Assembly (NCBI GenBank): GCA_018985225.1
Contig: JADGIF010000001.1
Location: forward strand, 1-64,000
Direction: 5' to 3'
Length of the DNA stretch: 64,000 bases
From: Amoeboradix gromovi
Taxonomy: Eukaryota; Sanchytriomycota; Sanchytriomycetes; Sanchytriales; Sanchytriaceae
Positions 1-64,000 of the stretch are shown here, piece after piece (the first letter of the stretch is position 1; every line of letters starts with the position of its first letter). A program made the translations under genes and the position numbers. The notes under the pieces were generated by a model. That model was given only the letters and a program-made list of their open reading frames with translations. It was not told where the DNA came from and did no database searches.

Positions 1-20300: not shown

Positions 20301-20739
20301 AAGCGTCTAATGAAAGAAAAGAATGCGGTTGAAAGTCAAGATACACAGCAGAGTTTTCTAAATTTTGAATTGACACAACTACCGGAACAAATGTATTAAC
20401 TGGAACTACACCAATTTTAATTGAATTCACATGTTTGATAAGCATGGGTTTTCTTTTACACTCGATAGGAACGGAGACTTCTAAGTCTTTAGAATTACAT
20501 AAAAAACTGCCGTAGTAATTGGTGTTTATAATTGGATCCAATTTAAGTATAGCCACATGCTCTAAACCGGGTGGCAACTTGACAAAAGACTGGTTTATTA
20601 ATTCAAAATCGGATGAATCAGATTTTAGTTCCAGTTCTTCAGACAAGAATCCTAGATTTTGTACCTTAAAGTGAAATAAATGAGAGTCTGTCATATCTGC
20701 ATCACATCGAGAGATTGAAAGTGGTGACACTACAAACAT
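17395..20739 (-). CDS. ASH/MSP-domain flagella-associated protein (HYDIN/DLEC1/CFAP type)
   Basis: A 1114-residue beta-rich protein built of repeated immunoglobulin-like ASH modules. Recurrent patterns such as IKNNSNYIVNYSV, LYPHSFSKLEAVFSPTRSGEF and SLTLTNKGIIAREIVIKT are typical of proteins such as HYDIN, DLEC1 and CFAP65 on axonemal microtubules. There are no signal peptide or membrane segments. It is shorter than HYDIN or CFAP65 homologues, so it may be a distinct member. The other flagellar genes in the window support an axonemal role; the exact orthologue is not assigned. Confidence 0.55.
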   Translation of the reverse strand: MFVVSPLSISRCDADMTDSHLFHFKVQNLGFLSEELELKSDSSDFELINQSFVKLPPGLEHVAILKLDPIINTNYYGSFLCNSKDLEVSVPIECKRKPMLIKHVNSIKIGVVPVNTFVPVVVSIQNLENSAVYLDFQPHSFLSLDAFTIVVAPNSSHEVQLLIKIKALGSFSESYLFFESRLSTVHSVSISGVSILLDVELSSNLLKFPTIDSQRSSQQSIWIKNNSNYIVNYSVQSGNSSVPKFICNASSKAELNKLKSLARPWDIAIKKPLDSLQLGLNQSDTTLYPHSFSKLEAVFSPTRSGEFRSLFSLFCTGLEFPLIIELCASAIGPEGRLNISDSFDCVVGIQYSIPLSIVNLSNKIGLSYEIVLSCTSSILSENSLSGYLNPSESNSLFVKVFSELKGSKTVNIKVKFEGTDEVINKNVSCNFTTPKVEIECPSNITDTFVSLLSFPVVASKVHSTVELMLLPHNSEIELNNGMLRIFKVRDSSITIIASSKWGELGRKAIDLCTVESNTRLEKSNSGPTVTCIIYDFVYNFKLVSDNNYINREYLDIININGPITINSTFSECLVYKETDLSIKIHPTAAGEYSFDIINSKKETLHVEGEFENPKPVIRCDYDALVTMAISNFVIYASFDCDLVCVLEISVDTLLIHKIEYTLNSNIAVQHVFDENRAHLIEIKLFWNNVEIGSISFLALVENEPVEIVGDLIYGKVASNSDLTKSLTLTNKGIIAREIVIKTTDDKIIVNAKRIKLIPNISITIMVVLELTGNYDGSVLIYLKNKVIKSIPITGTVIHPQLIINSKLDVHLIPNTANKVELIVSNPFDKVLKVQFESPKYCKMSKTLKLGPNETKAISLQVLSGNEAGRAIRSVKIACIYRNCKFKQFITIENKALPFEAKIVKTEYFRSELIKLTINHPKHLLIEDGFPKYFKNVVFVSNFTNALVTDEFGYRTSLNIPQITLPRQSFECITKQIQYPCSEFEFYIPMQESRIVVLPFVDEDCSIKYIKYNNRACFRCKVINPSSVMKGFANLLLNGVLHVIPYKFVIKPLLIQLNGILHEYYNEDAVEMNCIGDVLNLSLFEVVFTAGDYEFKNEFNSKESFSIKGKRFINK

Positions 20740-21491
20740 TTTCTTGGCCTATTGGATTTTGCAAAAAATTGTTGAAAAGTGACGATGTGAGACATGCTCT
20801 ATGAAAAGTATACTAGATTGGGTAGACGTGTAAGAGAAAGAATAAGAGAAATTGAGTAATTAGGCAAAGATACCCTAACATAAAGTACCAAAACCATTTT
20901 TCTAAATGTTATTAGATAATCACAGTAATATAAAATCATTGACACCAGCGATCTCAAGAAACGCCGATATTCTCTGAAAAATATGGAATAATATTATAGC
21001 GAATAAAAGAAATGCGAAAAAGAAAGAATGTGGCAGAAAAGAGATTCTATGATGACGGCAGTGATAGCAGAGAGGCAATTGCGATATCCGAACAAGAAGC
21101 TAGTGCATGTACCTGGTAGAGCGTAATCGGCCTTCTTATTCCTAGGTATAAAAATTCCAAAGAGCGCTTTAGCTATGATGAGAATGGCAAAAGGGCAAGT
21201 GTAGTTGTATTCAGAGATCTCGTAGTGGTAAAAGATTGTTTTCGCCGTAATGCGATCGCTTGCAGAGATGTCAATGCGCGCTGCAAAAATCCTCCCGTCA
21301 TAGAGAGTACGCTGATCAATTGCAAAGGTCCAGTCGGGAGAGAAGAGGAACTAGTAGTGCGACACCGCCTGCACCACAGGCTGCAAATTGTCGGAACCCT
21401 CTGCTCAATTATTTCTAGCTTTAGCTGGTTGAGTATAGTCAGTTTAGTTTGCAGTGTATCAAAGGATATTCGAGTTCTACTTTTAAATTAT
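20740..21491. other. Spacer with a possible decayed coding region
   Basis: No intact gene. On the plus strand one frame runs from an ATG near 21012 to about 21623 with a single in-frame TAG near 21118. It contains LIPRYKNSKERFSYDENGK and CFRRNAIACRDVNARCKN; the RDVNA string resembles the end of Fanzor/TnpB proteins, but no CxxC pair is present. It runs antisense into the acyltransferase gene. Low-confidence relic. Confidence 0.25.
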
Positions 21492-22880
21492 TTACTGTTT
21501 CTTTATTTTTACCTCATTTTTAGCTTTATTAATGGAAGGAATAATTGGGAGCACAAAGAATGCAACAATTACGGCAACATATGGTGCCCAGTACAGGCCA
21601 TCGTACACAAATCTAATTTTTGAAAAATGTAACAAATCAAAAGCAATCATAGGATAGTACAGCATAAAATGTGTAAAGAGCCATCCCAATCCTTGCGAGA
21701 AAATGTTTTTTTGAAGCCCAAATGTAATTCGCATGAATTGGTCTTCAACCGCCACTACAAGAAATTCAAATAAAAATGTTATATAGTAACCCATGTGGAA
21801 TCCATGCCACATGGCCAAAAATAGCAGAGTACCAATAGCGCTCAAATTCTTATTGTTTAAAAATTTCAATCTTTTGAAAATATACAATTTGCACCACTGG
21901 TTTGTATTGACGTTAAAATTGTCAATGCAATGACGCAATGATGTAGCAATCTCTAGATTGTAAGGTCCGATGTTACAAACGCCTTTCATGTTTACTACAT
22001 CTTTTTCAAACCCATTAAAACTTAGTCCAGATAAGGAGCAGGGGCCTTCATTTAATTTCCAGATTCCAAAGTATTTTGTGAAAGCTCGTTTGCCAGACCA
22101 GAATACAAGATACACTTTATAATACCATGGCGAGTCCAGATAAGATTGGCTCATCAATGCAGACTCAGGAAATGTCAAATTCAATAACTGAGAAAAGGCA
22201 AGATAAAATACACCATAGAAGAAGCACTTTATGCAGTACCTTTTCGATTGCTTCCAAAATGCCATTTCTAGACTATTGGACTTGGCCTCAGCAAGTAAAT
22301 CGTTATTTAAAAAGTTTGAGAAATGCCTAAAGCTAAATAAAGGTCCGACCAAGAATCCAGAAAAGAAGTAGCAGTATGCTAATAATTCAGGAAGGTTTGG
22401 TAGAGTTTTTAATGAAATATCGCCAAGCCAAGGGAGAGAACCTGTTGTCGATCCCTTATATTCAGGGTTTGCACCATCATAGTAATCCCAAGCAAATCCA
22501 ATCAAACGCAGGCACAAAACGGATTGGCATGTTGTCCAATTCAAGTCGTATCCTTCAGAAGCCTCTGTAACGTAGCTGTACAGAAGAAACCCAAAATTCC
22601 CTAAGAAGCAAATTGCAAGAGCGATTTTGCGAGAATTTTGAAAAATGAAGCAGACCTGCCAAGTCATTATGATAGTCACAATAGAATATATTAAATCAGA
22701 CTGGCAAAATATATATCCAACCGTCAAACCAGTCAACAATAAATACGACAGACGCAAGGCTTTGGAGTTATAAACAATGTTTTTGTAGCCTAGAGCGATT
22801 GGATAGCCCAAAAGTATTCCTACAAGAAGCCGAATTGACGCTTCATCCAATCCGGTTTTGGACGACAAGACATCAAACAT
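21492..22880 (-). CDS. MBOAT lysophospholipid acyltransferase (LPCAT3/ALE1 type)
   Basis: Polytopic ER membrane O-acyltransferase that reacylates lysophospholipids. The MBOAT hallmarks are present: an Asn in TNQWCKLYIFKRL and the catalytic His in MWHGFHMGYY. There are about ten hydrophobic segments and a lysine-rich C-terminus (KIKKQ) that can act as an ER retrieval signal. I place the start at the ATG at 22880 (MFDVLSSKTG), where family homology begins; an upstream in-frame ATG at 22961 would read through the RING domain of the divergent gene. The two start codons are only 17 nt apart. Confidence 0.88.
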   Translation of the reverse strand: MFDVLSSKTGLDEASIRLLVGILLGYPIALGYKNIVYNSKALRLSYLLLTGLTVGYIFCQSDLIYSIVTIIMTWQVCFIFQNSRKIALAICFLGNFGFLLYSYVTEASEGYDLNWTTCQSVLCLRLIGFAWDYYDGANPEYKGSTTGSLPWLGDISLKTLPNLPELLAYCYFFSGFLVGPLFSFRHFSNFLNNDLLAEAKSNSLEMAFWKQSKRYCIKCFFYGVFYLAFSQLLNLTFPESALMSQSYLDSPWYYKVYLVFWSGKRAFTKYFGIWKLNEGPCSLSGLSFNGFEKDVVNMKGVCNIGPYNLEIATSLRHCIDNFNVNTNQWCKLYIFKRLKFLNNKNLSAIGTLLFLAMWHGFHMGYYITFLFEFLVVAVEDQFMRITFGLQKNIFSQGLGWLFTHFMLYYPMIAFDLLHFSKIRFVYDGLYWAPYVAVIVAFFVLPIIPSINKAKNEVKIKKQ

Positions 22881-22897
22881 TGCAACAGTCTCAAAAA

Positions 22898-23662
22898 ATG
22901 GAAGAAATACATCTAAGATGCAACAACATGAATTGTAGGAAAAAATTGCAGGCTTCAGCATATGTTACAGCATGTTCACATATATTTTGTGTTTCTTGTT
23001 CCAACAAAGCGTTTACTGAGCAATTGCTTTGTCCTGTTTGCCAAAGCGCATTAACTGGTAAATTTGACATACAACAGATGGATTTAGTACCTAATGAGAC
23101 ATACAAAAGTCAAATACTTGCTGGTCTATCACCTGAAATCGTTCAGGATATCTGTTTTCGTTCAATAAGCATGTATATGTACCAGGTCTCTCAAGAAATC
23201 CAACTTCAAGAAATAATGTACAAGCAACTTCTGCAGAAATACAAGACTGAGAGAGCCAAGATTCAAAGCAGAGAACAAAATAACGCGCAAGTGGTAAATG
23301 ATTTAAAAAGGAGATTGCAGTCTTACGAAAAGCAACACGACAGCGACAAAGTTGCCATCACAGAAATACAACAACAACTAAACCAAAAGACTAGGATTTG
23401 CCAAAAGCTTCAGCATATGTATGACATGAACAAAAAACAGTCGCAGCAGATACATACAAAGCAGGAAAATATTGCTAGCAGTAGAAATACCCACTCCAGA
23501 TCTCCAAATGAAGCGAAGAAGTCTTTGTTTAAGTTCAACTCCTTTTCCAGCAGGTTTTCGAATAACTCGGCTGAAAACATGTCGGTTGCTAGCTCTGCCA
23601 AATCTCCGATTGATATCCTCCACACACCACGGCATATTTCCCCTTCCAGTAGTTTTTCTTAA
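22898..23662 (+). CDS. HEI10: HEI10/CCNB1IP1-like RING protein, meiotic crossover factor
   Basis: RING-type E3 ligase of the Zip3/HEI10 family, which designates crossovers during meiosis. An N-terminal RING (CNNMNCRKKL, TACSHIFC, CPVCQSALTGKFD) is followed by the family stretch LAGLSPEIVQDICFRS. A long coiled coil (about residues 100-195) and a Ser-rich tail follow. Start chosen at the ATG at 22898 directly before the RING; the upstream in-frame codons are antisense to the acyltransferase. With HOP2 at 60184 it indicates a working sexual cycle. Confidence 0.86.
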   Translation: MEEIHLRCNNMNCRKKLQASAYVTACSHIFCVSCSNKAFTEQLLCPVCQSALTGKFDIQQMDLVPNETYKSQILAGLSPEIVQDICFRSISMYMYQVSQEIQLQEIMYKQLLQKYKTERAKIQSREQNNAQVVNDLKRRLQSYEKQHDSDKVAITEIQQQLNQKTRICQKLQHMYDMNKKQSQQIHTKQENIASSRNTHSRSPNEAKKSLFKFNSFSSRFSNNSAENMSVASSAKSPIDILHTPRHISPSSSFS

Positions 23663-23789
23663 TCTAGGAATATCATTGCCATTTAAAAAAAAGTCTTTAA
23701 TAAACTCTTAATCTTTGACTATTACAGTTCCTTTCTCTTCATTATTCTGCTGCTTTCTTTTTTGCCAAGTTCCCTGAAACAGTATAACC

Positions 23790-24924
23790 ATGGAATCTTC
23801 ATCTCAGCACGATATTCAATCAAATATTGAAGACAGCCCTCCTAACCCCTCACCTATTCTAGCGGAAAAGACGATCAAAATCCCACTAAAGAATGTTGGT
23901 ATTGATACCTACCCGAGCCAGTTACAATCAAAACTGAAGTTGCGCGGATTTAATTTTAATATTATGGTTGTTGGGAGTTCAGGCTTAGGCAAAACTACGT
24001 TTATTAACTCATTGTTTAACTCCAATTTAGTTAAACACGAATCGCATTTGGACGAAAGTGGTACCACTCAAATAAAAATACACAATTTTACGTTGACTGA
24101 GAATGGCATCAACATGCATCTAAATCTTATCGACACTCCCGGATTTGGTCTTGGAATAAACAATGAAAATGCAATGGAAAATATCTTAAAATACATTAAA
24201 GAACAATACACTTTGTACCTACGACGCGAACTCACTGCTGCCCGTGAAAAGTTCATTCTAGATACTCGTGTTCATGCAATTTTATATTTTATATCACCCT
24301 CAGGGCATTCTTTGAAGCCACTAGATATTCTAGCACTGAAGTTGTTGGGAGATATCTGTAATGTTATACCTGTCATTGCAAAATCTGATGCTTTAACCGG
24401 TGATGAAAGAATTGCATTCAAAAAGCGAGTTCAAGAGGAATTCCAATTTCATGGTATACGATTATATCCATATGACAGCGATCCTTATCATATTGATAAA
24501 GACAAGTCGCGCTTGGAGGACGAAGACTTGCAAAAGATATTGGAGGATCAAGTAACTTTAAATCAGAAATATCGGGATTTGATGCCTTTCGCTATAATCG
24601 GCAGCGAGCTTTTAGTACCTATTGACGGGAAAGAAGGATCAAAGATGGTCCGTGGTAGAAAGACATATTGGGGTGGTGTAATTAATATAGAGGACCCAAA
24701 TCATTGCGAATTTACACAGTTGAAGAAGTTCTTATTACAGTATTTCTAACTAATGTAGAACCAATTTGCACGATTTGATTGAAACTACGGCCCTTTATCA
24801 TTATGAATTCTTTAGAACTCGTCAACTATTGGCATTGAAAGAGAGTAGAGAGCAGCATCAAGGTCCACGATCATCTGCCAATATTTCAAGGGCAGAGCTA
24901 GCGCAAAAGAAGGCAATACAATAA
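23790..24924 (+). CDS. Septin GTPase
   Basis: Filament-forming GTP-binding protein of the cell cortex. P-loop GSSGLGKT (residues 62-69), DTPGFG switch II, AKSD guanine-specificity motif and the septin-unique element (VRGRKTYWGGVINIEDPNHC) are all present. A 19-nt intron at 24740-24758 separates KKFLLQ from TNLHDLIETTALYHYE, which resembles the usual septin C-terminal block. The reading frame then ends at 24924. The C-terminal tail is short and charged, without an obvious long coiled coil. Which septin group it belongs to is not resolved. Confidence 0.94.
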
Positions 24925-24989
24925 ATCTAGATGAAGATTCAACTTTTTAAAACTTTGTTACTTTATACAAGCTGAAACGCAAGATAGAA

Positions 24990-26261
24990 ATGAGTTTCTT
25001 TTTTTCTCTATTATTCTCAAAGCAGCTGCTGTTTGGTTATGATTCTATATCAAACTTTAAACCAGCCATGGTTATACATTCAGCTTCAAAAACGAGCACA
25101 GTACTGCAAACTACGAATCTGAATCAATTTAAGTTCACTGAAAAAGATATCGTATATGCATTAGATGAAGAGCCTGTAATAACCCCAATAAAATTTACTA
25201 CTTTTGATGACAAAATAATACCTGATTATACGGACAAAAACACGATAATTGGAATGGCAAAGATGTCCTGGAAAGCGTATTACGAACCAAAGAATTCTAG
25301 TGAACTGGGATGGGGGTGGTCTTCACCAGGACTAAGAGGATACGTGTTTGTACCTAGTTGGATAGCCACTGATAATGACTTAGATGATTTGCCAATCTAT
25401 ACAGATGTGGAAGATATAATTATATCTATTAAGGGTACCTCGTTTTCGCTGACCGGTGGTGGAAAAGAGCAGGATTTAGATAAAAGAAGTGACAATTTAC
25501 TTTTCAGTTGCTGTTGTGCACATGTAGATGTAACCTGGAAGGATATTTGTGACTGCGCTAGCCCTGGCAAAATATGCGATGAAGCCTGCATTCATAAAGA
25601 AGTAATGGGATGCTCATCTCCCGGGTGCTCTTGTCCTTTGGGCACCTGTACTAGAACTTACTACGACTCGGCCAAGGATATCTTAGATATCGTTAAAGTA
25701 AAGTTTCCAAATGCCCGAATTCATACCACCGGACACTCCTTGGGTGGGGCTATGGCTAGCATAATGCTCAACATGATATACGCAGATCCTACTACAAATT
25801 CAAGGGGAGGAGGTTCATTTACCTATGAATCACCTGGCCAGAGACTGGCAATTCATAGGTTAGGCATACTCTTCCCTTCTCCAATATTCAATTTTGGAAA
25901 TAACGCAGACCCTGTGTATACTGGAGAGTGTAATGGAAGAACTAGCAGTTGCTACTTTTTTGGGTAGTTTTATTTTTAATTCAGGTATGCGATGGAAACA
26001 AAATGCCATGCGGGATATGTATGCGAGTATCTAACCAGAAATGCCGGGCCACCCGAAGAAACAGAAGTAGAGGCAGAGGAATCCCTTGCGTACTCTGAGG
26101 ATCTGCCATTTTACTCAAAAGATGTGGAGGCCAAATGGAGGTTGAGCATTATTCATCATAGAATCATTCCAGTAATTAAGAACGTGCTGGAGAAATACCC
26201 CGTCCCTATTTGTGTTCAGCCTATAAACTGTACCGACTGTCCAGATTGGCAGTTCAAATAA
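24990..26261 (+). CDS. ATG15: ATG15 autophagic-body phospholipase
   Basis: Vacuolar lipase that lyses autophagic bodies. It has a short N-terminal hydrophobic stretch (FFFSLLF), a cysteine-rich central part, the lipase nucleophile box TGHSLGGA, and the Atg15-specific FGNNADPVYTGECNG followed by GYAMETKCH. The latter is rebuilt by removing a 21-nt intron at 25964-25984. An acidic loop and three more cysteines precede the stop at 26261. Length, about 417 residues, is close to yeast Atg15. Right after it lies a family A relic. Confidence 0.9.
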
Positions 26262-26378
26262 ATGCTTTAATAAATTTCTGTATTTCAAATATTCAAGAGA
26301 TTTGGGAAGATGGCAAAACTGCAGCCGAGAGTGGTCACTGTAGATGTTTTATAGTCTTAACTGAAATCTTTTTACTTA

Positions 26379-26959
26379 GTTATAAACAGCTTGACTATTT
26401 TCTTGAATAAATCATTTATCGCGAATTTGTATGCATTTTTGTATAATTTCAAGACCTTTCCAGATTTTCCTAATAGCTTAAATACTCGATATTCTTCCTT
26501 TTCACAAATGGTAAATCAATTCTAAATAAATAACTAGCAGGTACAGCATACATTCGTCAACACTGAGGAACTGGTCCAAGCATGGAAGAATTAAATGACT
26601 TTCAATGCCTATTAGAGATTTCTGTACAATTTATTCAAGGAACGCTTGAGGTTCAAGTGTAACCAAAGAGGAAAGACGATGGTTGAATGTAATGAATCAT
26701 CTACTAGTCAGACATGTACAAGGTATGGCACTCTAAAGAAAACCAACTTAGAAACTTACACCTATACAAAGTGTCTTGAGAAGATAGATAGAGACCATAT
26801 GGCAACAAGGAACATACACATCAAGTATATGCATCACTATTCAATCCAGCCTCAGTGTAGTGAAGGTGTGAGCAATCACTGTAACGGAGCATCTAGCGCT
26901 GCTAGTTTCTCTGTAGAAATTCTCGATTTTCTCTGAAATCAGGACTTTTAACGAGGAGT
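26379..26959 (+). mobile_element. Family A Fanzor2/TnpB-like element, copy 2
   Basis: Shares the leader (TTGACTATTTTCTTGAATAA and on) and the 3' end (CTTTTAACGAGGAGT) with copy 1. The coding remnant (26646-26936) keeps GKTMVECNESSTSQTCTRYG and KIDRDHMATRNI, but one cysteine of each zinc pair is lost (CTRYG, YTKCL), so it cannot encode a working zinc ribbon. A central segment differs from copy 1. The right end lies 57 bp upstream of QCR8. Confidence 0.6.
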
Positions 26960-27015
26960 AGCAAACATGATGTTAATTACTACTTGAGAATTATGTACCA
27001 GTCTCTCCTTGATAC

Positions 27016-27261
27016 ATGGGGCATTGGTTCAAGTCACCGAGTCAGCAGTATCAGGCTCAGTATTCTATTTCACCATACAGAGCAAAGCTTTTTGATCCTA
27101 TTGGGTACTCCATTAACAAAACGCTAAAGAGATTCTCATCCAATGTGTTTTACATTGGTATTCCTCTAATTATTGGATATTCCATATATAGCTGGGCAGA
27201 TAACATGAATGATTTTTTAGAGAGCAAAGCAGGTGCCAAATTGAAAGCTCAGCACTCATAA
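27016..27261 (+). CDS. QCR8: Cytochrome bc1 complex subunit 8 (QCR8)
   Basis: Small single-span subunit of respiratory complex III in the mitochondrial inner membrane. The 81-residue protein has the family pattern: an early YSISPYRAKLFDP, an Arg-containing linker, then a single hydrophobic helix ending in SIYSWADNMNDF. The length matches fungal QCR8. AATAAATAG overlaps its stop region and is a likely polyadenylation signal. Confidence 0.85.
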   Translation: MGHWFKSPSQQYQAQYSISPYRAKLFDPIGYSINKTLKRFSSNVFYIGIPLIIGYSIYSWADNMNDFLESKAGAKLKAQHS

Positions 27262-27460
27262 TAAATAGCCCTTGGTTTTAATTGAAAAAGTAATTTGTAG
27301 TGATTACATTAGCTCTATTGTTCCAATTTTCTCTGTTTTTATTTTTTTAAACGCGTGAAAACTCGACAATTTCTCAATTCATCAATTGAGAATGAGATCA
27401 GGTCTCGCGATCCATAAAATGCGAAATTTAAAGAAATTGTTAGCACATACAGAATGATAA

Positions 27461-27956
27461 ATTTTGTAGAATAAATGGTTTATCGAGAATCCGTATGTAT
27501 TTTTATACAGTTGCATGACTTTTCTAGATTTTCCAACACCTTAAATACTCGATATTCTTCATTTCACAAATGATAAATGGAATCAATGGATGCAATCCTG
27601 AACATATCAAAACTAAAGAAATAACTAATAGTTACAGTATACATTCATCAACGCTGAGGAACTTGCCCAAGCATAGAACAATTTGATGTCTTTAACCCGT
27701 CCTCAAAAGATATCAACGATAAATAAACTCGTAAACTATTTATTTAATAACCCGTATGTGATTGTTCTTACCACATGTGTAACAATAGAGAGTATATGGC
27801 AGCAAGGAACATATACATCAGGTACATACATCCTTACTCAATCCCGCCTCAGGGTAGAGAAAGCGTGAGCGATCACTGTAACGGAGCATCTAGCACTGCT
27901 AGTTTCTCTGTAGAGATTCTCGATTTTCTCGGAAATCAGGACTTTTAACGAGGAGT
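27461..27956 (+). mobile_element. Family A Fanzor2/TnpB-like element, copy 3 (internally deleted)
   Basis: Carries the same leader (more diverged) and the best-matching 3' end, including CTCGATTTTCTCGGAAATCA and AACGAGGAGT. The zinc-ribbon codons are deleted, leaving only the MAARNI-equivalent (ATGGCAGCAAGGAACAT) and downstream sequence. The 3' about 130 bp is better conserved between copies than the coding part. Its right end lies 41 bp upstream of DPM2. Confidence 0.6.
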
Positions 27957-27997
27957 GATTACTTTATATGATAATACTACAATTATTTTTCTAACAT

Positions 27998-28198
27998 ATG
28001 ATTGGACTGTTACTGATTTCAATTGGAACTATTATATTCACTTACTATACGGCATGGGTATTTCTGCAACCTTTTGGTATAGATTGGTTCCCAAGAAGAG
28101 ATTTAGCTATCAAGATACCATTCTCACTTTTGATTTTAGGAATAACTCTTTTAGTGTCATTGTTTATACTCGTGTCAAAAAAAAACAAGAAGAAATAA
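27998..28198 (+). CDS. DPM2: Dolichol-phosphate mannose synthase subunit 2
   Basis: Regulatory ER membrane subunit that stabilises the dolichol-phosphate mannose synthase catalytic subunit. The 66-residue protein has two hydrophobic helices with the family motif IIFTYYTAWVFLQPF between them and a lysine-rich C-terminus. Size and topology match DPM2 homologues. Start chosen at the ATG at 27998, just downstream of the family A relic. Confidence 0.88.
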   Translation: MIGLLLISIGTIIFTYYTAWVFLQPFGIDWFPRRDLAIKIPFSLLILGITLLVSLFILVSKKNKKK

Positions 28199-28268
28199 AC
28201 AAAATAGAGCTTTTAATTTTTCACAACCTTTTCTTTAACCTTTGAAATCCTTCAAACATTTTTAGTCG

Positions 28269-28943
28269 ATGCAGCAATCTTGGGTAAGTGACGATGCCAA
28301 TAAACAATGCGTCATATGGATCGGTCAGCTCTCTGAAGAGGTAACAGACAGCTTGCTATTTGAGCTGTGCATTCAAGCGGGCCCTGTTAAAAGCGTTCAT
28401 TTACCGAGGGATAAAGTGACACTAAAGCATCAAGGATTCGGATTTTGTGAATACATGACCATTCAAGATGCAGAATATGCTATTAAAATTTTCTCTGGGA
28501 TTAAGCTTTACGGTAAGGCAATATCCCTAAAGAAGGCAGTTGAAAGTAGGACGGAATATATGGCTGGAGCGCAACTGTTCGTAGGAAACCTTGCTCCGGA
28601 AGTAGATGAGAAATTGCTGTTGGATACGTTTACTCAATTTGGGCCTATCTCCCAGGCACCTAAAATTAGTAAAGATGGTGTAACTAACCAGTCCAAAGGG
28701 TTTGGGTTTGTATGTTTTGATAATTATGATTCTGCTGATAGAGCCATAGAAGCTATGAATGGCGAACATCTTGCTAATAAAAAACTGAGAGTCTGTTATG
28801 CATATAAGCGTGAGAAAACTGCAGATAAAGTTGGAAGTGCAGCAGAAAGGCTTATAAGTAAAGAGGCAAAAAAGCACGGAGTGTTGGCTACTGGATTTAC
28901 TGTGGGTACTTCAAATACGTTTTTAGGCTATTCAATAAATTAA
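28269..28943 (+). CDS. HSH49: Splicing factor 3B subunit 4 (Hsh49/SF3B4)
   Basis: U2 snRNP protein contacting pre-mRNA near the branch site. It has two RRMs: the first with VIWIGQL and HQGFGFCEYM, the second with LFVGNL and SKGFGFVCF, followed by the family's YAYKREK and a basic tail (AAERLISKEAKKHG). The proline-rich C-terminus of metazoan SF3B4 is absent, as in yeast Hsh49. It converges on DIM1 with a 6-bp gap. Confidence 0.9.
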   Translation: MQQSWVSDDANKQCVIWIGQLSEEVTDSLLFELCIQAGPVKSVHLPRDKVTLKHQGFGFCEYMTIQDAEYAIKIFSGIKLYGKAISLKKAVESRTEYMAGAQLFVGNLAPEVDEKLLLDTFTQFGPISQAPKISKDGVTNQSKGFGFVCFDNYDSADRAIEAMNGEHLANKKLRVCYAYKREKTADKVGSAAERLISKEAKKHGVLATGFTVGTSNTFLGYSIN

Positions 28944-28949
28944 TTTTAT

Positions 28950-29873
28950 TCAAGCACTAAAATGAAAGTTGCAGTCGTGGAACGCCTTCAGCAGTTCTAG
29001 TACATCATCGATTTCTAGTGAAGCTGCTCTTTTACTAGAGTACCCTGATTTAATCAATATGTCTTGTATTTTATCTTTTACTACAAAATCCTCCATCATA
29101 ACCTCGTTTTTGGAACAATAAACTTTGTAATTGCTTTCCATCATCAAAATGATAGACTTCGGCTTAAAACTTGCAGAAATGGTCTTGTGCTTTCTAGAGA
29201 ATATAATGCGCACAAGACCGTCCCATTCTTCAAAAGGAATCTCAGGTTGAGGATAAACAGGTACCATTTTAATTACTGATGAATCTACTTTTGGTGGTGG
29301 TCGAAATGAGTTACGGGAAACTTTCATGATATGCCTAATATTAGCATAAAATTGAGCATTTATGCTTAATCTACCATATAGGGAGTCGCCTGGTTTTGCT
29401 ACTAGTCTCATAGCAAATTCCCTTTGGAACATCAAAACGCTAGCCCTAAATAGCGGCCTCTGTTTTAGTAATTTAAAAACAATTTCAGAACTAATTTGGT
29501 ACGGTGTGTTACTTATACAAAGATCAAATGGAGGCAAGTCTACCTTTGTGAAATCGCCAACGATAACATGCAACTTCGATTTTAACTCAGTACCTTGAAC
29601 ACGTTTAGAGAGCTCAGCTGCCATTCTTGGATCAAACTCAATCGCAGTTAGTTTTCTACAATGCTCAAGAATTTTAACACTCAAGTTGCCGCTTCCTGGA
29701 CCAATTTCTAACACAGAATCACTTGGTTTGATTCCAGATTTTTCAACTATTGTATTTACAACTAATGGATTCTTTAGGAAATGCTGGCCCAGGGTTTTGT
29801 TTAAAGAGGGTCCTAGGGCTTTTGCAAGCGTGGCTTTCTTTTCTTTCGGTCTGAGAGTTTGAATTTTCGGCAT
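28950..29873 (-). CDS. DIM1: 18S rRNA dimethyladenosine transferase DIM1
   Basis: Adds two methyl groups to two adjacent adenines near the 3' end of 18S rRNA and takes part in small-subunit assembly in the nucleolus. SAM-binding motif VLEIGPGSGNL (residues 54-63), catalytic NTPY (122-125) and the FRPPPKVDSSV motif are present. Length is 307 residues, normal for Dim1. The N-terminus starts with a basic segment before LGQHFLKNP. Confidence 0.94.
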   Translation of the reverse strand: MPKIQTLRPKEKKATLAKALGPSLNKTLGQHFLKNPLVVNTIVEKSGIKPSDSVLEIGPGSGNLSVKILEHCRKLTAIEFDPRMAAELSKRVQGTELKSKLHVIVGDFTKVDLPPFDLCISNTPYQISSEIVFKLLKQRPLFRASVLMFQREFAMRLVAKPGDSLYGRLSINAQFYANIRHIMKVSRNSFRPPPKVDSSVIKMVPVYPQPEIPFEEWDGLVRIIFSRKHKTISASFKPKSIILMMESNYKVYCSKNEVMMEDFVVKDKIQDILIKSGYSSKRAASLEIDDVLELLKAFHDCNFHFSA

Positions 29874-30127
29874 TTTTCCTTGTGTGATCCCGGTGAGAGA
29901 TTGAATTAGAAACTTTCTCCATCACTTTAAAGAGAATATTATATGGATCAAAATGATGAGTTCGCCAAAGGAGTCATGATTTGCAGCGTATTTCTAGGCA
30001 ATAAAGCTCCTCACTGGTGTGATAATAGCTTTTTGGTACTTGTCGCATATGTGTAGATGATTCAATATTGACGCCCTAATGCAATGGCTGCAGACTAATA
30101 ATTAATTTTTCAAAATTTAAAACATTT

Positions 30128-30727
30128 GAGACATCAAATATAAAAACTGGACTAACTTTCTGTAACAACTTGGAACATTATTTCAGCTTTATTAATTTTA
30201 TGGATTTAAGAGGCGAGTGGACATTCAGCTAGTTGTGGAGTTGACGATTATAAAAGGAAAATAAATAACTTTTTGTATCGAAATTTGAAAAATAAATATT
30301 CTGTACAGCTATTCTCTTACTCTTTCATCCAATCTTTATTTCAAATAAACCTCTGATTCATAGTACTAATTCATAGTACTAAGTTGTTGGAACAGTTAAA
30401 ACGAAATTGAAATTCAACAAGACAAGAGTCAAGGAGACTGTCCATAGATTACACTTCAAACAAATAGATAAGAGTAATGATGTTAGTATAACATTACAAA
30501 ATGACTCTAGAAAAAAGTACCGTCTAAGAAAATGCACCTTTTGCTTAGATGCTCAAAGACCTCATATATTTGAACGAGATGCAGGGTCTTCTAGTTATAT
30601 TTTGAAAAGAGGAATACAATCAATGAAAGAAAATTGGTACAATAGAAGATCTTTTATTAATGATAGCATTTCCTCCGTATGGTGCACCTTTAAAAACGAA
30701 TTAGTCTGGTTTTATATTTGTTGTCCC
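30128..30727 (+). mobile_element. Family B inverted-repeat element, copy 2 (600 bp)
   Basis: Left end GAGACATCAAATATAAAAAC and right end (complement GGGACAACAAATATAAAAC) form the same inverted repeat as the other family B copies. The frame 30407-30745 encodes LRKCTFCLDAQRPHIFERD with SSYILKRGI after it and runs through the inverted repeat. The CxxC plus ERD pattern resembles a Fanzor1 C-terminus; the upstream CxxC pair is missing. Its left half matches the complement of copy 3 (43899-44348) closely. It ends 118 bp before the MscS-like gene. Confidence 0.65.
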
Positions 30728-30844
30728 ATATATAATGCTTGTTAAATTAATTCATTAACTTTTGCGCTCAAAGCTTGGGGCCAGTTTGTGTTGCTTGCCA
30801 TAAGTAGTTTGTCTGGAATAAGCTAGAGACTAAACTATATTTAG

Positions 30845-32771
30845 ATGCTGGTTCCATTATTCGGTCAGGTGGCTTTTATGTCAACTCCAAACTCCGATTT
30901 AGAAAAAGGAATTCTTCCAAATGGTATAGCAAATCCCTCTGAGGACATTCGGGTATCACGATCTTCATCTACTATGCTGAATGAAGAGAAAGTGGACGCT
31001 GTGAAAGGCAGAAAGAGTCACAAAAAGCATTTCATTCTTTGGTACCACAAGCATTCAAACATTCTACTAATATTAACGTTTTTATTGGCTCCTGGATTGT
31101 ATGTTCTATTTACTGGATTCAACGAGAGCAATTCAACTGATGGGATAGACGTTATAACATGGACAATAGCCATTTCCATTAGTTTCGGAAGCTATTTGAT
31201 TGTATTCTATCTCTTCAGATTTTTTGTAAGGTTTGCCAGAGATAATCTGATAAGGTCGGAAGACTATAACAGGGTTGCCAGAATCCAAAATTTAATGCCC
31301 TACATAAAAGGTGTGATACTATCGTTTTGCGCATTCCTTGTTTTTACCTTTTACATTCAGCCAAAATCCATAAACAAGGACTCCATTGTTCAAAAAATTC
31401 TCTTGGGAGTATTTATAAGCGTCGTCATAATTTGCGCCCACAAATGGTCAATGATTGAGTTTTCTGCCTCATATAAAAAAATTCTTTATGGCGACAGACT
31501 AAAATCTGTGAATGCTAACACAACAGCCATAACGTATCTGCTGGAAGTGCAGCATGATAGAATAGAAGCAACAAGAAAACTGGAGCAAAATCTAAATCGT
31601 CAGTCCAGAAACAGAAAAGGAAGTGGTCAAGGAATTGTAGACACAATTAAGGAAGTACACATGAGAACGAAAACGTGGAAAGATTCATTAAGTGGGTCCA
31701 AGTCCAACACTATATCTTTTAAAGACTCGCCCATTCACACCCCTGCTTTTGCAATCAGTCCTACTAGACAAGTATACCCTGTGATGAAGAATAAACTGAA
31801 ATTCAAATCTGCAGAAGAAGCAAGAAAGGTTGCACTTGCTCTTTTTGACTATCTAAAGAAACCTTCAAGAGATTACTTGATCCCAGAAGATTTGTTCTTA
31901 TTAATTGAAAATAAGGAAAAAATAGATTCCATATTTAAAGTGTTCGATGTGAACGGAGACGGTAGCATAACTCGAAGAGAACTCCGGCAGAGGTTTGTGC
32001 TAATATATGAAGAGTTCTGGAGGCTTAATAGCTCCATGTCTACAGCAGATTACGCATTAAGGCAGCTAGACACGATCACATTAATAATAGTTCTAGTAAT
32101 CATCTGCTTCAGCTGGCTGATAGTTTTTAATTATAACATACAAAGTTTACTTATTATAATGTCTTCTACGGTCTTGGGGTACGTATTTGTGATCGGAAAT
32201 TCGGCTAAAAACCTTTTCGAGTGTTTGGTATTTGTATTTATCACACAGTATATGTTTCTAATGTAGCCCTTACGATTGTGGTGATAGAGTTTTAATTGAG
32301 GAAGACAGCTACTTTGTTAAAGACATATTTATCTTGACTACAGTGTTTACCAAGGGCGATGGCACTATAACTTATATACCAAACAGCTGGCTATCACAGA
32401 GGCCTATATTTAACTTTAGAAGATCTCAAAACATGTGGGACTGCGTCTCAATTGTTGTCTTGTACTCGATTGATGATCGATTGCTACAGCAGCTTTGCGA
32501 AAAAATGGATCAGTACTTCAGAGGAAATACTGTAGATTTTACTGGACCCAATGGAATTGATTATGCTAATATACTTGACAATCATAGAATAGATTTAAAA
32601 TTTTGGTATGAATGTAGAGGAAATTGGCAAAATACTGGTCTAAAGGGACAGAGACGCATGAGGGCTTTCAATAGAATTCGTGAGGTTGCTAAAGAACTAG
32701 GAATAACATATACACCATTGGCCCAGAACTTCAATGTACTAAAGCCACCGACATTTGATTTTGGTAAATAA
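30845..32771 (+). CDS. MscS-type mechanosensitive channel with EF hand (Msy1/Msy2 type)
   Basis: Fungal internal-membrane stretch-activated channel that adjusts calcium and volume under osmotic shock. It has four to five hydrophobic segments, an EF hand with the loop DVNGDGSITRRE, then the pore helix and MscS beta domain (VTHPYD-like motif, here THPYDCGDRV, and IPNSWL). A 19-nt intron at 32248-32266 lies exactly within this motif and must be removed to continue into the second part. The C-terminal alpha/beta domain ends at 32771. An alternative start is the ATG at 30878. Confidence 0.9.
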
Positions 32772-32797
32772 ACTTGTTTTATTTGAAATCTTACCCC

Positions 32798-33718
32798 ATG
32801 GAATTTTGTGTCTCTGTAGTTGAAGAGTCACTGTTTTGTGAGCCAAGTTTTTCAGAAATATGCATAGGAGAAGATCTCTCAACAGGAATAACAAGGTATG
32901 TGTTCAAAAAGGGCCACGTTACCGGTTGTGTTGATATATTTGAGAGCGGATACATTGTATTTGAAAACAATAAGTGGATTTTCCATTCTTCGCTAAATTC
33001 GTCTTTTGCTTTTAAAAAAGTTAAGAGGATCATTACTCGCGTCTTCACAGTTAGTTCAGCAGATAAGTATACATTTTACTTACCTTATAATTATGCGGAT
33101 TTGCCAAATGTGTATGCATTAGAACTATTGCAGCCTGAATTGCCATCTATACACAAGAGCAGAAAAAAAAGAAAAGTTGAGTGTTGGTTTTGTATGTCAT
33201 CTGCGCATTTTGACAAATCATTGGTAACTCAAGTTTTGAACCACTTCTATATCACTGCAGCAAAAGGCCCGATGTCAATTTCACACGGCTTGATAATTCC
33301 AATAGAGCATATTGCAGTTGATCAAATGGATAGTAATTGTAGACTAGAATTAACACTGTTGTTGAAACATATCGAATCTTACTTTAAAGCTTCAAATCTA
33401 ACCTTTATATTTTGGATCTCCAAAAAGGTATTACAGGCTGATAAGCTACACGATATTATAAGCTTTATGGGTCTTGAGCACGAATTGTTTAATAAGCTTC
33501 CTAAATTGCAACTCGATGAATTTAAAATAGACTTTGAAAGAGACAAAACAGAGTGCTTTTTTATTGATAAAAATACCTTGCACACCATAAGGAATTTCAG
33601 ATATCTTGATTTTGTATTTCATTCAGCCGGAGTCCCGATGGACTGGAAAGACAGAAGAGATGAGAAATCACAAAGGGAATGTATAGAGTTTATAAGTAAA
33701 ATACCGCATCTTTATTAA
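32798..33718 (+). CDS. CwfJ/CWF19-like protein (Drn1 family), short form
   Basis: Likely relative of Drn1/CWF19L, which helps the debranching enzyme process intron lariats. The CwfJ N-terminal signature CWFCMSSAHFDK, AKGPMSISHGLIIPIEH and a C-terminal domain with MDWKDRRDEKSQRECIEF are visible. It lacks most of the usual N-terminal metallophosphatase-like region and shows no clear HxHxQ-type histidine triad after the first domain. That makes it about 306 residues, short for the family. Start taken at the ATG at 32798. The 3' end overlaps a convergent small gene by 29 bp. Confidence 0.72.
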   Translation: MEFCVSVVEESLFCEPSFSEICIGEDLSTGITRYVFKKGHVTGCVDIFESGYIVFENNKWIFHSSLNSSFAFKKVKRIITRVFTVSSADKYTFYLPYNYADLPNVYALELLQPELPSIHKSRKKRKVECWFCMSSAHFDKSLVTQVLNHFYITAAKGPMSISHGLIIPIEHIAVDQMDSNCRLELTLLLKHIESYFKASNLTFIFWISKKVLQADKLHDIISFMGLEHELFNKLPKLQLDEFKIDFERDKTECFFIDKNTLHTIRNFRYLDFVFHSAGVPMDWKDRRDEKSQRECIEFISKIPHLY

Positions 33719-33941
33719 TAGCATCAGCCTTAATTCCTGTAATTAGCTTGGCCAATTCAGATGGCTTTGACAGTAGATCCTCATTTTGGGTGGTACCTTT
33801 AACGTCTGATGAAAATAAATTTGTTATGTTATCTAATTTCATTCTAGTATCCTCCAACGACTTTTGCGGTATGTTTAGCTGATCAAAATCAATAATTTGG
33901 ACTTTATCGTTGTTTATCTTCTTCTTTAGTTTGAAAGACAT
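33690..33941 (-). CDS. Small hypothetical protein, 83 residues
   Basis: Starts with a lysine-rich segment (MSFKLKKKINNDKVQI) followed by predicted helices; no family is recognised. It sits between the CwfJ-like gene, which it overlaps tail-to-tail, and the SEL1 gene, from which it is divergent by 17 bp. The compact placement and clean ATG support it as real, but function is unknown. Confidence 0.45.
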   Translation of the reverse strand: MSFKLKKKINNDKVQIIDFDQLNIPQKSLEDTRMKLDNITNLFSSDVKGTTQNEDLLSKPSELAKLITGIKADAINKDAVFYL

Positions 33942-33958
33942 CTATAAATCCGTGTTTT

Positions 33959-34684
33959 ATGAAATTGAGGACAATCCAAAGGATATTGGGAAAACTTGGA
34001 AATGAGAATAAGAGCGAAAAGTTTAGTTATATACAATCAATATATGTTAATAACAAATGGCCAATCGAATTTAAAAACGCAAAGGACCATATAAAAGAAT
34101 TGGAATCAAATGGCTTGTACAAGTGCAGCGCGATATGCAGATATTATAGTGCAGATGTTACGGAAAAAGCCGAGCTAATAGATTCGGCTTACAGGCTCAA
34201 AGCTTTGGACGATCAGGACTTGCAAGAGAGTTTGAAATACTTGGTAGAAAATGAGAAGGAAAATAAGTATTGCAGCTATGTCATTGGAAGTATGCTGATA
34301 AATAAACACGAGGAAAAAGGTCTTGGAAGACTAAAGTTTGCCATGGATGAAGTAGAGCATGCCAGAGATTTATACTGTCAAGTATTAATAAAACGCAAAA
34401 AGCATAAGGAAGTACTGGAATTACTAACAGCTTTGCCGAAACTGACAGCAAAAGACAAGTTTTGGATACACTTGGCAGAAAAAGACAAATTAAAATCTAT
34501 TGCTGCACTTGTTGAGTCGGCAGAACTTGGATTAAGAGATGCTCAGTACAATTTAGGATGTGCTTATCTCGATGATCAACTAAATGGTGGTATACCAGAA
34601 GCACAATCCTGGTTTTACCTAGCAGCATTCCAAGGGCATCCTAATGCAATAAAAAATTTGGAAAAGTTTATGCAAAAAACCTAG
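33959..34684 (+). CDS. SEL1-repeat protein, probably mitochondrial
   Basis: 241 residues, mostly paired helices. The C-terminal part has SEL1-type repeats: AELGLRDAQYNLGCAYLDD then AQSWFYLAAFQGHPNAIKNL. The N-terminus (MKLRTIQRILGKLGN) is basic, hydrophobic and without acids for 15 residues, as in mitochondrial presequences. No specific orthologue is recognised. SEL1 proteins usually act as assembly adaptors. Confidence 0.55.
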   Translation: MKLRTIQRILGKLGNENKSEKFSYIQSIYVNNKWPIEFKNAKDHIKELESNGLYKCSAICRYYSADVTEKAELIDSAYRLKALDDQDLQESLKYLVENEKENKYCSYVIGSMLINKHEEKGLGRLKFAMDEVEHARDLYCQVLIKRKKHKEVLELLTALPKLTAKDKFWIHLAEKDKLKSIAALVESAELGLRDAQYNLGCAYLDDQLNGGIPEAQSWFYLAAFQGHPNAIKNLEKFMQKT

Positions 34685-35037
34685 TTTTGTAAGCACCTAA
34701 GATGGACTCTATGAATTACAGGCAGGTATTAATAAAGAAATTTTACTTGAAAATCAATTTCAATGTTTTGAAGAGAAAACCCAGCTTGGTGACGGCCTAA
34801 TGTATGTGATTGAGCATTTAACAACTGTTTATTTATAAGTTGTCTTAGCCTTGAAAATTGAGTGGGTGTTTTACAAAAATTTATTTAATTGTTTTGAATA
34901 ATCGAGTGATAAAGCTTCTAGCCAGTATTGAGATATTCCGGATATTGGGGAATATGTGTCTGCTGCTTGATAATGCAATTAGTGCCTATCAGTTGTCTAA
35001 AAATCATAACGTTTAATTGAAACAAGGAAGTATTTGC
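34685..35037. other. Spacer between SEL1 gene and COQ9
   Basis: No recognised gene. Two overlapping short open stretches exist near 34700-34840: one begins with an ATG and gives 33 residues, the other lacks an ATG and contains INKEILLENQFQCFEEKTQL. The second is protein-like and could be an exon, but no splice partner is evident. The COQ9 promoter should lie in the last 200 bp. Confidence 0.25.
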
Positions 35038-35613
35038 ATGAACAACTTGCGTAAATCCGTGTTAACAAAAGCCTTGGAATTTGTCCCACAGCATGGATTT
35101 ACAGCGACTAGCATTGAGATGGCTTTGCAGCACAAGAATCTATCAGTGGGGTTTATTGGTAGCGTTCAGCCTATAGATTTAGTGGACTATTCCCAGACAG
35201 AATTGTTGTCCAGGATTGAAGCTAGCAATGATTCTGACCTGTATTGTAATCTAAGTCGCCGGTTTAAAAGTAGGAACAACATTATGAAGAACTATGCTGC
35301 ACACTGGGTTGGTGCAACTGTCGAACTTTCAAAATATCCGGTGGTTGCATCTCATATCTTACAGCAGCAATGCCATGATCTGCTCTACAACTCCGGTGAT
35401 AAAAGCGTTGATGTGAATTGGTATCTTCGGTACGGTTTATTGTCCAATATGATTGTCACTAGCGATTTGTATTTGAGTCAAGACGAAAGTTTAAACTTTA
35501 CCGCAAACGACAAATTTGTGGACGAGATACTAGATGGTTTTAAAAGAGCTGATTTGAATAGTATGAAGATTGCTTATAAACTTGAAATGATGTTTTCTTC
35601 AATTTTAAAATAA
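35038..35613 (+). CDS. COQ9: Ubiquinone biosynthesis protein COQ9
   Basis: Lipid-binding partner of COQ7 in the mitochondrial coenzyme Q synthome. The helical TetR-like N-terminal part (LTKALEFVPQHGFTATSIEMA) and the C-terminal signature WYLRYGLLSNMIVTSDLYLSQDES are typical of COQ9. About 191 residues from the ATG at 35038, shorter than many homologues, mainly because the targeting sequence is brief. It is convergent with MET2, only a few bases away. Confidence 0.78.
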   Translation: MNNLRKSVLTKALEFVPQHGFTATSIEMALQHKNLSVGFIGSVQPIDLVDYSQTELLSRIEASNDSDLYCNLSRRFKSRNNIMKNYAAHWVGATVELSKYPVVASHILQQQCHDLLYNSGDKSVDVNWYLRYGLLSNMIVTSDLYLSQDESLNFTANDKFVDEILDGFKRADLNSMKIAYKLEMMFSSILK

Positions 35614-35619
35614 GACTGT

Positions 35620-36594
35620 TTACTTTAGAAACTGAATCATCTCTTCAATAAACAGATTGGTATCTACTAAAAAGCTGTCGTGCCCTAGCTCTGATTCTAT
35701 CGCAAAATGTTTTGATTTGTGGTTTGTGCAATGATTTTGAATGGCTTCTACATGGTGAGGAGGGAATAAAATATCCGTGGAAAAACTTATTGACAAAGTA
35801 GGCACTAATATATCACCTTTCAACTTAAACCTATCCATGTTTTCCAATAGTTTCAAATAGTCTTTCTTTTTAAACCGAGTGTTGAACTTTTGAGCCTGGT
35901 AATGTAAATATGACCAAGAAGCAAATGCATGAGGATGTGGATCTTCTAGATAATCTGCGCTTGGAGTTTTTAATACAGCATCGACATGATCTACACAGGT
36001 ATCCAAATCCTCTTTGCAGCTGGTATCAACTTGGCCATTCATTGCATACAAGCGATTGTCACAAATATTATTATCGAACTTGTCAAATGATTGCGGAGAT
36101 CTATAAGAGAGCATTGCAATCATCCTAGCTAGAGCCATGCCATTCGGTAAAAAAAGTGCTTGACGCTGGCATTCGTTCCAGCAGAGCAGCCAATCTGTAG
36201 CTTTCGCGGCAGTAGACAAGCAGACACAGTTCTCGACTATACTAGGATATTTTTGCGCAAAATCAAGTGCATAGAAGCCGCCTAAACTGCCACCAATAAC
36301 TGATTTCAGTAAATAAACATTTAATTTTTTCAAGGCTCTATAAATTATTTCGTTCTCTTCTGAAATAGAAAATTCAGAAAATTCAGAGTGATAAGGACTA
36401 GATGGGATAGTAAAACAGATACAGCAAAACCTCCTATATAGCTTGTTAATACTCCACCATTCATTAGCATTACAGTGACCTGTTAAAGCGTGAAATAGGA
36501 GTATATAAGGCTTTTTACCATCAATTGGCAATGAAGACCAATAATTCAGATGTATCGTTTTGTTTTTAAAGCAGATCGAAATCATGTGTTTCAA
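35620..36594 (-). CDS. MET2: Homoserine O-acetyltransferase
   Basis: Alpha/beta-hydrolase that activates homoserine with acetyl-CoA for methionine synthesis. Motifs: LFHALTGHCNANEWW, nucleophile loop GGSLGG, ARMIAMLSYRSPQSF, SYLHYQAQKFNTRF, the acid in STDILFPP and the catalytic His in ELGHDSFLVD. Length 324 residues; the N-terminus is shorter than in yeast Met2 but the core is complete. The gene shows that the organism makes its own methionine. Confidence 0.93.
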   Translation of the reverse strand: MKHMISICFKNKTIHLNYWSSLPIDGKKPYILLFHALTGHCNANEWWSINKLYRRFCCICFTIPSSPYHSEFSEFSISEENEIIYRALKKLNVYLLKSVIGGSLGGFYALDFAQKYPSIVENCVCLSTAAKATDWLLCWNECQRQALFLPNGMALARMIAMLSYRSPQSFDKFDNNICDNRLYAMNGQVDTSCKEDLDTCVDHVDAVLKTPSADYLEDPHPHAFASWSYLHYQAQKFNTRFKKKDYLKLLENMDRFKLKGDILVPTLSISFSTDILFPPHHVEAIQNHCTNHKSKHFAIESELGHDSFLVDTNLFIEEMIQFLK

Positions 36595-36730
36595 ATTGAC
36601 TTTTCAACGGCTCTAATCCTTGTCATAAAAATCGCAGTTAGATGCCTACCAAACATTGTAAATCAAATAGATTTCTGATTTTGCACACTTCAAACCCGAT
36701 TTTTATAATGTTTTAAAACTCAGGTTTCAC

Positions 36731-37711
36731 ATGCTGACCACTCCGGCTCTTTTGAGAAGAGATACCAACAGCTACCTGAATGTTATTGTTGACACCTTGT
36801 TTTTACATACTTTAGTGTACATGGCGTTGTTATATATTCACGTATCATATAAGCAGACAGCATCATTTTACGTTTTGTTGCTCTGGCCCATGCTAACATT
36901 TCTTTCTTTAATTAACTATGTTATTCCTGTGCTAGAAATGGTGATTCCATCCCTCTTTTTTGCCTACAACTTCTCAGTTGTTTGTGCTGGCGTGTTTACA
37001 TGGAATATGGTTGATTTTAAATCCAAAAGTCTGTTTCGTAAGATATTTCATCTCATGTGCTTATTCCTCTACCTCTTTGATTATTACTACTTCGACTACT
37101 TTATTTTATCCTTGACTATTGTGTTTTACATTATGTTAATCTTAGAGTTCACCCGCTTTGGGTCCCTGCACTTGCCAAACAACAGCCATTTGTCATCTTT
37201 TAAAAGGCATTCTATACTTTTATCTAATTATTTATCCCATATTCTGTACGCCCACGAACAACAGACTTTAATCACATCGCATATAGAACTGCTAATCGGG
37301 TGTAGCCTCGGCTACTATATAGAGTACGTGTTCTTTTACCCTGTTAGATATCCATTAGCACACGCGGGCTTATCATGCATTGGGGTTGGTGACAGTATGG
37401 CAAGTTGGGTTGGCCAGTATAGCTTTAAAATAGCTTCTTTACACCTTGATTCAAAGAAACTGGAGAAATTAAGATGGCCTGGGTCCAATAAGACTATTTT
37501 AGGAAGTGCCGCATTCTTTGCAAGCAGTTTTATTTTTATAAAAATAATTACTCAGAATCAAGCAGGAGAAGGAAACGAAGAAATTGAATGGAAATTGTAC
37601 ACATTTTCGCTGTTTATTGCCACTTTAAGTGAGATATATACGGTTCACGACAACATTATATCCCCAGTGATGTTTTATATCACATATCACGCTATTAATG
37701 GCTATAAGTAA
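36731..37711 (+). CDS. SEC59: Dolichol kinase (SEC59)
   Basis: Polytopic ER enzyme using CTP to phosphorylate dolichol, feeding N-glycosylation, GPI anchors and mannosylation. About ten hydrophobic segments; RKIFHLMCLFLY and the C-terminal CTP-binding region GVGDSMASWVGQY with a later WPGSNKTILGS fit the family. 326 residues, shorter than yeast Sec59 because N-terminal segments are fewer. It is functionally linked to DPM2 at 27998. The end overlaps the Alba gene tail-to-tail by 10 bp. Confidence 0.85.
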   Translation: MLTTPALLRRDTNSYLNVIVDTLFLHTLVYMALLYIHVSYKQTASFYVLLLWPMLTFLSLINYVIPVLEMVIPSLFFAYNFSVVCAGVFTWNMVDFKSKSLFRKIFHLMCLFLYLFDYYYFDYFILSLTIVFYIMLILEFTRFGSLHLPNNSHLSSFKRHSILLSNYLSHILYAHEQQTLITSHIELLIGCSLGYYIEYVFFYPVRYPLAHAGLSCIGVGDSMASWVGQYSFKIASLHLDSKKLEKLRWPGSNKTILGSAAFFASSFIFIKIITQNQAGEGNEEIEWKLYTFSLFIATLSEIYTVHDNIISPVMFYITYHAINGYK

Positions 37712-38082
37712 GCAGGTGTCTGCTCTGTACAATGATCCATGCCTGACAACTGCATAACACTAAGAGTTATCGTAAATACAGGTTCATGATTTTCAACTTT
37801 TATAGAATCTAGAGGCTCCTGAGCAATCCAATTACCCGGCAAAGAGTAGGATGAGAGGTGATTATATTGAAACACTCTATTGTTTCTTTTTAAAACCTCT
37901 GCAATACTAATAACTTTATTAATTGCCTTACCTGATGCTGAAAGCCTAATTTGTTGGTGGGTGCTTAAATATTTTTGTGCTTTTTCAATTACAGCTTTCA
38001 TTTTAGAGCCTCGATGAACAGTTAAGAAATCGGAAGCTTTAGAATCAGACGTTGATTTGTTGCTGTTACAGTTGGAATGCAT
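37702..38082 (-). CDS. Alba-domain protein, RNase P/MRP subunit-like (Rpp25/Pop6 type)
   Basis: 126 residues with the Alba signature IRLSASGKAINKVISIAEVLKR, typical of nucleic-acid-binding subunits of RNase P and RNase MRP. A Ser- and Asn-rich N-terminus (1-28) precedes the domain. The C-terminal part contains short beta strands (VFTITLSV). Rpp25/Pop6 is the most likely role; other Alba proteins cannot be ruled out. Confidence 0.65.
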   Translation of the reverse strand: MHSNCNSNKSTSDSKASDFLTVHRGSKMKAVIEKAQKYLSTHQQIRLSASGKAINKVISIAEVLKRNNRVFQYNHLSSYSLPGNWIAQEPLDSIKVENHEPVFTITLSVMQLSGMDHCTEQTPAYL

Positions 38083-38126
38083 GTCAAACTTGGAGTTTAA
38101 AATCCAATTAAATTCAAAAAATAAAT

Positions 38127-38723
38127 TTATTCTAGTAATCCTTGCGCTCTATCTGCAGCCACTTGTGCATTATTCAACTCCATCAGTAGTCTACCAGGGT
38201 CGATCTCCATCAATCCTGGAATCAAAGTACCAAGAAACGACAAAACAACATTATAAATTGAAGCAAGTTGAGTAGTTGGTTGACGATCATGCACAACTAT
38301 GTGAAAATTCATATGAGCAAAATAGCCAATAAAACCCAAGGCAAAACAAAATGCAACTTGCTCCATTGATTCCATAAAGATCATTAGCAAAAAAATTAAT
38401 CTAATTCCAAATGATAAGAAATGCCGATTGTTTTGCGGATTCTGCTCAAGTGGATCAATCGGAGTGTTGCTAGGTCGCTCTGGAACTGGTTTCGAATAAT
38501 TTTTAGGAATGACTACAATCGTATCAGTTGTATATAAAATGTCGTCATCTCTTAAGACCACACCATCTCTAATCCAAATGCCTTCTGAATTAACATTTTT
38601 CTTTTTTAGCATGGAGATGCACGCGTTAATGGTACCTCTGAAATCCATTTCGAAGAATGAAGAAAATATGAAAATTTTCATTCTGGTTTCAGATTTAATG
38701 GCTGCTGTTTTTACTATGAGCAA
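38127..38723 (-). CDS. Ubiquitin-like domain membrane protein (HERP/Dsc3-like)
   Basis: The N-terminal half has a ubiquitin-like pattern, with EGIWIRDGVVLRDDDILYTT aligning to the loop before the last strand (IVVIP). A proline- and asparagine-rich linker follows, then two hydrophobic helices (residues about 103-142). This UBL-plus-two-TM plan is that of HERP/Dsc3 proteins in ER quality control. Which protein it is cannot be fixed. Several ATGs lie near the 5' end; the likely start is one of the first two. Confidence 0.45.
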   Translation of the reverse strand: MLIVKTAAIKSETRMKIFIFSSFFEMDFRGTINACISMLKKKNVNSEGIWIRDGVVLRDDDILYTTDTIVVIPKNYSKPVPERPSNTPIDPLEQNPQNNRHFLSFGIRLIFLLMIFMESMEQVAFCFALGFIGYFAHMNFHIVVHDRQPTTQLASIYNVVLSFLGTLIPGLMEIDPGRLLMELNNAQVAADRAQGLLE

Positions 38724-38774
38724 TCTTTTCCATAGCCTTAGATAGTTTGTTTTTTCATCTCCTTTTTCAAACTC

Positions 38775-39974
38775 ATGTTGAAGAGTTTGAAAATAGGGCT
38801 CGTCAACACTTGCGGAGTAGTAACATTTAAAAAAGAACCAAAGAGGGCGTCAAATTTATTTATGCTAGTGTTTTTCATAATGGACTCCTCTATAGACAAG
38901 GGTATCATGGTTCTATATTTCGACAAATTTGAGAACATGCCGAAATTAAAAAATGGTGACATTGTATACCTGGAAGGGTATTTTCAAAGACATGGTGATA
39001 AAACGCAAATCAAGGCTTCGAGGTTACTAGTACATCCTTTTGTTGAAGAGGAATTGAAAAGCCTGAGTATAATTTCAGAATTACTTTCATTTTCAAAAAC
39101 GCTGTCAAATAGGATTGAAGTTACCCTGCTAAGCGACTTCACTCCTGGTAACTGTTATGGTGCCATAGTGCAAATCAAATTTATTGATTTTGTGGCTAAA
39201 AACAGAGTTTTTCTGAAGTGTACAGACTACTCTCAAAATTCAAAGCTACTTTCTTTCAAGTTTGATTTCGATGATATAAAGCTTCCATTACTAAACTGTG
39301 TTTGTTGGGATGAGATGGCGAACATGGCCAAGGATCTTAACATAAATGACTTTGTTAGGTTTTCCGCAGTCAAGACCAAATTGGACGCTTGTGGATATAT
39401 TGAAGCAGCTGCTAGAGCTCACAAAAACTCGATAGAAAAGATTAAACCGGATGATTCTCTTGTGCAGCTACTTTTGCAGCGTAAGTCAAATTGGCTGGAG
39501 AACTCATACCCTTATATCTTTTATACAAAAATAGACGAAATTAGGTTACTAGCAAATGTTAAATGCTCTGGCTATTATAGAGTGGAAGTTAACTTTTTTG
39601 ACTATTTTCCAAAGTATTTGCTCTCTGCAGTTTATTGTTACTGCCAAACTTGTCAAAAGTGGTCTAATCTCGATTTTAGCTTCGGTTGTCAGAGATGCAA
39701 TAACAATGGAGCCGATGAAATTAGATATACATACCAATACGAATTTATTGTGATGCAGCAGAATGAATTCTACCATCTTGAATTAAGCTACGATTATGCG
39801 AATTTATTCTTCGGGTATATACCGGAAGCATCGTCCAACGGAATTTCACCAGATCCTGGTATACTTCTATCTGAGTTTAGAGACTTAAAAAAGGCTATGG
39901 TCTTGGGCATTTATTTTGACTCAGATAGTCGAAAAATTAAAATTGTAGACACAATTTGTTTTAGGCATAAGTAA
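38775..39974 (+). CDS. POT1-like telomere end-binding protein
   Basis: N-terminal OB-fold with the telobind pattern: NTCGVVTFKKEPKRASNLFM, FFIMDSSIDKGIMVLYF and LKNGDIVYLEGYFQRHGDKT. A second OB-like region follows, and a C-terminal domain contains a CYCQTCQKW...FGCQRC zinc motif like the one in the POT1 C-terminal OB fold. 399 residues, shorter than human POT1. Expected to bind the single-stranded telomeric 3' overhang. Assignment rests on the OB1 pattern and zinc motif. Confidence 0.6.
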   Translation: MLKSLKIGLVNTCGVVTFKKEPKRASNLFMLVFFIMDSSIDKGIMVLYFDKFENMPKLKNGDIVYLEGYFQRHGDKTQIKASRLLVHPFVEEELKSLSIISELLSFSKTLSNRIEVTLLSDFTPGNCYGAIVQIKFIDFVAKNRVFLKCTDYSQNSKLLSFKFDFDDIKLPLLNCVCWDEMANMAKDLNINDFVRFSAVKTKLDACGYIEAAARAHKNSIEKIKPDDSLVQLLLQRKSNWLENSYPYIFYTKIDEIRLLANVKCSGYYRVEVNFFDYFPKYLLSAVYCYCQTCQKWSNLDFSFGCQRCNNNGADEIRYTYQYEFIVMQQNEFYHLELSYDYANLFFGYIPEASSNGISPDPGILLSEFRDLKKAMVLGIYFDSDSRKIKIVDTICFRHK

Positions 39975-39982
39975 ATGGTTTT

Positions 39983-40399
39983 TTATTGAGAATTTCTATG
40001 CCAAAAACCCTTGATTCCTTCCAATGGTAAATCGTGAGCACATAGATACCACCCTCCTAGAAGCACAGCGAGTGATAGTCCACGTGTAGCTGTTAGAGCA
40101 GAGCTACCAACAATACCAAACTTGCGAACGTGAAGATAATCAACCAAAACTTGCTCAAGACCCCAATGACAATGTAATACTAAAGCAGATATTGTCAAAT
40201 AATTCATCGGAGCAGGCAGTTCTCCAGTATATAAAGCAAATCCTATTGGTGGTAATAGCGCGACAGATAATACACGTTCGTATGTCCAATGGGTAGATCC
40301 CACAGCCTTAAGAGATTGAGAACGTCTAAAAAAGAACCTTTGCCACATTATTGTGTCACAAAAAATATTAGAGCTAACATTATTTATTGATTCAATCAT
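39983..40399 (-). CDS. SDH4: Succinate dehydrogenase membrane anchor subunit (SDH4/CybS)
   Basis: Complex II anchor binding haem and ubiquinone. The signature HWTYERVLSVALLPP, three membrane helices and HCHWGLEQVLVDYLH, which holds the haem-ligand His and quinone-site Asp-Tyr, are present. The first ATG (40399) overlaps the end of the upstream gene by 8 nt. A downstream ATG (MWQRFFFRRSQS) gives a much better mitochondrial presequence and is the likelier start. Confidence 0.88.
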   Translation of the reverse strand: MIESINNVSSNIFCDTIMWQRFFFRRSQSLKAVGSTHWTYERVLSVALLPPIGFALYTGELPAPMNYLTISALVLHCHWGLEQVLVDYLHVRKFGIVGSSALTATRGLSLAVLLGGWYLCAHDLPLEGIKGFWHRNSQ

Positions 40400-40958
40400 T
40401 ATACATAGAATTCAAAGATTTCGGACTTTCGTTATCTCGTTCTGTAAGTGCTAGTTCAATCTCATCGTCTAGCTCATTGGAAAAATCTCCAAAATTTTGT
40501 TCTGCTGACTGAACAGTTAATAGTTCTTTAGAAGCAATATTTTCAGTAGTAATGTCCCTGACTGACTCTTTGGTATATGAGGTATCAAAGCTGGACGATT
40601 CTATAACATCATTGACGGACAGTGATGGCGATGAATTTGAAATATGCTGAGATTTGCTCTCAAGGTTATCCGGAAACTTTGGGAAAGAAGAAATAGTTTT
40701 TTTTATGTTTCTATCATATCTCATTGTTCTACTCACTTCTATTTTCTTTAATTTGTATATACCAGTCTTCTTGGAGCGCAAAAGCACATACTCATTTTTG
40801 GGATGAATTTCCTTATCTATAGTGAATGTATAATCGTCATGCTCGTCCGTCCATATCAGCTTTTTAGCCTTCAGCTCGCCTCTAACTCTGTTTAAAGAAT
40901 TAGGTACGAAATTATATTTGAAAAACTGCATTGTTTGAAAATCCCTTGAATGTGACAA
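40392..40958 (-). CDS. EAF-like (ELL-associated factor) transcription elongation protein
   Basis: The N-terminal 75 residues resemble the EAF domain: FFKYNFVPNSLNRVRGEL, then DYTFTID, NEYVLLRSKKTGIYKLKKIE. The C-terminal half is Ser- and acid-rich, as in EAF1/2, which partner ELL to stimulate RNA polymerase II elongation. 188 residues. The match is at the pattern level; a different small nuclear protein is possible. Confidence 0.5.
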   Translation of the reverse strand: MSHSRDFQTMQFFKYNFVPNSLNRVRGELKAKKLIWTDEHDDYTFTIDKEIHPKNEYVLLRSKKTGIYKLKKIEVSRTMRYDRNIKKTISSFPKFPDNLESKSQHISNSSPSLSVNDVIESSSFDTSYTKESVRDITTENIASKELLTVQSAEQNFGDFSNELDDEIELALTERDNESPKSLNSMYND

Positions 40959-41108
40959 GAAATGATTACAACTTTAAATTCGCATTTCTATCTCAGCTTA
41001 TATTAATTGATTAAAAATTAAAATTGCTCACGCGATTGGCTCATGGGTCCGCAGACTAATTTGATTGGGTTGAGTTTTTAATAAAGCGTATCCCAAAGAC
41101 TAGCTGGT

Positions 41109-42350
41109 ATGGGATTATTTGAAGCGAAATGGAAAAAAGAGGTTATAGTGGAGCACAAGTTTTCTGATATCCGCATATCAGATTTCAAATCTAATTCCAC
41201 CATTTTAAGAATAAAGTACATGTTTCTGTACTTGTTGGTTTTGAAAAGTATCGCTGTATTAATTGCCGATTTTTTCATTACCTACACTTATTTTATGGCA
41301 TTACTGAGTAACGACCCGACCTCAAACGGAGACGAAAGTGTGCAATGGGCAAAGTCATTACAAATATATCGGTATAGGCCCTATTTGTACATAATTTCAG
41401 TGTTATTCTCATCGCTGTTGAGTTTGTATGAATGGAGAATTGCAAGGAAAATCATTAAGTCAGGAGACATAGCAAGTGCCTTTACTAGTGAAATGGCCAG
41501 TACTTATTACTCCCTTGGTTCTTTTGCGCACTTTTGCTTCTTTCAAGTTGTTTCGAACAGTACAAAACTGAGGGATAATCTGGCCTTTTTTGTTTTCTTT
41601 AGCTTTAAAAATTGGAAGTTTACCGCCGCGGAAACTCCTCGCCGTGTTCTGAATATTCTCGCAATTATTGCGCTTTACCAAAGCAACGGAACGCAAAGCC
41701 AGGTCAAGGATATTGAAACCGGAAACGTAAAATTTGAAGTTCTGTCTGTTTACGGTTCCCTTTTTACCATAGCTTTTTGGTTTTTAGGGATTATTAGATT
41801 TTTAGCAGCTGTTGCAATATATGTCCCACTAATTACAACCTACATCCAAGGATCAGTTAGAGGATACGCAACTCACAAGATTGATAAAAGGATTACTCAG
41901 ATATTAAACAGAAAAAAGAAGAAGGTCTTGGCGATGGAACAAAAGAAACTATTGTTGGGCAAAGGCTCACATACATTTAGGAACAATGGAAATGAAATTC
42001 ATGCTACTCTGCCTAACGTAGGACCTGTTAGGGAGCACATAGTTGGTTATGATCCATCAATTAGTCCAATATCAAGTACAGCATCTAACTATCCTCGATT
42101 GTTATATCAAGATTATCCTTCCTCTTCCAGCATCCCTTATAATAATACTTCAACTATCGTTTCTTCTTATGTATCTGACTTTAGCAATTCGCAAACAGCA
42201 CAAGGGTCAAGGAGACCTGGGAACTCCAATAGCCCTTCAAAGATGAGTGGGCCGCGGAGTCGGGCAAGCGATAAAACATTGAATTCTAGTAATGAGTCGA
42301 ACAGTACATTAGAAAATGATTTTAGACCTTACAGGGCCAGAAGGAAATAA
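41109..42350 (+). CDS. KCH1-family low-affinity potassium channel (fungal)
   Basis: Fungal plasma-membrane protein of the Kch1/Prm6 family, linked to K+ uptake and calcium signalling in mating. N-terminal FKSNSTILRIKYMFLYLLVL, then WRIARKIIKSGDIASAFTSE and SFAHFCFFQVVSNSTKLRD, FFVFFSFKNWK and the final membrane segment are diagnostic. Four to five membrane spans are followed by a basic, Ser/Asn-rich cytosolic tail (about residue 270 on). This is a strong indicator that the genome is fungal. Confidence 0.88.
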   Translation: MGLFEAKWKKEVIVEHKFSDIRISDFKSNSTILRIKYMFLYLLVLKSIAVLIADFFITYTYFMALLSNDPTSNGDESVQWAKSLQIYRYRPYLYIISVLFSSLLSLYEWRIARKIIKSGDIASAFTSEMASTYYSLGSFAHFCFFQVVSNSTKLRDNLAFFVFFSFKNWKFTAAETPRRVLNILAIIALYQSNGTQSQVKDIETGNVKFEVLSVYGSLFTIAFWFLGIIRFLAAVAIYVPLITTYIQGSVRGYATHKIDKRITQILNRKKKKVLAMEQKKLLLGKGSHTFRNNGNEIHATLPNVGPVREHIVGYDPSISPISSTASNYPRLLYQDYPSSSSIPYNNTSTIVSSYVSDFSNSQTAQGSRRPGNSNSPSKMSGPRSRASDKTLNSSNESNSTLENDFRPYRARRK

Positions 42351-42841
42351 TTAATATTCGAAATTTACATAAAAGTAAATATACTTTCTCATATGTGAGT
42401 CTCCTAGATTCTAGGCACACTCTTTAAATCAACGATGTCAGTCTATACTTGACGGACAAGTCGCAGTTATGAATTTCTATTTCAGCATTACTAAGTATGA
42501 AATAAGCAAAACTAATGTCTTTGTAACGAGTGCATACACTACCTCGTAGTTTAGGATAGTACAATCGCTCTTCCGTTGTGCTTATAATGTCTATGGCCTA
42601 ATACAATCGATTTTACATGTTTCCAGTTTTTATGTTTTACTTCTATTATTTATTAAATTTGGGAAGAGTACATTGGAATCACTGCAGCTAAATTGCACTT
42701 GTGCAGTACTAGATTTGTGAGTGAGCTGGGAATAATTGATTATTGTAAAACCCATCTTGAGTTGCGCAGAAAAAAGAAAGAGATTCAAAACCTGGATAGG
42801 TTTGGAGACTTCACTTGGAGATTGCTAATTAAAATAAGCAT
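42351..42841. other. Spacer between KCH1 and the zinc-finger-like gene
   Basis: No supported gene. A plus-strand open stretch from 42693 (YCKTHLELRRKKKE and on) overlaps the 3' end of the neighbouring minus-strand gene and has no ATG or homology; it is probably chance or a decayed exon. No tRNA or repeat was recognised. Confidence 0.25.
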
Positions 42842-43867
42842 TTATTCAATAGTTTTCAAGCGTATAACTGACTCTTTTGTATTTCCTGGTCTAACTACCA
42901 TGACCTTAGGTAGCATGTTTTCCACTTTGAGAGCTTGTTTCTTTCTTACCGTAGTTCTTTCATTGTTTAGCCGCCGTGTGCCGCTTATTATAGAAACAGG
43001 ATTACTGGTATCAGCATGAAAATTGGAAGGAACAGGATCAATAGTCTCAGTATGTAGCGTAAAAGGCAAATCAGGAGCATTAGACACGCAAAGCTTTACT
43101 TTGGCTAAAATAGTCAAGTACAAATCCAAGTCATGCTCCGAAATGATTTTCTTACTGTACAAATCAACAAGCAACATTTTGAAATGTTTGGATAGGTTTA
43201 GTTCAGTAACAATTGAGCCAACATGGCAGGTTAACAAAGCAAATATAAAAGAATTCATGGGTTTTAAGCTGGGAATAAGCAGTTGACGAAAAATGGTGTC
43301 CATGGATACACTGTAGATATGAAGAATTAAGGCATTAGGATCACAAGTAAAGTTTGGGGAATTTGAATTGCTTCTGTAATTCTCGAATACGTGAGCCCAA
43401 GATTTCTGGATATGAACATTGGGACTGTACTGATAAACAGGATTTACCATTGTAGCAAATGGTATGTCGTGGATATGTAACTCTTTATTTGTTCTGCCTG
43501 AAATTTGATTCTTGCCGCATTTGAAATTGCTCAATTCTTGTACATAATCAAGAATCACGAGAACCGCGTCTACTCCCAAATTTATAAGCATGCCGTTGCC
43601 CAAATAGCTCTCTTGCAAATGATTTTTAGCATTAGAAAAACTTTTCAATGGTAGTTGGCAGCCTGGGCATTTCATTCTGCCATTTACCGTCAAGGTATTC
43701 AGGTGGTTGTTTTCAAATGCTAGTTCATATAATAACGGCAAATCCAAACTGCAATCAACTTTTGTGATTCTTAAATGTTCCATCGAAGCGTTTCTGATCA
43801 AATATCCATGAGATTTGCATGGATTGTATCTTGTGCGTAGACCAGTTGCAAAATGATTAGAATTCAT
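42842..43867 (-). CDS. Hypothetical protein with a CxxC...H zinc-finger-like segment
   Basis: 341 residues from the ATG at 43867. Residues about 65-90 contain MKCPGCQLPLKSFSNAKNH, a possible zinc site. The C-terminal 80 residues are basic with TRRLNNERTTVRKKQALKVE. The frame stays open upstream to 43969, but those codons read through a family B inverted repeat and are not original gene sequence. I do not recognise the family. Confidence 0.5.
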   Translation of the reverse strand: MNSNHFATGLRTRYNPCKSHGYLIRNASMEHLRITKVDCSLDLPLLYELAFENNHLNTLTVNGRMKCPGCQLPLKSFSNAKNHLQESYLGNGMLINLGVDAVLVILDYVQELSNFKCGKNQISGRTNKELHIHDIPFATMVNPVYQYSPNVHIQKSWAHVFENYRSNSNSPNFTCDPNALILHIYSVSMDTIFRQLLIPSLKPMNSFIFALLTCHVGSIVTELNLSKHFKMLLVDLYSKKIISEHDLDLYLTILAKVKLCVSNAPDLPFTLHTETIDPVPSNFHADTSNPVSIISGTRRLNNERTTVRKKQALKVENMLPKVMVVRPGNTKESVIRLKTIE

Positions 43868-43898
43868 ACACCTCGTAAAAAGGAGTAAAGCGAAATGT

Positions 43899-44348
43899 GG
43901 GACACCAAATATAAAAACCAGAATAACTCGTTTTAAAGGAGGTGTACCATACCCAGGAAATGCTATCATTGATAAAAGATCTTCTATTATACCAGTTTTC
44001 TTTCATTACTCTCAATCCCCTCTTCAAAATAATAGTAGTAGACCCTGCATCTCGTTCAAATATATGAGGTCTTTGAGCATCTAAGCAAAAGGTGCATTTT
44101 CTTAGACGGTACTCTGTTCTAGAGTCATTTTGTAATTTTACAGAGTAATAGTGATATTTTATTTGAAATAAAGATTAGATGAAAGAGTAAGAGAATAGCT
44201 GTACAGAATATTTATTTTCCTTTTATACTCGTCAACTCCGCAACTAGCTGAATGTCCACTCGCCTCGTAAATCCATAAAATTAATAAAGCTGAAATAATG
44301 TTCCCAGTTGTTACAGAAAGTTAGTCCAGTTTTTATATTTGATGTCTC
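43899..44348 (-). mobile_element. Family B inverted-repeat element, copy 3 (450 bp) with target duplication
   Basis: Ends GGGACACCAAATATAAAAAC (left) and the complement of GAGACATCAAATATAAAAAC (right). AAATGT flanks both sides, a clear 6-bp candidate target duplication. The interior is the reverse complement of much of copy 2, including TGCACCTTTTGCTTAGA-type sequence encoding the CTFC motif. The insertion is 31 bp upstream of the start codon of the gene at 42842-43867. Confidence 0.7.
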
Positions 44349-44354
44349 AAATGT

Positions 44355-46136
44355 TTATTCCTCTTTCTTGAAGTACAGCTGTTTTACCCAGTTTATAATC
44401 CCGGTTAACAGTGAATTATGCTTTGAAGATTTTATCAAAATCTGCTCAGTTTCGTTGTTTTCACTTATCTTATCAGCTAGTATTTGTACGGTTTCTTGGA
44501 CTTTTGAAAGTTGTGATTCAAACTGCTGTATTCCGAGTCTAGTTTGTTTTAGTTTCTTTGAATTATCCTCGTTATTTATCATTATTTTACTTTGAACCCC
44601 TAATAATCCATTTACAATCTTCTCATAGTATTCTATATTTGACTTTTTTAGCGCACACTTCTTAGTCAGCTCTTCCTTCTCTAACGCCAGGTCCTTCTCG
44701 AGGTGGTTTAAAACTTCAATATTACTCTCTAGTAAACTTTGCTGGTGGTTCAATGTTGAAAACAGATCATTCAATTCCTCAATTAAAAGGCCCTCGGAAA
44801 GTTGCATTCGTTCCTTACCTGAGTTCAAGAGCACGCCAATGTCCGTTGTTGAAAAAGTTCTTCTTAATGCTTTAGAATGTTTAATCAGGTTGTCTGTCGA
44901 TTTTGCCTTTCTGTGTACTAGATTTGTATGATTTATAGTGCCGTTATTAATACTAGATGTAATCACCAACGGCTTGGGTACTGATTCAGGGCTTACTAAA
45001 TTTGGCTGATCGCTTGCACTCTTTCCGCTGCTTTTTCTTTTCTTAACGAGTGGATTTAAAGGATAAGATAGCGATAGCACTCTATCTGTATCCGGGATTA
45101 AAGTTTTGGCATGCACATTCTTGATTAGGGTCTTTCCAAATTCCTTTCCACCTCTCAATAAACCCTCTTGCTGCTTTTCATCTTTTCCCCACAAGAGACC
45201 CAATTTCTCTCCTAACTGATACTCTAATAGTTCATCTATACTCTCCAATTTGTTATAAAGAACTCTGTGTTGTATTCCGCTGAGGTCTTCCAGTTTAGAT
45301 TTTATTTTATTTGGTATGTGCCTGTTTCTATGTTTTTGATAGGATATATCAACAAGAGACATGGTTTTTGAGTCCAAGAAACCAGTTCTCTTTAGGTCTT
45401 TACCTTTTTGATAAATAGAAATTGATTTAAAGAAAGATTGGGGATCTGAAAAAGGATCTTTGATAGAACCCTTCAAGATGAAATTGAGTTTATTCTTATA
45501 GCTCAATACCTGAGAAACAAGTAGAACAAACCATTTTGGAGTGCAGTGCATCACCGATTCATCGCTAAACAGTAAAATACAAGATTGAAAGGAATTAAAG
45601 AGCGAGTTACTGAAAAAAGAACAACTAGGTATACTAATACCAAATATACGAATACTGGTTGATAGTATTAAAAGGATAAGGTCAAAGTACATTCTATAGT
45701 TGCTCACAGATAGTTGCAGTTTGTATAAATGATTCATCTTAAAAAGGGTTGCCTCATTTAACGGTTTTATTGAAAAAGGAATCTTCTCTATAACTGATAG
45801 TTTCTGGAGGGTTACATAGTCTTGCATTAACTCTAAGTTACAGGCGGCAGATTGAACAATTTTAAAGCTAACGTCACTGAACTCAAAATAGTACAAATTA
45901 CCATAATCAGTCTTGTCTATTTTGACATTTGGCAGGGAAGAGATGTAAGGCACATTATTTGTTGGATACTGATACAGTATAACTTCATCTTGTTGATTAC
46001 CAGTAACAATTAGCACCGTTTTAATTTGCAACTGTTGAGACACAAAATCTTCAACGAAATATGCCTGATAGCCATACATTTTAACGGACGGCACGCTGTT
46101 GTCTTGATCAGCGAACAAAGAAAACATAACGGACAT
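44355..46136 (-). CDS. STB6-like fungal protein with coiled coil
   Basis: The N-terminus YGYQAYFVEDFVSQQLQIKT followed by VLIVTGNQQDEVILYQY resembles the conserved N-terminal domain of yeast Stb6/Stb2, proteins associated with Sin3 regulation. The middle has short helical segments (KGKDLKRTGFLDSKTMSLVD), then a Ser/Lys-rich region (KKRKSSGKSASDQ) and a long coiled coil (about residues 465-570). The C-terminus has a weak hydrophobic segment. The function of this family is poorly known. Confidence 0.5.
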   Translation of the reverse strand: MSVMFSLFADQDNSVPSVKMYGYQAYFVEDFVSQQLQIKTVLIVTGNQQDEVILYQYPTNNVPYISSLPNVKIDKTDYGNLYYFEFSDVSFKIVQSAACNLELMQDYVTLQKLSVIEKIPFSIKPLNEATLFKMNHLYKLQLSVSNYRMYFDLILLILSTSIRIFGISIPSCSFFSNSLFNSFQSCILLFSDESVMHCTPKWFVLLVSQVLSYKNKLNFILKGSIKDPFSDPQSFFKSISIYQKGKDLKRTGFLDSKTMSLVDISYQKHRNRHIPNKIKSKLEDLSGIQHRVLYNKLESIDELLEYQLGEKLGLLWGKDEKQQEGLLRGGKEFGKTLIKNVHAKTLIPDTDRVLSLSYPLNPLVKKRKSSGKSASDQPNLVSPESVPKPLVITSSINNGTINHTNLVHRKAKSTDNLIKHSKALRRTFSTTDIGVLLNSGKERMQLSEGLLIEELNDLFSTLNHQQSLLESNIEVLNHLEKDLALEKEELTKKCALKKSNIEYYEKIVNGLLGVQSKIMINNEDNSKKLKQTRLGIQQFESQLSKVQETVQILADKISENNETEQILIKSSKHNSLLTGIINWVKQLYFKKEE

Positions 46137-46201
46137 GCTCTGTGAAAAGTAGCCTGGGAGTAAAAGGGGACGAAAAAAGAAAAAGAGATGTTGAATTTTT
46201 G

Positions 46202-46354
46202 ATGTCTACATTTCTGCTAAAAAGGTGCTCAAATTATCATGCGCAAATCTTGTCACAGTATTACACAAACATCGAAGCCATCATTAGCGTCAGTATACTC
46301 AGTAAAAGTGTTTATGATAACGCGAAGCTTGTGCTTATCAAGATGGGTGTATGA
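46202..46354 (+). CDS. Possible small protein, 50 residues
   Basis: From the ATG at 46202 a helical peptide (FLLKRCSNYHAQILSQYYTN) runs to a stop at 46354. The frame is open upstream to 46142, just 5 bp from the divergent STB6-like start. No family is recognised. It might be the first exon of the CEP95-like gene downstream, but no 20-nt intron joins them. Confidence 0.3.
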   Translation: MSTFLLKRCSNYHAQILSQYYTNIEAIISVSILSKSVYDNAKLVLIKMGV

Positions 46355-46446
46355 AAATAACCGCAACTTAATTTATTGACAAATTTAATAATTTCCGATT
46401 GTTTCATTCAGCCAACTTTGGCGTTTGTAAAATCTCCAGCACGAAT

Positions 46447-47043
46447 ATGTTACTTCTAAATGCGATATTCGAGTATTTTAACTGGCCAATTTATATCAAT
46501 CATCTAAGAGATGTTCCTTCAAGTCTATGGCAGCTTTTGATTGAAGATGTTTTACAGATAAAATTTAAAGGTAACCTGGATCAGACACAGTCTATTCAAA
46601 TGATGCTGGATTTTCTAGAGGCACTAACCCAATTGAGTCTATCTCATATAGATGCAAAGATGATAGTTAAAAAAGATGTGGACCAAATTAAGTATTTAAA
46701 TGATGTCATTTGTGCAGTAATTATGGATATATATCCACAGCTTAGGCAGTATGAATCCAAATCCGAATCCTCTGTATCCATTTCCTCCTCCATTCCTTCA
46801 ACTGGTAGAAAAAGAGTTGAAAAGACTTTGAGTGAAACTAGCGACATTCCTACTTTTCAAGAGTACCGCGATGGTCCAGTTGCTTCAGCCCTGAAAGCCA
46901 GGAATGCAATCCGTCAATTAAGAAATGCTGCGAGGGATGAGAAGTTAGCCCAATTCCACGTCACTCCAAAAATCAAACTCCTAAGGGATCAGTGGAGATC
47001 TGAATCAGTTAGGATAAGAAATGAGAAACATAACTTACAATAA
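46447..47043 (+). CDS. CEP95-like N-terminal CH-domain protein (basal body/centrosome)
   Basis: About 198 residues from the ATG at 46447. LLLNAIFEYFNWPIYINHLRDV, LIEDVLQIKFKG, LDFLEALTQLSLSHIDAKMI and YLNDVICAVIMDI resemble the calponin-homology-like N-terminal domain of CEP95 and related centrosomal proteins. A Ser-rich linker and a basic helix end the protein, so it is far shorter than animal CEP95. Fits with IFT52 and CFAP20 as a flagellar base component; the orthology is tentative. Confidence 0.5.
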   Translation: MLLLNAIFEYFNWPIYINHLRDVPSSLWQLLIEDVLQIKFKGNLDQTQSIQMMLDFLEALTQLSLSHIDAKMIVKKDVDQIKYLNDVICAVIMDIYPQLRQYESKSESSVSISSSIPSTGRKRVEKTLSETSDIPTFQEYRDGPVASALKARNAIRQLRNAARDEKLAQFHVTPKIKLLRDQWRSESVRIRNEKHNLQ

Positions 47044-47056
47044 TAAATAGGTCATA

Positions 47057-47566
47057 ATGTCTCATTCTCACTTTTCTAGTATTGATTTTTATTTATCGAC
47101 TTCTAAGTACGACGATAGAAAAATCCGCTTCAACTGCTATGTAGACGAATTGGAAGTGTTAGAAGAGAAAATGACAAAGTTTAATTCATCCACTGAGAAA
47201 TTCGGAATATATACAAGCGCCTTTCAGTCCAATATAGAAAGGGTCAAAAAATATATGAGCTTGAATAGCTTAAAGAAAATTGATTCCAAAATTACAAGTC
47301 CAACAGAGGATGAACCGTCTGTAGCATTGAGGGATGAAAAGCACTATTTAGAAGAAGGCTATTCTTGTAGCTTTTGCAGTTCTACACCAACTGAATTAAG
47401 TGAAGAATATGAACTTGATGAGCTTCAAGATTTTTTTGAAAAATGTATACTGCAAAGAAAGGAACAAGAACAGGAAAAAATGAGGACCCTGCTTAGAAAA
47501 TTTACCCTGGGAATATACTCCGCAAACATGCTTGCTTTGTGCATTTCTCTTTACTTAGTTTTATAA
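47057..47566 (+). CDS. Hypothetical tail-anchored coiled-coil protein
   Basis: 169 residues. An N-terminal helical region (YVDELEVLEEKMTKFNSS) is followed by a short SCSFCSS cysteine pair, an acidic-to-basic coiled coil, and a C-terminal hydrophobic segment (SANMLALCISLYLVL) that could anchor it in a membrane. Starts 13 bp after the previous stop, across AATAAATAG. Family unknown. Confidence 0.5.
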   Translation: MSHSHFSSIDFYLSTSKYDDRKIRFNCYVDELEVLEEKMTKFNSSTEKFGIYTSAFQSNIERVKKYMSLNSLKKIDSKITSPTEDEPSVALRDEKHYLEEGYSCSFCSSTPTELSEEYELDELQDFFEKCILQRKEQEQEKMRTLLRKFTLGIYSANMLALCISLYLVL

Positions 47567-47639
47567 GAATAAATATTTTAAAGTATATTAGACCCATTCT
47601 GACAAAATGTCCTCATTTCTAAATAGAAGGAACAACTAA

Positions 47640-47955
47640 AAACCACACTATGAATCCAACAACTTCTTGTCATCAGATACGAAAGTTTATCAGGAAAAAG
47701 AAGGGGTTTATTGTGAAGATGACAGATGAAAGGAAGACATCCAAATGCTGCCTTGTTTGTGAACAAGACGACTATAAATATCAAGGCGGTATATGAAAAT
47801 GGTTATTGGCTGAGACATTGCAACATATGCTCAAGTGCTAATCAACCAAGCTATTTTGAAAGAGATATTACCGGTGCATTTTTCATATTGAAAAAGGCTG
47901 AAAGGCATACTATGAGACTGACACATGTTTGGAGGAGCTCTCCGACTTAAAGTTG
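47640..47955 (+). pseudogene. Fanzor1-like C-terminal relic with zinc finger and RD motif
   Basis: One frame reads DERKTSKCCLVCEQDD, then a shift of one base near 47745-47790 leads to GYWLRHCNICSSANQPSYFE and RDITGAFFILKK in the next. Together these give TSxxC-xx-C, CxxC and a terminal RD, the published C-terminal pattern of Fanzor proteins. It is related to the family B tails (LRKCTFC...FERD) but keeps the first cysteine pair. No inverted repeats are visible. Broken by frameshift and upstream stops. Confidence 0.5.
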
Positions 47956-48006
47956 GGGCTTTTTTAAATTGGGTCCATTTCTAGAAATTACCTCCTGGTG
48001 TATCGC

Positions 48007-48596
48007 ATGGCTCAAGAACAACCGAGGTATGTAAAGGTAGAGGACTTGCCAAAACCATTTAATCAATGGCAATCCATCCAAACGGTTAAACATGTTGAGC
48101 AACATCTTCTGTCTGAGATACCAGAATCTAGTGTTGCTGTGGTTATTAATCATCTCCAAAATCTGTTAAACATGAGCCAAAAGCAAGAGTCTTATGTGGT
48201 ATCTACCCTTAGCGAATTGATGGAGAAAAAGAGGGAGCTGGAAAAGGACATCGAAGTGATAAATGATCTGAAAATTCAAAAACCTTTGAAAACCAAATTT
48301 CAGCTGGCCGATTCTTTATATGCTGACGCGACAGTGGAACCTATTCAAAATGTTAATATTTGGTTAAGTAATACTCTTTTAGTGGAATATCCATTAGATG
48401 AAGCAATTGAGATGTTGAAACAGAGACAAGACGAAGTCGAGAAAAAGCGTAAAACGGCCCAAGACCAACGAAAACTATTGAAAAAATACATAACAACGAT
48501 TCAAGTCAGTATTTTTTTACTAATTTAGCTGTGTCGCGAGTATATAACTTACATGTTAAGCCAAAAGGCACCGCTTCCGCATCCAAAAACAATTAA
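48007..48596 (+). CDS. PAC10: Prefoldin subunit 3
   Basis: Alpha-type subunit of the prefoldin chaperone that delivers nascent actin and tubulin to CCT. Two long coiled coils flank the family core: KTKFQLADSLYADATVEP, NVNIWLSNTLLVEYPLDEAIEML. A 20-nt intron at 48509-48528 separates TTIQV from TVSRVYNLHVKPK, restoring the usual ARVYNWDV-like C-terminus. The start is the ATG at 48007 (MAQEQPRYV). About 190 residues, normal for the family. Confidence 0.9.
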
Positions 48597-49157
48597 CAAT
48601 AAATACGATATTTGTCACCTTTTCTGTCCCTATTTGATTTTGGCCAGATTATGCTCTTATTGCTAGAGTTATATAATTTGAAAAATAGGGTACTCAGCTT
48701 TATGATCTCAGACAAAAAGTTTCAAATCTTAACACAGCACCAAGTGATATTGAATACGCATTTTTAAAGGATCTGTCCGATATTTTGACGCTTGAAAACA
48801 GATGCCTGCACCAATTTTAACACTTTCAAGAATCGTTTCGTATTCCACCTCTTCCTCAAAAGAGATCATCTTATATGCGAAAGTCCTATCCAATAAACAA
48901 AAAGACGATACTAAATGACATTCTAAGGCTTGAATAAGTACTTCAGAGCACCAGCGTTATCAAAGGTGCTGGAGTTGTTCATATACAAGTAGGTAGAATA
49001 TGGTAAGAACGAACACAGGCTTGAAATCTATGGAATTATGTTTATTCCCGTCTTGGGGGTTACAGTCACGTCAGCTACTAGTGTAATGGGTCCAATCCCA
49101 TTTTCAGCTACCCAGTATTGATTTTCTAAGAAATCAAGTAATTTAATGACGACTGTT
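48597..49157. other. Spacer with decayed sequence
   Basis: No intact gene is visible. A plus-strand stretch near 48800-48925 (PAPILTLSRIVSYSTSSSKE) and a minus-strand stretch near 49028-49160 (WVAENGIGPITLVADVTVTP), which is cut off by a family B element, look like pieces of old coding sequence. I cannot assign them to a family. Confidence 0.25.
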
Positions 49158-49456
49158 GGGACACCAAATATAAAACTAGACCAAGTCGTCTTTAAAGTAG
49201 GTACTCCATAAGGAGGAAATACTATTATTAATAAGAGTCCTTCTTTCAAACCAATTTTCTTTCATTAATGTCATTCCCCTCTTTAAAATAAAACAAGATG
49301 ACCCACTATCTCTTATATATAAGATCTCTGAGTGTCTAAGAAAAAGGTGCAACCAATCTGATTAATTTAATGTAATTTGCTATCGGTTAACACACACTTG
49401 ATATAATGATTCAAACTGTATCAGAAAGTTAGTCTAGTTTTTATATTTAATGTCCC
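49158..49456 (-). mobile_element. Family B inverted-repeat element, copy 4 (299 bp)
   Basis: Ends GGGACACCAAATATAAAACT and the complement of GGGACATTAAATATAAAAAC. Both arms match copy 1 (16124-16569) closely, but the middle about 150 bp is deleted, joining AAAAAGGTGCA directly to the right arm. This is a secondary internal deletion derivative. It lies 34 bp upstream of the LYRM7 start codon. Confidence 0.65.
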
Positions 49457-49490
49457 TTTTGTTCTTCAGAGAGCATCTCTCTTACAAGGG

Positions 49491-49781
49491 ATGCTAGCCA
49501 AACGAAAGATCTTAAATCTTTACAAAAATCTGCTTTTGACAGAGAAAGAAACGTTTAAAGCCAATCCAGAAGTATACAACGCAGCCTATTTGAAAACTCG
49601 CAAGATATTTAAGGAAAACAAAAATATGACTGACGAAAGTGATGTGCAGAATGAAATTATGAACGCAAATGGAATTCTCTATATTTTGAAAAACAATGTA
49701 GCCGAAGGGAAAGAAGTTAAACCAAACCAGTATTTATTAAATATCAAACCGGCAATGCTAGAAAGGCAAAAAATAAATTAA
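49491..49781 (+). CDS. MZM1: LYR-motif protein, complex III assembly factor (MZM1/LYRM7)
   Basis: 96-residue mitochondrial matrix protein of the LYR family: ILNLYKNLL near the N-terminus carries the L-Y-K variant, followed by a helix with TRKIFKENKNMTD and ILYILKNNVAEGKEVKP, typical of Mzm1/LYRM7, which stabilises the Rieske protein before insertion into complex III. Fits with QCR8 in the window. The first ATG is preceded closely by a family B relic. Confidence 0.78.
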   Translation: MLAKRKILNLYKNLLLTEKETFKANPEVYNAAYLKTRKIFKENKNMTDESDVQNEIMNANGILYILKNNVAEGKEVKPNQYLLNIKPAMLERQKIN

Positions 49782-49793
49782 AAATCAGAACCC

Positions 49794-50453
49794 TCAGCTC
49801 ATTCTTTTGATAATTATAGATCTTGTTATTTCTTTCAATTCGCTACGCTTTGAAATTAAAGCATAAACTGAAGCCAACGTGCAAATAGATCTATACCTTT
49901 TTCTAATTGAAAGGTATGCCAAAACAAAATACAATGTGTACCTCATAACATTTGATGAGCTGTTTTGTGCTTCTAATTGTTCGATTCTAGAAATATCACT
50001 CTGCACAGTTTCTTTCAAGTTTTCAATGTTTCCGTGCAAGTCATTAAGATGAGATTCATGTTGTCGAACTTGCTCCAACAAAACATGATGATCTCTTCTC
50101 AAATTTATCACTGTAGATTGCACTTTTTTAACGTAGTGTGCACCCATCATGATTAGTCTGCTCAAAAATTGAATTTTATTCTCCAGCTCAAAGTTAGTCA
50201 GTTGATGATGGCGATGAAGGCTTAAGGAGTGCTCATTAATCAGCTGCTGCTTCTCAATAAAATTAGTGTTTGCATCAACAAGCACCAAAGAAGACAATTG
50301 CTGAATTACACTAGCGGGATGTAAGTCCAAATCAGTAGTAGAGCTACTATTTCGTTCAATTTTTGATCCCCAATTTGAATCGGTACTACTGCTCTTTTTT
50401 CTGCCGTTATTAAGATTGGGCTTGGTTATCATTTCATTTTTTTCAGGATCCAT
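49794..50453 (-). CDS. Hypothetical coiled-coil membrane protein
   Basis: 218 residues from the ATG at 50453. Ser/Asn-rich N-terminus (NNGRKKSSSTDSNWGS), coiled coil (about residues 80-170) and a C-terminal hydrophobic region (RYTLYFVLAYLSIRKRY). No family recognised. Upstream in-frame codons to 50579 are antisense to UBA4 and are not counted. Its start codon overlaps that of UBA4 on the opposite strand. Confidence 0.5.
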   Translation of the reverse strand: MDPEKNEMITKPNLNNGRKKSSSTDSNWGSKIERNSSSTTDLDLHPASVIQQLSSLVLVDANTNFIEKQQLINEHSLSLHRHHQLTNFELENKIQFLSRLIMMGAHYVKKVQSTVINLRRDHHVLLEQVRQHESHLNDLHGNIENLKETVQSDISRIEQLEAQNSSSNVMRYTLYFVLAYLSIRKRYRSICTLASVYALISKRSELKEITRSIIIKRMS

Positions 50454-51513
50454 GATGATGAAACTGGAGATTAATGAGTTAAAATTATTCTCTAGACAAC
50501 TAGCGATTTTGGGACTGGAGAAGCACAATAAGTTGAAAAGTTCAAAAGTTCTGGTTATAGGTTGCGGTGGTTTAGGCAATACTTGTGTTCCCTATTTATA
50601 CTATTCTGGTATTTCAATTGGTGTCTCCGACGATGACCTAGTTGAAGAATCAAACATCCACCGTCAGTACATACACAGTGAAAATATAGGGCTCTCTAAA
50701 AGTGCTTCAATGAAGCAGAAAATGCCTAATATTAACATTGAACCTCATTTTACGAAGGAGTCACAATCTATGGTAGAAAAGTATGATATTATAGTTGACT
50801 GCGTTGACAACCCATACTCTAAATATCTCATAAATACATCTTGTGTTTTATATAACAAGATTTGGGTAAGTTCGTCTGCGGTTGCATTGCAAGGTCATAT
50901 CGCTACATACACACCTGAATCGGCATGTTATAGATGCATCAATGCCAGTTTACCACCAATAGCTAGTAGCTGTGATGACATGGGAGTTATTGGTCCGGTT
51001 CCTGGTGTCTTCGGATGTCTTCAGGCTATTGAAGTGATAAACCTACTAGTGGGACACAGCACATTGCAGGGGCAGATGATAACTATACGATTTGATCGAT
51101 GGGAGATTAGAAAGATTAAGATGCGCAACAAACAACCCGATTGCGGTGCATGTGGCTCAAAGAAAGTCGAGTTGGTCTTTCCAAATTGCAGGAAAAGCAC
51201 TCAAGGACTGTCATTAAAGGAGTATTTATGCTTAAAAGACACAAGTCTTGTGGTTGATGTGCGTCCAGCTGAAAAGTATTCTATTTATTCTGTTTCCAAT
51301 TCAATAAACATTCCTATCAAGCATATTTTGTTCCATCCACAGAAATCCTATGATTTAATTCTAGAGAGTATTGGAGACAGAAAGCAAATAATTTTTATAT
51401 GCAGGCGCGGAAATGATTCATTTACTGCTTTTACTTCATTTAACTTCAGCATTCCAAGTTACAACTTTGCTGGTGGATACATTCAACTGTGCGAAGAAGC
51501 GCAATATATTTAA
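50452..51513 (+). CDS. UBA4: E1-like adenylyltransferase/sulfurtransferase UBA4 (MOCS3)
   Basis: Activates the ubiquitin-like Urm1 for tRNA thiolation and, where present, MoaD for molybdopterin. ThiF domain: VIGCGGLGN nucleotide loop, ESNIHRQYIHSENIG, ACYRCI...DDMGVIGPVPG catalytic region, and zinc cysteines (CYRC, CGAC). C-terminal rhodanese domain with VVDVRPAEKY and the active-site loop CRRGNDS. Start is one of three ATGs at 50452, 50455 or 50458. About 353 residues, slightly short. Confidence 0.93.
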   Translation: MMMKLEINELKLFSRQLAILGLEKHNKLKSSKVLVIGCGGLGNTCVPYLYYSGISIGVSDDDLVEESNIHRQYIHSENIGLSKSASMKQKMPNINIEPHFTKESQSMVEKYDIIVDCVDNPYSKYLINTSCVLYNKIWVSSSAVALQGHIATYTPESACYRCINASLPPIASSCDDMGVIGPVPGVFGCLQAIEVINLLVGHSTLQGQMITIRFDRWEIRKIKMRNKQPDCGACGSKKVELVFPNCRKSTQGLSLKEYLCLKDTSLVVDVRPAEKYSIYSVSNSINIPIKHILFHPQKSYDLILESIGDRKQIIFICRRGNDSFTAFTSFNFSIPSYNFAGGYIQLCEEAQYI

Positions 51514-52185
51514 GCTCTCTTTCAAGTTTAGATCTCCCAAAATCAACAATTTGCATAGAGAAACTGACAGACTTGGATGCTAACGATAAGAAAGTATGAC
51601 GATTTGTTAAACAATTAGACGGCTACGGAAAATGGCTTATTGGGAAAATAAAGTTCTTGTAATCACTGCAGATGATCCATTTAACTAAATCGATTATTAT
51701 AGCATCCTACTGGTGCAGCAAACAACATGAAATAAACTCATTATTAGTATCTCAAGTAACAATGTATACTAATGCATTGTATCTTCCCTTCCTGGAGCAG
51801 GTTTTGAACAGTTGGGAAGATGTTCTGTATCTACTAGCACTTTTTTCAGATTCAGCATACTCTGTTTGTGGTAATTTTGAGCCATTTGCAATTGATGAAA
51901 GAAAAATTATCGAGTCTCGTAAATTTAGCAAATTCTGGGAAAACGCATATTAGAGCGATAACTCATGTAATCAAGATAAATGGCTTATGCGATTCAAATA
52001 GAAAGCTGCACCTGGGAAACAATTAAGAACTATGAGTTATTCATTACTTGTCAATTTATTCTTAAATACATGATTTGCATGGAGAATCCTTTGGTGTCAA
52101 CATACATTCACTCTTGTGTTCTAGCTTTTCCATATCTTTTCGTGAAATAGGAATCTTTTGTACATGTACCCTAAATTAATGCTTT
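51514..52185. other. Spacer with unrecognised open stretches
   Basis: No recognised gene. An open frame at 51672-51953 (ATG, 93 residues, contains LEQVLNSWEDVLYLLALF) and pieces before it (KLTDLDANDKK, RFVKQLDGYGKW, each ended by stops) suggest a decaying gene. Another frame starts with an ATG near 51631 and ends after 18 codons. None matches a family I know. Confidence 0.3.
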
Positions 52186-53104
52186 TTACCACTCAGGATC
52201 TTTCGGATCGAACACATAGTTTTCAGGAATATGTTGGGACATCAGGATGTCATCAAGAATTTCAATAATGTCCTCTAATATCTGAGGAGGATATCCAGTA
52301 ATCTTCTTCACGTAATCGTCTACATAAGCTACAATTACCATCATTAAACATGTACATAAAGATCCCAGCTGCGGTTTTTGAAAAGGGAATTCTTCTGGTA
52401 TTTGGGTGCAACGACAAAATATCAAGCAAAAAGAATGCCCGTGATAAGGTATCCATATCTGGTAAATAATGAACATGATATGGGTCCATACCTTTTCTAA
52501 TTTCAAAAAATTTGCTTATATTTGTGGGGTTCTTGTTATCAAATAAGGATGGAGTTCTCAATACCGCCATTCTAAGATAGAGTGTTAGCCATTCATTTGG
52601 CGTAAAAAGATTCATTCGATATCCCATTGAGCTAAGAATTCGTCGCTCTAGGACATGTATATCGTTTGGGTTTGTATTGAACAGCTTTAAAATATTACTA
52701 AATGATGGCATGTGATCTTCATCAAATTTTATGGCAATCCAAGTGCAAGTAGCCAAAAAAGTGTCATTTATTTCAAAACTCTTATGTGATCTTAAGTAAA
52801 TGAACCAGGCGCGCCAAACGGTGGATCTTTCTAGTTGACAGAGTGCCATTTTCTTGAACCATGGATAAAACAAGCGATCCTCACATTCTTGAAAGAGATG
52901 GATATTGTTAGACTCTGTCAGTATCATTTGATGTTGTATATCAAATAGTAAATAGTAGAAGTTTGCTGCATGTGGGCAGCTACAAGGACAAATTCTGCTC
53001 ACTACTGGTCTTGCAAAGGAACAGTTGCTCAGCGATTTAAAGGGTATATTCTCTTTATCTTCAATTAGTAAAATCGAAGATGGTTGATTGCGAACAACAG
53101 TCAT
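52186..53104 (-). CDS. Cyclin
   Basis: Contains a cyclin box: ERSTVWRAWFIYLRSHKSFE, FLATCTWIAIKFDEDHMPSF and VLERRILSSMGYRMNLFTPNEWL. The N-terminus includes KENIP, a possible APC/C KEN-type signal. A 19-nt intron at 52320-52338 joins MFNDD to DYVKKITGYPPQILEDI, completing a second cyclin fold that ends at 52186. The type (A/B-like or G1) is not settled. About 299 residues. Confidence 0.8.
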
Positions 53105-53152
53105 CCAAGGTTTTAGTTTGGAGAAGAAAATTTATTTTTATTCACATATTGT

Positions 53153-53296
53153 TTATTGAAATTTCTCAAAAATTCTTAATGCATTCAACTTGACATGGAA
53201 TTCACCGATTCTCTTTACTAATTCTTTGTTTCTATACGAGCTTGTACTCTTTTCTGTATTTTTGCTTTCTTCAATCTTGCTCTTGTTGGGTAACAT
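53153..53296 (-). CDS. Possible 47-residue protein
   Basis: ATG at 53296 to TAA at 53153; the peptide is highly charged with a helical C-terminal half (RIGEFHVKLNALRIFEKFQ). It sits in a 270-bp gap between the cyclin and SPA2-like genes. No family is recognised; it could be a small real gene or a chance frame. Confidence 0.3.
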   Translation of the reverse strand: MLPNKSKIEESKNTEKSTSSYRNKELVKRIGEFHVKLNALRIFEKFQ

Positions 53297-53377
53297 CAAG
53301 ACCTAATTATCTGTGACTTGGGGCAATTATAAGGGAAAAACGTGGAGCGTCCTGAAAATCTGAAATTAAAATTTTTA

Positions 53378-55589
53378 TTACAGCAGATTTACAAGCTCTT
53401 TAGTATATTTGGCTATTTCGTAGCTTGAGGAGGCTAGTTTTTGCTTGAGTTGCCTGACTGTTTCGGATGTTGCACCCTCTTTCGTGAAAGCAGATACCAC
53501 ATCGTCCGCCAGTTTACTCAGTTCTACATTACTCTTTTGCAAATCTCCAACAATTCCTTTTGATCCTGTCTTTATCTGCTCATACCCTGGACTTCTAACA
53601 ATAACATCTTCACATACACTGCACAAATTGTTGACCACTACTGATATGTCAGTTACAGTCTTCCTAAAGTCTTTACCAAACGTGCCAGTTCTCATCTGAG
53701 ACAGCAGTTGCTGTATGTTCATAACAATTACATCTGTCTGTTTTTCTAAAAATGCCTAAATTAATCGATGTTACTTTTAAATCACTGGAGGACATACTGG
53801 AAAGTGGTGCGTTTTTTATAGGACTAGTATCTGGTGTGTTATGCATTATATCTTGAAGTTTCTTTAACGGGATATTTTCATCATCTTTCAGCGATTTAAA
53901 TTTCACAATCTTCAGGATGTTTATTATTACAATTGTTAGTTCTAAACATCCTTTATCTATTTCTTCGGAACTACCCTTGACGGAACCTTTGGCTAGCCCA
54001 GTAGCATGATTCTTTGCGGCACTCATCAAAAGTGTTAAACTTGCTGATAACTGTCCTTTAAGTGTTGACAATGCGTCTCTGTGTTCGTTAGATGCTTCAG
54101 CTTCAAATTTTTCAACATCATTTGTTATATTCTTACAGGCTATTACAATTGCCTTCATGCTCACCAATATATCTGAAGGAACGCCTGACTTTTGTGAGTC
54201 CAGCAGCGTATCTACGGAGTTCTGGTAAGCACCTAATCTACTTGGGTCCACTCCACCACTTTTAGAAGGTGTGACATCCTCGATGGTAACGTTTTCCAGT
54301 ATCTGCGACACAACTGTGGTTTTACGCTGTATATCCCATGGAAGTTGGCTCATATCAACGGTTGCACGCGCATTTGGTTTGCCTATCTTTTCGGATTTTA
54401 ATACCACAGGCTTCTCTGGTTTAATGGGCGACTTGAGTTTATTTTCTTGTTTTTCAGGAAATTTCTCATTCTCAGTGTTAATTGAAATAGGAACACTGCC
54501 TTTTTCATTAGAATCTACCACCTTGTTCCTTAGATCATTGAGTTCTAGGCGTAACTTATCATTATCTACTTTAAGTTTGCTGTTTTGAGAAGTTACTTGT
54601 TCAAGCGCTTTTTGATTCTCGCTGCTAATAAACTCCATGTTCTTAATTACCTTGTTTCTTTCGGTTAATTCAAATTCTCTAGAAGTCAGTTTTTGCTCAA
54701 TCGTAAATTTGAGGGATTTTTCTTTTTCTAAGAGCTCCTTGGATCTTTCTAGTTCTTTCTCTACTACACCTTTCCTAGTGCTAAAGGATTCTAGGTCCGA
54801 CTTAACTCGCTGCAACTCAATTGAAGCGGTATTCAGTTCCTTCTGACACAACTGAAGCTTAGACCTCTCTTTTTCGAAGTCACCCTCTAATAATTTATAC
54901 TTCTTTTCAAGCATTTCTTTTTCTTTTCTAATTTTAGCAAGATCTTCGGACTTAGGAAGACTCTCCAATGAGTTGCTTGCCTCTGTATTTTTGTTATAAG
55001 ATTTGTTTGGAGAATCGTTGTTTTGAGTTACCAAATCACCCAAATCCTTCATTAGCGAATCAAGACTGGCAAAATTCAGGTCATTGGATCCAGCCTGGTT
55101 TTTTAAATTGTTTCCTCCAGTATTTAGATTGGTACGCTGAGGACCTGCAATCGGGTTTGAGTTTTGTGATTCAACATTAGCGTTATTTTGTTTCGTTGCA
55201 ACTTCAGATATAGCAGATTCATTTTGTACAAGCTGGGGAAAGCGGCGTTCCAGTTCTATAATAACATCGATTACCAAATCTTTGAATCTTTTCTCTGGTA
55301 GAGTAGCTAATTTTTGGCGAGCTTGATTTCTTTTAGGATGATAATCACTCCTAACTTGCAAGAATGGAATATTCTCGGAAGAAATTCGACGTTTTAATTC
55401 ATCATGGATATCAGTTGCTAATTCTCCAAACTGGTTTTCAGACAGAAGAGTCAATTTTTGCCTGGCATTGGTACGGGTGGATGGGTCAATTTTTTCGCCC
55501 AAATATGAGCTAAACACTCTATGATATTCCACTGGGTCCATAAAATAGTGGAAACTATGTTTTAAAGTCTCAAAATTTATGAAAATCAT
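53378..55589 (-). CDS. SPA2: SPA2-like polarisome scaffold with SHD1 repeats
   Basis: Fungal polarity scaffold. Two tandem Spa2-homology repeats (NARQKLTLLSENQFGELATD and NQARQKLATLPEKRFKDLVID) are followed by an Asn-rich linker and a long coiled coil (about residues 205-365). A helical C-terminal domain comes after, resembling the SHD/GIT C-terminal region. A 19-nt intron at 53756-53774 joins SSDLK to AFLEKQTDVIVMNIQQLL, extending the C-terminus to 53378. Start may be the ATG at 55589 or the one at 55541 (MDPVEYHRV). Confidence 0.82.
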
Positions 55590-56032
55590 GAGGCATGCAA
55601 CAACAAAGTGACCTCATCATCGTTTAAACAAACCTTTTTCGCATCCCTATTATTAAAAAATTTACAAAAATAATTCGACTTTATTATTTCCATGATAAAC
55701 CTCAGAAAATAAAATAATTCTGGTAAGATCTAAATACCAGGAAACAAAAGTTAAAAGATATCAAGAGTGGTGTAAAAGCTTCCAAACCGAAATTGAAGAT
55801 GCCAACAATCAGGCTCTTCCTTTAAATTAATAAATCATATATCACAAGTAATTGAATTATATCTCTCCACTCACTATACCTAGTGGAGTTTTGTAATTTA
55901 ACAAAGGTGTGTAAATATGTTTTTGGTCTATGACAAATGGCTTGAAATCATCGGAACCTGAATATTCTATATATAAAGACATCAGCGATAAAAAGTACTA
56001 ATTTGCACTCAGAAACTGCTCTAAAATTAGTT
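55590..56032. other. Spacer, AT-rich, no gene seen
   Basis: Upstream flank of the SPA2-like gene. No open frame, repeat or RNA gene was recognised. Confidence 0.4.
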
Positions 56033-56335
56033 CAAGAGTAAAGAAGGACGAAAGACATTGATAGAATGTAATAGATCATTTCGTAATCAGATGTCTACAA
56101 GCTGTGGAACTTGAGGAAAAGCAATCTGAAGAATTGCGCGTGCAAAAACTGTTATTTACAAGTAGATACAGAGACCGTAACGGTAGCGAGTAAGATACGC
56201 ATTGAATCCACGCATCAATATTTGTTCTTATCTGACGTTTTCCGGTGAAACCAGTTATAGATGTAGCGGGTCGATGACACTGCCACATTTCTGTGGAAAT
56301 TCTTGGTATTATCATCAGTCAAGTTTTACATAGGA
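56033..56335 (+). pseudogene. Family A Fanzor2/TnpB-like relic, most diverged copy
   Basis: Short matches to the family A coding part: RKTLIECNRSFRNQMSTSCG aligns with KTMVECNEPFTSQTCTRCG; the first zinc Cys and the reading frame are lost. Downstream, GATACAGAGACCG and TTTCTGTGGAAATTCT blocks match the 3' part. It ends 10 bp before the gene at 56346. Confidence 0.4.
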
Positions 56336-56345
56336 GCTGCTCTAC

Positions 56346-56714
56346 ATGACACGAGGAGGGGGACCGTTAGTTTGGCAGACTTTGGATGATTTGAGGTACA
56401 TTTCGGCTGAGGTACCCAATAAGCAAGAAAACTGTACTCTTGTGTTCTCTCAAGAAAGCAAAATATATCCATTTCGTTTTACTTATGATGTGGAACCATT
56501 AAAGAGTGGGGAGTTTTTGATTATTCTGAAAAAAGAGATTCCTAGACATTGGATGTCATACTTGGAAGTGAAAAATGAGAATTACACTAATATACAGTTG
56601 ATTCCTTCTTTAACAGATCACTGGGGAAACAAGTCTATCTCCGCAGATGTTGATATACGGCGGACAAGCGACGAGCTGGTTTTTGCCTTTAAGGATCACG
56701 CTTTTAAAACCTAG
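56346..56714 (+). CDS. Hypothetical protein, 122 residues
   Basis: Begins MTRGGGPLVWQTLDDLRYI and has beta-strand-like segments (CTLVFSQESKIYPFRFTYDV, GEFLIILKKEIP). No family recognised. It directly follows a transposon relic and lies 58 bp before RBBP4, so it may use sequence from the relic as its promoter. Confidence 0.45.
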   Translation: MTRGGGPLVWQTLDDLRYISAEVPNKQENCTLVFSQESKIYPFRFTYDVEPLKSGEFLIILKKEIPRHWMSYLEVKNENYTNIQLIPSLTDHWGNKSISADVDIRRTSDELVFAFKDHAFKT

Positions 56715-56772
56715 ATTAATAAACCCACTTCCGCTTTATTTTATTTTTTTACTAACATTTGAGTTCCCCACC

Positions 56773-57834
56773 ATGCAAGAAGAAACTCAAGTTTCCAGTT
56801 CTGGCGCTGATGTTTTCAAAATTTGGAAAAGGAACACTCCATTTTTGTATGACAAATTGGTATCTCACGTACTGAAATGGCCCTCTTTAACATGCAAGAA
56901 TTTGGCAACAGTTGACAAAGAGTACATTGTGCTAGGAACACATACTTCTCAGCAAGAATCTGAATACATCCACGTATATGAGGAAGGTAACGCTTTAAAA
57001 CAGTATCAATCCATTGTACACAACAGAGAAATCAACTCTTTAGACATAATGCCTCAGAATAATCAAATTATTGCCACTAAAACATCCGATTTATGCATTT
57101 TTGATCGCACTAAACATGTTACTCATAAAATAGATCAGCAGTCCAAACCTGAGCTCATTAGCTTCTCAAAATCTGAGGGCTACGCTGTTCAGTTTTCTGC
57201 TTCTACAGCAGGACAACTATTAGTTGGGGATGATGAAAGTTTAAAAGTATTCCACGTTACTGACATTTCTGAACAAGAGCAGCTCTCTCAAAAAATCAAT
57301 CCAAGATGTTGCTATACGCAAGAGGTTGAGGATGCTGTTTGGATGAAATGCCATGATTCTCTAATAGTAACTGCGGGCCCTAAGTCATCCATTTTTGATA
57401 TCAGAACTAATAAGATTGCATCTAAATTACCAGGCAGTAATGCTAAATCTTGCGATTCTCATAGTTCGCTGCCATGTACAGTATTACTATCTAATAATAC
57501 CGGGATTGATTTATATGATTTGCGCAATTTAAATACTTGCTTGCACTCTTTTAAATTTCATGAAAACGAAGTTTTAAAGTGTAGATTCTCACCCACACAT
57601 CCAAACATCTTTGCCAGTATTGCGGGCAATCGGTTAATGGTTTGGGACATTTTGAACTGCAATGGAATGTCTGACGATGAGGCACCTCCAGAGCTGTTGT
57701 TTTTACACGGTGGCCATGTAGCTCGAATTAGTGACTTCGACTTCCACCCAACTACTCCTTTTCAATTTACGAGTGTTGATGATGAAAACATCTGCCAAGT
57801 ATTCAGAATTGCATCTTCAATTGTAGAAAAGTAA
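56773..57834 (+). CDS. RBBP4/Msi1-type WD40 histone chaperone
   Basis: WD-repeat protein found in CAF-1, HAT1, Sin3/HDAC and PRC2-type complexes, binding histone H4. The N-terminal helix signature WKRNTPFLYDKLVSHVLKWPSL and VLGTHTS identify the family. Later blades include HENEVLKCRFSPTHPNIFAS, RLMVWDILN and GGHVARISDFDFHPT. 353 residues, somewhat shorter and more divergent than usual, with a weak middle. Which complex it serves cannot be told. Start taken at the ATG at 56773. Confidence 0.85.
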   Translation: MQEETQVSSSGADVFKIWKRNTPFLYDKLVSHVLKWPSLTCKNLATVDKEYIVLGTHTSQQESEYIHVYEEGNALKQYQSIVHNREINSLDIMPQNNQIIATKTSDLCIFDRTKHVTHKIDQQSKPELISFSKSEGYAVQFSASTAGQLLVGDDESLKVFHVTDISEQEQLSQKINPRCCYTQEVEDAVWMKCHDSLIVTAGPKSSIFDIRTNKIASKLPGSNAKSCDSHSSLPCTVLLSNNTGIDLYDLRNLNTCLHSFKFHENEVLKCRFSPTHPNIFASIAGNRLMVWDILNCNGMSDDEAPPELLFLHGGHVARISDFDFHPTTPFQFTSVDDENICQVFRIASSIVEK

Positions 57835-57850
57835 ATTAATTTTTTGTCTA

Positions 57851-59477
57851 TCAAGTAGAATTTATTGAATCTTCTGCAATTTGCATCACAATCTTTTGTA
57901 AATCAGCGTCCCTTATGTTGTAGAGCTTGTCTACCAACGATACTCCATCATCTACACTGGTTCCATGGTAATTACTCAGTCCTTGCTGTACAATCAAAAT
58001 TCCGATTTTAGTCAAGAATTCAATCGTTTCGCTCTGGTCTTTGCAATTAACTATCAGAGCATCCCATACTATATACACTTGTCTAAATGGAAGCACATCT
58101 GTATTAGTTATTTAAATTACGACTAAAGGCGGTAAGGAACCATGGAACTGTGATAACATCCGTTTGAAGGTCCAATTCCAACAATCTAGGTATCTTTTCA
58201 GTTATAGTAACTTGGCACTGCTTTAATATATCTGGAAACTGGCTACTGCCTTTTGTAAATAGACCAGAAAGTCGAGTAGAGATAAAAGTAGAGAAGCAAT
58301 GGTATGCAATGGATTCATCGTTCAAGAATATAGAAAGGAAAGTAGCAGCTATGCTATCCATTCCTTGCCAGTATTCCAAGTGTGGGTGCTGACTTGACCA
58401 AGTTTCCAGAATTCTACGCAACATCTGCTTACCTGAGTCACTACTAAGCACAGGATGGTAGGAGTGGCATCTTGGTACATCTAGTGCTATTTGAGCAGAG
58501 GTTTCCTGATCAATTATTTTCAGACTACTTAAATAATGTTGGTGGACGCTATTCGGAGTATCAAATAATGACTGATACACATCGGCACGGACCCAGTTTG
58601 GAATAATGCAGTGCATATTTGATAGATCAGACAGACTGGCTAGTATTTTGCATCCATCGATGAACGATTGAGACGATTTGTATTGATCAAAGTTGGATTC
58701 AATATCAAACTTAAGTACACTCAGAGGAGGCTTACCTGATGGAATTGACCACTGAATATTGTTTGAAATATAGTCGGGCTCTATGGAAAAGAGATTCGGT
58801 TGTTTATTCTTTTTAATATTTCCAAACTGCATTGCCCATTTAAGAAAATGATATTCCGATATATTTGAATAAAACAAATCTTTATTGGAAAGAGGTAGAA
58901 TGTGACAGTCTTCTAGAATTACGTCTGTTTGCTTAAGTGCATCTTTTATGTTTTTGTTATTCAACAGCGTCTTTAGCGCATGGTAGATTGGTGAATCACT
59001 TGGAATATCTTGTAATTGTACATTACACGCAGATAATATATCATTAGCAAAATTGGCAAGGTAGTCTTGCGATTTAACTAACGGAAGGTTGTCAACATTG
59101 TGCTGAACTAAAGAGTAGAACCAATTTTCAAGCAGTAGTTCGTTACCTGATATTCTCAAATTTGCATATAACGGATTAATGTTCTCATTGGTTAGATACA
59201 CAAGTACTTTTACCAGCTGTACTAGCAGGTCTTTAAGGTCATGTGTATCTGAAGCTTTTTTATTCTCATCATTTAAACAGCCGATTATTAAGAGGTTATC
59301 TTTAAAAGAACAACCGTATTGCACTAAGCTACCATGGCTTACTTGAGAAAATAAATTTAAGCACATAATGTAAGCGTTAGCATTTCCATAAACTGGTTGA
59401 AATTCTAACATGTTTGAAAAAAATGTTAGATATTGAGTTTGCAAACATACCATATCACAGCCATGTATGTTGCACAT
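57851..59477 (-). CDS. TBCK-like TBC-domain protein
   Basis: Homologue of TBCK, which links Rab GTPase regulation to growth control and cilia. The TBC domain has DVPRCHSYHPVLSSDSGKQM, LEYWQGMDSIAATFLSIFLN and VPWFLTAFS. A 22-nt intron at 58100-58121 joins TAFS to HVLPFRQVYIVWDA, matching human FTHVFPLHKIFHLWD, and the frame ends at 57851. The first 200 residues are probably a degenerate pseudokinase; the C-terminal rhodanese domain seems absent. It starts 71 bp from CFAP20, divergently. Confidence 0.8.
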
Positions 59478-59548
59478 GGTTGAAATTTTAAGCTAAAAAG
59501 AGTGAATCGTAAAAATTAAATTTGAAATCATTTGATTATTGGCCTATA

Positions 59549-60182
59549 ATGTTTGCAAATACATTTCAGTCTGGCTTTTTGTCAATTTTATACTCAATTG
59601 GCTCGAAGCCATTAGGGATTTGGGACGATCACCATGTTAAGAATGGATACATTAAAAGAATTACAGATGATGATATCCAGAGCTCAGTTGTTGAAGTTAT
59701 TGGGGCAAACACTTCTACTACCTATATTACTTGTCCAAAAAACGAAAAAGAAACTCTGGGAATCAAATTGCCTTATTTAGTGCTAATTGTGAAAAATATG
59801 AACAAGTCTTTCTCCTTTGAAGTTGCTGTAGTTTTAGCTAATTTAGATCAAGGATGATCAAAATGTTAGAAGACGATTTTTGGCCTCCAACTACACCTCC
59901 AAGACCAAAGTGAGTCCATTTGTAACTACTATGCCAGTAAGACTAGATCCAGGATGGAACCAAATTCAATTCAACCTTGCAGATTTTTGTAAACGAGCCT
60001 ATGGAACTAATTACATTGAAGCTTCAAGGGTGAGTATCCACGCAAACACTAGAATTCGAAGAGTGTATTTTAGCGAGCGACTGTATAGCGAAGAAGAGTT
60101 ACCAACTGAATACAAATTATTCTTACCTTTAAGTCAAAGGAAAGAAAGCGACAAGAAAAATGTCTTAGAGTTGAAAAAGTAA
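59549..60182 (+). CDS. CFAP20: CFAP20/Bug22 axonemal inner-junction protein
   Basis: Small beta-sandwich protein of the ciliary doublet inner junction. [56 protein letters not shown] and [17 protein letters not shown] follow the highly conserved family sequence. A 19-nt intron at 59828-59846 joins FEVA to [16 protein letters not shown]. About 204 residues from the ATG at 59549. One of the strongest indicators of a flagellated life stage. Confidence 0.95.
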
Positions 60183-60183
60183 A

Positions 60184-60828
60184 TTAAAGATATTTAATCA
60201 TCTCTGAATAAGAGCATCCAACATCTTCGTCTGTTTCTATACCAATACTTTCAACCAGCTCGCTAGGCTTCTTTTCCATTTTGTCAGAGAGTTCATAAAC
60301 TATTTCCATTGCTTTTGACTTGCGAGTCTTCCAAAGCTTTAGCATAGCTATGTAAGACTTATTTATGTGGTCTTTCTCTTCTAGATCCATGGGTTGCTCT
60401 TTCAACAGGTCCAAACTTGAACTCAGTTTATCTCGTTTAATTCCCAACTCTTCAAGCTCTTTCAACAGGTCCTCGTCGGATGGATCTTTAGCGATTTCAT
60501 TAATAAACTGAGTATTGCTTTGGACCGTTGCCTTCAACTCTGCTATTGATTCTTCTAATTCTTTTGTTTGCTGTAAAACGACTTCTTCCTCTTCCGGCGT
60601 TTGTCCATCTTCATCCTGGTGCACATAGTAAATAACCTGCTTTCCGTTCTCTTTAAAAGCAATGCTGTCGTTTGCTGCCATATCTGCTAACGCCTTGCTG
60701 GTTGCCGTTTTCTTCAATTGTAAATTTAGACTTATGTCTGTGGCAGAATATGGTCTATTTGTCTCTTTTAAATATTTTAATATTTGAGTTGCTATGTTTT
60801 CAATGTCCGCTGTCTTCGCTTTTGCCAT
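60184..60828 (-). CDS. HOP2: HOP2/PSMC3IP meiotic recombination factor
   Basis: Partner of Mnd1 that helps Dmc1/Rad51 in homologue pairing. The N-terminal winged helix has ILKYLKETNRPYSATDISLN and a KTATSKALADM recognition helix; the leucine-zipper coiled coil (about residues 78-145) and a C-terminal helical part follow. 214 residues, normal length. It is convergent with CFAP20 (1 bp between stops) and divergent from CSE1. Confidence 0.9.
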   Translation of the reverse strand: MAKAKTADIENIATQILKYLKETNRPYSATDISLNLQLKKTATSKALADMAANDSIAFKENGKQVIYYVHQDEDGQTPEEEEVVLQQTKELEESIAELKATVQSNTQFINEIAKDPSDEDLLKELEELGIKRDKLSSSLDLLKEQPMDLEEKDHINKSYIAMLKLWKTRKSKAMEIVYELSDKMEKKPSELVESIGIETDEDVGCSYSEMIKYL

Positions 60829-60868
60829 TTTACGGTATCAGGGAGTCTCTTCTTTTTTTTCAAACACA

Positions 60869-63695
60869 ATGAGCTTATCGGAATTGTTGCTGCAAACTCT
60901 CAACCCTTCAACTCAAAAGAACGCAACATCCTCTTTGTTTCTTCTGGTGGAATCACAGCCAGCTACACTGATGTCATTGTGCGATCTTGTGATATCAAAT
61001 GACAAGGTGGTTTCTCATACAAGTGCAGTTTTTCTAAAGAATTCGATTGCCAAGCATTATCATAAAAGTGAATACATGGATGTGAATAGCCGAAATGTTC
61101 TCAAACAAAGATTGCTTGATCTCTTGATACATCCGTTGTGTTCTAAAATAGTAAGACAGCAAATTAGTGTTTCCATCTCTAGCGTAGCTGATACAGATAG
61201 CTGGACTGATCTACCTAGTATTCTAGGCTCTACTCTAACAAGCTCCAGCTTGGAAACTCAGTTATTATGTTTAGAAACTATTTATTTGTATGTCACAGTT
61301 TGGAAGAAGTATGACTTGTCCGCTAATGTCGTACTGGATATTCAGCATTCATGCAACACTTTCTTTGTTCCCTTGTTTCTTCCATATATTGAGAATTGCT
61401 TTTCCAGTTTACCCAGCAATCGGGAAGTTGAACAGTATGATATACAATTTCAGTTATTTCTGATCATATCCAAGATATTCAAGTGCTTTATTATTCATGA
61501 TATTCCTCAGCAGTTAGAGCCCCATATTCCTCGACTAAGCAGTATTTTATGTTTTTTTATTAGGTTCAACAATCCCCAATACAAACAGCATGAACAGAAC
61601 CTACTGCATGAGTCCACGAAACTAACTAAATTAAGAGGTTCTATTCTAGATACTATCCATCTACTATTATCTAAATACCTCGATGATGTCGCTGATATCA
61701 AAAGCACTTTAATAACTGCAGTTTGGGATTTAGTTATTGAATATTCATTTACGGTCGAAGAATCCTTAAATTCTACCAACTTAACTACTTCTACTAGGGA
61801 TGTTATGATATCCAAAGCTTTGCAAGTGATTTGCGTCTGTATAATCCATAATATTAATAACGAGATATTTCTAGGCAACGGAAATGTAGAATCAGTTGAT
61901 TTTCTAGTAAACAAGGTTATAATTGGTAATATTTTAGTCCGGAGAGAGGATCTGGAGCTCTTCGAGGATGATCCACTCAGTTATGCATTTAGAGAGTTGC
62001 ACGGAACCGAATCTAGCAGCATTAACAAGTCAACAAATGATCTTGTTAGCGCTTTGTTAAAGTTCTCTCCACTAGGCTCTTCTATAATATCATCATGCAT
62101 TAGATATATTGATTTGTTTATCAAGTCATTCAACAGTAACGATCCCAACAGCTGGAAGTATAAATCAACAGCTACTCGTATTATATGCTGTTTGAACCAA
62201 CCAGACGTTTGCACCCAGTACATAATTAACCATGTGCTACCTGATTTAAATGCGTCCTCCACTATGCCCTTGTTGTTAAGCGATGCTATTTATTGTATCA
62301 CTCATTTTAAAAACCTGCTTGGTAGTGAAATAGAAAGTATATTGACTAAATTAGTAGAAATCCTACATGTCCAGTCCATGAGTAGCCAGCTTAATACAGT
62401 TGTCTGTACTTTTAGTTGCAATGCTATTTCTCTGCTACTTTCCAAATCAACAGCATTTGATCACTCTTTACTGTTAACTAGTGTATTTAGAATATTGAGC
62501 AACCAGACAGGGGTGTACAAGTCAGAAAATGAATATTACCTAAAGGTGGTCGTAAAAGCGATTTTAACAATGCCAAGTGTTGAATTACAGAACAAAAGTA
62601 ATGTGTTGTTAAATGAGCTAATATCTATACTAGAGATAGTAGGACAAAACCCAATTAACCCAAAATTTAACCACTATTTGTTTGAATGTATAGGGATGGT
62701 ACTAAGACAATCTAGCTTAAACAACCCGTCAATTAGTAGCCAATACGATGAGGAGCTGGTGCCTATGTTTGGGAATATATTGAGAATGGATATTAGTGAA
62801 TACAGCCCGTATATATTCCAAATATTGACAATAATGTGTAACACAGCAAATACTCCAAATTTGGATATATTGATGCCAACCTTGGTGAAACCGAACGTGT
62901 GGGAAAGCAATGGAAACATCAAGTCACTTGTAGTACTGTTTAGCATGTATATGGTACACCATCAAGAGAAATTAAAAGAGATTGTGCTCCCATTGCTTGG
63001 CGTGTTTCAAAAATTAATACAATCAAAGCAAACTAGTAGAGAGGGAATGAAATTGTTACAATCCATGTACCACTACAACTTGATATCGCCAGAGTATACA
63101 AACACGATTTTTAATGTATTATTGACCCGATTGAACCAAAACAAGCAATTCGGAATAGATTTCACCAACTTTGCTTGTTATTTGTCTTCTAACAATAACT
63201 TTGGAGCAGACTATTTCATTAACTGTTTAGAAAGTATACAGCAAGGGTACTTATTATTAATCTAGGATTACTAGCGGAATCTTGAAAAATGTAATGATAG
63301 TTAGTAGCAAAGAGATCCTAGGAGTAACTAATCGAAAGCTGTGTATTGTAGGGTTAGGGAATATAGCGATGTGTAACTATGTTATTCAAGGACCGTTAGA
63401 GCTTCTAGTAGAGTTGATAGATGGGATTATAACTCTTACACAAACAGTATCAACTTATACTGCGAAACCCAAAGATTTTGTAGAGCTAGACGATGAAGTT
63501 GAAGATGAAAAAGACTACGGCGCCACTTTCGTACAACTGAAGTCAGCAGTTACTGTGGTAATGGATCCAGTAAGTGAAATAAAGAATACAAAAGAGTATA
63601 CTATGGATTTGATGAAGAAGATATATGGAGTAAATGCTGATGTATTTAATAAGATTCAGTCACCAGGCAGTGTAGCGTTTTTAAGGGAAATGTAG
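60869..63695 (+). CDS. CSE1: Exportin-2/CSE1, importin-alpha re-export receptor
   Basis: HEAT-repeat karyopherin that returns importin alpha to the cytoplasm with RanGTP. The start MSLSELLLQTLNPSTQ and AVFLKNSIAKHY, LFEDDPLSYAFRE (family: FEDDPxEYIRRD), KYKSTATRIICCL and GMKLLQSMYHYN are CSE1-like. A 19-nt intron at 63247-63265 joins IQQG to ITSGILKNVMIVSSK; the frame continues through CIVGLGN to 63695. About 935 residues. Start at the ATG at 60869; earlier in-frame codons are antisense to HOP2. Confidence 0.9.
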
Positions 63696-63741
63696 TAAAT
63701 TAATAGCTTCGTATCATTTGTTTTACCTCTTTGAAACCAGC

Positions 63742-64000
63742 ATGTCTTTTGATGATGATTTTGATGTACCGTTAACAGATATCATGGCAAATGTATCAGA
63801 AGTAACAGTACTTAAGCATGAGTCGAAGAGATTCTCTGAGCACTATTATACTATTTATCCATATTATTTCAATTCTACAAAGTTGCCGAAATGCACTAGA
63901 AGCTGTTATGAAGGAGTGGACATCACAATATATCACTTGACAAAGACGTTAACTAGCATGGGATACGAATTTAAGCTGGAATGGAAGAGACATCCGAGAG
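63742..64000 (+). CDS. SEC65: Signal recognition particle subunit SEC65/SRP19, truncated by the window
   Basis: Acidic start (MSFDDDFDVPLTD) then the SRP19 core: YYTIYPYYFNSTKLPKCTRS, where the GRRI-like stretch is replaced by CTRSCYEG, then LTSMGYEFKLEWKRHPRE. SRP19 binds SRP RNA and allows SRP54 to join. The gene runs past the right edge. Assignment rests on the IYPxYFN and K-HPR signatures. Confidence 0.82.
   Translation, partial: MSFDDDFDVPLTDIMANVSEVTVLKHESKRFSEHYYTIYPYYFNSTKLPKCTRSCYEGVDITIYHLTKTLTSMGYEFKLEWKRHPR

Follow-up and report, generated by a model that had tools for sequence, protein, structure and literature searches.

Genes in a 64-kb stretch of DNA (the window, the whole stretch that was analysed) and at further loci of the same assembly are interrupted by stretches of 19–22 nt. 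Each of these stretches is very probably a U2-type spliceosomal GT-AG intron, as predicted from the sequence, in which a 9-nt element, YTNAYNHAG, would serve as branch site and acceptor in one. Ultrashort spliceosomal introns are already known; what appears to be new is the combination of a length of 19–22 nt, a strictly anchored branch site and a nucleus that is likely fungal.

Predicted ultrashort introns in the window

The original prediction had placed twelve introns of 19–22 nt in the window. With both strands read, a GT..AG string was found for all twelve (eight on the plus and four on the minus strand), and each starts with GTA, as had been claimed. Eleven lie exactly where they had been put; the twelfth, given as 58100–58121, is off by one and belongs at 58099–58120, with a length of 22 nt. 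Eight introns are exactly 19 nt long, the number originally given, and the others measure 20 nt (one), 21 nt (two) and 22 nt (one). In the frame test, all twelve join an upstream open run of 315–2459 nt to a downstream frame that is open for 66–504 nt after removal, and reading through the unspliced sequence meets a stop within 3–99 nt in every case. Twelve had been held to be all that could be detected, which was slightly low, since frame and motif reveal two further introns at 23649–23667 and 52171–52189. The density is thus 14 introns found in 64 kb:

272..290, minus strand: 19-nt intron in an eIF4A-like DEAD-box helicase gene; Helicase_C (252–360) spans junction 351.7, and HRIGRSGR is restored
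3947..3967, plus strand: 21-nt intron in a CDP-diacylglycerol synthase-like gene; CTP_transf_1 (61–376) spans junction 352
14331..14349, plus strand: 19-nt intron in the IFT52 gene; Itf52_C (348–393) spans junction 360
23649..23667, plus strand: 19-nt intron near the 3' end of a RING-finger gene; placed by motif and frame only, with 963 nt open before and 39 after
24740..24758, plus strand: 19-nt intron in a septin gene; Septin (56–351) spans junction 320.7
25964..25984, plus strand: 21-nt intron in a class 3 lipase-like gene; placed by motif and frame only, the Lipase_3 match stopping upstream of the junction
32248..32266, plus strand: 19-nt intron in an MscS/EF-hand channel gene; MS_channel_2nd (455–520) spans junction 467.7
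48509..48528, plus strand: 20-nt intron in a prefoldin subunit gene; Prefoldin (58–174) spans junction 167 (trimmed protein)
52171..52189, minus strand: 19-nt intron, the second in the gene of 52320..52338; placed by frame and motif
52320..52338, minus strand: 19-nt intron in a gene without a Pfam match, presumably cyclin-like as judged by eye; placed by reading frame and motif only
53756..53774, minus strand: 19-nt intron in a GIT/Spa2-like gene; GIT_SHD and VBS lie before junction 613 and GIT1_C (615–737) after it
58099..58120, minus strand: 22-nt intron in a RabGAP/TBC gene; RabGAP-TBC (296–488) spans junction 452 (trimmed protein)
59828..59846, plus strand: 19-nt intron in the CFAP20 gene; CFA20 domain, 313 bits to a 6u42 chain
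63247..63265, plus strand: 19-nt intron in the CSE1 (importin-alpha re-exporter) gene; 213 bits to the solved structure 1wa5

Spliced proteins were assembled by script and then scanned for domains. A single Pfam domain crosses the junction in eight genes (Helicase_C, CTP_transf_1, Itf52_C, Septin, MS_channel_2nd, Prefoldin, RabGAP-TBC and CFA20). The spliced CFAP20 protein matches the 6u42 chain over 189 residues without a gap at junction 93, and the alignment of CSE1 to 1wa5, over residues 27–945, runs through junction 818. According to the original prediction, conserved protein motifs on either side fix all twelve introns. This holds for ten of them, through domains, the CSE1 structure or domain order, and not for 25964–25984 and 52320–52338.

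Identity of the host

The assembly comprises 6,779,989 bases (6.78 Mb). Genes for IFT52, CFAP20 and tubulin-tyrosine ligase suggest that the organism is a flagellate, a Hop2-like meiotic gene is present in the genome, and a match to Pfam KCH, 'Fungal potassium channel', reaches 148 bits. The host is likely a swimming-spore fungus, an identity drawn from few genes. There is a small but appreciable chance that it is another small flagellate outside the Fungi, as the flagellar genes would allow, in which case the introns would stand regardless. The KCH match argues against this assignment. The GIT_SHD/Spa2-type protein and the septin fit Fungi and are not exclusive to them; animals also have GIT/Spa2-type proteins and septins. 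The GC content of the window is 35.8%, against 47% reported for Paramicrosporidium saccamoebae, at 7.3 Mb (PMC5701793).

Intron lengths across a genome sample

Frame joins were counted in 290,778 nt of non-overlapping sequence, made up of 94,000 nt of the contig that carries the window and of pieces of fetched loci. Searches for kinases, DEAD-box and RRM proteins and splicing factors had supplied these loci; the sample, about 4% of the assembly, is thus not random. A GTA..YTNAYNHAG string was scored as a join when it linked at least 150 nt and at least 30 nt of open frame, and when its retention would stop the frame. Nineteen such joins were found at 19 nt, 8 at 20 nt, 9 at 21 nt and 1 at 22 nt. 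Other lengths gave 1 join at 12–16 nt, none at 17, 18 or 23–30 nt, and 2 at 31–40 nt. The intron length distribution had been proposed originally as a check; in this part of the genome, motif joins peak at 19–22 nt only in the range tested to 30 nt. Seven control patterns with altered donor, acceptor or branch motif gave totals of 1, 0, 2, 0, 1, 0 and 3 at 19–22 nt, indicating that a few of the 37 true-pattern joins could be due to chance. One further control, T[CT]NA.., gave 19; this pattern overlaps with the true branch motif.

When the branch motif was left out, GTA..TAG joins numbered 13, 3, 7 and 0 at 19, 20, 21 and 22 nt, compared with 0–2 at each length for trinucleotide controls. A rise at 19 nt is also seen in the less strict dinucleotide controls (10 for GA..AG and 5 for GT..AC, against 20 for GT..AG). 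Plain GT..AG joins at 19 nt, 38 in number, form a modest peak compared with the 12–32 of six control end pairs (32 for GA..AG), and it is therefore the branch motif that does the separating. Within 164,025 nt of long frames that have no interruption, the motif at the right length also turns up 13 times in sense, so that motif and length cannot be the whole signal; it occurs 12 times in antisense, and there was no sign that coding frames avoid decoy introns in the sense direction. Codon-bias scoring of the joins was too weak to tell signal from chance, and open-frame criteria were used instead.

Length was also examined without reference to the motif, using Pkinase profile hits. Pairs of hits that abut in the profile but lie in different frames were picked by eye; left out were same-frame neighbours, taken as domain insertions, C296, which has three in-frame stops, and partial hits without a partner. 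All ten pairs resolve to 19 nt (L081, L085, L086, L087, L089 and L090) or 20 nt (L082, L083, L084 and L088). L087 has a second intron, of 19 nt, bringing the kinase total to 11. The kinase motifs restored by splicing in silico include HRDIKPEN, TDFG, APEV and SPEV. Two exceptions were noted: the L086 intron ends with GG instead of AG, and L087 has a GTT donor.

The 11 kinase introns, those of ten window genes and that of the SF1 gene form a set of 22 introns placed by homology, of which 15 are 19 nt long, 5 are 20, 1 is 21 and 1 is 22. The full catalogue of 50 introns consists of the 37 motif joins (a few of them maybe chance), 52320–52338 and 53756–53774, which fall outside the motif-join filter, and the 11 kinase introns. 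It contains 28 introns of 19 nt, 12 of 20 nt, 9 of 21 nt and 1 of 22 nt.

It is distinctly unlikely that longer introns of the ordinary kind form a sizeable class that the frame-join and domain-gap tests missed, and that the impression of a solely ultrashort population is a detection effect. The ten kinase pairs and the second L087 junction, all of 19–20 nt, speak against such a class. The power of the frame-join test falls above about 40 nt, and the roughly 4% of the genome that was covered comes from loci picked via kinase, DEAD, RRM and splicing-factor hits, with partial kinase hits lacking a partner exon left outside the test. Above about 40 nt, the true pattern also exceeds the altered-acceptor and altered-branch controls: at 41–60 nt it gives 14 joins, compared with 4, 5, 10 and 11 in these controls, which differ in base content and two of which have no end able to serve as a stop. 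The altered-donor controls give 15, 19 and 27 joins over the same lengths. At 61–100 nt, the true pattern gives 43 joins and the altered-donor controls 41, 43 and 44, and at longer lengths, up to 400 nt, it falls below these controls. Motif joins of 41–400 nt are thus not above the altered-donor controls, and the frame-join test, which has limited power there, does not demonstrate introns of that size. A kinase ORF at 8996–9709 was considered as a longer-intron case and rejected, as its frame is broken in a run of A near 9675.

Anatomy of the introns

In the introns placed by homology, T at position −8 and A at position −6 are invariant (21/21 for both). The base at −9 is a pyrimidine in 20 of 21, that at −5 is T or C, and T occupies −3 in 20 of 21. 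The A at −6 is also found in the 22nd intron of the set (22/22), 5 nt before the intron end, and its position fits the role of branch nucleotide. The proposal that branch point and acceptor nearly merge is supported by these introns and extends beyond the window. Measured from the presumed branch A to the final acceptor base, the spacing comes to 5 nt by the convention of PMC10711555, or to 4 nt by that of PMC2483917 as understood here.

The donor is GT in 21 of 21 and the acceptor AG in 20 of 21 introns placed by homology, the exception being the single GG; all 37 motif joins have GT and AG ends by construction of the search pattern. All the variation in length lies between the GTA donor and the 9-nt YTNAYNHAG element, which is fixed in register. 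The donor consists of GTA followed mostly by A or T, T and T (GTAWTT). A G at +5 is nearly absent, with one occurrence among the 37 motif joins and one among 21 introns placed by homology. The middle of the introns is rich in T (45 of 94 bases), and a pyrimidine tract, if there is one, is therefore located ahead of the branch site.

The GUAGUA of the U2 snRNA is complementary to the branch motif, as it is in U2-type spliceosomal introns. U12-type (minor) introns have a strict /ATATCCTT or /GTATCCTT donor and a TTCCTTRAY branch site. The GTAWTT donor and the YTNAY branch at a fixed place do not fit this class.

Splicing machinery in the genome

The suggestion that U2, SF1 or U2AF might be lost or altered is not supported by what the genome contains. 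One match to U2 snRNA (102 bits) has GUAGUA intact, and one match to U6 snRNA (65 bits) has ACAGAGA intact. SF1, weak when sought by its HH domain (20 bits), is a clear orthologue when the spliced protein is compared with Splicing factor 1 in 7vpx: the match of 147 bits includes the KH domain and the zinc knuckle, and has no gap at the junction. The SF1 gene has its own 19-nt intron, inside the KH domain. U2AF65 is present with 167 bits to TIGR01642, under that model's strict cut-off of 310; its RRM2 is clear, RRM1 is a partial match, and the C-terminal UHM matches U2AF65 structures weakly. U2 and U6 snRNA, SF1 and U2AF65, as expected for U2-type introns, are thus all in the genome.

U1 snRNA was not found in the genome, the best Rfam U1 match scoring 11.5 bits (E 5.3) and the loop pattern giving 6 hits against 11 control hits. 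One candidate for U1, C213 (L095), has a loop-bearing hairpin and was rejected. Its folding is no better than that of shuffles (z −0.43), Rfam gives no match to it even with E relaxed to 10, and its pairing with the donors averages 4.5 Watson–Crick pairs, against 4.9 for canonical U1. The genome search for Slu7 returned 0 candidates, a weak result as the 14 control genomes are all prokaryotic and silent and the assembly may be incomplete.

The missing U1 and Slu7 matches, a donor without G at +5 in 36 of 37 joins and the near-constant length would also suit removal by a much altered spliceosome, or another RNA- or DNA-level excision of fixed-length cassettes. This is very improbable, given the GT-AG ends, the U2-complementary branch motif in register and the presence of U2, U6, SF1 and U2AF65; we know of no precedent for DNA excision with GT-AG-type ends. 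A frame break does exist in the window, near 9675 in the kinase ORF. The chance that the introns are mimicked by insertions introduced in sequencing or assembly, or by broken frames of pseudogenes, is nevertheless negligible, as errors would lack the GTA..YTNAYNHAG ends, the 19–22-nt length and the restoration of ten conserved families. U2-type splicing of ultrashort introns is the reading retained below.

Comparison with known systems

The introns of chlorarachniophyte nucleomorphs (Bigelowiella natans and Lotharella oceanica) are, like those described here, GT-AG, A+T-rich and 18–24 nt long with a mode of 19 (PMC4035089). The original prediction had put the lengths near the known lower limits, and they are indeed the same as in nucleomorphs. 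Introns of 19 nt make up 68.8% and 49.1% in the two nucleomorphs (PMC4035089), compared with 28 of 50 here. Nucleomorph introns are described as having no obvious branch motif (PMC6461891), in contrast to the strict YTNAY motif found here. A nucleomorph is a relict endosymbiont nucleus, of 373 kb in B. natans, whereas the assembly studied here spans 6.78 Mb and contains flagellar and Hop2-like genes. Intron density is far lower here than in nucleomorphs.

Within the microsporidia, which have no flagella, Encephalitozoon cuniculi has a TAAYTT motif close to the acceptor. This motif is reported in 13 of 13 accepted introns (PMC2483917), and the branch motif is strict here too. Microsporidia are described as nearly or wholly intronless (PMC8476143), unlike the present genome with its many introns and flagellar genes.

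Stentor coeruleus introns share the near-fixed length, the A+U-richness and the 5-nt tail after the branch A (PMC9505925). SLU7 and PRP18 are reported as undetected in that organism (PMC9505925), and the Slu7 search here gave no candidate. The Stentor introns, from a ciliate, are 15–16 nt long, with a loop of 10–11 nt and, according to the same report, no strong branch consensus (PMC9505925); the loop predicted here is 14 nt. Instead of a 15–16-nt intron with the branch A at 10–11, as in Stentor, lengths of 19–22 nt with the A at position 14 at least were found.

In Trichomonas, Giardia and Yarrowia, too, the branch motif keeps a constant distance to the AG, and there is no 3' pyrimidine tract (PMC2483917). 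Trichomonas and Giardia have a spacing of 4 nt (PMC2483917), equal to that here if the count of that paper is understood correctly. Trichomonas introns are 23 to 196 nt long (PMC12316389), so that their total length is not locked, unlike here. The introns had been called striking for a fungus; total length and spacing together are unusual, the merged spacing itself was already known from these three organisms, and the fungal identity comes from few genes. In Cryptococcus neoformans, introns of less than 60 nt are called ultra-short and a 20–40-nt bin exists (PMC11913375), indicating that single fungal introns of this size have been reported. The average there is 56 nt (PMC11913375), against a population of 19–22 nt here. 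No fungus with a 19–22-nt intron population was met in the titles and abstract openings of the open-licence literature, which does not prove novelty.

Proposed mechanism

In a 19-nt intron, the lariat loop would measure 14 nt and the tail 5 nt. SF1, and then the U2 snRNP with its intact GUAGUA, would recognise the 9-nt element. Because the branch point and the AG have no pyrimidine tract between them, U2AF65 is presumed to act via its protein contacts or on the T-rich sequence that precedes the branch point. In humans, SPF45 replaces U2AF on some short introns whose tracts are truncated (PMC8363638), and it could be an alternative for the U2AF65 step. The donor would be read through GTA and the T-rich bases, since +5 is almost never G while the ACAGAGA of U6 is intact.

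Exon ligation may run without the Slu7–Prp18 spacing ruler. In yeast, Slu7 and Prp18 are reported to be dispensable when the branch point is close to the 3' splice site; natural branch-to-acceptor distances there start at 10 nt, and the absence of Prp18 raises the use of sites as close as 7 nt (PMC10711555). A spacing of 5 nt would leave the ruler no room, which agrees with the result of the Slu7 search and with Stentor. The Slu7 ruler has possibly been lost.

Genome compaction in a small zoosporic fungus may be the evolutionary cause. It is tentatively proposed, as a conjecture more likely to be wrong than right in its full form, that a fungal nucleus fixed all its introns at 19–22 nt through a fused 9-nt element, dropping the Slu7–Prp18 ruler and the +5 G contact and keeping SF1 and U2AF65. 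Splicing would then have reached its physical floor independently for the third time, nucleomorphs and Stentor being the other two cases.

Significance

The human spliceosomal A complex covers 79–125 nt of RNA (PMC8363638), and introns of 19 nt therefore raise the question of how recognition and the two catalytic steps fit. Unlike in nucleomorphs, the likely branch point is legible from the sequence here, and U2, U6, SF1 and U2AF65 are recognisable. The genome thereby offers a test case for whether an organism whose branch-to-acceptor spacing is 5 nt can do without Slu7 and Prp18, and for how a donor is recognised without G at +5. For annotation, gene finders with the usual minimum intron length would be expected to split or truncate genes in such genomes.

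Position of introns within genes

Introns sit close to the 3' ends of genes. In the window's gene models, 13 of the 14 predicted introns fall past the 70% mark of the coding length. In the pooled DNA (290,778 nt of the genome), 15 frame joins were found close to 3' ends versus 2 close to 5' ends. Controls for the 3'-end joins gave 0–4, apart from an AGT control, itself overlapping with the true donor, which gave 10. At least one of these 15 3'-end joins, in the SF1 gene locus, is an artefact of a piece end. In intron-poor yeasts, introns are biased to the 5' ends, and the placement observed here is the reverse.

Past the window, three introns of 19–21 nt are predicted on the same contig (C111) by the motif (GTA..YTNAYNHAG) and the reading frame:

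C111:65659-65678, predicted intron
C111:72095-72113, predicted intron
C111:91532-91552, minus strand, predicted intron

The motif scan of the window also returned identical strings at distant places, 16171-16189 and 49204-49222 (-), and 16878-16900 and 26522-26544 (-). This recurrence suggests that the window contains dispersed repeats.

Interrupted kinase genes

In a kinase gene on another contig (L086 on C57, around 15006-15024, minus strand), the protein is restored across a 19-nt interruption only with a GT..GG string, TTAACTTGG, which is either an acceptor other than AG, the result of a base error or the mark of a decaying gene. Near 9675, at an A-run, a frame shift interrupts the kinase-domain ORF that occupies 8996-9709 and onward in the window (plus strand); an intron was rejected for this break, and the ORF appears to be either a decayed gene or the product of a sequence error.

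Splicing components

Among the 37 introns of 19–22 nt defined by motif and frame join in the pooled DNA, a G at donor position +5 is nearly absent (1/37). Despite this, the ACAGAGA of U6 snRNA is canonical. The gene of the branch-site binder SF1 (L070, on C18) itself has a 19-nt intron, so the supply of SF1 would hinge on the splicing of such introns.
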